From Cytobacillus kochii (lineage in GTDB: Bacteria; Bacillota; Bacilli; Bacillales; Cytobacillaceae), in NCBI RefSeq assembly GCF_020171845.1, contig NZ_JAIVAM010000003.1, positions 1 through 64,000 of the forward strand: 64,000 nt of DNA, read 5' to 3'. The notes beneath the pieces are model-generated. The model saw nothing but the letters and a program-made list of their open reading frames with translations. It ran no database searches and was not told where the DNA came from. The translations under genes and the position numbers were made by a program. Within the stretch, counting starts at the first letter, position 1. Each line of letters opens with the position of its first letter. Shown here one piece after another: positions 1 through 64,000 of this stretch.

Positions 1-18
1 TGTTAGATTTGGTCTCAT
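1..18 (-). CDS. 5' end of a divergent gene (partial)
   Basis: Read on the minus strand, the first 18 bases are an ATG followed by codons for Arg-Pro-Asn-Leu-Thr, running off the left edge. A GAGGTG ribosome-binding site lies at positions 25-30 on that strand, a normal distance from the ATG. Six codons are too few to identify the product. Because the neighbouring operon has a sigma-54 promoter, which needs an activator, an enhancer-binding regulator is an attractive guess, but the sequence does not show it. Confidence 0.55.
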
Positions 19-53
19 ATTCTACACCTCAATATTCACTTATTTCTATTATA

Positions 54-65
54 GAACAATTGTTC
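54..65. promoter_or_regulatory. 12-bp perfect palindrome between divergent genes
   Basis: GAACAATTGTTC is a perfect 12-bp palindrome in the divergent intergenic region. It lies about 100 bp upstream of the sigma-54 -24 element, the usual distance for an activator site, and about 36 bp before the ATG of the divergent gene. A regulator-binding role is inferred. Confidence 0.45.
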
Positions 66-160
66 CTGTTAATCAAAAATAATCATAAGCAAAAACAACA
101 AAGTTTACGAAAACAGCCTTAATCATAAAGAAGTGGCTTCATTTAATAAGTTTTATAAAT

Positions 161-178
161 TTGGCATAAGAATTGCAT
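161..178 (+). promoter_or_regulatory. sigma-54 (SigL) promoter of the aminotransferase operon
   Basis: TTGGCATAAGAATTGCAT matches the -24/-12 consensus (TGGCAC-N5-TTGCA). The invariant GG (163-164) and GC (175-176) are separated by exactly 10 bases. The predicted start of transcription, near 189, leaves a leader of about 35 bases before the ATG at 224. I see no competing sigma-A -35/-10 pair as good as this. Confidence 0.8.
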
Positions 179-223
179 TATAAAGTATATTATTCTAAAT
201 AATCACATAATGGAGGAATTGAC

Positions 224-1546
224 ATGATGACATTATTAACAACAGAGTTATCTGAATTAGACAAGAAGCATTTTATCCATCCAACTAGCTCAATTGCACA
301 GCAACAGGCGGAAGGTCCGAGCCATATATTTACAGAGGGTAAGGGCGTATATTTGACAGATACGAACGGACATAAAGTTATTGATGGTATGTCCTCGCTT
401 TGGAATGTCAATATAGGCCATGGTGTGAAGGAAATGGCTGAAGCAGCTTATGAACAAATGTCTAAACTCGCTTTTACATCTAATTTTAGCACTTTTAGTA
501 ATGAGCCAGCGATTCGCTTAGCAGAAAAGTTGTCAAAAATACTACCAGGAGATTTGAATGCTGTCTTTTTTACATCAGGGGGTTCCGAATCAAACGATAC
601 AGCATTTAAATTAGCAAGACATTATTGGATATTAAAGGGTCAACCAGAGCGCCAAAAAATTATTTCCCGGAAAATGTCGTATCATGGTGTTGCAATGGGG
701 GCTACAAGTGCTACAGGGTTAAAACCGTTTCGTGATTTTACAAATGCTAATGCACCCCATTTTCACTATGTAAATTCGAGCGTAGAAGAATTCCGTACAT
801 TAGTAGAGAAGGAAGGACCTGAAACGATAGCCGCTTTTATTGCTGAGATTGTTCAAGGCGCAGGCGGAGTCAATCTCCCACCACAAGGCTACTTTAAAGA
901 GATAAGAAAAATATGTGATGAATATGGCATCTTAATGATTATCGATGAAGTCATTACTGGCTTTGGAAGAACAGGAAAATACTTTGCCATTGAACATGAA
1001 GCGATTCAACCAGATATGCTTTGTTTTGCCAAAGGGGTAACAAGTGGATATGCCCAATTAGGTGGTGTCGCGCTTAATGATCGCTTACACAATGATTTCA
1101 AGACGCTCTCAAAGGGCACTCTGTTGCATGGTTATACGTATAGCGGTCATCCAGTTGCTTGTAATGTTGCTTTGAAAAATATTGAAATTATTGAGAGGAA
1201 TGGTCTTATTGAGAACGCGAAAAAAATGGGAGAGGAATTGTATAAAGGGCTAAAGTACTTAGAAGAAAAACATGAAATCGTGACACAAGCAAGAGGGTTT
1301 GGTTTACTCGGTGGCATTGACATTGTCAAAGATAGTCAATCTGGTGAGCGTTTTGATGATTATTTAAGTCCACTCATTGTAAAGGAAGCTGCGAAGCTAG
1401 GGTTGATTTTGCGAACAGTTACGTATGATCATGACTCGATTGTTTTCTCACCGCCGCTCATCATAAACAAAGCAGAAGTAGAGCAGATGGTTAATATCCT
1501 TGACCAGGCGATTTCGAATATAAAGAGAGAGGTGTTAGAAGGTTGA
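224..1546 (+). CDS. class III aminotransferase (omega-amino acid/amine:pyruvate type)
   Basis: A fold-type I PLP enzyme of 440 residues, the usual length for the family. GGSES (119-123) binds the cofactor phosphate, Asp241 in the IIDEV motif pairs with the pyridine nitrogen, and Lys270 in FAKGVTSGY is the Schiff-base lysine. The N-terminal GMSSLWNVNIGHG pattern is typical of beta-alanine, taurine, putrescine or GABA transaminases using pyruvate; the exact substrate cannot be read from sequence. A GGAGGA site precedes the ATG. The stop overlaps the start of the aldehyde dehydrogenase gene, and a permease follows, so the three form one catabolic operon: uptake, transamination to a semialdehyde, then oxidation. 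The sigma-54 promoter upstream suggests induction by the amine or amino acid. Confidence 0.85.
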   Translation: MMTLLTTELSELDKKHFIHPTSSIAQQQAEGPSHIFTEGKGVYLTDTNGHKVIDGMSSLWNVNIGHGVKEMAEAAYEQMSKLAFTSNFSTFSNEPAIRLAEKLSKILPGDLNAVFFTSGGSESNDTAFKLARHYWILKGQPERQKIISRKMSYHGVAMGATSATGLKPFRDFTNANAPHFHYVNSSVEEFRTLVEKEGPETIAAFIAEIVQGAGGVNLPPQGYFKEIRKICDEYGILMIIDEVITGFGRTGKYFAIEHEAIQPDMLCFAKGVTSGYAQLGGVALNDRLHNDFKTLSKGTLLHGYTYSGHPVACNVALKNIEIIERNGLIENAKKMGEELYKGLKYLEEKHEIVTQARGFGLLGGIDIVKDSQSGERFDDYLSPLIVKEAAKLGLILRTVTYDHDSIVFSPPLIINKAEVEQMVNILDQAISNIKREVLEG

Positions 1547-2979
1547 AGATTGAAACAAATAAAAAAAAGTATATGCGCTACAACCCTGCTAATACTGATG
1601 AATTGATTGGAAAAGTAGAAGAATCATCCCTAGCGGAAGTAGACTTAGCGGCTACTTCTGCTAGGCAAGCCTTTTTAAAATGGAAAAACAAGCCTTCAAT
1701 TGAACGTGGGGATATCTTACGTGTAGCTGCAGATTTATTAGAAGCAAATATAGAAGAACTGGCTATACTTGCGACAAAAGAAACAGGAAAGATTATAAGA
1801 GAGACGAGAGGTGAAATAGGAAGAGCTGCAGCGATTCTTCGATATTATGGGCAAGAAGGATGGCGACAAATTGGAGAGTGTCTTCCTTCTGCGTATATTG
1901 GAAAAACCCTCTACTCTTCAAGAGTGCCGATTGGGCCGATAGCTGTTATTTCTCCATGGAATTTTCCCATCGCCATCCCAATCTGGAAAATGGCCCCTGC
2001 ATTAGTTTTCGGAAATACAGTTGTTTGGAAACCATCAGAGGAATCTACATTAACAGCAATAAAAGTAGCAGAAATTCTGTGGCAAGCAGGGTTACCTAAA
2101 GATGTGCTACAAATGGTTAATGGTTCAGGAGCAACGATTGGCGAGGCATTAGTTCGTCATAAAGACATAACTGCAGTTACATTTACAGGGTCAAACCACG
2201 TGGGCAATCAAATTGCTGTTACTGCTGCATCTCAGCAAAAGAAGTATCAACTTGAGTTAGGCGGGAAAAACCCTGCGATTGTAATGGCTGATTGTGATTT
2301 ATCTTTTGCTGCACAATCCTGTATAGACGGTGCAATGAAACAATCTGGGCAACGCTGTACAGCAACGGGCATCGTTTATGTTGAGGAAGCAGTCTATGAT
2401 TCTTTCAGAACGATATTGGAGGATAGAATCAATGAATTGAAAATAGGAGATCCATTATCAGAGATGACAGATATTGGTCCGGTGGTATCAAAGAGACAAT
2501 ATGAAAAAGTACAATCCTATATCCAAAAAGGATTGGAAGAAGGTGCAGAGCTTGTTTGCGGAAGTAAGTCGCTTGCTGATACATATTGGCATAATGGTTA
2601 CTATATTCAACCGACAATTTTTGAAAATGTGAAAGAAAACATGACGATTGTTAAGGAAGAAATCTTTGGCCCGGTACTTTGTTTAAGGAAAGTAGCGAAT
2701 TACAAGGAGGCATTAGAAGCAACGAATTCCTCTAAATATGGCCTAAGCGCTTCTATTTTCACGAATAATCTTCACCAAGCATTTCATTTTATTCAACATG
2801 CTGAAGCAGGTATGGTTCAAGTCAATGGAGAGACTGGAGGTGCAGAACCCCAAGCACCATTTGGGGGGATGAAGGCATCAAGCTCAGGTAGCAGAGAACA
2901 GGGACAAGCAGCAATTGAGTTTTTTACAGAGATAAAAACAGTATCTATACAAACTTTTGAAACATTAGATGGCAATTAA
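1543..2979 (+). CDS. aldehyde dehydrogenase (semialdehyde type)
   Basis: NAD(P)-dependent aldehyde dehydrogenase of 478 residues. The catalytic set is complete: Asn140 in SPWNFP, Glu238 in LELGGKNP, and nucleophile Cys272 in SGQRCTATG. The start is TTG, overlapping the TGA of the upstream aminotransferase gene by 3 bases, with GAGAGAGG just upstream; this overlap implies translational coupling. By context it oxidises the semialdehyde released by the aminotransferase to the matching carboxylate, as GabD does with succinate semialdehyde. Specificity for succinate, malonate or another semialdehyde is not decided by the visible motifs. Confidence 0.85.
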   Translation: MKIETNKKKYMRYNPANTDELIGKVEESSLAEVDLAATSARQAFLKWKNKPSIERGDILRVAADLLEANIEELAILATKETGKIIRETRGEIGRAAAILRYYGQEGWRQIGECLPSAYIGKTLYSSRVPIGPIAVISPWNFPIAIPIWKMAPALVFGNTVVWKPSEESTLTAIKVAEILWQAGLPKDVLQMVNGSGATIGEALVRHKDITAVTFTGSNHVGNQIAVTAASQQKKYQLELGGKNPAIVMADCDLSFAAQSCIDGAMKQSGQRCTATGIVYVEEAVYDSFRTILEDRINELKIGDPLSEMTDIGPVVSKRQYEKVQSYIQKGLEEGAELVCGSKSLADTYWHNGYYIQPTIFENVKENMTIVKEEIFGPVLCLRKVANYKEALEATNSSKYGLSASIFTNNLHQAFHFIQHAEAGMVQVNGETGGAEPQAPFGGMKASSSGSREQGQAAIEFFTEIKTVSIQTFETLDGN

Positions 2980-2990
2980 ATCTGAAGGGG

Positions 2991-4382
2991 TTGAATTTTA
3001 TTAACAAGAATAAAGTCCTGTCTCGATTCGATGTGTTGTTTTTGTCTTTTGGTGCAATGATTGGCTGGGGTTGGGTTGTGCTTTCAGGCAACTGGGTTCA
3101 TACTGCCGGTTCTGTTGGAGCAACGATTGCCTTTATTGTTGGCGGTATTTTAGTTTCTTTTGTCGGACTTGCTTATGCAGAATTATCATCAGCGATGCCG
3201 ACAAATGGGGGAACGATGATTTTTGCAGAAAGAGGGATTGGACGTAAGTCCGCTTTTATTGCTGCTTGGGGGTTAGCACTTTGCTATATTTCAGTCGTCG
3301 CTTTTGAAGCAGTTGCCCTGCCGACCGTTGTAGAATATTTGTTTCCTAATTACAAAGTTGGTTATATGTACACCATCAATGATTATGATGTCTATTTATC
3401 CTGGGTTTTAGTAGGAGTAGCAGGTGCCCTATTTGTTACCATTTTTAACTTCTTTGGTGTGAAATCAGCTGCCTTTTTACAGATGGTATTAACGATTGTG
3501 ATTTCTTTAATTGGTGTCATGCTCATTGCAGGTGCCGGTGTGACTGGAAGCTTAGCAGATGCTGAACCACTTTTTGTAGGGGGCGTTTCAGGTATTATTG
3601 TTGTTCTAGTGATGACTCCATTTATGTTTGTCGGTTTTGATGTTATCCCACAAACGGCTGAGGAAATGAATATACCTCCAAAATCGATTGGACGCCTTTT
3701 AATAATGTCAGTCGCCTTTGCTGTTATATTTTATATTGGAGTAGTCATAGCAGTAGGAATAGCAGTAGATAAAACAATTCTTTCGACATCGGTTTTACCA
3801 ACCGCGGATGCGATGGCAATCATATATGGTTCTGATCATTTTGCTACCATTTTGATTCTTGGAGGAATTGCTGGGATACTGACGAGTTGGAATGCCTTTA
3901 TTATTGGGGGTAGTCGTATTCTTTGCTCAATGGCAGAGAAGGAAATGATTCCCGCTTGGTTTGGTCGCTTACATCCCAAAAATAAAACGCCAACGAATGC
4001 GATTCTTTTTATTGGTGGACTATCAATGTTAGCGCCACTCTTAGGTCGTCCAATGCTTGTATGGTTAGTAGACGCTGGTGGGTTGGCCGTTCTCTTTGCT
4101 TATTTAATCGTCTCTATTGCCTTTTTGCAATTACGTAAAAATGAACCAGATATGCTTCGACCATTCAAAGCAGGTAATTCTAATATTGTCGGATGGTTAG
4201 CGGTTCTATTAAGTATTGGCTTTATTGTCCTCTTCTTCCCGGGAATGCCTGCTGCATTAATCTGGCCATATGAATGGGTCATCTTTGCAGGCTGGTGGGT
4301 TATAGGTGGTCTATTAATCTATCTTAAACGTGAAACTTATATGAAGAGTAGCAAAGATATATCTAGTTCAAAAACAATGTAA
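2991..4382 (+). CDS. APC-family amino acid/amine permease
   Basis: A 463-residue membrane protein with about 12 hydrophobic segments and the APC superfamily opening GAMIGWGWVVLSG in TM1, where the unwound glycine-rich stretch binds the amino group of substrate. The start is TTG at 2991 with GAAGGGG directly upstream; it follows the aldehyde dehydrogenase stop by 11 bases. It should import the substrate of the aminotransferase. The C-terminus is short, hydrophilic and Ser/Lys rich. A terminator follows at 4483. Confidence 0.8.
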   Translation: MNFINKNKVLSRFDVLFLSFGAMIGWGWVVLSGNWVHTAGSVGATIAFIVGGILVSFVGLAYAELSSAMPTNGGTMIFAERGIGRKSAFIAAWGLALCYISVVAFEAVALPTVVEYLFPNYKVGYMYTINDYDVYLSWVLVGVAGALFVTIFNFFGVKSAAFLQMVLTIVISLIGVMLIAGAGVTGSLADAEPLFVGGVSGIIVVLVMTPFMFVGFDVIPQTAEEMNIPPKSIGRLLIMSVAFAVIFYIGVVIAVGIAVDKTILSTSVLPTADAMAIIYGSDHFATILILGGIAGILTSWNAFIIGGSRILCSMAEKEMIPAWFGRLHPKNKTPTNAILFIGGLSMLAPLLGRPMLVWLVDAGGLAVLFAYLIVSIAFLQLRKNEPDMLRPFKAGNSNIVGWLAVLLSIGFIVLFFPGMPAALIWPYEWVIFAGWWVIGGLLIYLKRETYMKSSKDISSSKTM

Positions 4383-4482
4383 CCATTCTATATGTTTCCG
4401 AATGTAGCGAGGAGTTTTTTCGAAGAAAGAAAAGTCTAAAGGAGTTCAATTTTGTTAACATATGAGTGATAAAAGTATTTTG

Positions 4483-4507
4483 CACCCTAATAGGGTGTTT
4501 TTTTTTT
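4483..4507 (+). terminator. rho-independent terminator after the permease
   Basis: CACCC-TAATA-GGGTG hairpin followed by ten T residues. The stem is short but the T tract is long. Confidence 0.75.
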
Positions 4508-4652
4508 GTGCCTATTTTCCTATATTCTAGTAAAAATTTTATTAATCATCCGATATTATTATAGTAGACTAATAGTTTTATATAGTCTTATAACTCGTTT
4601 GTGGGTGTAAAGACCTATATGCGAGTAAAAAATAATAAGGAGTTATAGGAAA

Positions 4653-4994
4653 ATGAAAAAAGCAACGATTCATGTGAATGAAGCAAGTAAAATAGTAAAT
4701 ATGTCTGTAGCAGGGCAGATGACGATGGAGGATGCAAAGCTTTTTGTTGAGGAATATGTGGCAAAAATCGGTCCGATCAATGGACCGGATTATGACCTTT
4801 TTGTTGATTGTACGGAAATGAAGCTTTTATCTCAAGAGCTGTCTGATAATTTGACAGAAGTGATGAAAATGTACAAAGAGACAGGCTTCAAGAAAGTCAT
4901 CTATACGATTAAGGAAAATGTAGTCCTCAAAATGCAATTGGCAAGAGTGGCGAGAAACGCGGGTCTTTTACAAGCAAGTGTTGAAGAGGCTTAA
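4653..4994 (+). CDS. SpoIIAA/STAS-like small protein
   Basis: A 113-residue soluble protein. Its pattern, a beta strand (IVNMSVAGQMTMEDAKLF), a long helix, then FVDCTEM and GFKKVIYTI, resembles SpoIIAA-like STAS domains, which act in protein-protein signalling. I cannot point to a conserved phosphorylatable Ser in the usual place, so an anti-sigma-antagonist role is not supported. An AAGGAG site precedes the ATG. A long hairpin separates it from the KAS III-like gene, 84 bases downstream on the same strand; the two probably share a transcript. Function unknown. Confidence 0.65.
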   Translation: MKKATIHVNEASKIVNMSVAGQMTMEDAKLFVEEYVAKIGPINGPDYDLFVDCTEMKLLSQELSDNLTEVMKMYKETGFKKVIYTIKENVVLKMQLARVARNAGLLQASVEEA

Positions 4995-5041
4995 ATAAGT
5001 ATGAAGAGCTATTCTATTTGGGTAGCTCTTCATACTTATTT
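4993..5041. repeat. 19-bp perfect inverted repeat between two genes
   Basis: Arms 4993-5011 (AAATAAGTATGAAGAGCTA) and 5023-5041 are perfectly complementary around an 11-base loop. The left arm begins inside the stop codon of the STAS-like gene. There is no clean T tract, so it may act as a weak terminator, an attenuator or an mRNA-stabilising hairpin that sets the ratio of the two proteins. Confidence 0.8.
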
Positions 5042-5078
5042 ATATGGAAAAGAAATCATATCAAGAGGAGAATCGAAA

Positions 5079-6062
5079 GTGACAGAACAGAATATTAAAA
5101 TGCGTGCAATAGCTATCTATCATCCGGAGAATGTTGTGACAAATGATTTTTATATTGAACATTTTAAGAAACAAGGGAGGGATATTACCCATTTCCTTGA
5201 AATCATGGGAAGAAAAGAGCGATACATCATTGATAACAGTAAGGAGAATAGCTTATCAATGGGAATAGAAGCAGCGAAAAAGGTATTAACTAAGGCTGAA
5301 ATGGCTGGAGGGGATATAGATCTAATCGTCTTTTCCACACAGGTACCTGAAAGGACGTTTCCAAGTCATGCGATGTATGTACATGAGGCCATTGGTGCCA
5401 AGAATCATACAATGATATATGATAGTAATGCAAATTGCGCAGGTATGACTTTAACAGTGGAAAATGTGTCACGTTACATGATGGCCAATCCACGTGTGCA
5501 GAAAGCATTGGTGATTGGATCGGATGCGAATAGCCTCATTTCTCACCCTCAGCAAGAGATAACCTTTGCCAACTTTGCTGATGGAGCAGCAGCTCTTATT
5601 TTAGAAAAAACAACAGAAGAAACAGGTTTTATTGATGCCATATTCGAAGTGGATTCTGCGAATAAAGATAATATTGTCTATCCGCAGGCAGGTTTTTCTC
5701 AAACGAGAGGACAAGCAGAAAATATTGTATTCCTACCTTTTGATGGAGCAATGGCCATTCCAGTAGCTTGTGATATGATCGAAGAATTGCTTGAAAGAAA
5801 TAACCTAACAATAGGAGATGTAGATGCTTACTGTTTCTCTCAATTTGCTTTATCAAACATTAAGAAAATACAATCACATTTTGAAATCAACCAGGAGAAG
5901 ATTATCTACATAGGTGATAAGTATGGGTATACCACTACAAGTAGTCCTTTTATTTGTTTATATGAAGGTATTGAAACAGGAAGAATTAAAAGAGGCGATA
6001 CGGTGTTATTTTGGACTATTGGTGCGGGGCATGAGATGGTTGCCATGTTGTTTAAGTATTAA
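5079..6062 (+). CDS. 3-oxoacyl-ACP synthase III (FabH)-like protein with altered triad
   Basis: A thiolase-fold protein of 327 residues from the GTG at 5079, which has AAGAGGAG upstream; an ATG at 5001 lies inside the preceding hairpin and has no ribosome site. The N-terminal half keeps the nucleophile Cys120 in NANCAGM. In E. coli FabH the partners are His244 (PHQAN) and Asn274 (GNTSAAS). Here the matching segments read FSQFALSNI (about 253-261) and GYTTTSS (283-289), so His is Ser and Asn is Tyr. The protein could still accept an acyl group on Cys but should be poor at decarboxylative condensation. An acyltransferase or non-decarboxylating role is possible. It is not a housekeeping FabH. 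Confidence 0.75.
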   Translation: MTEQNIKMRAIAIYHPENVVTNDFYIEHFKKQGRDITHFLEIMGRKERYIIDNSKENSLSMGIEAAKKVLTKAEMAGGDIDLIVFSTQVPERTFPSHAMYVHEAIGAKNHTMIYDSNANCAGMTLTVENVSRYMMANPRVQKALVIGSDANSLISHPQQEITFANFADGAAALILEKTTEETGFIDAIFEVDSANKDNIVYPQAGFSQTRGQAENIVFLPFDGAMAIPVACDMIEELLERNNLTIGDVDAYCFSQFALSNIKKIQSHFEINQEKIIYIGDKYGYTTTSSPFICLYEGIETGRIKRGDTVLFWTIGAGHEMVAMLFKY

Positions 6063-6150
6063 GCAAGGAGGTATATCATTATTAAATAAAGAAAAACCAA
6101 CATATAGTAGTGCCTCCTAAAAGTTAGAGCTTTATATTAAGCAACGATTT

Positions 6151-6197
6151 GGCTGGCATGAACAGGTATTGAACCACTCATGTCAGCCATTTTTTTC
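6151..6197 (+). terminator. terminator after the KAS III-like gene
   Basis: Stem GGCTGGCATGA (6151-6161) with TCATGTCAGCC (6178-6188), one G-T pair, then a run of T residues. Confidence 0.7.
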
Positions 6198-6210
6198 TTT
6201 ATGCGCTTAT

Positions 6211-6357
6211 TTATATAATAAATGATCTATTCTCTTTTAATTTTCTCAAATGAGCAGCGTGTTTTCTGAAATACATTTCCTGATTTAGTAATCCAAAAAA
6301 GTTCTCCATAGGTGAATTGTCTAAGCAGTTTCCTTTTCGGGAAATACTCCGGAACTC
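6211..6357 (-). pseudogene. remnant of an IS3-family transposase (OrfB C-terminus)
   Basis: On the minus strand, about 48 codons ending in TAA at 6211-6213 encode ISRKGNCLDNSPMENFF followed by a typical C-terminal tail. The SRKGNC-DN-ME-FF pattern is the hallmark around the last catalytic Glu of DDE transposases of the IS3/IS150 group. No start, no upstream catalytic Asp residues, no orfA and no terminal inverted repeats are visible. This is therefore a decayed fragment. The reading frame upstream of 6357 is not convincing. Confidence 0.75.
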
Positions 6358-6467
6358 AAGTATTAGATGAAGTTTATGGCATGGTTAGATATAAAAAGAA
6401 TAAAAGTATTGATTGAGCTCCAAATAACAGTATAATCTTTTGGTTAACCGAAACATGGAGGGATTGA

Positions 6468-6830
6468 ATGAGTTGGAAGGATTTAGAAATAGAGAAAATT
6501 AATACAATTGAAAAGTTAGTGGCTGAGTTTGAAGTATCTGCTTTAACTTTTTTTGAAGAAGTATATGAAGGTGACCAAATTGCTTTTGGTTCCTTTAAAG
6601 TGAGAATCTATGAACAAAAAGAATCTAGTACCTTTATTGGTTATACAAATCTAAAACTAAAAGATCCTTTAGGTGGTTTTGAGGGAGCAGTAGGATATGG
6701 CTTAAAAATTGAGGATGCCTTAGTAGACATTATAAAAAACTTCAAGAATAATGTTTGTTCTTACATGGATAATTGTAAAAGGAAATTAAATAAAGATGAC
6801 TTTTCTTTAGTAAGTTATGACGAGTTTTAA
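6468..6830 (+). CDS. hypothetical protein, 120 residues
   Basis: An open frame with a GGAGGGATTG site just before the ATG and a terminator 3' of its stop, so it is probably expressed. The product is soluble, Lys/Glu/Asp rich, with FGSFKVRIYEQKES and FIGYTNLKLKDPLGGFEGAVGYG patches suggesting a compact alpha/beta fold, and two Cys (NVCSYMDNCKR) near the C-terminus. I do not recognise the family. It sits between a transposase remnant and a regulator remnant, so horizontal acquisition is plausible. Confidence 0.55.
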   Translation: MSWKDLEIEKINTIEKLVAEFEVSALTFFEEVYEGDQIAFGSFKVRIYEQKESSTFIGYTNLKLKDPLGGFEGAVGYGLKIEDALVDIIKNFKNNVCSYMDNCKRKLNKDDFSLVSYDEF

Positions 6831-6833
6831 TAA

Positions 6834-6862
6834 AGCCCCTTCTCAATCGAGAGGGGCTCTTT
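6834..6862 (+). terminator. terminator after the hypothetical gene
   Basis: AGCCCCTTCTC-AATC-GAGAGGGGCT (one bulged T) followed by CTTT. The stem is GC rich. Confidence 0.7.
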
Positions 6863-6904
6863 ACCTAAACAGCTGTTTGTTTAAAAAACATCATTGATTA
6901 CTTA

Positions 6905-7000
6905 TTAAGTAAATTCACATCTATCCAGTTGCCTTGAAACACGAATTGCTTTAGCGAAATCTCCTTGGTTCAAACCTCGTTCTTTTCTAAATTCGCAGTA
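6905..7000 (-). pseudogene. remnant of an XRE-family HTH regulator
   Basis: On the minus strand a 31-codon stretch ending in TAA (6905-6907) encodes RKERGLNQGDFAKAIRVSRQ. This matches the helix-turn-helix of small Cro/C1 (YozG-like) regulators, normally LRKERGLTQEDFA-ALGVSRQTI. Homology stops after VSRQ, and an in-frame TGA lies upstream. No start codon or ribosome site is present. It is a decayed fragment and not a working gene. Confidence 0.5.
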
Positions 7001-7046
7001 TCACTATTATGTGATTTTAGCTTGATTCTGCATATAAACTTATACC

Positions 7047-7077
7047 TTGACTTAGAGTTAACTATAGGGGTTATTCT
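7047..7077 (+). promoter_or_regulatory. MerR-type promoter/operator of the alcohol dehydrogenase
   Basis: TTGACT (7047-7052) and TATTCT (7072-7077) are separated by 19 bp, the overlong spacer typical of promoters activated by MerR-family proteins. The spacer holds the dyad-like AGAGTTAACTATAG, whose core AGAGTTAACT recurs before the MerR gene at 9004-9013. Confidence 0.65.
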
Positions 7078-7140
7078 AGTTTTGTAAGAAACAAATAGGT
7101 CAATTCTCTTTAAAAATCAAATTATTGGAGGTTTAAACAA

Positions 7141-8181
7141 ATGATAACAGCTAAAGCAAGAGCAGTAGACGGTCCAGACAAACCATTTAGAGTTGCAGAA
7201 ATTAAAAGACGTGATCTTGATTCACAAGATGTTCTGATAGAAATTAAATATGCGGGCATATGTCATTCTGATATTCATACTGCTCATGGTGAATGGGGTC
7301 CAGTGAACTATCCACTTGTACCCGGACACGAGATTGCGGGAATCGTCACAGATGTTGGAGCCGAGGTGACAAAGTATAAGGTTGGGGATCGAGTAGGAGT
7401 CGGATGTATGGTTGATTCCTGTGGTGAGTGTGAGAACTGCCGTAAAGGAGAAGAGCAATATTGTTTAAAAGGAAAAGTCGATACTTATGCAGGTGTTGAT
7501 AAATACGGGGAACCCACTCAAGGTGGCTATTCAACCCACATTGTCGTATCGGAAGATTTCGTACTCAGAATACCTGATAATATTGAATTTGACGTAGCAG
7601 CACCATTACTTTGTGCGGGTATTACAACATATTCTCCATTAAACCATTGGGGAGCAGGTCCTAACAAGAAAGTAGCAATTGTTGGTATGGGGGGGCTTGG
7701 ACATATGGCGGTTCAAATTGCACATGCAATGGGTGCTGAAGTCACTGTTCTGTCTCGAACATTGAAGAAAATGGACGATGGTCTGAAGTTAGGTGCAGAT
7801 CATTACTATGCAACAAGTGACCCAGAAACATTCGAGAAACTTGCCGGATCCTATGACTTAATTATTAACACGGTAAGTGCAAAGATTAATCTGGATGCCT
7901 ATTTAGGACTACTCAATCTTGATGGAGCGCTAGTAAACGTAGGTGCGCCTGCAGAACCACTGTCACTAAACGTGTTCAATTTAATCGGTCATCGTCGTTC
8001 ATTTGCTGGTTCAATGATTGGAGGCATCCGGGAGACACAGGAAATGTTGGATTTTTGTGCTAAACATAATATTACTCCTAAAATTGAAGTGATTTCAGCT
8101 GATCAAATTGACGAAGCTTATGAACGTGTAGTAGCTTCCGATGTGAAGTATAGATTTGTAATTGACATCAGTACAATGTGA
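7141..8181 (+). CDS. adhA: zinc-dependent alcohol dehydrogenase (AdhA/YahK type)
   Basis: Medium-chain NAD(P)-dependent dehydrogenase of 346 residues. Catalytic zinc ligands are Cys41 (GICHSD), His63-Glu64 (GHE) and Cys158. The structural zinc cluster is Cys94, Cys97, Cys100 and Cys108. The Rossmann glycine motif GMGGLG is at 182-187. It belongs to the cinnamyl alcohol dehydrogenase/YahK group, like B. subtilis AdhA, and should interconvert aldehydes and alcohols, probably in aldehyde detoxification. GGAGG precedes the ATG. The 19-bp-spacer promoter and the MerR gene nearby mirror the AdhA-AdhR pair known to answer electrophile stress in B. subtilis. Confidence 0.88.
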
Positions 8182-8252
8182 ATGACGTAAGTGATATTTA
8201 TGGGGGACAGCCAATGGCGGTAGCCCTATAAAAATTAAATATTAGTAACTAA

Positions 8253-8294
8253 AAAGACGAACGATAACAAGATATCTTGATGTCGTTCGTCTTT
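8253..8294 (+). terminator. terminator after the alcohol dehydrogenase
   Basis: AAAGACGAACGA (8253-8264) pairs with TCGTTCGTCTTT (8283-8294); an inner CAAGATATCTTG palindrome extends the structure. It may also serve the pseudogene on the other strand. Confidence 0.7.
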
Positions 8295-8329
8295 ATTTGT
8301 TCGCTAAAACCTATGCCCTGAATTTTTCT

Positions 8330-8735
8330 TTATAAATCCCGATTTTTGCTTTTCATCATTTTACTGTATTCTTCCATATATACCTTTTCTGAATCTGACG
8401 CTCTATTAGATGAGTTTGAATTTATCGCACGATGCCATAATGGATAGATAGGCTCAAGTGCCGTTAAGTCCATGATTTGTCTAATATCGTCATCCGTTAA
8501 TTTTAAATGATACAATATTTTCATGCAGCTGGTCTTTATTTCTCGCAGCTAATACGATTGAATCTACATTTGGTCTATAGCCGTAGCATAAGTTATAATC
8601 CTGCCCTTTAGGATAGGCACTGATGACGTCAATATACTTCAAACGCTTGTGACCAAATCCCCTGGCTACAATGAGAACCTCGTGAGAGTTACTGTGATAA
8701 TTATGATAATTAACAACAACCCCGCGCCTGCACCA
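8330..8735 (-). pseudogene. aldo/keto reductase, truncated and frameshifted
   Basis: On the minus strand one frame gives a stretch ending YRPNVDSIVLAARNKDQLHENI. The frame then shifts near 8516 and continues as LYHLKLTDDDIRQIMDLTA down to the TAA before 8330. Joined, this matches the C-terminal end of aldo/keto reductases, where a SIV-GARN-EQL-ENI segment precedes KLTDDEL. The N-terminal barrel with the catalytic Tyr/Lys is missing. A MerR-type promoter points into it from 8870-8920, so it was probably once expressed divergently from the regulator gene. Exact 5' limit uncertain. Confidence 0.65.
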
Positions 8736-8886
8736 AATCAGTTATTTTGTGCTAAAAAAATGTATTGACCGATCTTCGTGACCCAATCCATTTTATATAA
8801 CACTTGTACTAGATTAAACTAAGAACTCAAGTTAAAATAGCTTCTATTCATTTCAATCCTTGCTTTTTTCTCTTACATAATCCAGT

Positions 8887-8917
8887 TTAAATCTTATAGT
8901 TAACTGTAGGTCAAATG
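8887..8917 (-). promoter_or_regulatory. MerR-type promoter/operator facing the reductase pseudogene
   Basis: On the minus strand TTGACC, a 19-bp spacer, then TAAACT. The spacer contains TACAGTTAACTATAAG, with the same GTTAAC centre as the alcohol dehydrogenase operator. The gene it would drive is broken. Confidence 0.5.
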
Positions 8918-8961
8918 GTACGTTTATTCTTTTTACCCCAATTTCTAATTAACAGATGACT

Positions 8962-8990
8962 TTGCCAATCAACAAATATCGTGATATAAT
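8962..8990 (+). promoter_or_regulatory. sigma-A promoter of the MerR gene
   Basis: TTGCCA (8962-8967), a 17-bp spacer and a perfect TATAAT (8985-8990). Transcription should start near 8997. Confidence 0.65.
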
Positions 8991-9003
8991 TTCCTTCATT
9001 TCT

Positions 9004-9013
9004 AGAGTTAACT
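9004..9013. promoter_or_regulatory. GTTAAC operator before the MerR gene
   Basis: AGAGTTAACT is identical to the core in the alcohol dehydrogenase promoter (7054-7063). It falls just downstream of the predicted start of transcription, consistent with negative autoregulation. Confidence 0.5.
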
Positions 9014-9051
9014 CGAAGTCTATATCGTAAAAAAAGAAAAGGGGAGTAATA

Positions 9052-9465
9052 ATGAAGACATATTCTATCAGCGAGGTTGCTAAAGAATTGAATCTAACCG
9101 CATATACCCTGCGCTACTACGACAAAGAAGGACTTATGCCATTTATAGAACGTACTGCTAGGGGAACAAGGCTTTTTAAAGAATCCGATATCGACGCTTT
9201 AAAAATAATTGAATGTTTAAAAGCCACCGGAATGCCTATTAAAGAAATAAAAAATTTTATTGATTGGTGTTCTGAAGGAGATTCCACCTTGCAACAAAGA
9301 TTTGACATGTTTATGGAACGAAAAGCTATAGTGGAATCACAACTAGAGGAATTAAACAAGACAATGGAACTCATCAAGCATAAATGTTGGTATTACAAAA
9401 CAGCTTTGGATTCCGGAACTGAAGATATTCATAAAAATAATAAAATAGAAATTCCTTTTAACTAA
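9052..9465 (+). CDS. MerR-family transcriptional regulator (AdhR/NmlR-like)
   Basis: A 137-residue regulator: MerR winged helix at the N-terminus (SISEVAKELNLTAYTLRYYDKEGLMP), a central helix, and a dimerisation coiled coil at about 85-112. Cys55 in IIECLKATGMP aligns with Cys52 of B. subtilis AdhR, the residue that senses aldehydes and other electrophiles; two further Cys (in FIDWCSEG and KHKCWYY) are present. An AAGGGGAG site precedes the ATG. I infer that it controls the alcohol dehydrogenase, the divergent reductase pseudogene and itself, based on the shared GTTAAC sites. Confidence 0.8.
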   Translation: MKTYSISEVAKELNLTAYTLRYYDKEGLMPFIERTARGTRLFKESDIDALKIIECLKATGMPIKEIKNFIDWCSEGDSTLQQRFDMFMERKAIVESQLEELNKTMELIKHKCWYYKTALDSGTEDIHKNNKIEIPFN

Positions 9466-9590
9466 ATATAGTTCTAAGACAAAGTCATTCTGTAAGTTCT
9501 TTTATTCCTTGTGAACCGTCAAGTACGATGTTCGGGGATTTGAAGAATGAGTAATAATATGAAGCAAACGGGCCTTTTTCTATTCATATT

Positions 9591-9613
9591 TTTGGGACCA
9601 ACTTGGTCCCAAA
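9591..9613. repeat. 23-bp perfect palindrome
   Basis: TTTGGGACCAA (9591-9601), a central C, then TTGGTCCCAAA (9603-9613). It lies between the 3' ends of the MerR gene and rpsD. There is no T tract after it, so it is not a plain terminator. Function unknown. Confidence 0.7.
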
Positions 9614-9658
9614 TCAGTGCATTATCTTGGCCTGTATTGCAAAGTAAATAAAAACGAA

Positions 9659-9700
9659 AAAACCCCTGAAATATTGATTTAACAACATTTCAAGGGTTTT
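9659..9700 (-). terminator. terminator after rpsD
   Basis: On the minus strand AAAACCCTTGAAAT pairs with ATTTCAGGGGTTTT, followed by further T residues. A second 9-bp stem, ATTAGCATT/AATGCTAAT (9701-9727), lies between it and the rpsD stop. Confidence 0.75.
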
Positions 9701-9728
9701 ATTAGCATTAAAATGCTTAATGCTAATA

Positions 9729-10331
9729 TTAACGAGAGTAGAACTCAACGATAAGAGATTCGTTAATTTCTGCTGGAAGTTCAGAACGCTCTGGTAAACG
9801 AGTGAAAGAACCTTCAAGTTTATCTGCATCGAAAGATACGAAATCAGGAACAAAGTTGCTAACTTCAACTGCTTCTTTCACGATATCTAGGTTACGAGAT
9901 TTTTCGCGAAGAGTAATTGTTTGACCTGGTTGCATGCGGTAAGAAGGGATATCTACACGCTTGCCATCAACTAAGATGTGACCATGGTTCACAAGTTGAC
10001 GAGCTTGACGACGAGTACGAGATAAACCTAGACGATAAACAACGTTGTCTAAACGAGATTCTAAAAGAATCATGAAGTTTTCACCGTGTTTACCAGTCAT
10101 TTTACCAGCTTTATCGAATAAGTTACGGAATTGGCGTTCGTTTACACCATACATGTGACGAAGCTTTTGCTTCTCTTGTAATTGTAATCCGTACTCAGAT
10201 AATTTTTTACGTTGGTTAGGACCATGTTGTCCAGGAGCGTAAGGACGCTTTTCTAATTCTTTACCAGTGCCGCTTAGAGAAATACCAAGACGACGAGATA
10301 ATTTCCAGCTTGGGCCAGTATAACGAGCCAT
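9729..10331 (-). CDS. rpsD: 30S ribosomal protein S4
   Basis: Full-length S4 of 200 residues, starting [16 protein letters not shown] and carrying the S4 RNA-binding domain ([33 protein letters not shown], about 94-126). S4 is a primary 16S rRNA binder that nucleates the 5' domain of the small subunit. This is the Cys-free form, without the zinc motif found in some S4 paralogues. It is transcribed alone, with a GGAGGAG site and a leader of about 190 bases upstream. In Bacillus, S4 represses its own translation through the leader; the long leader here fits that. Confidence 0.98.
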
Positions 10332-10525
10332 AATATGACTCCTCCTTTTTGTTTTTATTTGGGTAAAATAAAAACAGTTGTGGTCATCTTTACGAACATT
10401 TTGTTTTCAAGTATCTTCGCCCTCGCAGCAGAGGGTTACACAATACCCCATCAACAAAGATTGTTAGAGGAACAAAATGAAACATTAAAGTACACACAAA
10501 AGCTGCGATATTTTACACAAAGACT
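10332..10525 (-). promoter_or_regulatory. rpsD leader, probable S4 autoregulatory region
   Basis: About 190 bases lie between the promoter and the rpsD ATG. They contain the hairpin CCCTC-TGCTGC-GAGGG and further AU-rich pairing, and end in AAAAGGAGGAG. In B. subtilis rpsD is under autogenous control at its leader; I infer the same here but did not fold the RNA. Confidence 0.5.
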
Positions 10526-10555
10526 ATTATACAATCTTTATTGATTAGAAGTCAA
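10526..10555 (-). promoter_or_regulatory. sigma-A promoter of rpsD
   Basis: On the minus strand TTGACT and a perfect TATAAT separated by 18 bp. A strong promoter, as expected for a ribosomal protein gene. Confidence 0.7.
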
Positions 10556-10674
10556 TGTTTTACTGAGTGTAATATGTAGTCAATCAGTAATCTCTGATGT
10601 CGAGGTTGTAAGTTGAAAACAATTAATGAAAATGAGTCAATTCCTTATGAATATAGTAAAAACTATCATAAAGA

Positions 10675-10705
10675 TTGATTGATATTGTAAAATATATGAT
10701 ATAAT
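10675..10705 (+). promoter_or_regulatory. promoter of the GGDEF gene
   Basis: TTGATT with a perfect TATAAT at 10700-10705, preceded by TG (extended -10). The spacer is 19 bp. It lies 250 bp before the ATG, so the leader is long. Confidence 0.5.
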
Positions 10706-10795
10706 ATAGTTCTAAAGTATCTGTTTTGAAGTAGGTTAAAAGAACTATAGTATAGAAAAAAATAGCTAAGTGTAATAATAAATATATTTAAGTGC

Positions 10796-10839
10796 GATTA
10801 TCTTTTTATGTCATTTGTTAAGTCATAAAAATGATAATC
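10796..10839 (+). repeat. leader hairpin upstream of the GGDEF gene
   Basis: GATTATCTTTTTATG (10796-10810) pairs with CATAAAAATGATAATC (10824-10839) with a single bulged base and a 13-base loop. It falls inside the predicted 5' untranslated region. It is AT rich and lacks a T tract, so its role is unclear. Confidence 0.55.
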
Positions 10840-10955
10840 CCCATACCATTTAAGAGACGATTAATTATGTCTGTTTTATACATCTGGATTTAGTACATAT
10901 TCTATCTAAAATGTGGGTGATAAACAAACCACTTTTGAATATAGGTGATATAACT

Positions 10956-12812
10956 ATGGATAAGGAAAAAGAAGTAAAAGCGTTACTAGAAATAAAAAGT
11001 AAAATATTAGACCTTATATATAAAGGAAACACTTCTAAGAATCAATTTGATGATTTTGTTAAAGAAGTTGCTACTAGTTTAGGATGTATAGCAGCAGGAT
11101 TTTATTTCGTAAATGAGTGGAGAAAGGCATATGTCATTGAAGGGGAATACCATGCTGAGTTATTGTCTTTACCTGCTATTATTCCTATAGATGAGGTTTA
11201 TCGTGAAAATCATCCTTTGTATGTTAATAAAAAACAGGGAGCTTATTCGAGTAAAGATGGACGCTTACTCATCTTCTTCCTTCAGCGGTTAGATGGCTTA
11301 CCAGAGTATTTGGTTTTGCTAAGGGAGGATCAACAATTTATGTTGAGCCAACCATTTATGAATGAGCTTACAGATGTCTTGAGTTCCTATATGTTATTGA
11401 AAGGTAAAATAAATGAGCTTTACGATGAAAAACTGCATTACACGGAATTGTTCGCATTTGTCGAACGTTTTAGTTTCCATAGAATATTAAAATTGGACGT
11501 ATTATTAAGTGAAATGTTAAAAATTCTGGATAGGCTCTATCCTTCATTTCAATATTATTTATTGTTGACACATGATTATGAAGAAATCAATCAATTACCA
11601 GTGAGGGATCTAGATTATCAGGAGGAAAACAGTCTCGCACTTGAAGCGTATGTATCAGGGGAAGTGACAATAGAACAAACATCAACCGACATTGTTCTAT
11701 ATGCTCCTTTTTTAGGAAGCCAGGGGGTATATGGTGTTCTCCAAGTGATTACTAAAGGGATATATGCCATTCCTAAAGCAGATCAAAAGTATTTTGGTTT
11801 AATTGCGAAAATGACAGGAGCAATTATTGAAAATATTCAATTACATCAACAATCACAACAATTAATTGGTGATTTGCAATTTATAAACGAAACATCACAG
11901 CAATTAAATGCTGATCTGCGTTTTACAGAGACGATTCATTTTATGACAGAACAAATAAAGAAATCATTTCACGCAGAAGAAGTGGGTTTTTTCTTGTCTC
12001 AAGATGGTGAAAAATGGACTCCATTAAGTGGTAGCACCAGTTTCTTCTTTGCAAAAAAATCGAAAGCCTTTGTAACATATGTGCAAAAACTGATGTTAGA
12101 GAAGAAAGATGCCCTCTTTATTGGCGATTTAACGATTCCCCATATGAAAGCTAGTTACCGTTCTCTTATGGCCGTACCTATGGGAAACTTAGGGGATATG
12201 TGGGGGTTTGTCGTGATTTTGCACCCTATGCCTTATTACTTTCCGTTTGATTCATTTAAATTACTCCAAGCATTAATTCATCATACAACGCTTGCATTTA
12301 AGAATTCGTTATTAAGAGAGGAATTAGAAAAGTTAGTCGTAACCGATCACTTAACGCAACTTTTTTCACGAAGTTATTTGGATAATCAAGTGGAACAATC
12401 ACTAAAAAGTGATGAAAAAGGTGTTTTAATATTAATCGATATTGATGATTTTAAAATGATTAATGATGAATATGGTCATCAAGTCGGTGACGATATCCTT
12501 ATTCAAGTGGCAGATATCATCATTCATCATATTAGAGTGGGTGATGTGGGCGCAAGATGGGGAGGAGAGGAACTGGCGATTTATCTTCCAAATGTAGATG
12601 CGAAGATCGGTGTTTCAATCGCTAGAAGATTAAAGGAAAAAGTGAGTCGATTAACGAGTCCAAATGTGAGTATTTCATGTGGTGTTTCACATTGGAAAGC
12701 TAATGAAGATGAGAGCTATGCAACCTTATTTCACCGTGCTGATGTAGCATTATATGAAGCGAAAAATGCAGGGAAAAATAAAGTTGTTTTTTTAGAAAAA
12801 GATAGAGACTAA
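10956..12812 (+). CDS. ytrP: GAF-GGDEF diguanylate cyclase (YtrP/DgcW-like)
   Basis: A 618-residue protein from the ATG at 10956, which has AGGTG eight bases upstream; an in-frame ATG at 10911 lacks a site. The N-terminal 450 residues look like GAF-type sensory modules without membrane segments. A C-terminal GGDEF domain begins at VVTDHLTQLFSRSYLD and carries the active-site motif GGEEL at 536-540, with DIDDFKMINDEYGHQVGD and ADVALYEAKNAGKN, so it should make cyclic di-GMP from two GTP. No RxxD inhibitory site lies immediately before GGEEL. Position next to rpsD and msrC matches B. subtilis ytrP. Its signal is unknown. Confidence 0.85.
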   Translation: MDKEKEVKALLEIKSKILDLIYKGNTSKNQFDDFVKEVATSLGCIAAGFYFVNEWRKAYVIEGEYHAELLSLPAIIPIDEVYRENHPLYVNKKQGAYSSKDGRLLIFFLQRLDGLPEYLVLLREDQQFMLSQPFMNELTDVLSSYMLLKGKINELYDEKLHYTELFAFVERFSFHRILKLDVLLSEMLKILDRLYPSFQYYLLLTHDYEEINQLPVRDLDYQEENSLALEAYVSGEVTIEQTSTDIVLYAPFLGSQGVYGVLQVITKGIYAIPKADQKYFGLIAKMTGAIIENIQLHQQSQQLIGDLQFINETSQQLNADLRFTETIHFMTEQIKKSFHAEEVGFFLSQDGEKWTPLSGSTSFFFAKKSKAFVTYVQKLMLEKKDALFIGDLTIPHMKASYRSLMAVPMGNLGDMWGFVVILHPMPYYFPFDSFKLLQALIHHTTLAFKNSLLREELEKLVVTDHLTQLFSRSYLDNQVEQSLKSDEKGVLILIDIDDFKMINDEYGHQVGDDILIQVADIIIHHIRVGDVGARWGGEELAIYLPNVDAKIGVSIARRLKEKVSRLTSPNVSISCGVSHWKANEDESYATLFHRADVALYEAKNAGKNKVVFLEKDRD

Positions 12813-13070
12813 GAGGTTGGTTAGTTTAGTTGGATAGAAATTAAATAGATGGGTTTTAGAATGAGAACTTTTAAGTCCAAATTGGCTACTTATCGTTCAC
12901 AAACGCCCAATCCTATTTAGTTAATGCCACTTATACCAGCCTCTTTGTTTAATTAGACAACCATAAATAATAATAATCGTTGAAAATTCTTGCGTTGTAT
13001 CATATTCTGAATTATATAAATATTTTTTATATTTATACGGTGATACGATAATGTTTTTTTGTTTTTATTA

Positions 13071-13086
13071 TTGTAAGCGTTTTCAA
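13071..13086 (+). promoter_or_regulatory. cre site (CcpA operator)
   Basis: TTGTAAGCGTTTTCAA fits every position of the catabolite-responsive element consensus WTGNAANCGNWNNCWW. It lies about 25 bp before the TTG start of the methionine gamma-lyase-like gene, where bound CcpA would block transcription. Confidence 0.75.
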
Positions 13087-13110
13087 TTTATAATTCTGGA
13101 GGAGATATCC

Positions 13111-14298
13111 TTGGAAGGTAAAGAGAAAAGAATAGAGACCAAATGTATTCACTCTGGTTATGATAGTCAAGTATATAACGGCAGTTTAATACCACCTTTA
13201 TTTCAAACAGCTACATTTACATTTTCAAGTGCAGAGGAAGGTGCTCGCAGGATTGCCTCTGAAGAAGCAGGGTATGTTTATTCACGTTTAGGTAACCCGA
13301 CTGTTGAGATCTTAGAAAAACGAATGGCAGAATTAGAAGGGGCAGAAGTGGCATTAGCATTTGGATCTGGAATGGCAGCTGTTTCATCTGTGTTAATGAC
13401 ATTAACGAAAGCGGGAGATCATATTTTATGCTCACAAGGAGTATATGGATGCACATATGGTCTATTGCATTTATTAGAAGAAAAATACCAGATTTCACAT
13501 CAGTTTTCTACTATGAGCTCTAGAGAAGAGTTAATGAGTTGTATTACACCAGAAACCACTTGTATTTACATTGAAACACCGATTAATCCCACGCTTGATA
13601 TTGTTGATCTTGAAATGGTCGCAGCAATAGGTAAAGAAAAACAAATCCCTGTTGTAGTAGATAACACCTTTTGTTCCCCTTATTTGCAAAACCCAATTTC
13701 CTTTGGGTGTGATATTGTTATCCATAGTGCAACAAAGTATTTATGTGGACATGGAGATGTCATTGCTGGCATTGTGGCTGGTAAAAAAGTGTGGATGGAC
13801 GACATCGCGAGACAAACAAGAAAGGATATAGGTGGTATTATATCTCCCTTTGATGCTTGGCTCTTATTAAGAGGTATCAAGACATTAGCTATTCGATTAG
13901 ACCGACACAGCCAACAAGCTGCTATTCTTGCCGAATTTTTACGAAATCATGAAAAAATTGAGCAGGTTTATTACCCAGGTTTTGCTGATCACCCACAAGC
14001 TAAGATTATCGCAAAACAAATGAAGCAACCTGGGGGGCTTATTTCTTTTAAAATTAAAGGAGGACAAAAAGAAGCACAGGCATTGATGAATCATCTAAGT
14101 CTTATTAAAGTGGCTGTGAGTTTAGGTGATGCAGAAACTTTAATTCAACATCCGGCAACGATGACACATGCTGTCGTACCTAAAGAAGAGAGAGAAAAAA
14201 TGGGGATTGAAGATAATTTATTACGGCTTTCAGTGGGATTAGAAGCATTCGAAGATATTAAAGCAGATCTCTCTGAAGCGTTATATCAATTGAAATAA
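13111..14298 (+). CDS. PLP-dependent gamma-lyase, probable methionine gamma-lyase
   Basis: Cys/Met metabolism PLP enzyme of 395 residues from the TTG at 13111, which follows GGAGGA by 7 bases; longer frames have no ribosome site. Lys209 in HSATKYLCGHGD is the PLP lysine. Cys114 in VYGCTY matches the active-site Cys that marks methionine gamma-lyases (L-methionine to methanethiol, 2-oxobutyrate and ammonia) rather than cystathionine enzymes. Cystathionine gamma-lyase or O-acetylhomoserine sulfhydrylase cannot be excluded. It is a single-gene unit with a cre site before it, so I expect glucose repression, consistent with a catabolic enzyme. Confidence 0.8.
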   Translation: MEGKEKRIETKCIHSGYDSQVYNGSLIPPLFQTATFTFSSAEEGARRIASEEAGYVYSRLGNPTVEILEKRMAELEGAEVALAFGSGMAAVSSVLMTLTKAGDHILCSQGVYGCTYGLLHLLEEKYQISHQFSTMSSREELMSCITPETTCIYIETPINPTLDIVDLEMVAAIGKEKQIPVVVDNTFCSPYLQNPISFGCDIVIHSATKYLCGHGDVIAGIVAGKKVWMDDIARQTRKDIGGIISPFDAWLLLRGIKTLAIRLDRHSQQAAILAEFLRNHEKIEQVYYPGFADHPQAKIIAKQMKQPGGLISFKIKGGQKEAQALMNHLSLIKVAVSLGDAETLIQHPATMTHAVVPKEEREKMGIEDNLLRLSVGLEAFEDIKADLSEALYQLK

Positions 14299-14311
14299 CA
14301 TCATCTAATCA

Positions 14312-14352
14312 AAATGCGAACAAATTTTATAGATCTCCATTTGTTCGCATTT
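14312..14352. terminator. bidirectional terminator
   Basis: AAATGCGAACAAA (14312-14324) and TTTGTTCGCATTT (14340-14352) form a 13-bp perfect stem between convergent genes. Confidence 0.8.
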
Positions 14353-14359
14353 CTTGAAA

Positions 14360-14842
14360 TTATAAGAACTTCACTAATTCTTTAACAAACGCTTCTAGCA
14401 TTTTTTCATCTATTTCATCGAAGCGGTTTTTTTCAGGAGAATCAATATCTAAGACACCTAATAATGTTCCATCTTTTACGATAGGAATGACAATTTCCGA
14501 TTGAGAAGCCGCATCACATGCGATATGGCCAGGAAAAGCATGGACATCTGCAATTCTTTGCGTTTCTTGTTTAGAAGCAGCAGTGCCGCAAACACCTCTA
14601 CCGACTGGAATCCTTACACATGCAGGCAATCCTTGAAATGGTCCGAGAACAAGTTCTCCCTCTTCCATTAAATAAAAGCCAACCCAATTTGTACGGTCTA
14701 AAAATTGATTTAATAAGGCAGAAGCATTACTTAAGTTGGCGATTGTATTTTTTTCACCTTCTAATAGTGCAGCAAGTTGCTTAATTACTAATTGATAATT
14801 TTCTTCTTTATTTCCTTGATAATTTTCGACGTTAAACATCAT
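14360..14842 (-). CDS. msrC: free methionine-(R)-sulfoxide reductase (GAF domain)
   Basis: A 160-residue single GAF-domain enzyme that reduces free L-methionine-(R)-sulfoxide. The three conserved Cys are present: Cys75 (GLPACVRIP), Cys85 (GRGVCGTAAS) and Cys109 (GHIACDAAS), the last two forming the catalytic/resolving pair. NWVGFYL and LGVLDIDSP are family signatures. The start may be either of two adjacent ATG codons. It is divergent from refZ, as in B. subtilis (ytsP). Placed next to a methionine-degrading enzyme, it adds to methionine salvage. Confidence 0.92.
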   Translation of the reverse strand: MMFNVENYQGNKEENYQLVIKQLAALLEGEKNTIANLSNASALLNQFLDRTNWVGFYLMEEGELVLGPFQGLPACVRIPVGRGVCGTAASKQETQRIADVHAFPGHIACDAASQSEIVIPIVKDGTLLGVLDIDSPEKNRFDEIDEKMLEAFVKELVKFL

Positions 14843-14906
14843 GCATCACCATGCTTTCTTTAAGTATTTAAGGTATTATGCCATAAAATAGGTTAAAAGG
14901 GGAGAC

Positions 14907-14917
14907 TTTGTCGACAA
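14907..14917 (+). promoter_or_regulatory. candidate Spo0A box upstream of refZ
   Basis: TTTGTCGACAA differs by one base from the Spo0A consensus TTTGTCGAA-A over its core. It lies 100 bp before refZ. B. subtilis refZ (yttP) is reported in the Spo0A regulon. Confidence 0.4.
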
Positions 14918-15017
14918 TTAATAAAAGGAAAATCTCTTTTATGCAAGAATAGATTTATTATAACAAGAACAGCGGATATTTGAACAAAAATCTTGTTATA
15001 GGGAGGCGAAAGAGCGC

Positions 15018-15659
15018 ATGAAAGAAAATGCTAAAGTGGCAATAATTGATGCAGCTATCTATCTCTTCAACCATAAAGGGTTTAATGGAACATCTGTTAG
15101 GGATATCGCCAGTAAAGCAAAAACAAATGTTGCTAATATATCCTATTATTTTGGTAATAAGAATGGTTTGCTAGAGCAATGTTTAACGGAATATTATGAA
15201 GCATATATTCAAGAAATTGAGAAAGGGTTTAATCTCTTAGACCGAGGATCGACCCATTCCCTAAAGGCCGTTGCTGAAAATATCCTTTATTTCCAATTTG
15301 AAAATGTGCAATTAACGAGACTGATTATTAGAGAAATGTCGATCGATTCGCAAATGGTTCGAGAAATTATGTCCACTTATTTAACAAAGGAGAAGTATTA
15401 TCTCAATAGAATCTTTGAACAAGGATTCAAGACGAAAGAATTCTACTTAAACACGACGGCGTATTTAATCCTACAATGGAAGAGTCTGCTTACTATGCCA
15501 TTTCTTAATACTCATTACTTAACAGAAGTACTTTACCTTGTTCCTCATGAAACTTATTTTGTGGAGAAATATGTACGTGAGACTCATGCTTGGATTGATC
15601 ATGTTGTTTGTAGAAAAGAGCCAAAAGAGCAGCAGGTGACATTATTAAATGTTTTGTAA
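15018..15659 (+). CDS. refZ: TetR-family DNA-binding protein RefZ
   Basis: A 213-residue TetR-type protein. The N-terminal helix-turn-helix reads AIIDAAIYLFNHKGFNGTSVRDIASKAKTNVANISYYFGNK; the rest is a helical dimerisation domain. In B. subtilis, RefZ (YttP) binds motifs around the origin during sporulation and inhibits FtsZ to help position the polar septum. Assignment rests on position between msrC and hisJ as well as on sequence. GGGAGGCG precedes the ATG. The 3' end overlaps convergent hisJ by 15 bases. Confidence 0.85.
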   Translation: MKENAKVAIIDAAIYLFNHKGFNGTSVRDIASKAKTNVANISYYFGNKNGLLEQCLTEYYEAYIQEIEKGFNLLDRGSTHSLKAVAENILYFQFENVQLTRLIIREMSIDSQMVREIMSTYLTKEKYYLNRIFEQGFKTKEFYLNTTAYLILQWKSLLTMPFLNTHYLTEVLYLVPHETYFVEKYVRETHAWIDHVVCRKEPKEQQVTLLNVL

Positions 15660-16451
15660 CTGGGAATTTAACTTATTCCAACCGCATCCCACAAGCTTTG
15701 CTTGATGAGCGTCGGAGCCGTATATAAGGGGAATGCCCATACTCATGGCTTTTTGTGCGACTGATGCCGGAGGATAACTTTCAAGACATAGCGGCTTAAT
15801 GAGCCCAGCAGCATTATAGTCCAGTTCGTAGTGCTTATCTTTAACAGCATTCAAAATATCACTAAGTTCCTTTTCAAATTCCTGTTCAACGGGAAATTTT
15901 TTTTGGAATTTTTTAACTAAAGTAATATGTCCAATTCTAGTTGGTTTATACTGACCAAGGTCGCTTAAGATGGACTTTTGAACTGTACGAAAATAATGTT
16001 GATATACGGCATCGATAGATCCATATTCATTAATCATTTCTTGGAAGACATCAGGACTGTAATCTAAACAATGATAACCAGTTTCTCCTTTTAGGAAATG
16101 AACAGACAAGATGGCGTCATCGATACTTGGGCCGATTTCATTCAAAAATGCCGTTATTTCGTCTTCATACCCTTCAATATAATCCACTTCTAGTCCGATA
16201 TGAATATTGAGTTCCTTTTTATATTGTTGTTTTAACCGCTCAACTTCATCTATATAATTGGCAATATCACCATTTTTCATTGCACTATCTTTGGCTGGTG
16301 CAGGATCAATAAAATGAGTGGGTAAAGGGGCATGCTCAGTAAAAGTGATATCAGTAAAGCCTTGCGCTATTGCTCTATTAATATAATGTTTCATTTGATC
16401 CTTTGTTCCATGAGGGCAATAAGGCGTATGAATATGACCATCTTTTTTCAC
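15645..16451 (-). CDS. hisJ: histidinol-phosphatase, PHP family
   Basis: A 268-residue PHP-domain phosphatase for the penultimate step of histidine synthesis. Metal ligands are evident: His6 and His8 in KDGHIHTPYC, Glu in FTEHAPLP, Glu in GLEVDYI, His in SVHFLKG, and the late DAHQAKLVG. Length and sequence match B. subtilis HisJ, which sits outside the his operon in the same place. The gene is transcribed alone, with AAAAAGGAGC before the ATG, and its 3' end overlaps that of refZ. Confidence 0.93.
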   Translation of the reverse strand: MKKDGHIHTPYCPHGTKDQMKHYINRAIAQGFTDITFTEHAPLPTHFIDPAPAKDSAMKNGDIANYIDEVERLKQQYKKELNIHIGLEVDYIEGYEDEITAFLNEIGPSIDDAILSVHFLKGETGYHCLDYSPDVFQEMINEYGSIDAVYQHYFRTVQKSILSDLGQYKPTRIGHITLVKKFQKKFPVEQEFEKELSDILNAVKDKHYELDYNAAGLIKPLCLESYPPASVAQKAMSMGIPLIYGSDAHQAKLVGCGWNKLNSQLQNI

Positions 16452-16758
16452 GTGAAAGCTCCTTTTTATAGCGAAATAATTGTTATTTAGTGCGATATAT
16501 GAGATAAATAAAAATAATCATTTATACGTGTAGATTTAACATTATTCGGTTATCTTTACAGGGAAATAGAAGTTTTAATGTCAATTTAAGATGTAAAAAG
16601 ATTGATTATACGAATTTTGTCCAATTATTTCTATAAAATCTTAAAATAATAGTCAAAAAATGTCGTTTACATGGTATCATAAAAGCATTGAAATGAACAA
16701 GAAAATGATTTATTTAAAGTATATATTTGGTTCGGTAACAGAACAGGGGGCTTTACAG

Positions 16759-18456
16759 ATGGGATATGTAATTGGTGTACTCATAGTTTTCATATGCATT
16801 TATTTTACAGGGTATTTTTTTAAGAAGAAATACTTCAAGGAAGTGGATCGACTAGAGACATGGAAGCTTGAAATTATGGATCGCCCTGTTTTGGATGAAT
16901 TATCGAAGGTGAAGGCACTAAATATGACAGGTCAAACGGAAAAATTATTTGAAAAATGGCGAAGTGCTTGGGACGAAATCGTCACATCACAGCTTCCTGA
17001 GGTTGAAACGACATTATTTGATGCGGAAGAATACATAGATAAATATCGGTTCAATAAAGCTAAGGAAAGCTTAAATAAAATTGAAGCAGAATTGAACCTA
17101 GTAGAGGAACAAATCGACCAGATTTTAATAGAGCTAAAAGAGTTAGTGGGAAGTGAAGAAAAGAACCGCCTCGAAATGGAAGCGTTAAAAGATACATATC
17201 GCAATTATAAAAAACGATTACTAACACAACGTCATGCCTTTGGCAAGCCGGGGGAACAACTCGAAAACAGGTTAGGTGAAATGCATAATGAATTCGAGTT
17301 ATTTACTCAAAAAACAAATGAAGGAAACTATCTTGAGGCAAGGGAAATCGTTCTCGCTTTAAATCAAAAGATGGAAGAAATGAACGATCATGTAGATCAA
17401 ATTCCTGTATTATTAGTTGAGGTAAATACTAAATTGCCTAATCAGTTAGCAGAATTAAAGGATGGATTTGAGGAGATGAAGGAGCAAGGTTATCTACTCG
17501 AACACCTCCAAGTAGAAAAGAATATAAGTGAAATAGAAGAAGAAGTTAAAAAAATAATTGGGTTAGTTGAAGAGGTAAACGTGAAAGCTGCTTCTGAACT
17601 CCAAGATGAAATTAAGGAACGAATTGATAGTTTATATGAACAGCTAGAAAAGGAAGTAATGGCGAAACATTTCGTTTCTAAAGAAGAAAGCAAGGCGAAA
17701 GATCTCTTGATTGATAGCAGTGAAAGACATATGGATTTAATAGAAGAAATGCGAATGATTTCCGATACATATCATGTACCAGACACGGAAAGTGATACAC
17801 AGGAAAGACTTCAGAAGCTATTAACTAATGCCATCAAAAGGTATGAAGTATTAGAAGATAAAATCAAGGAACAAAAAGTCCCTCATACAATTTTAAAAGA
17901 AGAATTGACAGCTGTAAAAGAAGAACTAGATATTATAAAAGAGGAACAAACTCGTTTTAGTGAAAAATTAGAAGCACTACGTAAAGACGAAATGGTAGCA
18001 AGGGAAAAAATTAATGATTTAAAAAAGCAGGTTAGTGACCTAGCTCGCTTAGTTTCAAAAAGTAATATTCCGGGGTTACCAGAAGAATATAAATTTGTAA
18101 TGAAAGAAGCAAACGATCAGATTAAAGAGGTTATCTTACGACTTGAAGAAAAGCCACTAAATATTTCATCTGTTAACGATTATATGGAAATCGCCTTTAT
18201 ATCAGTAGAGAAAGCAGTTGAATATACGGAGGATATGATAGAGACATATTCGTTAACTGAGAAAGTCATTCAGTATGGTAATAGATATCGTAGTCGTCAT
18301 CTAGGGTTAAAGGAAAAATTTACAAATGCTGAGCTTGCCTTTAGGAATTATGAATACAAAGCAGCGCTTGAACTGGCAGCAACCGCGATTGAAGAAGTTG
18401 AACCAGGAGCATTAGAGAAGATTAAGGATTGGATAAATGAAGAGGAAAAAAACTGA
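16759..18456 (+). CDS. ezrA: septation ring formation regulator EzrA
   Basis: A 565-residue protein from the ATG at 16759, eight bases after GGGGG; this start gives the family's usual N-terminus MGYVIGVLIVFICIYFTGYF, a single membrane anchor with a cytoplasmic coiled-coil body. Heptad-rich helices fill almost all of the rest, as in the spectrin-like EzrA arch. EzrA restrains Z-ring formation away from midcell and links FtsZ to penicillin-binding protein 1. The near C-terminal patch YRSRHLGLKEKFTNAELAFRNYEYKAAL includes the conserved QNR-like region. The TGA stop lies inside the terminator stem. Confidence 0.95.
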   Translation: MGYVIGVLIVFICIYFTGYFFKKKYFKEVDRLETWKLEIMDRPVLDELSKVKALNMTGQTEKLFEKWRSAWDEIVTSQLPEVETTLFDAEEYIDKYRFNKAKESLNKIEAELNLVEEQIDQILIELKELVGSEEKNRLEMEALKDTYRNYKKRLLTQRHAFGKPGEQLENRLGEMHNEFELFTQKTNEGNYLEAREIVLALNQKMEEMNDHVDQIPVLLVEVNTKLPNQLAELKDGFEEMKEQGYLLEHLQVEKNISEIEEEVKKIIGLVEEVNVKAASELQDEIKERIDSLYEQLEKEVMAKHFVSKEESKAKDLLIDSSERHMDLIEEMRMISDTYHVPDTESDTQERLQKLLTNAIKRYEVLEDKIKEQKVPHTILKEELTAVKEELDIIKEEQTRFSEKLEALRKDEMVAREKINDLKKQVSDLARLVSKSNIPGLPEEYKFVMKEANDQIKEVILRLEEKPLNISSVNDYMEIAFISVEKAVEYTEDMIETYSLTEKVIQYGNRYRSRHLGLKEKFTNAELAFRNYEYKAALELAATAIEEVEPGALEKIKDWINEEEKN

Positions 18457-18477
18457 TGTAGTTACATCAGTTTTTTT
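18448..18477 (+). terminator. terminator overlapping the ezrA stop codon
   Basis: AAAAACTGATGTA-GT-TACATCAG followed by seven T residues; the ezrA TGA (18454-18456) is part of the stem. Confidence 0.85.
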
Positions 18478-18588
18478 CGTTTGAATTCGCTTGCTATAGT
18501 TGTTTCATTCGGTTAATAAGTGATTTGCGACCTTAATTTAGTGCGACCGTCTGACCAAAAGCTCAAAAGAAATGAATAACATATAACA

Positions 18589-18618
18589 AAAAGCGAAGGC
18601 CCCTTTTCCTTCGCTTTT
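18589..18618 (-). terminator. terminator after brnQ
   Basis: AAAAGCGAAGG/CCTTCGCTTTT stem of 11 bp around a CCCCTTTT loop; reading leftward it ends in T residues. Confidence 0.8.
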
Positions 18619-18638
18619 CTTAGTGACTATTTCTTTTT

Positions 18639-19982
18639 TTAATCTTCTTGAGTTTGTAACTGTTCTTTCGGGTTTGTATTGAAAGCGATAATAAAACCAA
18701 CAATTGCACCAATGATAGCAGGTACAAGCCATCCAATACCTACACTAAATAACGGTAAGATAGAAAGTGTGTTATTTAGTCCTTCGCTTCCAAGACCAGC
18801 TGCATTTAATCCATCGATTATGCTAATTATTCCTGTTGGAATGAGCGCACAAATATAAACAATAGCTGCTCCTTTAAATACATTGTTTATTAGTGAGAGA
18901 AGAATAAGCACAATAGCTAATGGATAAAGGAATGTTAGCACTGGTACTGAGAAATTAATTAATTGTGTTAATCCGACATTTGCAATCGCCATACTAAAAA
19001 TGGAGAATATAATAACGAACTTTTTATATGAAATACTTGGTACAATTTTATTAAAGTAAGTTGCGCAAGATGAGGTTAATCCCACAGATGTTGTTAAACA
19101 AGCGAAAATGATCGCAAATCCGAGAATATAACCGCCTGCAGAACCAAATAAAAATTGTGCAGCTACTGATAATAACGCACCACCATTTGGTTGTACACCT
19201 AATGTACTTGGAGATGTAGAACCAATATAAGCAAGTGATACATAAATAATAGCTAGACCAGCTGCGGCAATAAGTCCAGCGGCGATACAAATTTTTGTAA
19301 TTGAAGCTTTTTTTGTAACACCAAAGCCTTTGATTGAACCGATAACGATAATACCAAATACTAGAGCGGCAATCGTATCCATTGTCAAGTACCCTTCAAT
19401 AAATCCTTTAAAGAAGGCACTATCTACATAAGCGCCTGTTGGAGCTTGAGGGTCTCCTATTGGTGAGATAATCGCTTTTATTACAATTACAGCTAGAATA
19501 ATTAATAGCAGTGGCGTTAGAATGTTACCGATTACATCTACAAGCTTACCTGGATTCATAGCTAATAAAGTCGTAAGCGCGAAGAAAACAATTGAGAATA
19601 TTAAAAGTGGCCAAATTGAATTGGCAGCGTTTTCAGATAAAAACGGCAATATCCCAATCTCATAAGAAACTGTTCCTGTACGAGGAATGGCAAATAGTGG
19701 ACCAATGACTAAATACATTACCACAGTAAAGATTAATCCATACAATGGGTGAACTCGGTTTGCCATTGTTTGTACATCACCAGATTTTGCAATGGCAATA
19801 ACAGCAATGAGTGGTAGTCCGACACCAGTAATTAGGAAACCAATAATTGCTACCCATACAGAAGTACCAGCTTCTTGTCCCAAAAATGGTGGAAATATCA
19901 TATTCCCTGCTCCGAAGAATAGAGCAAAGAGCATTAAACCTATTGAAAAGATTTGTTTGAACGAAAGTGTGTTATTATTCAT
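18639..19982 (-). CDS. brnQ: branched-chain amino acid carrier BrnQ/BraB
   Basis: A 447-residue LIVCS-family cation symporter for leucine, isoleucine and valine, with about 12 membrane segments. The N-terminus (FSIGLMLFALFFGAGNMIFPPFLGQEAG) is the family signature. It sits between ezrA and nifZ, as B. subtilis braB does. Regulation by CodY is common for these carriers, but I find only weak CodY-like matches upstream. A possible minus-strand promoter, TCGACA with TACTAT at 19 bp, lies about 55-85 bases before the start. Confidence 0.92.
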   Translation of the reverse strand: MNNNTLSFKQIFSIGLMLFALFFGAGNMIFPPFLGQEAGTSVWVAIIGFLITGVGLPLIAVIAIAKSGDVQTMANRVHPLYGLIFTVVMYLVIGPLFAIPRTGTVSYEIGILPFLSENAANSIWPLLIFSIVFFALTTLLAMNPGKLVDVIGNILTPLLLIILAVIVIKAIISPIGDPQAPTGAYVDSAFFKGFIEGYLTMDTIAALVFGIIVIGSIKGFGVTKKASITKICIAAGLIAAAGLAIIYVSLAYIGSTSPSTLGVQPNGGALLSVAAQFLFGSAGGYILGFAIIFACLTTSVGLTSSCATYFNKIVPSISYKKFVIIFSIFSMAIANVGLTQLINFSVPVLTFLYPLAIVLILLSLINNVFKGAAIVYICALIPTGIISIIDGLNAAGLGSEGLNNTLSILPLFSVGIGWLVPAIIGAIVGFIIAFNTNPKEQLQTQED

Positions 19983-20362
19983 ACAATTTACCCCCTAAGT
20001 CGCTCGTCAATAGTCACTATAAAATTTTCAACAGAAACTATAGTACCATGGTTTTGACGAAATGTGTCGAATTATAAAAATGTTGTAATTTTGGGTATAT
20101 TGAAATAACGGTGGCAAACTTTGAAAGGAATAGATTTTCGGAGTTTTTTTAAACCAATTATTTTCATTATAAATTAAAAACCCAAAATTATAAAGCAAAA
20201 CCTGTATTAATACACAAAATTTTTTTTGATTGTGTATCGTAATAATTTGTTTTTACAAAATAGTAAAATTACATTTCGTCTTTATACAAATAACATTTCT
20301 ATCTAAGCGAAAATTATGCTATGATTAAAAATTGCATAAGTGTTCTTCAAGGAGGAGCCGTA
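19983..20362. other. divergent intergenic region brnQ/nifZ
   Basis: 380 very AT-rich bases between divergent genes. I see GGAGGAG for nifZ, GGGGG for brnQ, and only weak promoter-like matches; no riboswitch or T-box signature is visible. Confidence 0.5.
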
Positions 20363-21505
20363 ATGATTTATCTAGATAATAGTGCAACTACTCAACCATA
20401 TAAAGAAGTAATTGATGCGTTTGTAAAAGTTTCTTCTACCTTTTTTGGTAATCCATCATCCCTCCATGGAGTTGGTGAGAAAGCTGAAAAACTATTGCAA
20501 CAAGCGAGGAGACAGATAGCACAATTGCTTAAAGTAAAAGAAAAAGAATTACTGTTTACTTCAGGTGGTACGGAAGGTAATAATATGGCAATTAAAGGAA
20601 TTGCTAAACAATATCAGCATCGTGGCAATCATTTAATTACAACAACCATTGAACACCCTTCTGTTATTGAGACAATGAAGCAGTTAGAAAAAGACGGATT
20701 TGAAGTGACCTATCTACCTGTAGATGGGGATGGAAGAATTTCTCTAGATGATTTACAAGTAGCTATAAAGGAAGAAACGATTCTTGTCTCTGTTATGCAT
20801 GTCAATAATGAAATAGGGACCATTCAACCAATTAAAGCTATTGGAACTTTATTAAAAGAATATCCTAAGGTTTTCTTTCATGTCGATGCTGTTCAATCAG
20901 TAGGCAAAGTCCCACTTGAGTTATATGAATTTGGTATTGATGCTTGTACAATGTCAAGCCATAAATTTCATGGCCTAAAGGGTTCGGGTATTTTATATTT
21001 ACGACAAGGAGTATCCTTAACGCCCCTTCTTGCAGGTGGTAACCAAGAAAGTGAATTAAGGAGCGGCACAGAAAATACAGGTGGAATTGTCGCGATGGCT
21101 AAAGCGTTGAGGATGACAAATGATTATTTCAACTCTAGCTCTAAACTTTCTCATTTAATGAATGAAATTAGAATAGCATTAAGTGAAATAGAAGATGTCA
21201 TTATCCATACGCCAATAAAAGAGACAGCTCCACATATTCTTAATTTCTCTGTTAAAGGCTTTAAGTCAGAGGTTTTTGTTCATGCCTTAGAAGAGAATGA
21301 TATTTATATTTCTACCACGAGTGCTTGTTCATCTAAACATGCTCAAGCGAGTAGTACATTACTTGCTATGGGTATAAAAGAAGAAATTGCCTTGAGTGCC
21401 GTTAGAGTGAGTTTAAGTTATCATACAACGGCTGATGAGGTAGAAAAGTTTATTCATGAAGTGAAAAACACTATATTTCAACTGAGAAAGGTAATGAAAG
21501 CTTAA
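20363..21505 (+). CDS. nifZ: cysteine desulfurase NifZ (IscS-like)
   Basis: A 380-residue PLP enzyme that takes sulfur from cysteine and passes it on as persulfide. The ATG at 20363 follows AAGGAGGAG. Lys201 in SSHKFHG holds PLP; Cys322 in TTSACSSKH is the persulfide nucleophile on the mobile loop. The stop codon shares its last base with the ATG of thiI. In B. subtilis the same pair (nifZ-thiI) makes 4-thiouridine in tRNA, NifZ being the dedicated sulfur donor of ThiI. Confidence 0.93.
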   Translation: MIYLDNSATTQPYKEVIDAFVKVSSTFFGNPSSLHGVGEKAEKLLQQARRQIAQLLKVKEKELLFTSGGTEGNNMAIKGIAKQYQHRGNHLITTTIEHPSVIETMKQLEKDGFEVTYLPVDGDGRISLDDLQVAIKEETILVSVMHVNNEIGTIQPIKAIGTLLKEYPKVFFHVDAVQSVGKVPLELYEFGIDACTMSSHKFHGLKGSGILYLRQGVSLTPLLAGGNQESELRSGTENTGGIVAMAKALRMTNDYFNSSSKLSHLMNEIRIALSEIEDVIIHTPIKETAPHILNFSVKGFKSEVFVHALEENDIYISTTSACSSKHAQASSTLLAMGIKEEIALSAVRVSLSYHTTADEVEKFIHEVKNTIFQLRKVMKA

Positions 21506-22710
21506 TGAAATACGATAGAATATTAATTCGTTATGGAGAAATTTCAACTAAAGGAAGAAATCGTAAGAATTTTATAGATAAATTAAGAAAAAGCGTAAAG
21601 AGAGTCCTACATGATTTTCCTGAAATCAAGGTCGAGGGGCAAAGAGATCGCATGTTTGTTCTGCTTAATGACCAACCACATGAAGAGATTATTGAGAGAT
21701 TAAAGGGTGTCTTTGGTATCCAGTCTTTTAGTCCGGTTTTGAAGGTGGAAAAAGATTTAGATACAATGAAGGAAAAGGCATTACAATTAATTCAAAAGGT
21801 TTATCAAGAAGGCGATACGTTTAAAATCACAGCGAAAAGAGCAGATAAAAGTTTTGCATTAGATACGTTTGGTATTAACCAAGCATTTGGTGCACATATT
21901 TTAACAAATATGCCTTCTATCTCAGTTGATGTGAAAAAACCAAGTATAAACTTAGTCATTGAAGTGAGAAAAGAAGCAAGCTATATTTCATGTGAGAATA
22001 TTAAAGGAGCTGTTGGCTTACCAGCTGGTTCAAGTGGGAAAGGTATGCTCATGTTATCTGGTGGGATTGATAGCCCTGTTGCAGGATATTTATCCATGAA
22101 AAGAGGAATTGAAGTCGAGGCTGTTCATTTTTATAGCCCTCCATTTACAAGTGAAAGATCAAAACAAAAAGTCATTGATCTAGCGGAAAAGCTTTCTCGA
22201 ATTAATGGTGGCGTGGCGCTTCATATTGTTCCTTTTACTGAAATACAACAGCTGATACAGAAACAAATTCCTGATAACTATACAATGACAACGACAAGAA
22301 GGTTAATGCTTAGAATAACAGACGCGCTTCGAGAAAAATATCAAGGATTATCCATTATTACTGGTGAGAGTCTTGGGCAAGTTGCCAGTCAGACGATGGA
22401 AAGTATGTATGCTATTAATGAGGTGGTTAGCACACCCATTTTAAGACCTCTGATTATGATGGATAAAGCGGATATAATCGATATAGCCCAAACTATTGAT
22501 ACGCATGATATTTCTATTCGTCCATTTGAGGATTGTTGTACTGTATTTGTACCTTCTTCACCTAAAACGAAGCCGAAGCTTGAAAAGGTTCAACATTTTG
22601 AAAGCTATACAGACTTCGAGCCGTATATTCAAAAAGCGGTTGAAAATACCGAAAAACTTGTTATTATGCCGAATTCAAACATAGAAAAAGAGATGGAAGA
22701 TCTTTTTTAA
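21505..22710 (+). CDS. thiI: tRNA 4-thiouridine synthase ThiI
   Basis: A 401-residue enzyme with an N-terminal ferredoxin-like/THUMP region (to about 165), which binds tRNA, and a PP-loop pyrophosphatase domain with SGGIDS at 185-190. It adenylates U8 of tRNA and receives sulfur from the adjacent desulfurase. The C-terminal rhodanese domain of E. coli ThiI is absent, as is normal in Bacillus; the Cys pair in FEDCCTVF lies in the catalytic domain. It may also feed thiazole synthesis. The TAATG overlap with nifZ implies coupled translation. Confidence 0.95.
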   Translation: MKYDRILIRYGEISTKGRNRKNFIDKLRKSVKRVLHDFPEIKVEGQRDRMFVLLNDQPHEEIIERLKGVFGIQSFSPVLKVEKDLDTMKEKALQLIQKVYQEGDTFKITAKRADKSFALDTFGINQAFGAHILTNMPSISVDVKKPSINLVIEVRKEASYISCENIKGAVGLPAGSSGKGMLMLSGGIDSPVAGYLSMKRGIEVEAVHFYSPPFTSERSKQKVIDLAEKLSRINGGVALHIVPFTEIQQLIQKQIPDNYTMTTTRRLMLRITDALREKYQGLSIITGESLGQVASQTMESMYAINEVVSTPILRPLIMMDKADIIDIAQTIDTHDISIRPFEDCCTVFVPSSPKTKPKLEKVQHFESYTDFEPYIQKAVENTEKLVIMPNSNIEKEMEDLF

Positions 22711-22774
22711 ACGGTCTTTATTACAAAAAGATTACAAAAGGAAATATAAATGCAACAATTACCAAATATTTATT

Positions 22775-22804
22775 GCATAGTGCCATGTGATTCTACACAT
22801 TCTA
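22775..22804 (+). promoter_or_regulatory. sigma-G promoter of the SASP gene
   Basis: GCATA (22775-22779), exactly 18 bp, then CATTCTA (22798-22804). This agrees with the forespore consensus GNATR-N18-CATNNTA at every fixed position. Confidence 0.85.
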
Positions 22805-22827
22805 TACTCACAAGGAGGTGAAATCAC

Positions 22828-23028
22828 ATGGCAAACAACAGCTCAAATAATCTTGTAGTACCTGGTGTACAACAAGCTCTTGATCAAATGAAATACGAAA
22901 TCGCAACTGAATTTGGTGTAAACCTTGGTGGAGAAACTACTTCTCGTGCTAACGGTTCAGTTGGTGGAGAAATCACTAAACGTTTAGTTCAAATGGCTGA
23001 ACAACAATTAGGTGGTTACCAAAAATAA
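22828..23028 (+). CDS. sspA: alpha/beta-type small acid-soluble spore protein
   Basis: A 66-residue SASP. Family signatures are the N-terminal [23 protein letters not shown], which includes the GPR protease site around YEIATEFG, and the C-terminal [18 protein letters not shown]. These proteins coat forespore DNA, shift it towards A-form and give UV resistance; they are degraded at germination to supply amino acids. The gene has AAGGAGGTG, a perfect sigma-G promoter, its own terminator, and the same place after thiI as in B. subtilis. The paralogue letter is by synteny only. Confidence 0.95.
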
Positions 23029-23045
23029 TTTAATATGATGGCTAC

Positions 23046-23077
23046 AAAAGGGCGGAGTAATCACTTCGCCCTTTTTA
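23046..23077. terminator. terminator between the SASP gene and lysR
   Basis: AAAAGGGCGGAGT-AATC-ACTTCGCCCTTTT with one G-T pair and a T tract; works in both directions. Confidence 0.85.
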
Positions 23078-23080
23078 TAT

Positions 23081-23965
23081 TTAAAAAACTTCAAATTGAC
23101 GTATTTTGCTTAAAAGTTTTTGAATGGCAGGCGTCATTGATCTGTCTTTCAAATAAGCAAGGTAAACAGTTCTATTAAGAAAAATAGAAGTGATTGGCAA
23201 GCCAATAATATGAGGTGTAGGATTATAATCTAAATAGCTTTTAGGCAAAATAGTCACGCCTAAACCTTCTTCAACCATTTTACAAGCAGTTTCTAAGCGC
23301 TCGATTTCATATTCAATTTTTGGATAAAGCTGTTCCTTCATAAAAGCTTGCAACACATCTCCTCTCGTTTGGAACCCCTCACGGCTAATTATAAAAGCCT
23401 GATTAGCAATATCAGTGAGCTCTACAGAAGTTTTACGAGCAAGTGGGTGTGTTTCGTAAACTGCTAACATAAAAGGCTCATGATAAAGCGGGTGTGAAGT
23501 AATTAATTGATTATGCATAGGCTGATTGGTAATCGTAAAATGAACATCGCCTTCCAATATGGAAGAAATAACTTCTTTTTGGCCAAGTACTTCATTGAAT
23601 TGAAAGTGTATATCAGGATAGGTATTTTTAAATGCCTTTATGACTTTGAATAGCCAAAACTTGGCAGATTCAATTATGCCTATATTAATATGACCATCAC
23701 CGGTTTCGGCCATCTCTGCAACTTCTAGTTGGAAATGTTCGAATTGTCTTACTATATGTAGAGCTCTTTGATAAAAAACCTCTCCGATATCTGTCAAATA
23801 AATGCTTCTTGTATCTCGTTTAAATAGCTCCATCTTTAAATCATTTTCCAATTTCATAATGGCATTACTTAATGATGGCTGTGATATATGTAAAATTTGT
23901 GCTGCCTTAGAAAAACTCTGTTCATCAGCTACCGTAATAAAATACTTTAATTTCCTTATTTCCAT
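23081..23965 (-). CDS. LysR-family transcriptional regulator
   Basis: A 294-residue LysR-type regulator: N-terminal winged helix (MEIRKLKYFITVADEQSFSK, then ISQPSLSNAI) and a periplasmic-binding-protein-like effector domain from about residue 90. AGGTG precedes the ATG. It is divergent from hutG-gltS, with a LysR-type dyad between them, so it most likely regulates that pair and itself. The effector is unknown; glutamate, histidine-pathway intermediates or a related compound are reasonable by context. Confidence 0.85.
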   Translation of the reverse strand: MEIRKLKYFITVADEQSFSKAAQILHISQPSLSNAIMKLENDLKMELFKRDTRSIYLTDIGEVFYQRALHIVRQFEHFQLEVAEMAETGDGHINIGIIESAKFWLFKVIKAFKNTYPDIHFQFNEVLGQKEVISSILEGDVHFTITNQPMHNQLITSHPLYHEPFMLAVYETHPLARKTSVELTDIANQAFIISREGFQTRGDVLQAFMKEQLYPKIEYEIERLETACKMVEEGLGVTILPKSYLDYNPTPHIIGLPITSIFLNRTVYLAYLKDRSMTPAIQKLLSKIRQFEVF

Positions 23966-23978
23966 TTTTTCACCTGCT

Positions 23979-23995
23979 TATAGTTAAAAGCTATA
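23979..23995. promoter_or_regulatory. LysR-type operator dyad
   Basis: TATAG-TTAAAAG-CTATA, a T-N11-A dyad typical of LysR binding, 14 bases from the lysR start and about 125 bases from that of hutG. Confidence 0.5.
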
Positions 23996-24118
23996 GATAT
24001 ATATATATTTGGTATTGGTCATTATAGCATAACTCTTTATATACTTTTTTTATACGAAACGTTTTAAATGAATCTAATCAAAAAGTTCAGAAATTTAATA
24101 AAAATGAGGGAGTTCGCA

Positions 24119-25087
24119 ATGTACAGTCAAGGAAGGAAAGATCAATGGATAGGTAGAATAGACTCTTTAGAAGATCGAAAGAGTTTTAGATACCATCAGG
24201 TTATTAAAATGGAAAACCTTCTCACGCCGAGTGGTAAAACGCAAATATCTAGCTTTGGAATTATAGGCTTTGAAAGTGAAGAAGGAGTAAGAAGAAACAA
24301 CGGTAGACTAGGAGCGAAAGAGGGACCAAATGCCATAAAAAAAGCAGTTGCTAAATTACCTTTTCCATATGATGTTGATACCAATATTTATGATTTTGGT
24401 AATGTGGCTTGTGATAGTGAGCAGTTGGAAGAAGCACAAGTAGAATTAGGGGATTTTGTTAGCATAATTCTTAATAAAAAATCTACACCTATCATATTAG
24501 GCGGTGGTCATGAGACACTTTACGGTCATTATTTAGGTGTTAGGAAGTCGATAGGTAAACAAAAGAAACTAGGTATCATTAATATTGACGCACATTTTGA
24601 TTTGCGATCATATGATGAAGCGCCGTCATCGGGTACGATGTTTAAACAAATATTAGATCAAGACGAAAATGCAAATTATTTATGCCTTGGTATACAAAAA
24701 CAAGGGAATACTGCTTCTCTTTTCGAGACTGCCTCCAAACTGGGTGTAACCTATATTTTAGAAGAAACCATTCATGCGGAAGGTTTAAATCAAACAAAAC
24801 AAGTAATAAATAATTTTATTAAAGAATGTGATGTGTGCTTGTTAACACTGTGCATGGATGCAGTTAATTCTGCCTACGCACCAGGTGTAAGTGCACCATC
24901 TCCATTTGGCTTAACTCCATTTGAGGTAAGGGAACTCGTTCGATTGGTTACAAATAATGATAAGACGATTTCGTTTGATATATCCGAAGTTAATCCTTCA
25001 TTAGACAGAGATGGACAAACAGCAGCAGTTGCAGCTCAATTAGTGAGTGAAGCAATCAGCGCATTTCACAGGAGGACAAAGAGATGA
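24119..25087 (+). CDS. hutG: formimidoylglutamase-like ureohydrolase
   Basis: Arginase/agmatinase-superfamily protein of 322 residues from the ATG at 24119, six bases after GAGGGAG; an upstream ATG at 24068 lacks a site. Binuclear-manganese motifs are present: GGGHE, NIDAHFDLR, and a late CMDAVNSAYAPGVSAPSPFG. In the last, the usual D-x-D is D-A-V, and this looks like the HutG subgroup rather than arginase. HutG releases formamide from N-formimidoyl-glutamate, giving glutamate. No hutH, hutU or hutI is nearby, so another guanidino/formimino substrate is possible. The stop overlaps the gltS start. Confidence 0.8.
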   Translation: MYSQGRKDQWIGRIDSLEDRKSFRYHQVIKMENLLTPSGKTQISSFGIIGFESEEGVRRNNGRLGAKEGPNAIKKAVAKLPFPYDVDTNIYDFGNVACDSEQLEEAQVELGDFVSIILNKKSTPIILGGGHETLYGHYLGVRKSIGKQKKLGIINIDAHFDLRSYDEAPSSGTMFKQILDQDENANYLCLGIQKQGNTASLFETASKLGVTYILEETIHAEGLNQTKQVINNFIKECDVCLLTLCMDAVNSAYAPGVSAPSPFGLTPFEVRELVRLVTNNDKTISFDISEVNPSLDRDGQTAAVAAQLVSEAISAFHRRTKR

Positions 25088-26289
25088 ACATCACTTTAGA
25101 TTCAATTTCAACATTGTTTCTTGCTGTTGCCCTTTTGTTAATCGGTAGCATATTAATAAAAAAGGTGACATGGTTAAATCGTTATTGTATACCTGCGCCA
25201 GTTGTGGGCGGATTATTATTTGCTCTACTTATTTTAATTTTAAAACAAACAGGGCTAATGAACATTGAATTAGATACATCACTACAAAGCATTTTTATGC
25301 TTACCTTTTTTACAACGGTTGGTTTAGGGGCTAGTTTTAAATTAGTGAAGCTAGGTGGCAAGCTACTTATCTTCTACTGGATTGCCTGTGGCGTACTTGC
25401 CTTGTGTCAGAGTGCAATTGGTATTTCTCTAGCAACCGCTCTTGGTCTGGAACCGTTACTAGGTGTTATGATGGGGGCAGTTTCTATGGAAGGTGGACAT
25501 GGTGCTGCAACGGCATTTGGCGGAACCATTGAGGAATTAGGAATAGAGTCTGCACTATCTACTGGATTAGCTGCTGCTACGTTTGGTTTAATAGCTGGTG
25601 GTTTAGTTGGGGGGCCGACAGTTAAGTATTTAATAAATAAATACAAATTAACACCTAAACAATCAAGTGATTCAGCCAGTGAAATTGCTCCAACATTAGA
25701 AGAGGAAAAAGATCATTCACCAATTTCTACTAATCATTTTATGGTTCAAGTTCTCATTATTACTTTTTGTATGACGGTTGGATCATTATTAGGAGAGTTA
25801 TTCTCCGATGCAACAGGTTTTGTATTACCAAGCTATGTTGGCGCAATGTTTGTTGCTGTAATCGTAAGAAATATTGTCGATAAAGTAAATGGACGCATCA
25901 TTGATATGAAATCAATCAATTTCATTGGTGATATTACATTAGGTATATTCCTCTCAATGGCGCTGATGAGCATTAAACTATGGGAAATTGCTGATCTTGC
26001 TCTTCCGATGCTATTCATTGTATTTATTCAAGTGGTCTTTATCGTATTGTTCTCTATCTTTGTTCTATTTAAGCTATTTGGAAAAGATTACGATGCTGCT
26101 GTAATGGTCGGTGGTTTTACAGGTCACGGTCTTGGGGCAACACCAAACGCGATGGCGAATATGTCTGCCATTACTGAGAAATATGGACCATCCCCAAAAG
26201 CGTTTTTAATTGTACCAATTGTAGGGGCTTTTCTTATAGATGTCTTTGCTATGCCGATTATCATTACGAGCATCAATTTATTATCTTAA
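25084..26289 (+). CDS. gltS: sodium/glutamate symporter GltS
   Basis: A 401-residue membrane protein with the two inverted hydrophobic repeats of GltS and their glycine-rich reentrant loops (MGAVSMEGGHGAATAFGGT and MVGGFTGHGLGATPNAMANM). It moves glutamate with sodium. The ATG at 25084 overlaps the hutG stop, so the two are coupled. Pairing a glutamate-forming enzyme with a glutamate carrier suggests one scavenging unit, controlled by the divergent LysR protein. Confidence 0.92.
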   Translation: MNITLDSISTLFLAVALLLIGSILIKKVTWLNRYCIPAPVVGGLLFALLILILKQTGLMNIELDTSLQSIFMLTFFTTVGLGASFKLVKLGGKLLIFYWIACGVLALCQSAIGISLATALGLEPLLGVMMGAVSMEGGHGAATAFGGTIEELGIESALSTGLAAATFGLIAGGLVGGPTVKYLINKYKLTPKQSSDSASEIAPTLEEEKDHSPISTNHFMVQVLIITFCMTVGSLLGELFSDATGFVLPSYVGAMFVAVIVRNIVDKVNGRIIDMKSINFIGDITLGIFLSMALMSIKLWEIADLALPMLFIVFIQVVFIVLFSIFVLFKLFGKDYDAAVMVGGFTGHGLGATPNAMANMSAITEKYGPSPKAFLIVPIVGAFLIDVFAMPIIITSINLLS

Positions 26290-26311
26290 ACAAACATAAT
26301 GTACGAAGAAT

Positions 26312-26359
26312 CCGAGCAATTATTCCATTCAAGAGATGAGAATATAGCTCGGTCTTTTT
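26312..26359 (+). terminator. terminator after gltS
   Basis: CCGAGC (26312-26317) pairs with GCTCGG (26347-26352) over a 29-base loop with some inner pairing, followed by TCTTTTT. A weak but plausible terminator. Confidence 0.5.
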
Positions 26360-26593
26360 GTATTTGATAAATTTAACTTAGATTCAGATATGGGTAATTA
26401 AGAGAATTTAAAAAAGAAAGATAGTGCTGAAAAGGAAAATATACCTATGTTTCAGAGAGGGGAAGTGAGTGTTTATTAACTAACTATTGAGATAGAGAAA
26501 GATAAATTATTTTAATTATTTAAATAATTTAGTATAATTATTAGTGACATCTTGAATTCCGCATAGATCTTGAGAAAAAGGAGAGATTTTTGG
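26360..26593. other. intergenic region upstream of ytcI
   Basis: AT-rich spacer with an AATTATTTAAATAATT symmetric stretch followed by TATAATTATTAG; a promoter is likely here, but I cannot pick a -35. No gene is visible. Confidence 0.4.
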
Positions 26594-28180
26594 ATGAAAC
26601 GAGAGGATTTATTAGCACCCGAGGTTTATAACTTAGTCTCAGAGGTTGAGCACTATGCGCAAAATAGTGATAAACTGGCGATTCAATGGGAAGATGAGCA
26701 GGGGGAGAAAAAGGAAATTACATATAAGCAATTAATGAACAAAGCGAACAGAATTGGAAACGTTTTCGTGGATAAAGGCTTAGAAAAAGGCGATGTTGTT
26801 CTGGTAATCATCCCTCGTCTTGTAGAAGCTTATCAAACATATTTAGCTGCACTTAAAGCAGGAATGGTTGTCATCCCTAGCTCAGAAATGTTAAAAACTA
26901 AAGACTTAAAATATCGTATTAATCATGGTGATGTCAAAGCAATTATTAGTTATGCACCTTATGTATCTGAATTCAACGAGATAAAAGAAGCGGAAAATCT
27001 TCCAAAATTCATTATTGGAGGAAAAGCGCAAGGGTGGATTTCTTTAGATGAAGAAATGGAAAGTGCAAATGAGTCGTTTAAAATAGTAGAAACGAAGAAA
27101 GATGATATGGCTTTTCTTTCGTATACTTCGGGAACAACTGGCAATCCAAAGGGTGTCGTTCATACCCATGGGTGGGCATTTGCTCATTTAAGAACTGCAG
27201 CTACACATTGGCTTGGTATTGAGGAAGGGGATACTGTATGGGCAACTGCAGGTCCAGGTTGGCAAAAATGGATATGGAGCCCATTTCTTTCCGTATTAGG
27301 ATCAGGCGCAACAGGGTTTGTTTATAACGGAAAGTTTGAACCGAAAAAATATTTACAGCTCTTACAGGATTATGAAGTGAATGTGCTTTGCTGTACACCG
27401 ACAGAATATCGTTTAATGGCAAAAGTAGACCGTATTGGTCAATATAATTTATCAAAGCTTCATAGTGCTGTTTCAGCAGGAGAACCTTTGAACCGAGAAG
27501 TTATTGATATTTTTGAAAAGCATTTTGGGCTTGAAGTAAGAGACGGTTATGGACAGACGGAAAATACATTGCTTGTAGGTGTCACAAAAGGTATGGGGTT
27601 AAGACCAGGTTCAATGGGAAAACCAACGCCAGGGAACAGAGTAGAGATCATTAATGAAGACGGCCAACCATGTTCAGTGGGTGAAGTAGGGGATATTGCT
27701 GTTCATGTTGATACGCCAGCACTATTTAAGAATTATTATAAAGATCCAGAAAGAACTTCCATGCAATTCCGTGGGGATTACTATATTACAGGAGATAAAG
27801 CTAAAATGGATAAAGATGGGTATTTCTGGTTTGAAGGACGAGGTGATGATATTATCATTAGCTCTGGTTATACCATTGGGCCATTTGAAGTTGAAGATGC
27901 CCTCGTGAAGCATCCATCCGTCAAAGAGTGTGCAGTTGTAGGTAGTCCAGATGAAGTAAGAGGTTTGATAGTTAAAGCCTTTATCGTTTTAAAAGACGAC
28001 GTCGATGAAAATGATGCTAATTTAATTCCAAGTTTACAACATCATGTAAAAGAGCTCACGGCACCTTATAAATATCCACGAAAAATTGAATTTGTCAGCG
28101 ATTTACCAAAAACAACTTCAGGAAAAATTATGAGAAGAGAGTTACGAAAACAAGAGGCTTCAAAAACGACAGCAAACTAA
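26594..28180 (+). CDS. ytcI: acyl-CoA synthetase (AMP-forming), YtcI type
   Basis: Adenylate-forming enzyme of 529 residues from the ATG at 26594 after AAAGGAG. The P-loop motif YTSGTTGNPKG is at 177-187, DGYGQTEN is the A5 motif, and the end carries KTTSGKIMRRELRKQE with the catalytic Lys. It activates a short- or medium-chain carboxylate to its CoA ester through an acyl-AMP; substrate not evident. It is followed by a terminator and ytcJ, as in B. subtilis. Confidence 0.9.
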   Translation: MKREDLLAPEVYNLVSEVEHYAQNSDKLAIQWEDEQGEKKEITYKQLMNKANRIGNVFVDKGLEKGDVVLVIIPRLVEAYQTYLAALKAGMVVIPSSEMLKTKDLKYRINHGDVKAIISYAPYVSEFNEIKEAENLPKFIIGGKAQGWISLDEEMESANESFKIVETKKDDMAFLSYTSGTTGNPKGVVHTHGWAFAHLRTAATHWLGIEEGDTVWATAGPGWQKWIWSPFLSVLGSGATGFVYNGKFEPKKYLQLLQDYEVNVLCCTPTEYRLMAKVDRIGQYNLSKLHSAVSAGEPLNREVIDIFEKHFGLEVRDGYGQTENTLLVGVTKGMGLRPGSMGKPTPGNRVEIINEDGQPCSVGEVGDIAVHVDTPALFKNYYKDPERTSMQFRGDYYITGDKAKMDKDGYFWFEGRGDDIIISSGYTIGPFEVEDALVKHPSVKECAVVGSPDEVRGLIVKAFIVLKDDVDENDANLIPSLQHHVKELTAPYKYPRKIEFVSDLPKTTSGKIMRRELRKQEASKTTAN

Positions 28181-28184
28181 ATAT

Positions 28185-28220
28185 AAAAGACAGAAGAAAA
28201 TAATAATCTTCTGTCTTTTT
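28185..28220 (+). terminator. terminator after ytcI
   Basis: AAAAGACAGAAGA (28185-28197) and TCTTCTGTCTTTT (28207-28219): 13-bp perfect stem with T tract. Confidence 0.85.
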
Positions 28221-28292
28221 TATATGGAGTGATATAGAAGAATGTGCTTTTTTTGTTATACTGAAGAAAAATAATAAAAGGAGTCAAATGGA

Positions 28293-29882
28293 ATGGGAAC
28301 ACTTTGGTTTGGCGGAAAAGTGTATACAATGCAAGCAGTAAATGATTATGTTGAAGCTGTTTTTACAAGAAAAGGGCGAATTATTGCAACAGGGAATGAA
28401 GCTGAGTTGAGACAGCTCTATCAGCATGAATTGACAAAATTAGTGGATTTAAAAGGTAGAGTAATGCTTCCAGGCTTTGTTGATAGTCATATGCACTTAA
28501 TTGGTCATGGGGAAAAACTTATTCGCCTTGATTTATCGCAATTCACTTCAAAAAAAGCGAGCTTACAAGCTCTAAAAGAATATAGTGAAGATGCCAACCC
28601 TGGGGAGTGGATTATTGGAGAGGGTTGGAATGAGAATCTCTGGGATGAAGCAGAACCTATCGTTGCTAGTGATATAGACAGATGGGTAAATGATCACCCT
28701 GTTATGCTTAAACGAGTGTGTAGGCATGCGATTAGTGTGAACACAATGGCAATGGAGCTTGCAGGCATTTCAAAAAAGACAGTCTGTCCCTCAGGTGGTG
28801 TAATTGAAAAAGATGAGGATGGACAACCGAATGGGTTATTAAAGGATCAAGCACAAGAACTGATTACAACTGTGATACCGTCAGTAACTGATGCTTATAT
28901 GATGAAGGCTATGAATGCCGCTATTCGTGATGCACACCGATTAGGTCTTACAGGGGGACATACAGAAGACCTGAATTATTACGGTGGGTTTGAACAGACC
29001 TATCAAACTTTTAAAAAGGTGATAAAAGAGGGCAATCTTCCGTTTAGAGCGCACTTACTCGTTCATCACGAGGTGGTCGATGAACAGCAAGCGAAGGTGG
29101 TTTCTCCTCATCCATTTATTGAATTTGGTGCGATGAAAATATTTGCAGATGGAGCACTTGGCGGAAGAACTGCCTTATTAAGTCATCCATATGCAGATGA
29201 TAAGGAAACAAGTGGAGTAGCGATATTTACGCAAGAAGAACTAAATAACTTAGTAGAGAAAGCTCGTTCGTATTCTATGCCTGTTGCCATACATGCGATT
29301 GGCGATCAAGCATTCGAAATGGCCTTAACTGCAATAGAGGCACATCCACAACATACTAAAGATAGAGATCGAATCATCCATGCGCAAATATTAACGGAAG
29401 AACTGATTGAGCGAGCGAAAAAACAACCATTAGTTCTTGATATTCAACCGAGCTTTGTTTCATCTGACTTTCCTTGGGTAATTGAACGAGTTGGAGAAGC
29501 GTATATGAAATGGTGTTATGCTTGGCGTACACTCATGCAAGAGGGTGTAATATGTGCAGGTGGATCGGATGCACCTATTGAACCACTAAGCCCTTTGCTA
29601 GGTATACATGAAGCAGTTACTAGAACAAATGTGAATGATCCGAATGAAACCGTTTATGATATCAACCAAACACTTTCACCTTTTGAGGCGGTATGGTTAT
29701 ACACGAGAGGAAGTGCTTATGCATGTAGTCATGAGCATGAACGTGGGATGATTGTAGAGGGGTTTGTAGCGGATTTTACGATTTTAAAAGAAGATATCTT
29801 TAACATTCCTGTGCAAGAAATTCCCAACGTCTCTATAGAAATGACTGTGGTGGCAGAGGAAATTGTTTATACAAAAAGTTGA
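28293..29882 (+). CDS. ytcJ: amidohydrolase YtcJ
   Basis: Metal-dependent amidohydrolase of the YtcJ/NfdA (amidohydrolase 3) family, 529 residues. His66 and His68 (VDSHMHLIGHG) are the first metal ligands; the carboxylated-Lys strand, AIHAIGDQAF, IIHAQ and GGSDAPIEPLSP supply the others. The fold is a TIM barrel flanked by a beta-sandwich from both termini. Family members hydrolyse N-substituted formamides or similar amides; the substrate here is unknown. AAAGGAG precedes the ATG. Confidence 0.88.
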   Translation: MGTLWFGGKVYTMQAVNDYVEAVFTRKGRIIATGNEAELRQLYQHELTKLVDLKGRVMLPGFVDSHMHLIGHGEKLIRLDLSQFTSKKASLQALKEYSEDANPGEWIIGEGWNENLWDEAEPIVASDIDRWVNDHPVMLKRVCRHAISVNTMAMELAGISKKTVCPSGGVIEKDEDGQPNGLLKDQAQELITTVIPSVTDAYMMKAMNAAIRDAHRLGLTGGHTEDLNYYGGFEQTYQTFKKVIKEGNLPFRAHLLVHHEVVDEQQAKVVSPHPFIEFGAMKIFADGALGGRTALLSHPYADDKETSGVAIFTQEELNNLVEKARSYSMPVAIHAIGDQAFEMALTAIEAHPQHTKDRDRIIHAQILTEELIERAKKQPLVLDIQPSFVSSDFPWVIERVGEAYMKWCYAWRTLMQEGVICAGGSDAPIEPLSPLLGIHEAVTRTNVNDPNETVYDINQTLSPFEAVWLYTRGSAYACSHEHERGMIVEGFVADFTILKEDIFNIPVQEIPNVSIEMTVVAEEIVYTKS

Positions 29883-29958
29883 AAAACTATTGTCTATTCC
29901 ATTCTTTTAGGCGTATAATACATTTTATTTCGATAATAGAAAGAATTGAGGATGGGAA

Positions 29959-30888
29959 ATGGCGCAAGATGTTAAGCAAGGTGTAATTTATGCAGGTTTA
30001 TCGTATGTGTTATGGGGAATACTGCCGATTTATTGGAAGTTGATAGGTGGGGTTAGTGCTGGAGAAACACTTGCTAACCGAGTCATTTGGAGCTTTTTTT
30101 TCATGCTGATTCTATTGCTATTATTAGGTAAATTGCGTGCTTTTATGACTGTTGTAAAAGGACTATGGCAAACAAAGAAGCAGTTGTACGGATTAATTAT
30201 AGCTTCTCTATTAGTAAGTGCGAATTGGTTTATCTTTATATGGGCTGTAAATAATGGACAAATCATTGAAACAAGTATGGGATACTATATTAATCCGTTG
30301 ATTAGTGTCCTACTAGGGATGGTCGTATTTAAAGAGCGGTTATCTGTTTCTCAATATGTTTCTTTTGCCCTAGCAGCCATTGGTGTGATTATCTTAACAG
30401 TTTCGTATGGTTCATTTCCTTGGATTTCCTTTTTACTTGCTTTAACCTTCGCACTGTATGGGTTAGCGAAAAAAATGGTGAAAGTAGATGCAGCCATTGG
30501 TCTTACACTTGAAACGATGGTCATTACACCCATTGCTTTACTATATATGGGTAGTTTGTTTGTGCAACAACGACAGATGCTGTTTCATGAAAATGTCGGT
30601 TTAGATTTATTGTTGATAGGTGCTGGAGTAGCAACAGCCGTACCTTTACTGCTTTTTGCTAACGGGGTCCAAAGAATACCTCTCTCAATGGTAGGTTTTT
30701 TACAATACATTGCGCCAACAATCATGCTTATTTTAGGTGTGTTTGTATATGGTGAATATTTCTCCAAAGCACATTTCTTATCCTTTTTGTTTATATGGAT
30801 TTCGCTGAGTATCTATTCTCTATCCCGTACAAAATGGGTTTTATTATGGGAAAGTAAAATAGCCAGAGGAAAACAAGTAGGAATGTGA
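29959..30888 (+). CDS. rarD: RarD-type EamA transporter
   Basis: A 309-residue drug/metabolite transporter superfamily protein with ten hydrophobic segments. The opening GLSYVLWGILPIYWKL and the SANWFIFIWAVNNGQIIETSMGYYINPL segment are RarD signatures. RarD is named for chloramphenicol sensitivity in enterobacteria, but its real substrate is uncertain. GAGGATGGG precedes the ATG. It ends at a strong bidirectional terminator facing nadK2. Confidence 0.88.
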   Translation: MAQDVKQGVIYAGLSYVLWGILPIYWKLIGGVSAGETLANRVIWSFFFMLILLLLLGKLRAFMTVVKGLWQTKKQLYGLIIASLLVSANWFIFIWAVNNGQIIETSMGYYINPLISVLLGMVVFKERLSVSQYVSFALAAIGVIILTVSYGSFPWISFLLALTFALYGLAKKMVKVDAAIGLTLETMVITPIALLYMGSLFVQQRQMLFHENVGLDLLLIGAGVATAVPLLLFANGVQRIPLSMVGFLQYIAPTIMLILGVFVYGEYFSKAHFLSFLFIWISLSIYSLSRTKWVLLWESKIARGKQVGM

Positions 30889-31006
30889 AGATTCGGCTGA
30901 TATCACCTTTGTCTAATATCTTATCCGGTATCGGCAGTTTTCTTAAATGAAGGTCATTTAAGTTGGTGGATCTTCAACTTTAACTATTGGATATACCATT
31001 TAGAAT

Positions 31007-31048
31007 AAAGCCGTTGAAATTTTATGATCTTAAAATTTCAACGGCTTT
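31007..31048. terminator. bidirectional terminator rarD/nadK2
   Basis: AAAGCCGTTGAAATTTTA, loop TGATCT, then its perfect 18-bp complement and TCTTTTC. One of the strongest hairpins in the window. Confidence 0.88.
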
Positions 31049-31116
31049 TCTTTTCGATATTACCATTCGGTTCAAACACTTATTACATAGCGTTTATTTG
31101 TTGTCCTGACAATTCT

Positions 31117-31914
31117 TTATAAAAAGGTTCTCTTCACTTTTTCCCAAAAGGAGTTGTCTTTTAGCTTAACGGTTTTTATACTGTGCGGACTTAAGGTAAT
31201 TTTTATTTCATCTACATGCTGGATACTTAACGCTTCATTATCCATCCCCATGATAGGGTGATCATTTCCCTCGTGTGTAATCTTTAATGTTAAGGTTCTT
31301 TGCTCTCCTAAAATAAATGAAGAACCTAGTGTGCGATATTTATTATTATTTAAAGAGGCAAGTTCGCTTACTTGTAGACAAGGTAGCATGGGGTCTACGA
31401 TCGCACCGTTGACAGATTTATTATAAGCGGTACTACCAGTAGGAGTGGAAACAATCATTCCATCTCCACGGAATGTTTCAAATAATTGACCATCAATATA
31501 GATTTCCATCACTAATGTTTTGATAATACTAGAACGGATGGAGAATTCATTTAAACACTGAAACGAGGTTTCACCATCAACTGTAACTTGGATTGTGGGG
31601 TATTTACGTACTTCTATATTTTCATTTTGTGCTGCTTCTAGCATTTTCGAAGGCTCATTTAATTGGAAGTCACAGTAAATACCTAATGGCCCATGTGTCG
31701 AAATTCCAGCGTATAGACAATCATCACGAAATCCCGTTTTCCTTACTGCTTGTAAGAAAGCCCCATCTTCTCCAATACTAACAATAATGGTCGCATCTCT
31801 CGGATCTGTTACTATAGTAAATCCATGATGGGTTGCTTGTTGTTTTAAGTTTTCAACAATTACAAGTGTTTCGGCGTCTTGTTTATGGTAGAAATATAAA
31901 AGTCGTTGATGCAT
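31117..31914 (-). CDS. nadK: NAD kinase 2
   Basis: A 265-residue NAD kinase of the second Bacillus type (YtdI/PpnKB), which makes NADP. The classical GGDGT loop reads GEDGA at 48-52: the catalytic Asp50 remains but the second Gly and the Thr are changed. CLNEFS (NE motif), FRGDGMIVSTPTGSTAYNKS and MGMDNEALS are intact, and the C-terminus is the conserved KDNSFWEKVKRTFL. A strong AAAGGAGG site precedes the ATG. Its position beside sppA matches B. subtilis nadK2. Loop changes are known to be tolerated in this paralogue, so it is probably active. Confidence 0.92.
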   Translation of the reverse strand: MHQRLLYFYHKQDAETLVIVENLKQQATHHGFTIVTDPRDATIIVSIGEDGAFLQAVRKTGFRDDCLYAGISTHGPLGIYCDFQLNEPSKMLEAAQNENIEVRKYPTIQVTVDGETSFQCLNEFSIRSSIIKTLVMEIYIDGQLFETFRGDGMIVSTPTGSTAYNKSVNGAIVDPMLPCLQVSELASLNNNKYRTLGSSFILGEQRTLTLKITHEGNDHPIMGMDNEALSIQHVDEIKITLSPHSIKTVKLKDNSFWEKVKRTFL

Positions 31915-32086
31915 GAAAAAAACCTCCTTTAATGTTTCATAAAAAATGTGTTGGAAAGATAGAATGAATAAAGGTGCTTATGATTTGAAGAAGTGACATT
32001 TTTTGCTATCATAAGAAGAGATAACCTACTCTTCTCATTCTTATTCTATGAGAAGATGATGTATAATTCAAAGGAGGAATGATGGA

Positions 32087-33097
32087 ATGACAGCAAAGAG
32101 ATGGGCTGCCTTGGGAATTGCTGCTGTTTTATTTGTCTTTTCGGTAGGAATTAATTTCATGTCTAACGTGGCGTCAACAAATTTTGAAGATACCTTTTCA
32201 AACTTGATGGCCACAGGCGAAGATTCTTTTACTGAAGAAATGATCGAAACAGGAGACTCTTTAAATAAAATTGCTGTATTAAATTTAAATGGGACGATTC
32301 AGGATACGGGTGAGAGTGGCTCATTATTAGCAACTTCTACATATAACCACAATCGTTTTATGAAATTATTAAACCATGTGAAAGATGATACCACTGTTAA
32401 AGGTGTTGTAATTAAAGTGAATACACCAGGTGGGGGCGTTGTTGAAAGTGCGCAAATTCACGATAAAATTGTTGAAATTCAAGAAGAGGCGAATAAACCT
32501 GTGTATATTTCTATGGGTTCTATGGCCGCGTCTGGTGGGTATTATATTTCAGCTCCGGCGGAAAAAATCTTCGCTAGTGCAGATACAATGACAGGTTCAT
32601 TAGGTGTCATCATGCAAGGGGTAAACATTACTGAGCTTGCAGATAAGATAGGCATTGAATTTAATACAATTAAAAGTGGCGAATTTAAAGATATTATGAG
32701 TCAAACGAGAGAAATGACTAAAGAAGAACAAAATATTTTACAAGATATGATTGATAATGCTTATCAAGGATTCGTAGAAGTGATTGCTTCTGGGCGAGAG
32801 ATGTCAGAAAATCAAGTCCGTGAACTAGCAGATGGTCGTATCTATGATGGTCGCCAAGCATTAGATAATCAATTGATTGACGGGTTAGGCTATGCAGAAG
32901 ATGTCATTAATGAGATGAAAAACGATGTGGGCTTAGAAGACGCTGCTGTTATTCAATATAGCGATAATGTTGGTTTTGGCTCACTTCTTAGTGTAGCAGC
33001 AAATAAAGTTGCTGGGAATGATCTGCAAATGGAAGGTGTAATGAAGCTTCTTACACAGCCGAATTCCCCACGCCTAATGTATTTATATGCTGAATAG
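32087..33097 (+). CDS. sppA: signal peptide peptidase SppA
   Basis: A 336-residue serine protease of the S49 family with one N-terminal membrane anchor (WAALGIAAVLFVFSVGINF). The Ser-Lys dyad is Ser149 in GSMAASGGYY and Lys201 in SGEFKDI, as in the octameric B. subtilis SppA. It degrades leftover signal peptides in the membrane and contributes to lantibiotic/LCI-type peptide resistance in B. subtilis. AAAGGAGGA precedes the ATG; yteJ follows 17 bases later. Confidence 0.93.
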   Translation: MTAKRWAALGIAAVLFVFSVGINFMSNVASTNFEDTFSNLMATGEDSFTEEMIETGDSLNKIAVLNLNGTIQDTGESGSLLATSTYNHNRFMKLLNHVKDDTTVKGVVIKVNTPGGGVVESAQIHDKIVEIQEEANKPVYISMGSMAASGGYYISAPAEKIFASADTMTGSLGVIMQGVNITELADKIGIEFNTIKSGEFKDIMSQTREMTKEEQNILQDMIDNAYQGFVEVIASGREMSENQVRELADGRIYDGRQALDNQLIDGLGYAEDVINEMKNDVGLEDAAVIQYSDNVGFGSLLSVAANKVAGNDLQMEGVMKLLTQPNSPRLMYLYAE

Positions 33098-33114
33098 AAA
33101 GGAGGCGCTTTAGG

Positions 33115-33636
33115 ATGCATAATCAAGACGAACCAAAAAATAAGGAATTGTTCCAACAAGAAGGTTCTGAAGAAGCGGTGCTTTCCGAACAACCTGGGCA
33201 ATTGATAACAATGACTGAAGAATATCGGTTAGCGGGGTTTTGGATGAGATTTTGGGCGTATTTATTAGATTGGCTAATTATTGGTAGCATTAATGGTATC
33301 CTTATTTACCCTGTTTTTAGAGCGTTAGATGTTTCTTTAAATAATTCATCTTACTTTTCTGCTGTCGCCATTGCAACCGCGTTGACCTTCTATTTGTATT
33401 TTGTTCTTATGACGAAATACCTCGGGCAAACTCTAGGAAAAATGGTATTCGGTTTAAGAGTCATACAAATAGACGGAGGCAAGCTTTCATGGGGAACGAT
33501 TCTTTTTAGAGAGTGGATTGGTCGCTTCATTTCAGGTACAGTGATGATGCTTCCTTACCTTGTCGTTGCCTTTCATCCAAAAAAGAAGGGCATACATGAC
33601 CTATTTGCTGATACAACAGTTGTCCATGAGAGATAA
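33115..33636 (+). CDS. yteJ: RDD-family membrane protein YteJ
   Basis: A 173-residue protein with a hydrophilic head and an RDD domain: LAGFWMRFWAYLLDWLIIGS with the Arg and Asp that name the family, then LGKMVFGLRVIQIDG, with about three membrane segments. It forms an operon with sppA; in B. subtilis, YteJ inhibits SppA. AAAGGAGG lies right after the sppA stop. Confidence 0.88.
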   Translation: MHNQDEPKNKELFQQEGSEEAVLSEQPGQLITMTEEYRLAGFWMRFWAYLLDWLIIGSINGILIYPVFRALDVSLNNSSYFSAVAIATALTFYLYFVLMTKYLGQTLGKMVFGLRVIQIDGGKLSWGTILFREWIGRFISGTVMMLPYLVVAFHPKKKGIHDLFADTTVVHER

Positions 33637-33807
33637 TTGAATAGCTAGGCATATAAAAGTCATTCCTGTAAGGGATGGCTTTTTTATTATGCAAAAGAAT
33701 CAGTTTATGAGATTGATGTAGAATCATTTTTTCTTATCCAAGATTAGAAGTTAAGAAATGCTATTTTGAAAAAATTTAAATGATAACCCATATTAATTGG
33801 ATTTAAA

Positions 33808-33837
33808 GTTTAACAAAAGGTGAAAATGACCATACTA
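33808..33837 (+). promoter_or_regulatory. candidate forespore (sigma-F/G) promoter of ytfI-ytfJ
   Basis: GTTTA, 18 bp, then CATACTA, with one mismatch to the sigma-G consensus, 27 bp before the ytfI ATG. ytfJ is a forespore gene in B. subtilis. Confidence 0.4.
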
Positions 33838-33863
33838 ATTGCTTGAAAGGCAGGGGTGCTCAT

Positions 33864-34559
33864 ATGGTTTGGTTCATCATAATTGCTGGTCTTATTCTCT
33901 TATTTTTACTTCTTATTTTAGTTATATTATTTTCAAAACTCTCCATTACTGTTCACTTTTATCATTATGATAAACAAAGTCACCTTAGTATAAAGTTAAA
34001 ATTTTGGAAATGGCTCAAGTATACAATTGATATACCTTTGATGGAAGTTGATCCGCAAAATGCAGAAATTAAAATAAAGGAAGAAAAAACAGCATCAGGA
34101 GGAGAGACGAAAGAGGACTCGAAGAATATTACTGCAGAAGATTTGTTAAATAGCTTTAAGGATATGGATGAGCTCTTAAAGCATGTTGTTTCTCTGTATC
34201 ATATTATTCGTCATTTCATGAGTAAGGTCATTGTTCGTCAGCTGCGTTGGCATACAGTTATTGGTGTAGGTAATGCAGCGTTAACGGGTGTCTTAACGGG
34301 TGGGTTTTGGTCTGTGAAAGGCAGTATAATTGGTGTGTTAAGCCATTATATGAAATTAAAGACAAGACCGGATATTGCTATTTCTCCACAGTTTCAATTT
34401 GCGGTTGCCCAAACCTCTTTTATATGTATGATTCAATTTCGTATCGGGCATGCTATGCTTGCAGGATTTAAACTGATTAAATTTTGGAAAGGTGGCAAAG
34501 CTCATTTTAAGACAAGTCAGCTTTCTGTTTTATCAGGTGATAAACCTAAAACATACTAG
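33864..34559 (+). CDS. ytfI: YtfI, DUF2953 membrane protein
   Basis: A 231-residue protein from the ATG at 33864 after AGGGGTG; an in-frame TTG at 33843 has no site. One N-terminal membrane anchor (VWFIIIAGLILLFLLLILVILF) is followed by a body ending in the DUF2953 region, VIGVGNAALTGVLTGGFWSVKGSI. The function is unknown. It is co-transcribed with ytfJ, 20 bases away, as in B. subtilis, which suggests a sporulation role. Confidence 0.85.
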   Translation: MVWFIIIAGLILLFLLLILVILFSKLSITVHFYHYDKQSHLSIKLKFWKWLKYTIDIPLMEVDPQNAEIKIKEEKTASGGETKEDSKNITAEDLLNSFKDMDELLKHVVSLYHIIRHFMSKVIVRQLRWHTVIGVGNAALTGVLTGGFWSVKGSIIGVLSHYMKLKTRPDIAISPQFQFAVAQTSFICMIQFRIGHAMLAGFKLIKFWKGGKAHFKTSQLSVLSGDKPKTY

Positions 34560-34579
34560 ATGAGAAGGGGCGATTGAGA

Positions 34580-35035
34580 ATGTCTGATCATCCAATACAA
34601 GGCTTGATGACAACTGCAATGGAAAACCTGAAAGAAATGGTAGATGTAAATACGATAATTGGTGACCCAGTAGAAACACCCGATGGCAGTGTAATTATTA
34701 CAGTTTCAAAAGTGGGCTTTGGTTTTGCTGCTGGAGGCTCGGAGTTTATGATGGATGCAAGCAAAAAAGATAGCAATAATGGTGAATCAAAGGGTCATCC
34801 TTTTGGTGGAGGTAGCGGTGGAGGTGTTTCTATCACACCAATCGCATTTCTTATCGTTAACTCTCATGAAGTAAAAATGGTTCATTTAGATGAGAGCACT
34901 CATCTATACGAAAAAATCTTAGATTTAGCACCTCAAGCAGTAGATAAAATCCAACATTTATTTAATAAAAAGGACCAAAAAGAAGAATCATCAAATGAGA
35001 AAGATCATCAAGAGAAAAATAATTTAGACTTTTAA
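34580..35035 (+). CDS. ytfJ: sporulation protein YtfJ (GerW family)
   Basis: A 151-residue protein from the ATG at 34580; a TTG at 34574 sits too near AAGGGG. The family signatures DPVETPDGSVIITVSKVGFGFAAGGSEF and the glycine-rich GGGSGGGVSITPIAFL are complete; the C-terminus is Lys/Glu rich and disordered. GerW/YtfJ proteins are made in the forespore and help spores respond to germinants. A large hairpin terminator follows. Confidence 0.92.
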   Translation: MSDHPIQGLMTTAMENLKEMVDVNTIIGDPVETPDGSVIITVSKVGFGFAAGGSEFMMDASKKDSNNGESKGHPFGGGSGGGVSITPIAFLIVNSHEVKMVHLDESTHLYEKILDLAPQAVDKIQHLFNKKDQKEESSNEKDHQEKNNLDF

Positions 35036-35055
35036 TCTAATATGTTTCAATTAAA

Positions 35056-35111
35056 AATCTGAACAATATTCAAATTCGACTGTAGGAGGTTTGAATCGTT
35101 CGGATTTTTTT
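35056..35111 (+). terminator. terminator after ytfJ
   Basis: AATCTGAAC plus an inner TTCAAA pairs with TTTGAA and GTTCGGATT, followed by a T tract. Confidence 0.7.
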
Positions 35112-35208
35112 GTGCCTGTCTTTTTTTCATTGGATTCATTTCAATTGCAAAAAAGATTCTGAAAAGCTATCATTTAAACGTACATACTTATAAATAAAGG
35201 AGGAAGTT

Positions 35209-35712
35209 ATGATGGCATCAGTTACATTTAAAGGGAATCCTGTTACACTGCTAGGAAGTGAAGTGAAAGTTGGGGATCAGGCGCCTCAGTTCTCTGTCTT
35301 AGCCAATGATTTATCTGAAGTTACTCTAGCTAATACAAAAGGGAAAATCCGTTTAATTAGTGTGGTTCCTTCAGTTGATACAGGCGTTTGTGATGCACAA
35401 ACAAGAAAGTTTAATGAAGAAGCATCTGGACTAGATAATGTAGAGGTATTAACCGTTAGTGTGGACCTTCCATTTGCTCAAAAACGCTGGTGTGCTGCTT
35501 CCGGATTAGAAAATGTGCAAACTCTTTCAGATCATAGAGATTTATCTTTTGGTGAAGCGTATGGTGTTGTAATGCAAGAGCTTCGTTTGTTAGCTCGTTC
35601 GGTATTTGTTGTAGATTCTAATGACCAAGTGGTTTATGTAGAATATGTTGGAGAAGGAACAGATCATCCAAACTACGAAGCGGCAATTGAAGCAGCAAAA
35701 TCAGCAAAATAA
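35209..35712 (+). CDS. tpx: thiol peroxidase Tpx
   Basis: Atypical 2-Cys peroxiredoxin of 167 residues. The peroxidatic Cys61 lies in [10 protein letters not shown], the resolving Cys95 in KRWCAASG, and the conserved Arg in RLLARSVFV. It reduces hydroperoxides using thioredoxin. GGAGGA precedes two adjacent ATG codons; either may be used. Monocistronic, with terminators on both sides. Confidence 0.96.
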
Positions 35713-35727
35713 GTAGGATAAAATGAT

Positions 35728-35775
35728 AAAGCACGAGCAGTTTCTGAATCATTTTCAGAAGTTGCTTGTGCTTTT
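35728..35775 (+). terminator. terminator after tpx
   Basis: AAAGCACGAGCA-GT-TTCTGAA pairs with TTCAGAA-GT-TGCTTGTGCTTT, then T residues. Confidence 0.8.
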
Positions 35776-36064
35776 TAGTACAATCTCCTCTCACCATTTC
35801 GTTGTTCTATCAGTTGTCGCTTTGCAGCTCTCCCACTGTAAAAAGCTCTACATGACATGTTTCATTTACCACAGCCTCCTCTCTAGTAGAGCATACTATC
35901 CCTTATAGATAGTCAAAATTAGCGCAAGTATAGAAATGTTTTCCTTCGTTTTTTATTAAAATCAATTTGTTAGAATATATGAAATAAACTTCATTACTTG
36001 TGAATGGTTATAAAGCTAGGTACAATAAGGAGATATAGTATAGGAACGGGAGCGATGATGAACA

Positions 36065-37054
36065 ATGAAAGTTTTGCCGGTGGAAGAAGTGTTTACATTA
36101 TTAAATGAAACGGCGGAGTTATTGAAGGAAGAATTAAATGTTACATATCTTGAGGCATTAGCAGAAACGGGAGAAAATGTCTTTCAAGGAGCAATACTTC
36201 AAGAGGAACTAAGCGAACTGACAACCAAGCGACTTGAGAAAAGTTATGAATCCTTTCATATAAGTAAATTTGAAAAAGAAGATTTAAGAAAGGGATTTCA
36301 GCTGGCTATTCTTAAAGGCATGAAAGAAAATGTTCAACCTAACCATCAAATGACACCAGACTCTATTGGTTTGTTAATGGGGTATTTAGTTAATAAGTTT
36401 ATTGATCAATCTTCTTTCTCCTTATTAGATCCAGCGGTTGGAACCGGTAACCTCATCACAACAGTGATGAATGCACAATCTGGTAAAGTGGTAGAAGCAA
36501 CAGGTGTGGAAATTGATGATCTCTTGATTAAACTTGCTTATGTGAATGCGAACTGGCAGGAGCATCCTATCCGCTTCTACAATCAAGATAGCTTAGAGCC
36601 ATTATTCATCAATGAAGTAGATGTGGTTGTAAGTGATTTACCAGTTGGCTATTATCCAAACGATTTACGCGCGCAAGATTATGAGCTTAAAGCTGATGAA
36701 GGTCATGCTTATGCCCATCACTTATTTATAGAACAAAGCTTTAAACATGTAAAAGAGGGCGGATTTCTGTTCTTATTAATTCCTAACGGTCTGTTTGAAA
36801 GTCCACAAGCACCAAAGTTACATGACTTTTTGAAGAAGTACGCAATTATTCAAGGTTTATTACATTTACCATTGAATTTATTCAAAAATGAACAAGCAGC
36901 TAAAAGTATATTTATCCTTCAGAAAAAAGGTGAAGCTGTCAAACCTCCAAAAGAGTCATTACTTGTCAATTTGCCTTCCTTGTCAAAAGCAGATGACGTT
37001 GATCGTGTCTTAACAAAAGTGAGTAATTGGATTAAAGAAAACAAAGGTTCCTAA
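36065..37054 (+). CDS. ytxK: class I SAM-dependent methyltransferase YtxK
   Basis: A 329-residue protein resembling N6-adenine DNA methylases of type I systems. The SAM motif LLDPAVGTGNLIT (about 122-134) is complete, with an EIDDLLIKLA acidic loop. The catalytic motif, usually NPPY/F, here reads SDLPVGYYP, so DNA adenine methylation is doubtful. A helical N-terminal 80 residues precedes the Rossmann fold. It is followed by ackA, as in B. subtilis. The ribosome site (GGGAGCG) is weak. No restriction or specificity subunit is nearby, so it is not part of an R-M system here. Confidence 0.85.
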   Translation: MKVLPVEEVFTLLNETAELLKEELNVTYLEALAETGENVFQGAILQEELSELTTKRLEKSYESFHISKFEKEDLRKGFQLAILKGMKENVQPNHQMTPDSIGLLMGYLVNKFIDQSSFSLLDPAVGTGNLITTVMNAQSGKVVEATGVEIDDLLIKLAYVNANWQEHPIRFYNQDSLEPLFINEVDVVVSDLPVGYYPNDLRAQDYELKADEGHAYAHHLFIEQSFKHVKEGGFLFLLIPNGLFESPQAPKLHDFLKKYAIIQGLLHLPLNLFKNEQAAKSIFILQKKGEAVKPPKESLLVNLPSLSKADDVDRVLTKVSNWIKENKGS

Positions 37055-37064
37055 TGATAATGAA

Positions 37065-37099
37065 AGGATTTCGGTAAAAAATTGCCGAGGTCCTTTTTC
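37065..37099 (+). terminator. terminator after ytxK
   Basis: AAAGGATTTCGGTAA pairs imperfectly with TTGCCGAGGTCCTTT, followed by T residues. Confidence 0.65.
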
Positions 37100-37339
37100 G
37101 TTTTTGCAGATTATAAACTACATTAGTACACGATTATTATGATTCAGACATGTAAAAAGGAAGTCTTATTTTATGTAATACAATATTTCAGAATTTAACT
37201 ATTTTCTATTTCCTGTTATTATTTCTTGAAATATGATGAAACTCATGTTTAAATGAATTTTTGATGAGATATAATTCAATCAATAAACGATGATTTTATA
37301 AATAGCGTAGGAGATATTAGATATAAGGAAGTGAATCAT

Positions 37340-38527
37340 TTGACAAAAATTATTGCGATTAATGCAGGTAGTTCTTCTTTGAAATTCCAATTATTCGATA
37401 TGCCAGAAGAAAAAGTAATTACAAAAGGAATAGTAGAAAGAATTGGATTAGCACATGCGGTTTTTACAATAGTAGTGAAAGGTGAAAAAAGAACAAAAGA
37501 ACTAGAGATTCCCAATCATGAAGTAGCTGTGCAATTACTTTTAAATGAGTTAACAGCACATGAAATTATTGCTGAACTTGATGAAATCGTTGGTGTAGGT
37601 CATCGTGTGGTCCACGGTGGAGAAGATTTTTCGCAATCTGTGTTGATTACAGATGAAGTGATGGATAAAATCAGTAAACTATCTGATTTAGCTCCGCTAC
37701 ATAATCCTGCAAATTTAACGGGGATTTTAGCATTCAAACGTGTCTTACCAGATGTTCCAGCAGTAGCGGTTTTTGATACAGCCTTCCATCAATCAATGCC
37801 GGAAAGCTCTTATTTATATAGTCTGCCGTATAGTTATTATACTGAGTATGGTATACGAAAGTATGGATTCCACGGAACGTCACATAAATATGTATCGGAA
37901 CGGGCAGCTGAACTGTTAGGGAGACCACTTGAGCAATTACGATTAATTTCTTGCCACTTAGGTAATGGTGCGAGTATTGCAGCGATTGAAGGTGGAAAGT
38001 CTATCGATACATCGATGGGCTTTACGCCATTAGCTGGCGTAACTATGGGAACAAGATCAGGAGATATTGACCCTGCCCTCATTCCGTTTATCATGCAAAA
38101 AACGGAGAAGTCAGCAGATGAAGTGTTAGATGTATTAAATAAACAAAGTGGTATGCTTGGTGTTACTGGTTTTTCAAGTGATTTAAGAGATATTGAGATG
38201 GCAGCGGAAGAGGGCAATGATCGTGCTGAATTAGCATTAGAAATATTCGCAAACCATATTCACAAATATATCGGTTCATATGCAGCGAAAATGTATGGTG
38301 TCGATGCGATAATCTTTACTGCAGGTATCGGTGAAAACAGTGATGTTGTAAGAGAAAGAGTATTAAGGGGACTAGAGTTTATGGGTGTTTATTGGGACCC
38401 TGCTCTTAATAAAGTCAGGGGGCGTGAGGCGTTTATAAATTATCCGCATAGTCCGGTAAAAGTCATCATCATTCCTACAAATGAAGAAGTAATGATTGCA
38501 AGAGATACGATTGAATTAATATCATAA
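37340..38527 (+). CDS. ackA: acetate kinase
   Basis: A 395-residue acetate kinase from the TTG at 37340, five bases after AAGGAAGTGA; the upstream GTG lies inside that site. [37 protein letters not shown] and FTAGIGENS are family signatures, with the catalytic Arg and His conserved. It makes ATP and acetate from acetyl phosphate in overflow metabolism. B. subtilis ackA is activated by CcpA; I see no clear cre here and only a weak CodY-like match (10/15) about 150 bases upstream. Confidence 0.96.
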
Positions 38528-38543
38528 TGGAATGAACATTTGC

Positions 38544-38577
38544 TCCGACTCGCCTTTTTGGTGGAGTCGGTTTTTAT
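38544..38577 (+). terminator. terminator after ackA
   Basis: CCGACTC (38545-38551) with GAGTCGG (38564-38570), then TTTTTATATTTT. Confidence 0.8.
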
Positions 38578-38852
38578 ATTTTATAAGCAAATGGGTAAGG
38601 AAATATCATTCTATGTAAACGATGAAAGATCGCAAAGGATGGTTTTCTATCTACCATTTAGAAAATCGCCTTGTTAGCCTAGAAAATCTTAATCGTCTGA
38701 CTAACAGCTATCATTCATCAAAGAATTTTATAGTCAAAAACAAATAAGTGATTTAGTAATAGTAAGTTTTTTGATTATAAGAGCAACGTGCTTATTATCA
38801 GTTAATTTGCTATACTATTAACAAAATCTAGTAGCGAATGGAGGATAAGGAG
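38578..38852. other. intergenic region upstream of the EcsC-like gene
   Basis: AT-rich spacer with no gene visible. A possible promoter TTGATT-16 bp-TATTAT lies about 60-90 bases before the start, ahead of GGAGG and AAGGAG. Confidence 0.35.
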
Positions 38853-39686
38853 ATGCCATTATCTGCACGTGAACAAATGGTACTTAACGAAATCCGTGAA
38901 TGGGAAAATCAATTATATAGCTACGAAGCGAATGACATCGAGCGTTCATATGAACATTATTTAGAATACTCTTTTGCATTATTACCAGAGAATGTACAAA
39001 AGCAAGTGTTTTCAATGATGGATAGTTGGATGTTTCATTTACATGCACTCATTCAAGGATCACAATTACAGCTTGATGCAAAAGAAAGAATTCTGTCTTC
39101 AGGAAGGATTTTTCAAAAAGATATTGATACATTACATGATATGAATGCTTTGACGATTGATCAATTATCATACATAGCTAAACAGCAAATTGCTAGGCAT
39201 CGAATGTATTCTTTAGCACAAGGCGGTGCAACAGGAACTGGCGGGCTTATGATGCTAGGGAGTGATATTCCGGCAATGGCTGTCATTAATTTAAGAGTCG
39301 TGCAGTTAATTGCCATGACTTATGGTGTCGAAGTCAATACACCATTTGAAATGATGAGTTCATTAAAAGTCTTTCATGCAGCTACCTTACCAAGGAGAAT
39401 CCAAGGAGAAGCTTGGGAGGACTTAATGAATGACTTAGAACAGCATGACGATTTATATTTTTATGAGGGAAAAGAGGAATTAACAGATATTACATGGTTA
39501 GAACAACCGATGAAACAAATGTTTAAAGCAGTAGCGATTGTTTTACTTAGAAAAAAAACGTTACAAGGTATACCAGTCATTAGTATGGCGATAGGAGCGG
39601 GTACTAATTACCAATTAACGAGAAATGTAACGGACTTTGCTCATAAGTATTATCAGTATCGCTATCTATTAAATAAGTCAGGGTGA
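38853..39686 (+). CDS. EcsC-family protein
   Basis: A 277-residue protein from the ATG at 38853, after AAGGAG; an upstream in-frame ATG at 38838 overlaps the ribosome site. The family signature is SLAQGGATGTGGLMMLGSDIPAMAVINLRVVQLIAMTYG, a glycine-rich amphipathic/membrane-contacting stretch. EcsC was named from the ecsABC transporter operon, but most family members stand alone and have no known activity. It is followed nine bases later by moaB, so the two may be co-transcribed. Confidence 0.75.
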   Translation: MPLSAREQMVLNEIREWENQLYSYEANDIERSYEHYLEYSFALLPENVQKQVFSMMDSWMFHLHALIQGSQLQLDAKERILSSGRIFQKDIDTLHDMNALTIDQLSYIAKQQIARHRMYSLAQGGATGTGGLMMLGSDIPAMAVINLRVVQLIAMTYGVEVNTPFEMMSSLKVFHAATLPRRIQGEAWEDLMNDLEQHDDLYFYEGKEELTDITWLEQPMKQMFKAVAIVLLRKKTLQGIPVISMAIGAGTNYQLTRNVTDFAHKYYQYRYLLNKSG

Positions 39687-39695
39687 TTGTAAACG

Positions 39696-40208
39696 ATGAG
39701 CGTAACGGAACATAAGAAAGATTCGTTAACTGTAGGCTGTAAAGTCATCACAGTAAGTGATACAAGAGATAAGGAAACAGATAAAAGTGGGCAATTAATG
39801 ATCGCATTACTTGAACAAGCGGGTCATAAAGTCAATGCCTATGACATTGTCAAAGACGAAAGTGTCGCAATTGAACAAAGTGTACGAGCTGGATATAACC
39901 AAGAGGATGTTGAAATTATATTAACGAATGGTGGTACAGGCATTGCTCTACGTGATGTCACAATAGAAACGGTACAACGTTTGTTTGATAAAGAGATTGA
40001 TGGCTTCGGTGAGCTATTTCGTATGCTGAGTTATACAGAGGATATCGGTTCTAGTGCCATTATGTCCAGAGCAATAGCAGGTGTGATTAAGCATAAAGCA
40101 GTGTTTTGTACACCTGGATCCTCTGGTGCTGTCAAATTAGCGATGAATAAATTGATATTACCTGAGATCAGTCATGTCGTGAAAGAATTGCGTAAAGATT
40201 TATTTTAA
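39696..40208 (+). CDS. moaB: molybdenum cofactor biosynthesis protein MoaB
   Basis: A 170-residue MoaB/Mog-type protein. TNGGTGIALRDVTIETV is the molybdopterin-binding loop and FCTPGSSGAVKLAMNKLILPEI the C-terminal signature; SDTRDKETDKSGQ is the first conserved segment. The family adenylates molybdopterin before molybdenum insertion. No other moa genes lie in the window; a lone moaB in this position is usual in Bacillus. Confidence 0.93.
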   Translation: MSVTEHKKDSLTVGCKVITVSDTRDKETDKSGQLMIALLEQAGHKVNAYDIVKDESVAIEQSVRAGYNQEDVEIILTNGGTGIALRDVTIETVQRLFDKEIDGFGELFRMLSYTEDIGSSAIMSRAIAGVIKHKAVFCTPGSSGAVKLAMNKLILPEISHVVKELRKDLF

Positions 40209-40212
40209 TGAG

Positions 40213-40249
40213 AATGAGTCCGAACCATTTACGTTCGGGCCTATTCATT
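40213..40249 (+). terminator. terminator after moaB
   Basis: AATGAG-CCGAAC pairs with GTTCGG-TATTCATT; no long T tract. It reaches the stop codon of the opposite gene and may serve both. Confidence 0.55.
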
Positions 40250-40562
40250 AATAATGACCTTTAAGTGTTACATCTTGATCTGTTCGGAACCACAGCCATA
40301 ATTCATTGATTTGTGAGGCTAATTCGGCAATTTCGTGATTGAGCTTACAAGAAGTTTCAAAGTCGCTTTCATTAGAGAGCTCTTCTTGTTTCCTATTAAT
40401 CAAAACTTCTATACTTTTTATCCGGTCAGGGATTTTTCCACGAATGGTTTCCCAATGTACTAAAATTTGTTGTTGCTCAATAGATGAAAATGCCTCCCAA
40501 TCCTTTTTTATAGTCGGTAAATCGATAGATAATCTTTGGTTAAACGTAAAATGCTGATGCAT
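40248..40562 (-). CDS. hypothetical helical protein, 104 residues
   Basis: A soluble, all-helical small protein. A long heptad-like stretch (about 45-90, rich in Glu, Lys, Leu and Ile) suggests a coiled coil; Trp-rich patches (DWEAF, VHWET, ELWLWFR) flank it. GGGGGG lies before the ATG. I do not recognise a family. It is transcribed alone, convergent with moaB and divergent from the serine hydrolase. Confidence 0.6.
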   Translation of the reverse strand: MHQHFTFNQRLSIDLPTIKKDWEAFSSIEQQQILVHWETIRGKIPDRIKSIEVLINRKQEELSNESDFETSCKLNHEIAELASQINELWLWFRTDQDVTLKGHY

Positions 40563-40675
40563 TGTTTACCCCCCCTGCTAAAATTTTTATTATTTATAAG
40601 TGTATCTTCTTTTTCAAATCATAGCTATATACCCTTCCGTTTGCTTGGCCAAGTGAATATAGTAAAGTAATTATA

Positions 40676-42040
40676 ATGAGAAAGGAATGGCAAATTTTGA
40701 AAAATATCGTTTGGATTCTTCTATTTATTCTGCTTTGCCTTTCTCCATCCCCTCCTAATGCTAAATCGAATACAAACACCATGCAAGCAAAAAAAAACTA
40801 TTTTACACAATTACAAAAAGGGCTGCCCGAAGATGTGGGTATCAGTAGTGAGCGTTTAAAAGTCGTTGATGAATGTATAACAACGGAAATATCGCGTGGT
40901 TTTCCTGGTGCTGTTTTAGTAATCATTAAGGATGGAAAAATCATTAAGGATTCAGCGTATGGATTCGCCAAACGATATGATGGGCATTCCGAATTGTCGC
41001 AACCAATAAAAATGAAAACAACAACGATTTTTGACCTCGCATCAAATACAAAAATGTTCAGTACAAATTTTGCTATGCAACAGTTAGTTTCCCAAGGGAA
41101 GGTTGACTTAAAGCAATCTGTCCAATATTATTTACCAGCATTTAAAGATCGTGATAACGATGAGATAAAAGGAAAAGCAAAGATAACAGTAACCGATCTG
41201 TTGCAGCATACTGCTGGACTACCGAGCAGTATACACTATCACGATCCAAAAAAAGCGGGCGTGTTATATTCTCAAGATAGAGAGTTAACTAAAAAGATGG
41301 TCATAGCTACACCACTGAAGCATCCGCCCCACACAGCACAAATATATAGTGATATTGATTATATGTTATTAGGGATGATTATTGAAGAAGTGACGGGTGT
41401 ATCATTAGACGATTATGTTGAAAAGGAAATATATAAACCCCTTGGCCTTAGTCATACTAAGTATAATCCTTTACAAAAAGGAGAAAGCCAAAATGAATTT
41501 GCCGCAACTGAGTTATTTGGTAATACAAGAGATGGTGCCATTTCCTTTCCCTATATAAGGAAGCATACATTACAAGGCGAAGTCCATGATGAAAAGGCGT
41601 TTTATAGCATGGCGGGTGTATCAGGACATGCTGGCCTATTTTCTACTGGTAGGGAAATGGCTGTATTATTACAAGTGATGTTAAATGGAGGTGGCTACGG
41701 GAATATTGAACTTTTTAATCAGTCAACCATCAATCAGTTTACAACCCCTTCGTCCCCTGACTCTTCTTTTGCATTAGGTTGGAGGATAAATAGTGACGAT
41801 CATATGCATCAATTCTTTAGTGAAAGTGCACCGAGCACTGCCATTGGTCATACAGGTTGGACAGGAACGATGACTGTTATTGATAAGGAAAATCAACTTG
41901 GCATATGTTTACTAACAAATAAAAGACATTCACATGTAATTAATCCTTATAAGAATCCAAATGTTTTTGCGGGAGATCAGTCAGTTATTAGTAATTATGG
42001 GAAGGTAATAGACCTTATTTATAAGGCGATAATCTCTTAG
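40676..42040 (+). CDS. secreted serine hydrolase, PBP4B/YfeW-like beta-lactamase fold
   Basis: A 454-residue class C beta-lactamase-type hydrolase with an N-terminal signal/anchor (ILKNIVWILLFILLCLSPSPPNA). Catalytic motifs: Ser123-x-x-Lys126 in ASNTKMF, Tyr224-Ser-Asp, and His392-Thr-Gly. The sequence around ASNTKMFSTNFAMQQLVSQG resembles E. coli PBP4B. It likely acts on peptidoglycan D-Ala peptides or related esters outside the membrane. The ATG at 40676 lacks a ribosome site; the TTG at 40697 has AAAGGA ten bases upstream and may be the true start, still leaving a signal peptide. A terminator follows. Confidence 0.8.
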   Translation: MRKEWQILKNIVWILLFILLCLSPSPPNAKSNTNTMQAKKNYFTQLQKGLPEDVGISSERLKVVDECITTEISRGFPGAVLVIIKDGKIIKDSAYGFAKRYDGHSELSQPIKMKTTTIFDLASNTKMFSTNFAMQQLVSQGKVDLKQSVQYYLPAFKDRDNDEIKGKAKITVTDLLQHTAGLPSSIHYHDPKKAGVLYSQDRELTKKMVIATPLKHPPHTAQIYSDIDYMLLGMIIEEVTGVSLDDYVEKEIYKPLGLSHTKYNPLQKGESQNEFAATELFGNTRDGAISFPYIRKHTLQGEVHDEKAFYSMAGVSGHAGLFSTGREMAVLLQVMLNGGGYGNIELFNQSTINQFTTPSSPDSSFALGWRINSDDHMHQFFSESAPSTAIGHTGWTGTMTVIDKENQLGICLLTNKRHSHVINPYKNPNVFAGDQSVISNYGKVIDLIYKAIIS

Positions 42041-42081
42041 CAATCATTGCTATAAATAATAAAAACAAGAGTAAGGAAACT

Positions 42082-42115
42082 AAGATAAAAGCCAATAAGG
42101 TTTTTATCTTTTTTT
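42082..42115 (+). terminator. terminator after the serine hydrolase
   Basis: AAGATAAAA-GCC-AATAA-GGT-TTTTATCTT with a long T tract. Confidence 0.75.
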
Positions 42116-42281
42116 ATAATGATTTGCAATATATGCTGTAAATTTTGCTCTTCTCTACACTTTCACTTGTTTCGGTTGGACGGATATTTATGTGGATTTA
42201 TGCATTTGTGGATATTTTATAGAAATTGTAGATAACCTATTGCAATTTTAGGGAAAGGTTGTTAAAGTATTAACATAATCA

Positions 42282-42319
42282 GTTGAATAAAAATATAAGT
42301 TATTGAATATTTATACGTA
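42282..42319. promoter_or_regulatory. tandem ARG boxes (ArgR/AhrC operator)
   Basis: GTTGAATAAAAATATAAG (42282-42299) matches 14 of 18 positions of the ARG box CATGAATAAAAATKCAAK. A second, weaker ATTGAATATTTATACG box starts 20 bases later, the spacing expected for a hexamer contacting two boxes. They lie 25-60 bases before the argG ATG. Confidence 0.65.
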
Positions 42320-42343
42320 TCCACTTCAAGGAGGAAATAAAAA

Positions 42344-43552
42344 ATGTCAAATCCAAAAGTTGTTCTTGCCTATTCAGGCGGTTTAGATACTTCAGTTGCA
42401 ATTAAATGGTTAGGAGATCAAGGTTACGCTGTTGTTGCTTGTTGTTTAGATGTTGGTGAAGGAAAAGACCTTGATTTCGTAAAAGAAAAAGCACTTCAGG
42501 TTGGTGCGGTTGCTTCTTACGTGATTGATGCAAGAGAGGAATTCGCACAAGAGTTTGCCCTTGTAGCCTTACAAGCACATGCATTATATGAAAATAAATA
42601 TCCATTAGTATCAGCGCTTTCTCGTCCGTTGATTGCAAAAAAATTAGTGGAAGTAGCTGAAAAAGAAGGTGCGGTTGCAGTTGCACACGGATGTACCGGT
42701 AAAGGGAATGATCAGGTCCGTTTTGAAGTGGCTATTGCGGGATTAAATCCTGACTTAGAAGTATTGGCACCAGTGCGTGATTGGAAATGGTCTCGTGAAG
42801 AAGAAATTGCTTATGCAAAAGAAAATGGTATTCCTGTACCGATTCAATTAGATTCTCCATATTCTATTGATCAGAACTTATGGGGGAGAAGTAATGAGTG
42901 CGGAATTCTAGAAGATCCTTGGGCTGCACCACCAGAAGATGCATATGATTTAACAAATAGTCTTGAAAATACGCCAGATACACCAGAAATCATTGAGATC
43001 GGTTTTGAGGAAGGCGTACCTGTGACATTAAATGGGAAATCATATATGCTTTCTCAGCTAATTACAGAGTTAAATTACATTGCTGGAAAACATGGTGTGG
43101 GACGTATTGACCATGTTGAGAACCGTTTAGTAGGGATTAAATCTCGTGAAATTTATGAAGTGCCAGGTGCTACTACTTTAATGAAAGCACATAAAGAGCT
43201 GGAAGATTTAACACTTGTGAAAGAATTAGCGCATTTTAAACCAATTATTGAGAAGCAGGTTGCTGAATTAATCTATAACGGACTTTGGTTCTCTCAATTA
43301 AGAACAGCACTCCAAGCATTCTTAAAAGAGTCGCAAAAATACGTAACAGGGACAGTAAGAGTGAAATTATTTAAAGGCCATGCGATTGTTGAAGGAAGAA
43401 AGTCTCCTTATACTCTATATGATGAAAAACTTGCCACATACACTTCTGATGATGAATTTGATCATAACGCAGCGATCGGTTTCATTAAATTATGGGGTCT
43501 ACCAACAAAAGTACAAAGTGCGGTGCAAGGCAACAAGAAGGTGACAGTGTGA
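42344..43552 (+). CDS. argG: argininosuccinate synthase
   Basis: A 402-residue enzyme joining citrulline and aspartate with ATP, the seventh step of arginine synthesis. The N-terminal PP-loop [10 protein letters not shown] and the substrate motifs [15 protein letters not shown] and [11 protein letters not shown] are complete. AAGGAGG precedes the ATG. The 3' end overlaps argH by four bases (GTGA). Tandem ARG boxes upstream indicate arginine repression. Confidence 0.97.
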
Positions 43553-44937
43553 AAAAGCTTTGGGGAGGCAGATTCACCAAATCTGCTGAAGAATGGGTCG
43601 ATGAATTTGGCGCATCCATCTCCTTTGATCAGGAGCTAGTACAAGAAGATTTGCAAGGAAGCATTGCTCATGTAACAATGCTTTCTGCAAATGGTATTAT
43701 TAGCAAAGAGGATGCTGAAAAAATTAAATCTGGCTTGCAAACATTACAAGAAAAAGCTGCTAATGAAGAAATTGAGTATTCAGTTAAACTTGAAGATATT
43801 CACCTTAACTTAGAAAGTGCATTAACTGAACTTGTCGGTCCTGTAGGCGGAAAGCTACATACAGCTCGTAGCCGAAATGATCAAGTTGCTACTGATATGC
43901 ATTTATATTTAAAGAAGCAGGTTCAAACCATTATTATGCTTGTTGAAGAGCTGCAACATGCATTACTTACACAAGCGGAAGCGAACGTTGAAACGGTGAT
44001 GCCAGGATATACACATTTACAGAGAGCACAACCGATTTCATTTGCTCATCACCTAATGGCATACTTCTGGATGCTTGATCGTGATAAACAACGTTATCAA
44101 GAAAGCCTCAAACGCATTAACATTTCTCCACTTGGAGCTGGTGCATTGGCTGGAACGACTTTTCCGATTGATCGCTATCAAACAGCCGAATTGCTTGGTT
44201 TTGAAGGGATTTATGAAAACAGCTTAGATGCTGTGAGTGATCGTGATTTTATTTTGGAATTCTTATCTTCAAGTTCAACACTGATGATGCATCTATCTCG
44301 ATTAAGTGAAGAATTGATTCTCTGGTCAAGTCAAGAATTTCAATTCATTGAATTAGATGATAGTTTCGCAACAGGAAGCAGTATTATGCCGCAAAAGAAG
44401 AACCCGGATATGGCTGAGTTAATACGCGGTAAAACGGGACGAGTATACGGAAATCTTATGGGGATGTTGACTGTTTTAAAAGGCTTACCACTTGCGTATA
44501 ACAAAGATATGCAAGAAGATAAGGAAGGCATGTTTGATACTGTCAAAACGGTCGTTGGTTCTCTAAAAATCTTTGTTGGTATGATTGAAACAATGAAGGT
44601 GAAGACAACACAAATGGAGAAGGCGACAAAGAATGATTTCTCTAATGCGACTGAACTAGCGGATTATCTTTCAAGTAAAGGTGTACCATTCCGTGAAGCG
44701 CATGAAATCGTTGGTAAGCTCGTGCTTACTTGCGTACAAAAAGGTTGTTTCTTAATGGATCTATCACTTGAGGAATACAGAGCTGTTAATGATTTATTTG
44801 AAGAGGATATTTATAAGGTGCTTGATCCATATACCGCTGTTGAAAGAAGAAATAGCGCGGGTGGAACAGGCTTCGACCAGGTGAGAATCGCTATAGATAA
44901 AGCGAAAGCTAAGTTAAATAAAGAAGAGCATGCCTAA
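43549..44937 (+). CDS. argH: argininosuccinate lyase
   Basis: A 462-residue fumarase/aspartase-superfamily lyase that splits argininosuccinate into arginine and fumarate. The GTG start at 43549 follows AAGGTG and overlaps the argG stop. The signature [11 protein letters not shown] is at 276-286 and [12 protein letters not shown] is near the N-terminus. The C-terminal stop is built into a hairpin shared with the convergent usp gene. Confidence 0.97.
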
Positions 44938-44954
44938 ATGCGCATGCTCTTCTT
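44921..44954. terminator. hairpin between argH and usp
   Basis: AAGAAGAGCATGC (44921-44933) and GCATGCTCTTCTT (44942-44954), a perfect 13-bp stem containing the end of argH. T-rich tails on both sides are modest. Confidence 0.7.
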
Positions 44955-44962
44955 CGCTATTT

Positions 44963-45451
44963 TTAAGAGTGCTTCTCTGCCGCGTTTGCCTCCCCACTTT
45001 TTTGCTTTGCGGATTTATTCGGTCTGACCACAAGTACATCACAAGGTGCGTGGCGTGTAATATATTCTGATACACTACCAATTAAGAAGCGTTCGACAGC
45101 ATTCAGCCCCGTTGCTCCACATATAATAAGATCGATTGGCTTTGTTTTGGCGATATCTTTGGTAATGATGATTTTGGGAGATCCATATTCGATTATATAC
45201 TCTACTTTAGTAACGTTTGCTTGAGTACAAACTTCCTTATAACGTGCCATTAAGTTTTCAGCAAATTCTGTAGCTCTAACAGAAGTAGAGTGATCATAAG
45301 CTTCAATAGCATTGGTACGAGTATCGACAACATGAGCTAAAATGAGATTGGCACCACTATCCTTCACCATTTCAATTGCTTGATTAAATGCCTCATCTGC
45401 TTCTACTGAACCATCTACTGCGACTAAAATGTTTGCATAATGTTTACTCAT
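44963..45451 (-). CDS. universal stress protein, ATP-binding type
   Basis: A 162-residue UspA-fold protein. The N-terminus ILVAVDGSVEADEAF and the ATP motif G-x2-G-x9-GS (ICGATGLNAVERFLIGSVSEYI, then CDVLVVRP) are intact, so it should bind ATP. The tail is short, Lys/Ala/Glu rich. AAGGAGGAG precedes the ATG. Role: general stress resistance, unspecified. Confidence 0.9.
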   Translation of the reverse strand: MSKHYANILVAVDGSVEADEAFNQAIEMVKDSGANLILAHVVDTRTNAIEAYDHSTSVRATEFAENLMARYKEVCTQANVTKVEYIIEYGSPKIIITKDIAKTKPIDLIICGATGLNAVERFLIGSVSEYITRHAPCDVLVVRPNKSAKQKSGEANAAEKHS

Positions 45452-45558
45452 TTAAATCTCCTCCTTTACCTATTATTATACATACCCTTTTTATGAATAA
45501 ATGTAGCCATTTTTCAAACAATAATGAGGAAAAAATAATGACAAAGGAGTGAACAATC

Positions 45559-45711
45559 TTGAAAAAAGAAGAAAGAAATGAATGGAATCAATTGTATGAT
45601 GAAAATGAAGCAGAACAATCTATTAGCGATTCAATAATGGAGGCATATAACGGTGGTGCAGTTAGTCGCCAACAATTGACGAACGAAACCAATGAAGATG
45701 AATTAAGCTAA
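45559..45711 (+). CDS. small acidic protein, 50 residues
   Basis: A short frame from the TTG at 45559, seven bases after AAAGGAGTG, ending in TAA and followed at once by a good terminator. The product (MKKEERNEWNQLYDENEAEQ at its start) is acidic, helical and hydrophilic, with an SDSIMEAYNGGAVSR centre. The site, start, stop and terminator form a complete small transcription unit, so I believe it is a real gene. It resembles uncharacterised Bacillus small proteins; function unknown. Confidence 0.65.
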   Translation: MKKEERNEWNQLYDENEAEQSISDSIMEAYNGGAVSRQQLTNETNEDELS

Positions 45712-45719
45712 AGTAATAT

Positions 45720-45751
45720 AAAAGGCGTTTTGTCATATGACAAGCGCCTTT
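45720..45751 (+). terminator. terminator after the small protein gene
   Basis: AAAGGCG-TT-TTGTC-ATAT-GACAA-G-CGCCTTT followed by T residues. Confidence 0.8.
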
Positions 45752-45965
45752 TGAGTTTGTATTCAAAAAAACTTCATAAGAGTAGACAAAAACACCTTTA
45801 CTGTTAAAATAATTTTGTGATAGATATATTGTCATTACCCCTCTATGTTAATAGATGTAAAAAACGGTTGGTTAAAGGAAGCAATTTATATAGGTCATGT
45901 CCATTGATAGCTATTTATATTAGAATAGAACGATAGGGGAAAGTTTAAATAAGGGGGAGAAGAAG

Positions 45966-46235
45966 ATGGAGCAAAAAAAGCTTGATCCAAGATATAAAGT
46001 TGCTAATCGGGAAGCACTTATCGGTGTCGGTATTGCGATGATCAACTTTTTCATATGGTATTCTTTTGCCTACGGCTTAGGTAGTAAGCCTGTTGAAGAG
46101 TATCAATTTATCTTTGGATTACCTTCGTGGTTTTTCTATAGCTGCGTGTTAGGTTTTCTAATTATTACAGTCATTGTTTGGTTGGTTGTTAAGTTCTTGT
46201 TCTCTGATGTACCTTTTGAGGAGGAAGAACAATGA
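45966..46235 (+). CDS. yhdT: YhdT/DUF997 membrane protein
   Basis: An 89-residue protein with two membrane segments (IGVGIAMINFFIWYSFAYGLG and FYSCVLGFLIITVIVWLVVKFLF), the DUF997/YhdT family that almost always precedes panF. GGGGGAGAAG lies before the ATG. The stop overlaps the panF start, so it is translationally coupled. It is probably an accessory subunit of the pantothenate symporter, by context. Confidence 0.85.
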   Translation: MEQKKLDPRYKVANREALIGVGIAMINFFIWYSFAYGLGSKPVEEYQFIFGLPSWFFYSCVLGFLIITVIVWLVVKFLFSDVPFEEEEQ

Positions 46236-47704
46236 ATTGGGGAGTAGCTATACCATTAATTATTTTTTTATGTTCACTATTCTTTTTTGGGATTTATGCA
46301 ACAAAATATTTAAAGCATGGACCTGATTTTTTACAAGAATATTTTCTAGGTGGAAGAAATCTTGGTGGCTTATTATTGGCGATGACGATGGTGGCTACAT
46401 ATGGGAGTGCGTCAAGCTTCATCGGTGGACCTGGAATTGCTTATAATATGGGTCTTGGCTGGGTGTTATTGTCCATGTCACAGGTGGTAACAGGCTACTT
46501 TACACTTGCTATCTTAGGTAAAAAGTTTGCCATTATCTCTAGGAAGACAAAAGCGGTTACTTTAAATGATTTCTTAAGAGAACGCTATCAAAGTAAATGG
46601 GTAGTCATCATATCGTCAATTTGTATAGTTGTTTTCTTATTCGCTTCTATGTCTGCGCAGTGGATTGGTGGTGGCCGATTATTAGAATCATTTATGGGAT
46701 TGTCGTATCAATCAGCACTTTTAATTTTTACATTATCTGTTCTTATTTTTGTTGTGATTGGTGGTTTTCGTGCAGTTGCCATCACTGATACAGTTCTCGG
46801 TATGATCATGATAATTGGTACAATTATTATTTTAGTAGGAACAATCATCGCTGGTGGTGGAGTACCGAATATTATCGAGAAATTAACAGTAGAAAATCCT
46901 AACTTGATTACACCCTTTGGTGCGGACGGTTCACTAACGCCTTTATACGTATCCAGTTTTTGGCTTCTGGTTGGTGTTGGTGTTGTTGGTTTGCCCCAAA
47001 TTGCTGTCAGAGCAATGTCTTACAAAAACGCAAAGGCAATGCATACGGCGATGATTATCGGTACACTTGTTACAGGCGCTATTATGCTAGGTATGCATCT
47101 TACAGGTGTATTTGCACGAGTGGTGATTCCTGGAATTGAAGTAGGGGATACGGTGATGCCGCAATTGACACTAACCATTTTACCTTCATGGTTAGCTGGA
47201 ATTGTGTTGGCAGCTCCGATTGCAGCGGTTATCTCAACAGTCAACGCATTGTTACTTCTTGTCAGTTCATCGTTGGTGAAAGATATTTACATAAATTATA
47301 TTAATAACAAAGCAACAGATCAGTTTATTAAAAAGTTGACGTTATCTGTGACAGCCATCATTGGTATTCTAGTGTATATTGTAAGTATAGAGCCACCTGA
47401 TCTTCTTATCTGGCTTAATTTATTTGCTTTTGGTGGCTTAGAAGCAGCGTTTATCTGGCCAATTATTATGGGGCTTTATTGGAAAAAAGGAAATGCCTAT
47501 GGGGCTCTTGCTTCTATGATTACAGGGGTAAGTAGTTATATTATTATTGACCGTTTATTTCCGGACTTATTAGGGGTGCACCCGGTTGTTGTTCCAGTGT
47601 TCTTATCTTTCATACTTTATGTAGTTGTTAGTTTGTTCACACAGTATAAAAAACCAATTCAACAACAGCAGATCATCGATAAATTTTGGTATGTTTCAAA
47701 GTAG
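46232..47704 (+). CDS. panF: sodium/pantothenate symporter
   Basis: A 490-residue sodium:solute symporter (SSS) family protein with about 13 membrane segments. YFLGGRNLGGLLLAMTMVATYGSASSFIGGPGIAYNMG is the family signature, with a LeuT-like sodium site. Pairing with yhdT points to pantothenate rather than proline or another substrate. GAGGAGGAAG lies within yhdT before the ATG. No pantothenate synthesis genes are near. Confidence 0.9.
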   Translation: MNWGVAIPLIIFLCSLFFFGIYATKYLKHGPDFLQEYFLGGRNLGGLLLAMTMVATYGSASSFIGGPGIAYNMGLGWVLLSMSQVVTGYFTLAILGKKFAIISRKTKAVTLNDFLRERYQSKWVVIISSICIVVFLFASMSAQWIGGGRLLESFMGLSYQSALLIFTLSVLIFVVIGGFRAVAITDTVLGMIMIIGTIIILVGTIIAGGGVPNIIEKLTVENPNLITPFGADGSLTPLYVSSFWLLVGVGVVGLPQIAVRAMSYKNAKAMHTAMIIGTLVTGAIMLGMHLTGVFARVVIPGIEVGDTVMPQLTLTILPSWLAGIVLAAPIAAVISTVNALLLLVSSSLVKDIYINYINNKATDQFIKKLTLSVTAIIGILVYIVSIEPPDLLIWLNLFAFGGLEAAFIWPIIMGLYWKKGNAYGALASMITGVSSYIIIDRLFPDLLGVHPVVVPVFLSFILYVVVSLFTQYKKPIQQQQIIDKFWYVSK

Positions 47705-47733
47705 TTATTTTCGAAATGAAGCAAAGTAAAATA

Positions 47734-47774
47734 AAACCTGAACAAACACAACCTAATGTGTATGTTCAGGTTTA
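47734..47774 (+). terminator. terminator after panF
   Basis: AAACCTGAACA (47734-47744) and TGTTCAGGTTT (47763-47773), 11-bp perfect stem; short T tract. Confidence 0.7.
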
Positions 47775-47814
47775 TTACTGGATGCCAATCGTCTTTGAAA
47801 TTACGATATAAAAA

Positions 47815-47842
47815 AAGACCCCGTCAATAAACTCGGGGTCTT
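47815..47842 (-). terminator. terminator after the Xaa-Pro peptidase gene
   Basis: On the minus strand AAGACCCCG/CGGGGTCTT, followed by seven T residues. Confidence 0.85.
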
Positions 47843-47849
47843 CTCTGTG

Positions 47850-48947
47850 TTATTTAATGATTTGTAACTCTTTTGGGAATTGTGTTAATGGTATTGCTCC
47901 GTCTTTTGTTAGAACAAGATCATCTTCGATACGGACACCGGCAACTCCTGGTACGTAAATACCTGGTTCAATTGTATATACCATGCCTTCTTGTAGAAGC
48001 AAATCATTTGTTTCTGTTAATGAAGGATATTCATGGACGGAAATTCCAAGTCCGTGACCGAGACGATGTGGGAAGTAATCGCCATATCCAGCATCTGCAA
48101 TAATTTTTCTTGCTGCTAAGTCAACCTCTGATGCTTTTGCACCTGGTTTACATGCTGCTATTGCGGCTAATTGTGCTTTGAGCACGGTGTCATAAATTTC
48201 TTTTTGTTTCTCATTTATTTCACCATAAGCAACCGTTCTCGTAATGTCTGAACAATAGCCTTTCCAAACAACACCAAGATCAAATAGAACTAGATCGCCT
48301 TTTTGAATTTTTGTCATACCTGGTGTACCATGCGGAGATGCTCCGTTTTTACCAGTTAGAACCATTGTTGAAAAGGACATTTCATTAACGCCTTTTTTCT
48401 TTAATTCATATTCGATTGTAGCTAAAACTTCCAGTTCTGTCTTTCCTTCAGCTATGGCAGCACAACCTGTTTCAATAGCGAAATCTGCAAGAGCTGTAGC
48501 TTCTTTAATAATCGCAAGCTCTTCTTCACTTTTTACCATTCGTAATGTGCGAAGCTTTTCTTCAGCAGATACCATACTTGCATGAGGGTAAAGTTCTTTC
48601 ACCGCCTCATAACGTTCAACATTCATATGTTCTTTTTCGATGGCTATTTTATTAACTGTTGAAAGACGTGTAACAATGGCATCATTAATCATTGTCCATG
48701 GATTTTCAATATCTGTATATCCAATAATATCACCATTCCAACCAGCGTTTTTTGCATCCTCTATTTCCATTTTTGGACAGACAAGGAAAGGGTCAGCATC
48801 TTGGAAAACGGCTAATCCTAGTAAACGCTCATTAGGATCACTATGAAAAGAGCTCAAGTAAAATACATTTTCTGTTGATGTAATAAAAGATACATCAATT
48901 TTGTTTTCTTTCATCCATGATGATAAAATATCCATTCTTTGCTTCAT
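47850..48947 (-). CDS. Xaa-Pro peptidase (M24B family)
   Basis: A 365-residue proline peptidase with a creatinase-like N-terminal domain and a pita-bread C-terminal domain. Metal ligands are visible: Asp in LFDLGV, Asp in YCSDITRT, His in GHGLGISVHEYP, Glu in YTIEPGIY, Glu in VRIEDDLV. It removes N-terminal residues before proline or splits X-Pro dipeptides. AGGAGGGAC precedes the ATG. Divergent from ytkL. Confidence 0.9.
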   Translation of the reverse strand: MKQRMDILSSWMKENKIDVSFITSTENVFYLSSFHSDPNERLLGLAVFQDADPFLVCPKMEIEDAKNAGWNGDIIGYTDIENPWTMINDAIVTRLSTVNKIAIEKEHMNVERYEAVKELYPHASMVSAEEKLRTLRMVKSEEELAIIKEATALADFAIETGCAAIAEGKTELEVLATIEYELKKKGVNEMSFSTMVLTGKNGASPHGTPGMTKIQKGDLVLFDLGVVWKGYCSDITRTVAYGEINEKQKEIYDTVLKAQLAAIAACKPGAKASEVDLAARKIIADAGYGDYFPHRLGHGLGISVHEYPSLTETNDLLLQEGMVYTIEPGIYVPGVAGVRIEDDLVLTKDGAIPLTQFPKELQIIK

Positions 48948-49117
48948 GGTAGTCCCTCCTGGTCTTTATGTAGTAAGCTATAAGCAAGCGTATCAACTAT
49001 ATATGAAAAAGTAAACTTTTTGAACTGTTTAAATTGAAAGAAATAAGGGAAGAGACAGGATAACTTCATATTGATGTTGAAAAAATTACATAGGAAAAAC
49101 AGAAAGGAGAATCATTT

Positions 49118-49798
49118 GTGAAAGTATCATTTCATGGCCATTCTATCGTAAAAGTAAAAACAGAGGATAAAACAATTTTATTTGATCCATTTATTACTGG
49201 GAATGAATTAACAGACCTTAAGGTTGAAGAAGAAAAACCGGATGTTATTATCGTAACGCACGGACATGGTGATCATTTAGGAGACACGATTGAACTGGCT
49301 AAGAAGAATCAATCGCTAGTGATATGTAATGCAGAACTCTCATATTATTTAGGTTTCCATGGTATTGAAGCACACGGCATGAGTATTGGTGGTGCGTATG
49401 ATTTTGATTTTGGGAAAGTGAAATTAACTCCAGCTTTACACGGAACAGGGCTCGTAACTGAAGATAACCAAATTGTTTATTTAGGTATGCCGGCTGGTGT
49501 CTTACTAACAATTGATGGTAAGACAATCTATCATGCAGGAGACACAGGTTTGTTTTCGGATATGAAATTAATTGGAGAGAGACATCCGATTGATTTAGCA
49601 TTTATCCCGATTGGTGATAACTTTACAATGGGGCCAGAGGACGCTGCTTATGCTGTAGAGTTGCTGCAACCGAAACAAGTCGTTCCTGTTCATTACAATA
49701 CATTTCCACCAATTAAACAAGATCCACACGCTTTTGCTAAATTAGTAAAAGGATCTGATGTAAAAGTAATGGAAGCTGGAGAAGTTGTTGAATTATAA
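49118..49798 (+). CDS. ytkL: metal-dependent hydrolase YtkL (UPF0173)
   Basis: A 226-residue metallo-beta-lactamase-fold hydrolase of the UPF0173 group. The HxHxDH motif is His48, His50, Asp52, His53 ([10 protein letters not shown]); later ligands are in [13 protein letters not shown] and [11 protein letters not shown] start after AAAGGAG. Physiological substrate unknown. Confidence 0.92.
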
Positions 49799-49825
49799 TA
49801 AATTATTGTTGATAGAAACTGAGAT

Positions 49826-49855
49826 AATGCCACAGATGACTGTCTGTGGTATTTT
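49826..49855 (+). terminator. terminator after ytkL
   Basis: AATGCCACAGA pairs with TCTGTGGTATT (one G-T pair), then T residues. Confidence 0.75.
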
Positions 49856-50085
49856 TGATTTCAATTTGTGAACCAACTAGTTACACTTTTTCATGGAAAC
49901 GTGCGTAAGCTAATACAATTGATTAAACCTCAAACCTCTTTAATATAGTGGGATTAGAATTGAAAAGGCAACTGGGTACATATCAATACTTTTTCACATA
50001 ATAAATACACTAGTATTGAAGACGATTACTGGTCATGTCCGCTTTCTTCTCTGCATAAATATAGATTATGAGAGGAGAGGATGAG

Positions 50086-50334
50086 ATGAGGAGATATCGT
50101 TATATTATTTGTTTATTGCTTGCAGGTGCTATGCTCTTTTACGCAGTCCCTCGATTAGATGTTTATAGCAGTGGTCTTGAGGGTGTTTTTACCATTACTT
50201 GGTTAGCATTTGCATTGATAGTTATTGCCGGAAATTTGACAGCCTTATTATATGAGCCGAAATCAAAGGTAAATGTAAGGACAAGGCGAAAAGTGGTTAC
50301 ATCTAACCGCAAACGAATGAGGTCTTATGAATAA
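50086..50334 (+). CDS. small membrane protein, 82 residues
   Basis: Starts at the ATG at 50086 after GAGAGGAGAGG; an in-frame ATG at 50068 overlaps that site. Two membrane segments (YIICLLLAGAMLFYAVPRL and GVFTITWLAFALIVIAGNLTALL) are followed by a strongly basic tail (VRTRRKVVTSNRKRMR) that should lie in the cytoplasm. Function unknown. It precedes ytoI by 76 bases. Confidence 0.65.
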   Translation: MRRYRYIICLLLAGAMLFYAVPRLDVYSSGLEGVFTITWLAFALIVIAGNLTALLYEPKSKVNVRTRRKVVTSNRKRMRSYE

Positions 50335-50410
50335 TATTGCTCGTTCGTTGAACATCACAACTTTTCATTCTATAATAAGGCTATGAAGGATGAAAATAGA
50401 GGGTGATGTC

Positions 50411-51727
50411 TTGGCTACAAAGCATGAACAGATTTTACATTATATTGATGAGTTACCAGTCGGAGAAAAAATTTCCGTTAGACAAATTGCAAAGGCACTA
50501 TCGGTGAGTGAAGGGACAGCTTACCGTGCCATTAAAGATGCTGAAAATAAAGGGTATGTGAGTACGATTGAAAGAGTCGGTACAATTAGAATAGAAAGAA
50601 AGAAGAAAGAAAACTTTGAAAAGCTTACTTACGCAGAAGTTGTCAATATCGTTGATGGACAAGTGCTAGGAGGACGAGCAGGACTCCATAAAACATTGAA
50701 TAAGTTTGTGATCGGTGCGATGAAGTTAGAAGCAATGATGAGATATACTGGTGCCGGAAACTTATTAATCGTTGGAAACCGTACGAATGCCCATGAACTA
50801 GCGTTAAAAGCTGGAGCAGCCGTTCTTATTACAGGTGGTTTTGATACGGAAGAAGACGTGAAGCGGATTGCTGACGAATTAGAGTTACCGGTGATTTCAA
50901 CAAGCTACGATACTTTTACAGTAGCAACGATGATTAACCGAGCAATATATGATCAGTTAATTAAGAAAGAAATTGTTTTAGTAGAAGACGTACTTACACC
51001 TGTTACTCAAACGATTAGCTTGCAAACAACAGATACGATTGAGGAATATTTAAAGCATAATCGAGAGACGAGTCATAGTCGCTTCCCGGTTGTTGATCAA
51101 CATATGAAGGTTCAAGGAATGGTTACTTCCAAAGATATTATGGGCCATAATACAGATACACCTATTGAAAAGGTCATGACGAAAAACCCGATGACAGTTG
51201 GTGGTAAAACAAGTGTGGCTTCTTCTTCACATATGATGGTTTGGGAAGGAATTGAACTCCTCCCAGTTGTTGATCAATCGCATAAGTTAGAGGGAATCAT
51301 TAGTCGGCAGGATGTGTTAAAAGCGCTTCAAGTCATTCAACGGCAACCACAAGTTGGTGAAACAATTGATGATACGGTGACAAACCAGTTGGTATTAGCG
51401 AATGGAAAAACGAAGAATGAAGCGATGTATCGCTGTGAAGTTACACCGCAAATGACGAACCATATTGGTTCCATCTCATACGGTGTTTTCACTACGATAG
51501 TGACAGAAGCTGCTAATCGCGTTTTAAGAATGTACAAAAAAGGTGACCTTGTAGTTGAAAATATGACCATATACTTTTTAAAACCAGTTCAAATTGAGAG
51601 TATGCTTGATATTTTTCCAAGAGTGCTTGATGTTGGGAGAAAGTTTGGGAAAGTAGATGTAGAAGTCTTCAATGGCGGGGTATTGGTTGGAAAAGCGATG
51701 ATGATGTGTCAATTAACAGAAAGATAA
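50411..51727 (+). CDS. ytoI: YtoI: HTH, DRTGG, CBS pair and hotdog domains
   Basis: A 438-residue multidomain protein from the TTG at 50411 after GAGGGTGATG; the start matches B. subtilis YtoI. Order: N-terminal winged helix (ISVRQIAKALSVSEGTAYRAI), a DRTGG domain (about 60-170), two CBS motifs (about 195-310) and a C-terminal thioesterase-like hotdog fold (about 330-438). The CBS pair is likely to bind an adenine nucleotide. A nucleotide-responsive regulator or enzyme is plausible; its exact role is not known. Confidence 0.9.
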   Translation: MATKHEQILHYIDELPVGEKISVRQIAKALSVSEGTAYRAIKDAENKGYVSTIERVGTIRIERKKKENFEKLTYAEVVNIVDGQVLGGRAGLHKTLNKFVIGAMKLEAMMRYTGAGNLLIVGNRTNAHELALKAGAAVLITGGFDTEEDVKRIADELELPVISTSYDTFTVATMINRAIYDQLIKKEIVLVEDVLTPVTQTISLQTTDTIEEYLKHNRETSHSRFPVVDQHMKVQGMVTSKDIMGHNTDTPIEKVMTKNPMTVGGKTSVASSSHMMVWEGIELLPVVDQSHKLEGIISRQDVLKALQVIQRQPQVGETIDDTVTNQLVLANGKTKNEAMYRCEVTPQMTNHIGSISYGVFTTIVTEAANRVLRMYKKGDLVVENMTIYFLKPVQIESMLDIFPRVLDVGRKFGKVDVEVFNGGVLVGKAMMMCQLTER

Positions 51728-51800
51728 GCACAAATCGGCTAGTTGATGGATACATCTTCTAATAGTTAGTAAAACATCAACTAGACCGAATTTACTTACT

Positions 51801-51844
51801 ACCTTACAATTGAAGCCACCACAGGTGAAATTGTAAGGTTTTAG
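51801..51844. terminator. bidirectional terminator ytoI/ytpI
   Basis: ACCTTACAATT (51801-51811) and AATTGTAAGGT (51829-51839), then TTTAGTTTT; the ytpI stop codon begins just beyond it. Confidence 0.75.
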
Positions 51845-52152
51845 TTTTGGTTCGATTTAATCCATTCTGATTCTTCAATCGCACGAGGAAGAAAATATTT
51901 ATAGGCTTTCATACCAGCCCAAATACTGATTCCGCCAATAATGATAAAAAGAGCAGAGATGACATACGTGATCGTACCGCTATAAAGAAATAGTTGGTTG
52001 ACACCGAAAAAGAATATAAAGGCACCTAGCGCCATACGTGATTTAGCTGAAATCCATTCTTTTTCTGCAGGACGTCTAGAACGTACGTATTTCACTTTAT
52101 AGAATACGTACAAAGCAAAAGATAGTGCAATAAAAACTGCAAGTACAAGCAT
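51841..52152 (-). CDS. ytpI: YtpI-family membrane protein
   Basis: A 103-residue protein from the ATG at 52150-52152, seven bases after GGAGG; an upstream in-frame ATG is not preceded by a site. Three membrane segments (VLAVFIALSFALYVFYKV, LGAFIFFFGVNQLFLY, YVISALFIIIGGISIWAGM). Matches B. subtilis YtpI by position between ytoI and nrnA. Function unknown. Confidence 0.85.
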   Translation of the reverse strand: MLVLAVFIALSFALYVFYKVKYVRSRRPAEKEWISAKSRMALGAFIFFFGVNQLFLYSGTITYVISALFIIIGGISIWAGMKAYKYFLPRAIEESEWIKSNQN

Positions 52153-52284
52153 GTACAAACCTCCATAAATGAACATATGTCTTTATTTTAACTTCTATAA
52201 GAGGAAATTGCTAGAAGAGAGAGAATAATTATTATAATTGCAAGATGCTTTTCTTTCTTGTGTGTTATTTGAGAGGAGTATACA

Positions 52285-53229
52285 ATGAAGAATAAAATTC
52301 TGTCCGCGATCAAAAAGTATGACAAAATCATTATCCATCGTCATATTCGCCCAGATCCAGATGCCTACGGGTCGCAAGGAGGGTTGGCAGAAATAATAAA
52401 AGCTTCTTTTCCGCAGAAACAAGTATATACAGTGGGGCAAGAGGACGAAACCCTGCTTTATTTGCGTAAAATGGACAAGATAAGTAATGACGTCTACGAA
52501 GGAGCTTTAGTGATTGTTTGTGATACTGCCAATACGGAGCGCATTAGTGATCAACGTTATACAAAGGGTGATCTATTAATAAAGATTGACCACCATCCTA
52601 ATATGGATCCGTATGGAGATTTGCTTTGGGTAGATACTGAGGCGAGCTCTGTAAGTGAAATGATTTATGAGTTTTTTCTAAATGGTCAAAAGGATGGTTT
52701 AATAATGACAGATGAGGCAGCAAGGCTGATTTTCGCTGGCATTGTCGGGGATACAGGACGGTTTATCTATCCAAGTACTACGAATAAAACCTTTGCTTAT
52801 GCAGGAGAACTAATTAAATATCAGTTCTCAAGGACAGAGCTTTTCGATAGAATGTATGAATTAGCACCCAATCTAATTAAGCTCCAAGGATATATTTTAC
52901 AACATTTTCATATGCTTGATAGCGGAGCGGCGGTGGTGAAAATGGACAGTAGTTTATTGCAAAAATACGATGCTACACCTGCTGAGGCTTCGGTTCTAGT
53001 CGGTGAGCTCGGCCATGTTAAAGAATTGAAGGCATGGGTGTTTTTTATAGAAGAAGAAGATCAAATAAGAGTGCGCTTTAGGTCGAAAGGTCCGATCATT
53101 AATCAACTAGCTCGATGCTATAAAGGTGGGGGACATCCATTTGCAGCAGGTGCATCTATATATAGCTGGGATGAAGCTGAAAGAGTGATTTCCGACTTAA
53201 ATGATTTATGTGAATCATGGACCATTTAA
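52285..53229 (+). CDS. nrnA: nanoRNase/pAp phosphatase NrnA
   Basis: A 314-residue DHH/DHHA1 phosphoesterase. Motifs: HRHIRPDPDAYGSQ (first metal site), IVCDTAN, the DHH triad Asp102-His103-His104, and the substrate-binding GGGHPFAAGAS in the DHHA1 domain. It degrades 2-5 base RNA fragments, including pGpG from cyclic di-GMP turnover, and dephosphorylates pAp. That links it functionally with the diguanylate cyclase at 10956. GAGAGGAG precedes the ATG. Confidence 0.95.
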   Translation: MKNKILSAIKKYDKIIIHRHIRPDPDAYGSQGGLAEIIKASFPQKQVYTVGQEDETLLYLRKMDKISNDVYEGALVIVCDTANTERISDQRYTKGDLLIKIDHHPNMDPYGDLLWVDTEASSVSEMIYEFFLNGQKDGLIMTDEAARLIFAGIVGDTGRFIYPSTTNKTFAYAGELIKYQFSRTELFDRMYELAPNLIKLQGYILQHFHMLDSGAAVVKMDSSLLQKYDATPAEASVLVGELGHVKELKAWVFFIEEEDQIRVRFRSKGPIINQLARCYKGGGHPFAAGASIYSWDEAERVISDLNDLCESWTI

Positions 53230-53238
53230 TCATTAAAA

Positions 53239-53274
53239 GAGGTTGGGCAATTAATTTAATAACAGCTCAACCTC
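53239..53274 (-). terminator. hairpin at the 3' end of ytrI
   Basis: On the minus strand GAGGTTGAGC and GCCCAACCTC flank the ytrI stop, followed by TTTTAAT. Confidence 0.5.
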
Positions 53275-53757
53275 CAATACGAGTGTTGTATCTATAATAA
53301 TGGATTGAATATCAGCTCGGTAGCGCTTCCCATTAATGGGGTGGGTTTTATTCACAATAATGCGTTTTACGAGTTCGATACTTTGTCCGACGCTTTTTAT
53401 ATCTCGCGCCATTAAAATACTGATATCTTCTTTGATCGCATCCTCCGTTTGATAGAGACTGTATTCGTCTAAATTATATTTCTTGAGTGCAGATTGGTCG
53501 ATTTTAACAACGATCTCTTGGACAGTTAATAATTCTTCGTTTTCTTTATTTAATTTTTTAAATTCCTTCTGCCATATCTCCTTTTCATTTTCTAGTTCCT
53601 TAATTTCAGCTTCCTGTGTGTGGATTTCTAAACTATAACGCTCTTGCCATTCACCAAAAATGTAAACGAAAACACACCAACTTAATACGCCTCCGATAGC
53701 CATTCCAGCAAAAAAACGTTGCCAAGAAGGTCTGCGATAATAAGGGGGAATTCTCAT
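53251..53757 (-). CDS. ytrI: sporulation membrane protein YtrI
   Basis: A 168-residue protein with one N-terminal membrane segment (FFAGMAIGGVLSWCVFVYIFG), then a Glu/Lys-rich coiled coil (about 40-75) and a globular end facing outside. The ATG overlaps the ytrH stop by four bases. In B. subtilis ytrHI is a mother-cell sigma-E operon needed for efficient sporulation; exact function unresolved. Confidence 0.88.
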   Translation of the reverse strand: MRIPPYYRRPSWQRFFAGMAIGGVLSWCVFVYIFGEWQERYSLEIHTQEAEIKELENEKEIWQKEFKKLNKENEELLTVQEIVVKIDQSALKKYNLDEYSLYQTEDAIKEDISILMARDIKSVGQSIELVKRIIVNKTHPINGKRYRADIQSIIIDTTLVLEVELLLN

Positions 53758-54092
53758 TTAGGTAAATGCTCCTGAGTTAGCCATATGATGATTTGAGCGC
53801 CTGTTTGAGCCCCACCAAAAGCTGATAGAATTAAGAGACATTGTTTGATAATATCTTTCGTTTGCCCATCAAGGACTCCACGCTCAAAACTATAAACCGT
53901 ATCAAAAGTACCTCCAATAGCAGCGATAATTGCCCAAATTCTAATAGAATTAGATAAATTGAAAATTTCTGTTAAGGGAGGTTTTCCTGTGAAAAACGCG
54001 GCAATGCCACCGATGATTGAACCGCCAATCAAAACACCAAGAGCAATAAAGTAACTTTCTAAAAGAGAAGAAAAGAAGGGTTGCTCATTCAT
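53754..54092 (-). CDS. ytrH: sporulation protein YtrH
   Basis: A 112-residue integral membrane protein with three hydrophobic segments (YFIALGVLIGGSIIGGIAAFF first). It is the first gene of the ytrHI operon and carries a sigma-E-like promoter. The terminal residues of the gene overlap ytrI. Its location next to dnaE, in divergent orientation, is as in B. subtilis. Confidence 0.9.
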   Translation of the reverse strand: MNEQPFFSSLLESYFIALGVLIGGSIIGGIAAFFTGKPPLTEIFNLSNSIRIWAIIAAIGGTFDTVYSFERGVLDGQTKDIIKQCLLILSAFGGAQTGAQIIIWLTQEHLPK

Positions 54093-54131
54093 TTACATAA
54101 CCGCCTTTTAGTGATGAATTCTCTCTATTCC

Positions 54132-54160
54132 ATCATATGGACGAACATCAGAAATTATGT
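54132..54160 (-). promoter_or_regulatory. sigma-E promoter of ytrHI
   Basis: On the minus strand ACATAAT, 14 bp, then CATATGAT, close to the sigma-E consensus KMATATT-N14-CATACAHT, 40 bases before ytrH. Confidence 0.6.
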
Positions 54161-54261
54161 TTATTCTTAAATGAATTCATATGCGATTGTACAATGAGAG
54201 TTTTCATTAAGAAACAAACGTTCTATAATAAAAGAAGAAGAAAAATGAGGGTGTGAGAAAG

Positions 54262-57200
54262 TTGTCTTTTATTCACTTGCAAGTATATAGTGCCTATAGT
54301 TTACTAATGAGCACAGCTAGTGTTGAACAACTCGTAGCAGATGCCAAAGTAAAAGGGTATCCAGCAATTGCCCTTACAGATAGAAATGTAATGTACGGGA
54401 CAGCACAGTTTTATAATGAATGTAAAAAGAATAATATTAAACCTATTATTGGGTTGACTGTCGATATTGAAAAGGAACAAGAAGAAGGGACGAACCCAAT
54501 AGTATTACTAGCGAAAAATAACCAAGGTTATCAAAACTTACTCAAAATAACGAGTAGCCTGCAAACGGCAGCAGAAGGCGGGCTCCCGCTCAAGTGGTTG
54601 AGGGCTTACTCAAATGGATTAATTGCTTTAACACCTGGTTTAGAAGGCGTAATTGAGAATTACTTGTTAGAAGACCGCTTTATGGATGCTGAAAAATATG
54701 CTCGTATGTATAAAGAGATTTTTTCAGGTGACTTTTATCTTTCTATGCAAAGACATGGGCTAACAGAGGAAGAGAAATTATTGCCGTTGCTGAAGGGTTT
54801 ATCAGAGCAAAGTGATATATCTCTAGTTGTGACAAATGCAGTTCATTATTTAAATAAAGAAGATGCCTTTGCTCAACAATGTGCACTTGCTATACGCAAT
54901 GGAGAAAAATTAGAAGACGAGAGTTGGGAAAGATTACAATCTGATCAATATTCTTTAAAACGTGTGAAAGAAATGGTTGACCTTTTTGTAGAAGAGGAAG
55001 AGGCCATTGTAAAGACGAATATGATTGCCAGTGAATGTGATGTGGAGATGGACCTTGGAATAAAAAGCTTGCCGAAATTCCCCACTGATGGCCATATGAC
55101 AGCCGATCAACAATTAGAGCAGCTCTGTATGGAAGGGTGGGGTGAGAGATATCCTGATGGAAATGAGAAAGCCAGGAATCGCCTTTTATATGAGCTTTCT
55201 ATTTTGAAGAAAATGAATTTTAGTGATTATTTTTTAATTGTTGCTGATTTTATGCAGTTTTGCAGAAGGGAAAAAATATTCACTGGACCTGGACGTGGGT
55301 CAGCAGCCGGCTCAATTGTAGCTTATGTGCTTTATATAACAGATGTTGATCCGATTCGTTACAATTTGCTTTTTGAACGGTTTTTGAACCCTGAGCGGAT
55401 TTCTATGCCTGATATTGATATTGATTTTCCTGACCATCGCAGAGATGAGGTAATCCAGTATGTGGCCAGCAAGTATGGTCAGCAACATGTCGCGCAAATC
55501 ATTACGTTTGGAACATTAGCAGCTAAGGCGGCACTTAGAGATGTGGGTAGGGCATTTGGCTTAAACTCAAAGGAACTAGATCAGCTATCTCGTGCGGTAC
55601 CTAGTCGACTAGGTATTACCTTAAAATCAGCTTGGCAAGAGTCACATTCCTTGCAAACATTGATTAATCAATCATCGTTATATAAAAGATTATTTAATAC
55701 AGCACTAAAGCTAGAAGGATTGCCTAGACATACTTCTACACATGCTGCTGGCGTTATCATAAGTGAGCGCCCACTTGTTCAAGTGGTACCAATTACCGGG
55801 GGACATGGAGATGTTTTTCTAACACAATTTTCAATGGAGCACTTGGAAGATCGTGGCCTATTAAAAATGGATTTTCTTGGTTTGCGTAATTTGTCACTTA
55901 TTGAAAATATTTTACAGTCTATCAAAAAGAAAACAGGGAAACTTATTCCCATAAAAGAAGTGCCACTTCAGGACCAAAAAGCTTATCAATTACTATCTAG
56001 GGGAGAAACAACAGGAATTTTTCAGTTAGAATCAAGTGGGATGAGAAATGTATTAAAAAAACTGCAGCCGACTACTTTTGAGGATATTGTTGCAGTCAAT
56101 GCATTATATCGCCCAGGCCCGATGGAAAATATTCCGTTATTTATAGCGAGAAAGCATGGTGAGGAGGAAATCACCTATCCTCATCAAGATTTAGAAGATA
56201 TATTGAAGCCGACTTATGGTGTCATTGTTTACCAAGAGCAAATTATGCAGATTGCAGCAAAGATGGCAGGATTTTCACTAGGGGAAGCGGACTTATTAAG
56301 AAGGGCCGTAAGTAAAAAGCAAGAAGAAGTTCTGAATAAAGAAAGAGCACATTTTGTGCAGGGTGCGATTAACCAAGGATATACAGAAGAAACTGCCAAT
56401 CAAATATATAATTACATCGTCAAGTTTGCTAATTACGGATTTAATAGAAGTCATGCAGTAGCCTATAGTATGATTTCTTATCAACTTGCCTATTTAAAAG
56501 CCCATTATCCGCTCCATTTCATGGCGGCATTGTTAACTTCAGCTATTGGTAATGATGCGAAAGTAGCCCAATATGTAAATGAGGCGAAGCAATTGGGGAT
56601 TGCGATCTTACCTCCTTCCATTAATAAAAGTATCTTTTCTTTTCAGGTGGAAAATCAAGGAATTCGCTATAGTTTAGCGGCAGTGAAGACGATCGGGGTA
56701 AATGCTTGGAAGGAAATTGTTCGAGTGAGAGCAGGTAGATCATTCCAAGATTTATTTGATTTTTGTATCCGTATGTCAGGGAAAGTATTCAATAGGCGAA
56801 TGCTTGAAATGCTAGTTCATTCCGGGAGTTTTGATGAGTTTGGTGAGGACCGAGCGACACTACTTGCTAGCTTAGATATTGCCTTAGAGCATGCCGATTT
56901 AGTTCAGCCAGATGATGATCAATTTGATATGTTTAGTGAAGAGGAATTTTTCCCTAAACCAAAATACGCAACTGTTGAAGAGATCCCCTTATTAGATAAA
57001 CTTGCTAACGAAAAGGCGGCTTTAGGGTTATATCTTTCTGCACATCCGGTAACAACCTATGAATCATTTTTTTCACTGTTAAAATCTCAAACGCTACAAT
57101 ACATTGAGAGTCAAGAGAGAAAAGCGATTGTTCAATCAGTTGTGTATATCTCAGAAATGAAGAAAATTAGGACGAAAAAAGGAGAAGCGATGGCATTTTT

Positions 57201-57624
57201 ACTTCTTAGTGATCAAACTGGAGATATGGAAGCAGTCGCTTTTCCGAAAATCTATAATAAGTATTCTTCTATCATGCAAGCTGGCGATATTGTCTTTATG
57301 AAAGGTGAAATAGAGGTAAGGAATGGAAAGAAACAATGGATTATTAGAAGTGTTGAAAATGTAGAAGAAGTGATTGAAAAGGAAGAATCTAAGCCACCTA
57401 CCCTTTACATTAAGATTACGAAAGAGAATGAATCAGATGAGAAATTAACATTGTTAAAAGAGATTTTACAATATGAAGTAGGGAAATCACCTGTCGTTTT
57501 ATTCTATGAAAATGATCGTAGATCCATCAAACTTAGTCAAGATGAATTTGTATCATACAGCGAAAAATTGACTGAACGCTTAAAAGAATTATTCGGAGGA
57601 GAGAATATTGTTTTTAAGCGTTAG
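54262..57624 (+). CDS. dnaE: DNA polymerase III alpha subunit DnaE
   Basis: A 1120-residue C-family polymerase from the TTG at 54262, after GAGGGTG; the start gives MSFIHLQVYSAYSLL, as in B. subtilis. Domains: PHP (1-200), palm/fingers with the catalytic Asp384, Asp386 and Asp388 in PDIDIDFPDHRR, a beta-binding region and a C-terminal OB fold (about 930-1040). It lacks the exonuclease domain of PolC. In Bacillus, DnaE extends RNA primers on the lagging strand before PolC takes over. Confidence 0.97.
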   Translation: MSFIHLQVYSAYSLLMSTASVEQLVADAKVKGYPAIALTDRNVMYGTAQFYNECKKNNIKPIIGLTVDIEKEQEEGTNPIVLLAKNNQGYQNLLKITSSLQTAAEGGLPLKWLRAYSNGLIALTPGLEGVIENYLLEDRFMDAEKYARMYKEIFSGDFYLSMQRHGLTEEEKLLPLLKGLSEQSDISLVVTNAVHYLNKEDAFAQQCALAIRNGEKLEDESWERLQSDQYSLKRVKEMVDLFVEEEEAIVKTNMIASECDVEMDLGIKSLPKFPTDGHMTADQQLEQLCMEGWGERYPDGNEKARNRLLYELSILKKMNFSDYFLIVADFMQFCRREKIFTGPGRGSAAGSIVAYVLYITDVDPIRYNLLFERFLNPERISMPDIDIDFPDHRRDEVIQYVASKYGQQHVAQIITFGTLAAKAALRDVGRAFGLNSKELDQLSRAVPSRLGITLKSAWQESHSLQTLINQSSLYKRLFNTALKLEGLPRHTSTHAAGVIISERPLVQVVPITGGHGDVFLTQFSMEHLEDRGLLKMDFLGLRNLSLIENILQSIKKKTGKLIPIKEVPLQDQKAYQLLSRGETTGIFQLESSGMRNVLKKLQPTTFEDIVAVNALYRPGPMENIPLFIARKHGEEEITYPHQDLEDILKPTYGVIVYQEQIMQIAAKMAGFSLGEADLLRRAVSKKQEEVLNKERAHFVQGAINQGYTEETANQIYNYIVKFANYGFNRSHAVAYSMISYQLAYLKAHYPLHFMAALLTSAIGNDAKVAQYVNEAKQLGIAILPPSINKSIFSFQVENQGIRYSLAAVKTIGVNAWKEIVRVRAGRSFQDLFDFCIRMSGKVFNRRMLEMLVHSGSFDEFGEDRATLLASLDIALEHADLVQPDDDQFDMFSEEEFFPKPKYATVEEIPLLDKLANEKAALGLYLSAHPVTTYESFFSLLKSQTLQYIESQERKAIVQSVVYISEMKKIRTKKGEAMAFLLLSDQTGDMEAVAFPKIYNKYSSIMQAGDIVFMKGEIEVRNGKKQWIIRSVENVEEVIEKEESKPPTLYIKITKENESDEKLTLLKEILQYEVGKSPVVLFYENDRRSIKLSQDEFVSYSEKLTERLKELFGGENIVFKR

Positions 57625-57980
57625 CCTTTACAAGTTTTTCAGATATGTTATATTGTTATCATAAACTGGTCAGACCACCATGAAGTTGATTTTTAAAGAA
57701 TTTGTTTTAAGTGCTGCTTTCATTTCCTTATTTATAGGGAAATTGTTCTCTAGTACGGAAGCAATTCTTATTAATGAATACTGAATCATTTTTCTAGTAT
57801 ATGTTTATTGTGAGGTCGACTGCTATTTTGTAACGTCCTAGGTATTTAGTTGTTTTTGCCACATTCTTGATATATGTAATGAAGAATAAGAGAGACAAAT
57901 TTTACATATTAAGAAAAGAAGAGACAGCTAGTATGTTGGGTTTGTGAAGAATTATAAGAAAGCACTAAGGGGTGTAGGTC
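57625..57980. other. dnaE-malic enzyme intergenic region
   Basis: 356 AT-rich bases. It holds a GntR-type dyad at 57667 beside TATATT/TATCAT -10-like sequences, a 34-codon frame without a ribosome site, and GGGGTG before the malic enzyme ATG. No terminator hairpin for dnaE stands out, so read-through is possible. Confidence 0.5.
57667..57677. promoter_or_regulatory. GntR/FadR-type operator upstream of malic enzyme
   Basis: TGGTCAGACCA, a perfect TGGTC-N-GACCA dyad, fits the FadR-subfamily pattern TNGTNNNACNA. A near-identical site precedes accD. Confidence 0.6.
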
Positions 57981-59219
57981 ATGTCATTAAGAGATGAAGC
58001 ATTAAATATGCATAAGGTTCATAAAGGTAAATTAGAATCTAAATCAAAAGTAGCTGTTACAAATGCGAAAGAGTTAAGCTTAGCTTATTCTCCCGGCGTT
58101 GCAGAGCCATGTAAAGAAATTTATGATAAACCAGAAACAGTTTATGATTATACAATGAAAGGCAATATGGTAGCTGTGGTTTCTGATGGAACAGCCGTTC
58201 TTGGACTTGGCAATATCGGACCAGAAGCAGCATTACCAGTAATGGAAGGGAAAGCTGTGTTATTTAAAAGTTTTGCAGGTGTTGATGCTTTTCCTATTTG
58301 CTTGAATACCAATGATATTGATAAAATCGTTGATACGGTGAAGTTAATGGAGCCGACTTTTGGCGGTGTGAACTTAGAGGATATTGCAGCACCGAATTGC
58401 TTCTATATTGAAGAACGTTTGAAAAAAGAGACAAATATACCAGTGTTCCATGATGATCAACACGGCACGGCCATTGTAACTGTTGCTGGACTCGTCAATG
58501 CCCTTAAACTTGCTGGTAAAAAGATGAGCGAGATAAAAGTGGTTGCAAACGGTGCTGGTGCAGCAGGTATTGCTATTATTAAATTACTATACCGTTATGG
58601 TGTAAGAGATATTATTATGTGTGATACAAAGGGTGCTATCTATGAAGGGCGTCCAAACGGGATGAATGATATTAAGAGTGAAGTTGCCCGGTTCACAAAT
58701 CGTAACCAAGTTAAAGGCAGTTTAACAGATGCAATTAAAGATGCAGATGTATTTATTGGTGTATCAGTGGCGGGTGCTCTGACAGCTGATATGGTACAAT
58801 CAATGAACGACAAGGCAATCATTTTTGCTATGGCTAATCCAACACCAGAAATCATGCCAGAAGAAGCAAAAGCTGCTGGAGCGCTTGTTGTTGGTACAGG
58901 TCGTTCAGATTTCCCTAACCAAGTAAATAATGTTCTTGCCTTCCCAGGAATCTTTAGGGGTGCTTTAGATGTTCGTGCAACTCATATTAATGAGCATATG
59001 AAAATTGCTGCGGTTGAAGCAATTGCTGAATTGATTGCTGAAGAAGACTTACATTCTGATTATGTCATTCCAGCTCCATTTGACCCACGAGTGGCACCAG
59101 CAGTAGCATCTGCAGTAGCTAAATCAGCTATGGAAACTGGCGTAGCTAGAATTAAAGTTGACCCAGAAGAAGTGAAGCAAAGAACAGCACAGCTTGCAGC
59201 TATCGGAAAAGATAAATAA
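57981..59219 (+). CDS. ytsJ: NADP-type malic enzyme (YtsJ)
   Basis: A 412-residue short-form malic enzyme: oxidative decarboxylation of malate to pyruvate with NAD(P)H production. The SPGVAEPC segment, the metal-binding HDDQHGTAIVTVAGL and the Rossmann GAGAAGIA are intact. Length and position (dnaE-ytsJ-accD) match B. subtilis YtsJ, the main NADPH-forming isoform there. GGGGTG precedes the ATG. A GntR regulator gene follows after nine bases. Confidence 0.92.
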   Translation: MSLRDEALNMHKVHKGKLESKSKVAVTNAKELSLAYSPGVAEPCKEIYDKPETVYDYTMKGNMVAVVSDGTAVLGLGNIGPEAALPVMEGKAVLFKSFAGVDAFPICLNTNDIDKIVDTVKLMEPTFGGVNLEDIAAPNCFYIEERLKKETNIPVFHDDQHGTAIVTVAGLVNALKLAGKKMSEIKVVANGAGAAGIAIIKLLYRYGVRDIIMCDTKGAIYEGRPNGMNDIKSEVARFTNRNQVKGSLTDAIKDADVFIGVSVAGALTADMVQSMNDKAIIFAMANPTPEIMPEEAKAAGALVVGTGRSDFPNQVNNVLAFPGIFRGALDVRATHINEHMKIAAVEAIAELIAEEDLHSDYVIPAPFDPRVAPAVASAVAKSAMETGVARIKVDPEEVKQRTAQLAAIGKDK

Positions 59220-59228
59220 CGATAGGCG

Positions 59229-59852
59229 GTGAGTTCGCTGGACAATTCAACGAAATTATATATAGAAATCGTGAAACAGCTGCGAAATATTATTCAAGAA
59301 GAAGGTTATCAAACAGGTGATAAACTACCTTCAGAACGTGAAATGTCAGAACGCCTAAATGTTGGGCGTTCTTCCGTTCGTGAAGCTTTTCGTGCGTTAG
59401 AGCTACTAGGTTTAATAGAGACGAGAAGAGGCGAAGGAACCTTTATTAAAGATTTTCGCGGTCATAATCTGGTACAATTACTGAGTACATTTATTCTGCA
59501 AGACAAACAAGCAAAAACTGATATTAAAGAAACGAAATATTTGGTAGAATGGGATTGTATATGGTTAGCGATGAGAAAAGCAACGCCAAAAGAACTTGAA
59601 GCTTTTAGAAATTGGGTCACTTCTGAGGTGTTTCAAGAGAATGAATTTTTTTATCGCATCGTTCTCATAGCAGATAACCATTTATTTAAGCGTCTCTGGA
59701 CGATTTTAACCGATTATTATAATTCGTTAGACTTTGGTTCAGCGATTGTTGATCAAAAAACCTATCTGTCATTAATAGATGCGATGATAGAGAAAGATGA
59801 ACAAACAGCAAAAATTCAATATTGTTTAATAAGAAATTTGTCGAGCATTTAA
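59229..59852 (+). CDS. GntR-family (FadR-type) transcriptional regulator
   Basis: About 205 residues. The N-terminal winged helix is typical (GDKLPSEREMSERLNVGRSSVREAFRALELLGLIETRRGEGTFI). The C-terminal domain is helical and shorter than the usual FCD fold, with few of its metal-binding His residues. Start is uncertain: the GTG at 59229 is inside AGGCGGTGA, which looks like the ribosome site itself, leaving an in-frame CTG at 59238. It lies between malic enzyme and accD, and both are preceded by the same dyad, so it probably controls these flanking genes. Confidence 0.8.
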   Translation: MSSLDNSTKLYIEIVKQLRNIIQEEGYQTGDKLPSEREMSERLNVGRSSVREAFRALELLGLIETRRGEGTFIKDFRGHNLVQLLSTFILQDKQAKTDIKETKYLVEWDCIWLAMRKATPKELEAFRNWVTSEVFQENEFFYRIVLIADNHLFKRLWTILTDYYNSLDFGSAIVDQKTYLSLIDAMIEKDEQTAKIQYCLIRNLSSI

Positions 59853-59950
59853 CGACAATGTTTTCCATCTTTTTTAAGCCTATTATTGTATAGTGATGAG
59901 ACAAGCTATATTCTCGCACTTACGTCGATAGGCAATTGTTTTTTTTCTAA

Positions 59951-59963
59951 GTGGTCTGGCCAC
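59951..59963. promoter_or_regulatory. GntR/FadR-type operator upstream of accD
   Basis: GTGGTCTGGCCAC, one base from the dyad before malic enzyme (TGGTCAGACCA and its complement), 85 bases before the accD start. Confidence 0.6.
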
Positions 59964-60047
59964 CTAGGGAATTGGTAATGATTACTAAAGTAGGAAAGGT
60001 AAATTTCACTTTTGTTATTTACTTTGTAATTACAAGGAGGTTTCACC

Positions 60048-60917
60048 TTGCTAAAAGACATCTTTACAAAATCAAAGAAGAAAAAATATGCAACTATTCC
60101 TTCTGAGGCAGCGAAGCAAGATGTCCCAGAAGGAATCATGACTAAATGCCCTGAATGTAAGAAGATAATGTATACGAAAGAACTAATGAAAAACATGAAG
60201 GTATGTATTAATTGTGGTCATCATCACCCAATGAACGCAGCAGAACGTTTTGAGAGCTTTCTAGATAAGGGGACATTTCAAGAGCTAGATCGTGAAATGA
60301 TATCAGAAAACCCGCTTGCTTTTCCAGATTACCTTGAAAAAGTTGAAAAAGACCGTAAGAAAACAGGCATGAATGAAGCGGTAATGACAGGGATTGGAGA
60401 ATTGGATGGTTTTCAAATTGTTCTGGCCGTAATGGATTCGACTTTTAGAATGGGAAGCATGGGCTCTGTGGTCGGAGAGAAAATCACAAGGGCAATCGAA
60501 AAGGCGGATGAATTGAAAGTGCCATTCATTATCTTTACTGCTTCTGGTGGTGCAAGAATGCAAGAAGGTGTATTGAGTTTGATGCAGATGGCGAAGACGA
60601 GTGTGGCGCTTAAGCGATTCAGTGATAATGGTGGCTTAATTATCTCGATAATGACACACCCGACTACTGGTGGTGTTTCTGCTAGTTTCGCTTCATTAGG
60701 AGATTTTAATTTTGCTGAGCCAAAAGCGTTAATTGGTTTTGCCGGGCGTCGTATTATTGAACAGACAATTCGTGAAGAGTTGCCAGAGGACTTCCAAACA
60801 GCAGAATTCTTATTGAAGCATGGGCAGCTTGATGCCGTTATTCATCGTTCTAAGCTGCGAGAGGAGATTGCTAACATTCTTTCCATTCATCAGCCAGGAG
60901 GTGAGCTTAAATGGTAA
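60048..60917 (+). CDS. accD: acetyl-CoA carboxylase carboxyltransferase subunit beta
   Basis: A 289-residue subunit from the TTG at 60048 after AAGGAGG. The N-terminal zinc ribbon has Cys34, Cys37, Cys53 and Cys56; the crotonase-like domain carries [10 protein letters not shown] and TGGVSASFA, which form the oxyanion holes. With AccA it transfers the carboxyl group from biotin to acetyl-CoA, giving malonyl-CoA. Overlaps accA by seven bases. Confidence 0.97.
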
Positions 60918-61888
60918 CTGAATTAACGTTTGAAAAACCGATTATTGAACTAAGAAAAAGAATAGCTGAATTAAAAGAATTTACGAAGACAGCAGATGTT
61001 GATTTAGGATCTGAAATTAATAAGCTCGAGACAAGATTAGCCAAGTTAGAAAAAGATATATATGAAAATCTAGGACCATGGGATCGAGTGCAAATTGCTC
61101 GTCATCCTAATCGTCCTACTACATTAGATTATATAGAGTATTTGTTTGATGACTTTTTTGAATGTCATGGCGATCGTGTATTCGGAGATGATGAAGCGAT
61201 TGTTAGTGGGATTGCTAAGTTTAGAGGACATCCTGTTACAGTGATCGGCCATCAACGTGGAAAAGATACAAAAGAAAATATCCGTAGAAACTTCGGTATG
61301 CCGCATCCTGAAGGTTATCGAAAAGCGTTGCGTTTAATGAAGCAAGCGGAAAAGTTTCGCCGACCAATTGTTTGTTTTATAGATACGAAAGGTGCTTACC
61401 CAGGCAAGGCAGCTGAAGAAAGAGGGCAAAGTGAAGCGATAGCTAAAAACCTTTTTGAAATGGCTAGTTTGAAAGTACCGGTTGTGTGTATAGTAATTGG
61501 AGAAGGGGGAAGTGGCGGCGCTTTGGCGTTGGGCATTGGTAACTATATTCATATGCTAGAAAATGCTACTTACTCTGTTATTTCACCAGAGGGAGCAGCT
61601 TCTATTCTTTGGAAAGATGCGGCGAAAGCGCAAACAGCAGCTGAGTCGATGCGTATTACTGCTCCAGATTTAAAGGAGCTTGGAGTTATCGATGAAATCA
61701 TACCTGAAGTAAAAGGTGGAGCTCATAAGGATGTTGAGCAGCAAGCACTAGCAATTGAAGATATTCTTTATCAATCATTAAAAGATTTATCTCAACTAGA
61801 TGAAAAGCAATTAGTAGATCATCGTTATGAGAAATATAAATCAATTGGGAAATATTCGTTTTTAAGAGATTATATTGGGGTAAAATAA
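60911..61888 (+). CDS. accA: acetyl-CoA carboxylase carboxyltransferase subunit alpha
   Basis: A 325-residue partner of AccD in the alpha2beta2 carboxyltransferase. [21 protein letters not shown]-like and [21 protein letters not shown] segments and the glycine-rich [13 protein letters not shown] oxyanion loop are present. AGGAGGTG within accD precedes the ATG. The end is followed at once by a strong terminator, so malonyl-CoA genes form a unit separate from pfkA. Confidence 0.97.
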
Positions 61889-61911
61889 AAACGTGCGAAC
61901 TGCACGTTTTT
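61887..61911 (+). terminator. terminator after accA
   Basis: AAAAACGTGC-GAACT-GCACGTTTTT, overlapping the accA stop region; strong. Confidence 0.88.
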
Positions 61912-63182
<1,271 letters not shown>

Positions 63183-63211
63183 GCGTACATAATTAGGAGG
63201 TATATATTAAT

Positions 63212-64000
63212 ATGCGTAAAACGAAAATTGTTTGTACAATTGGACCAGCTAGTGAAAGTATTGAAAAAATTATTGAATTAATAAATGCTGGCATGAATGT
63301 AGCAAGATTAAATTTTTCACACGGGAATTTTGCAGAACATGGTGAGCGAATTGCTAATATCCGCGAAGCATCCAAGCAAACTGGAAAGACAGTTGCAATT
63401 TTATTAGATACAAAAGGTCCGGAAATACGTACAAATGATATGAAAGACGGTGCGATTGAATTAGAAGCGGGTAACAATATCATTGTGAGTATGAATGAAG
63501 TGGAAGGGACAACAGACAAATTCTCTGTTACATATAGTGGCCTCATTGATGATGTTCACATTGGCTCTAGTATTCTTTTAGATGATGGGTTGATTGCTTT
63601 GGAAGTCGATGCTATCAATAAAGAGAAAGAAGAAATTCATGCGAAAATCTTAAATAGCGGTACGTTAAAGAATAAAAAAGGTGTGAATGTACCAGGTGTT
63701 TCAGTTAACCTCCCTGGCATCACAGAAAAGGATGCCAAGGATATTCTTTTTGGAATTGAGCAAGAAGTTGACTTTATTGCCGCTTCCTTTGTGAGACGAC
63801 CATCAGACGTTTTAGAAATTCGTCAATTACTAGAAGAAAATAATGCAGAATATATTCATATTATCCCCAAAATCGAAAACCAAGAAGGCGTAGATAATAT
63901 TGAAGGTATTCTAGAAGTGTCAGATGGTTTAATGGTAGCGCGTGGAGATTTAGGTGTTGAAATTCCAGCGGAGGAAGTACCGCTTGTACAAAAGCAATTA
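63212..64000 (+). CDS. pyk: pyruvate kinase (5' portion)
   Basis: 263 codons from the ATG at 63212 (after TAGGAGG) to the right edge, frame open throughout. [35 protein letters not shown], and [13 protein letters not shown] (catalytic Lys) and [12 protein letters not shown] (metal site) identify pyruvate kinase. The C-terminal regulatory domain lies outside the window. Operon with pfkA, as in B. subtilis. Confidence 0.95.

Follow-up and report, generated by a model that had tools for sequence, protein, structure and literature searches.

The KAS III-fold protein of 327 residues encoded at positions 5079 to 6062 on the forward strand of the window (i.e. the whole stretch of 64,000 nucleotides that was analysed) belongs to a conserved subfamily in which the nucleophilic cysteine, Cys120, is kept, while the catalytic His and Asn of FabH are replaced by Ser and Tyr. 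Going by these active-site features, it is predicted not to be a FabH-type condensing enzyme. Its gene follows that of a STAS-like protein of 113 residues (4653 to 4994, forward strand), and the two genes may work together as a signalling module within the motility programme, in which Cys120 would be loaded and the chemoreceptors would be fed, a reading that is tentatively given a probability of about 0.4.

Active site of the KAS III-like protein

The frame starts with GTG, preceded by an AGGAG-like ribosome site; a longer version beginning with an ATG at 5001 is unlikely, that start falling inside a 23-bp hairpin (see below). The AlphaFold model of the product (pLDDT 89, pTM 0.90) has the KAS III (thiolase) fold, with Z scores of 41.4 to 4ryb and 41.1 to 6x7r, and both PF08541 and PF08545 are found above cut-off in Pfam; the best NCBIfam matches are to FabH models and lie below cut-off (162.3 versus 249 and 157 versus 292.1 bits). 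Database records name the genes of the family 3-oxoacyl-ACP synthase or ketoacyl-ACP synthase III, a label that is very probably wrong as to activity.

On alignment with E. coli FabH, C112, H244 and N274 correspond to Cys120 (codon 5436 to 5438), Ser254 (5838 to 5840) and Tyr284 (5928 to 5930, all on the forward strand), which bears out, with residues and coordinates correct, the proposal of the initial annotation that Cys120 is intact while His has given way to Ser254 and Asn to Tyr284. The substitutions fall at the same Cys, His and Asn places on alignment with solved FabHs, and also with the two other KAS III proteins encoded in the same genome (L002/L214 and L003/L207), both of which have kept His and Asn. 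The family alignment comprises 100 rows representing 90 distinct proteins, as ten genomes entered by two routes, and leaves out a truncated gene (L023) and the ordinary FabHs L002 and L003. Cys120 and Tyr284 are present in 90 of 90 distinct rows, counts that are biased upward for 80 of the 100 rows since these were found through patterns favouring the Cys or GYTG stretches; position 254, which none of the patterns covered, is Ser in 89 and Thr in one of the 90 distinct rows. In the 19 rows deriving from a whole-protein search (A1), C120, S254 and Y284 are likewise invariant. Gln255 and Thr285 are each found in all 90 distinct rows, as is Asn117, at position -3 with respect to Cys120, where E. 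coli FabH has A109, and the active-site pattern of the family, N-x-x-C ... [S/T]Q ... [G/A]YT, is fixed in the 90 distinct sequences. His15 and His102 are each conserved in 96 of the 100 aligned rows.

The changes extend to presumed CoA and ACP contacts. None of the Cys-Ser-Tyr or Cys-Thr-Tyr rows compared has Trp32 or Arg151 of FabH, which are taken here to be the contacts of the CoA adenine, or Arg249, presumably contacting ACP, while most FabH rows keep them; the column of Trp32 shifts with gaps between alignments, and Trp is absent from residues 33-41 in all 100 rows. With these three residues lost and Asn117 fixed, neither the condensing step nor CoA/ACP binding of the FabH type is to be assumed. 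Thus, the fold (Z about 41), the nucleophilic Cys, the Gln that follows the His position and the GxT motif are shared with FabH, whereas His244, Asn274, Trp32, Arg151 and Arg249 are all replaced, a STAS partner gene is present and, among the best 80 of 266 loci, no conserved fatty-acid gene adjoins. The replacement of His244 and Asn274 also supports the view of the initial annotation that this is no ordinary FabH.

An incomplete triad on a KAS III fold has a precedent in PqsBC, whose entry 6et3 is matched by the model with a Z of 37.9: in PMC4807248, PqsC is described as lacking the Asn, and acylation of its Cys as working without the His. Unlike the protein of the window, PqsC retains His269, and its partner PqsB has another KAS III fold rather than a STAS fold.

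The family and its STAS-like partner

Relatives are found at E 1e-40 or better in 21 of the 193 genomes of the host's bacterial family, and at 1e-50 in 14 of 398 genomes of the phylum, seven of the latter making up a second group. A scan of named genomes returned 266 relatives, and the best 80 of these, which were examined, come from many genera of the Bacillales (Bacillus-like, Lysinibacillus-like, Paenibacillus, Saccharibacillus, Sporolactobacillus and others) and include one Clostridium, as judged by record titles. Values of dN/dS of 0.03-0.16 in 11 close pairs, with dS > 1 in two, indicate that the KAS III-like gene is under purifying selection. In a tree of 47 KAS III rows, from which L111, L212, L222, L228 and L229 were dropped as fragments or duplicates, all Cys-Ser-Tyr proteins lie on one side of a branch having a support of 100/100 and a length of 1.43 changes per column; the same tree, which is unrooted, sets these proteins together with a clostridial Cys-Thr-Tyr group against the other rows with a support of 97/92. 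The residues conserved in 90 distinct rows and the 100/100 branch mark this as a genuine, conserved subfamily.

The model of the STAS-like partner (pLDDT 88.5) has a STAS fold, with a Z of 10.0 to 2q3l over 106 residues and a best Foldseek E of 1.4e-3, and its nearest folds are DUF3478, SiaC and RsbS (Z 9-10), the SiaC entry 7e6g bearing a title that speaks of a diguanylate cyclase activator. The Pfam STAS model is matched below cut-off (13.1 versus 22.6 bits), and a search of the PDB with a profile of the STAS-like proteins gave nothing better than E 0.29. Unlike SiaC, DUF3478 and RsbS, to which its identity is 9-20% in structural alignments, the partner appears to lack an invariant Ser in the phospho-loop typical of such proteins, and it is with a KAS III protein that it is genetically paired. 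No Ser or Thr is invariant at the positions counted between 58 and 65, the SpoIIAA loop having been matched by sequence pattern only, and position 62 is acidic in 76 of 88 distinct rows.

The partnership itself, also put forward in the initial annotation, has been upheld by surveys of adjacency. Among the best 80 of 266 relatives, a STAS-like gene lies at most 0.5 kb from the KAS gene in all 80 loci, being upstream on the same strand with a gap of at most 476 nt in 79, and downstream on the opposite strand in one. In the family search, 1.5-kb flanks contain it in 18 of 21 loci (16 upstream and 2 downstream, the window's own included), the STAS-less ones being L019, L020 and the truncated L023; in the phylum search it is present at six of eight Cys-Ser-Tyr loci besides the window's own, L111 and L119 being without. 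A group II intron match lies upstream for L020; the one at L132 9228-9464 (minus strand), upstream of the STAS-less KAS gene of G164, may have broken up the pair. The 18 best STAS matches (at least 134 bits) among the 193 family genomes are those beside a KAS gene; at 1e-6, STAS relatives occur at 65 places in 47 of the 193 genomes, so that STAS relatives without a KAS gene exist. No third gene family is constant beside the pair among the best 80 of 266 loci, which led to rejection of a fatty-acid or polyketide cluster: the next-commonest neighbour, in 26 loci, overlaps the KAS gene on the opposite strand and seems to be a shadow frame, and the one after that is found in 10 loci.

The gap between the two genes of the window contains a perfect 23-bp hairpin (4992 to 5042, forward strand; fold of -32.2 kcal/mol, z about -8.6 versus mononucleotide shuffles), with no T-run after it. 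A sizeable share of the relatives also have structure in this gap, the median z being -1.9 in the 60 of the best 80 of 266 loci in which it is 45-260 nt long. On the other side of the pair, a short piece at 6225-6345 (minus strand) resembles, by eye, the C terminus of an IS3-type transposase (KGNCLDNSPMENFFG...).

The KAS gene is also present in six plasmid records, STAS adjoining it in four of the five fetched. These include large Paenibacillus and Brevibacillus plasmids (L193, L194 and L196), in two of which (L193 and L196) genes for nicotinate phosphoribosyltransferase and ribose-phosphate pyrophosphokinase lie beside the KAS gene in what looks like a phage-like setting. A close STAS-KAS pair (60% identity) is found on a 140-kb IMG/VR contig (L197). 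A phage-borne origin was rejected: the nine phage records that match, at 24-27% identity, are unannotated and look like ordinary FabH. An anti-phage system was rejected as well, neither the KAS III-like nor the STAS-like protein being matched in PADLOC at E 0.01. Among the literature search results listed, titles and the openings of abstracts showed neither a KAS III-STAS pair nor such a gene in a motility or c-di-GMP setting.

Promoter motifs, riboswitches and chemoreceptor genes

A predicted sigma-D-type promoter motif, TAAA-N15-CCGATAT, at 4531 to 4556 on the forward strand ends 96 nt before the start codon of the STAS-like gene and is an exact match to TAAA-N14-16-CCGATA, which is taken here as the sigma-D consensus. 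Among the best 80 of 266 loci, from which L025 was dropped for these counts as having too little upstream DNA, the motif occurs within 300 nt upstream of STAS in 16 of 79 as compared with none of 750 other genes (p 1e-17, the loci being related and not independent), the reversed motif serving as control being found in 1/79 and 1/750, respectively. Counted more loosely, over 400 nt, the motif is present in 21 of 79 loci (window included) versus 19 of 4218 control segments. The carriers include species of Neobacillus, Metabacillus, Salinibacillus, Gracilibacillus, Oceanobacillus, Saccharibacillus and Paenibacillus. The flagellin gene of the window's own genome (L178) is preceded by a similar motif, which is the sole exact CCGATA among nine flagellin loci, four of the others having a TCGATA form and four no match to the pattern. 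Within the window's genome the motif is not enriched overall (19 occurrences versus 22 for the backwards control, and 9 versus 9 for a stricter form), and the exact motif precedes none of its eight chemoreceptor genes. Nor does sigD separate carriers of the KAS III-like gene from non-carriers (20 of 21 versus 149 of 172).

A second type of control signal is the c-di-GMP-I riboswitch. In Rfam, RF01051 scores above its cut-off of 35 at 16 places in the 19 sources checked. Upstream of STAS it reaches 74.6-82.3 bits in seven of ten sources, these seven having been flagged beforehand by a pattern. A covariance model built from the seven and run on 91 sources gave 16 clear matches (E 1.5e-13 or better), of which seven match by construction and the other nine are confirmed by RF01051 (64.6-80.8 bits). 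The riboswitch lies directly upstream of the pair in 12 of the 91 sources (L042, L043, L046, L050, L055, L057, L073, L082, L133, L134, L136 and L137), before a longer operon ending in the pair in two (L102 and L130) and elsewhere in L038 and L132; in L046, L050 and L057 a sigma-D-type motif is followed by the riboswitch. A terminator-like hairpin comes after the aptamer in both loci checked. The window itself contains no match to the c-di-GMP-I riboswitch. About 5 kb from the pair, a GAF-GGDEF protein, likely a diguanylate cyclase, is encoded at 10911-12812; its closeness is probably due to chance.

Chemoreceptor (MCP) genes adjoin some of the pairs, in the order STAS-KAS-MCP in L136 and L137 and KAS-MCP in L127. 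As immediate neighbours they account for 5 of 158 positions in the best 80 of 266 loci versus 6 of 596 elsewhere (p 0.06), so that MCP adjacency in these loci, taken alone, is weak. Of 47 places listed for STAS paralogues without a KAS gene, 25 were fetched, and 14 of these show the order STAS, a protein of about 240 residues, MCP (L253, L255-L260, L262, L263 and L268-L272, all in the window's bacterial family); these loci are mostly orthologues of two genera, and L257 has a further small frame in between. The middle protein is highly conserved, and the Pfam GNAT cut-off is reached in one of seven members, the other six having no Pfam match at E 0.01.

Possible role of the pair

The pair would seem, from its sequence context, to belong to the motility/c-di-GMP world, the sigma-D-type motifs, the riboswitches and the MCP neighbours being what is new here. 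Since the Cys is kept, STAS is co-inherited and signals that control swimming are found in many relatives, the pair may link metabolism to movement. Most likely, only the first half of the KAS III chemistry, i.e. loading of Cys120, would have been kept and the module would serve motility, either by feeding the acyl state into chemotaxis or by carrying out an acyl transfer needed for a product linked to motility. In the proposed mechanism the KAS III-fold protein would no longer condense; its invariant Cys120 would be charged with an acyl group (or some other electrophilic metabolite) by a donor whose binding differs from that in FabH; the STAS partner would relay to the chemoreceptor machinery either the state of the protein, loaded or not, or the acyl group that has been transferred; and movement would thereby follow the metabolic state. 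The acylation of the Cys, the contact between the STAS-like and KAS III-like proteins, the output to the chemoreceptors and the phenotype are all presumptive. In a version regarded as rather unlikely, the KAS III fold would be a covalent reporter of the acyl state, its acyl-enzyme owing its stability to the loss of His and Asn, and STAS would relay this state to the chemoreceptors under the control of sigma-D and c-di-GMP. Against a motility module speak the weak MCP adjacency, the lack of a riboswitch in the window, the lack of genome-wide enrichment of the motif and the absence of a sigD signal, as well as the operons with thiamine diphosphate (ThDP) enzyme and CMD-like genes described next and the STAS-less L019, L020, L111 and L119.

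These operons lend themselves to a biosynthetic interpretation, possible though doubtful, in which the KAS III-like protein would acylate a small molecule, STAS being a structural or carrier-like helper, to yield a signal or surfactant for motility. A ThDP enzyme gene and a CMD-like gene precede the pair in five loci, which points to biosynthesis: in L102 and L130 the order is riboswitch - ThDP enzyme - CMD-like - STAS - KAS, and in L100, L103 and L104 it is the same with no riboswitch match (L100, L102, L103 and L104 are Paenibacillus; Pfam was run on L130, L102 and L100). The related CerJ and ChlB3 are described in PMC9573744 as acyltransferases with a KAS III fold and a catalytic His. Neither is among the 50 fold-search matches listed, which is not evidence of absence. 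Their triad is Cys-His-Asp by description, whereas the window's protein has no His at either the His or the Asn position of FabH, and this dependence on a His, along with the loss of the CoA/ACP contacts corresponding to Trp32, Arg151 and Arg249, would argue against a simple FabH-like acyl-CoA/ACP transferase. Furthermore, no biosynthetic neighbour is conserved in the best 80 of 266 loci.

The neighbouring clostridial group (L112-L118) also fits biosynthetic acyl transfer. Its proteins resemble those of the window's family in that the Cys and the Asn at -3 are present and the catalytic His and Asn are replaced, here by Thr and Tyr. They differ from them in context, as the seven genomes contain no STAS relative and the operons also encode a CoA-transferase and a further KAS III. 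In six of the seven loci, fetched wide, this second KAS III has a Cys-His-His triad, the gene identities resting on Pfam runs on L121 and L126; the L121 operon also contains an alpha/beta hydrolase and a branched-chain-type transporter. The operons of L121-L126 appear to represent an uncharacterised acyl pathway in their own right.

It is improbable that the protein is a pseudoenzyme acting by binding alone, with the KAS III fold sensing a hydrophobic metabolite and Cys120 being a ligand or structural residue: this would account for His and Asn having been lost together with the CoA/ACP residues, but the invariance of Cys120 and of the newly fixed Asn117 suggests chemistry. Equally hard to favour is protein acylation by the pair, the substrate being a chemoreceptor or some other motility protein and STAS picking the target. 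The STAS paralogues that share operons with a chemoreceptor and the protein of about 240 residues would fit such a role, given the one GNAT match, but this match is confined to a single member of seven, and the best hit of a PDB profile search with that protein has an E of 0.33. Finally, a decaying or redundant copy of FabH, conceivable in a genome with two other His- and Asn-containing KAS III proteins, was rejected as next to impossible in the light of the depth of the family, the fixation of new residues, the dN/dS values indicative of purifying selection and the conserved STAS partner gene.

The subfamily also offers a naturally occurring KAS III fold whose His and Asn have given way to other, fixed residues. 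Should the module, as in the motility reading preferred here, pass a metabolic or acyl state on to motility, it would constitute a new chemotaxis input across many Bacillales, and this idea of a metabolic input to motility is made directly testable by the data on promoters and riboswitches.
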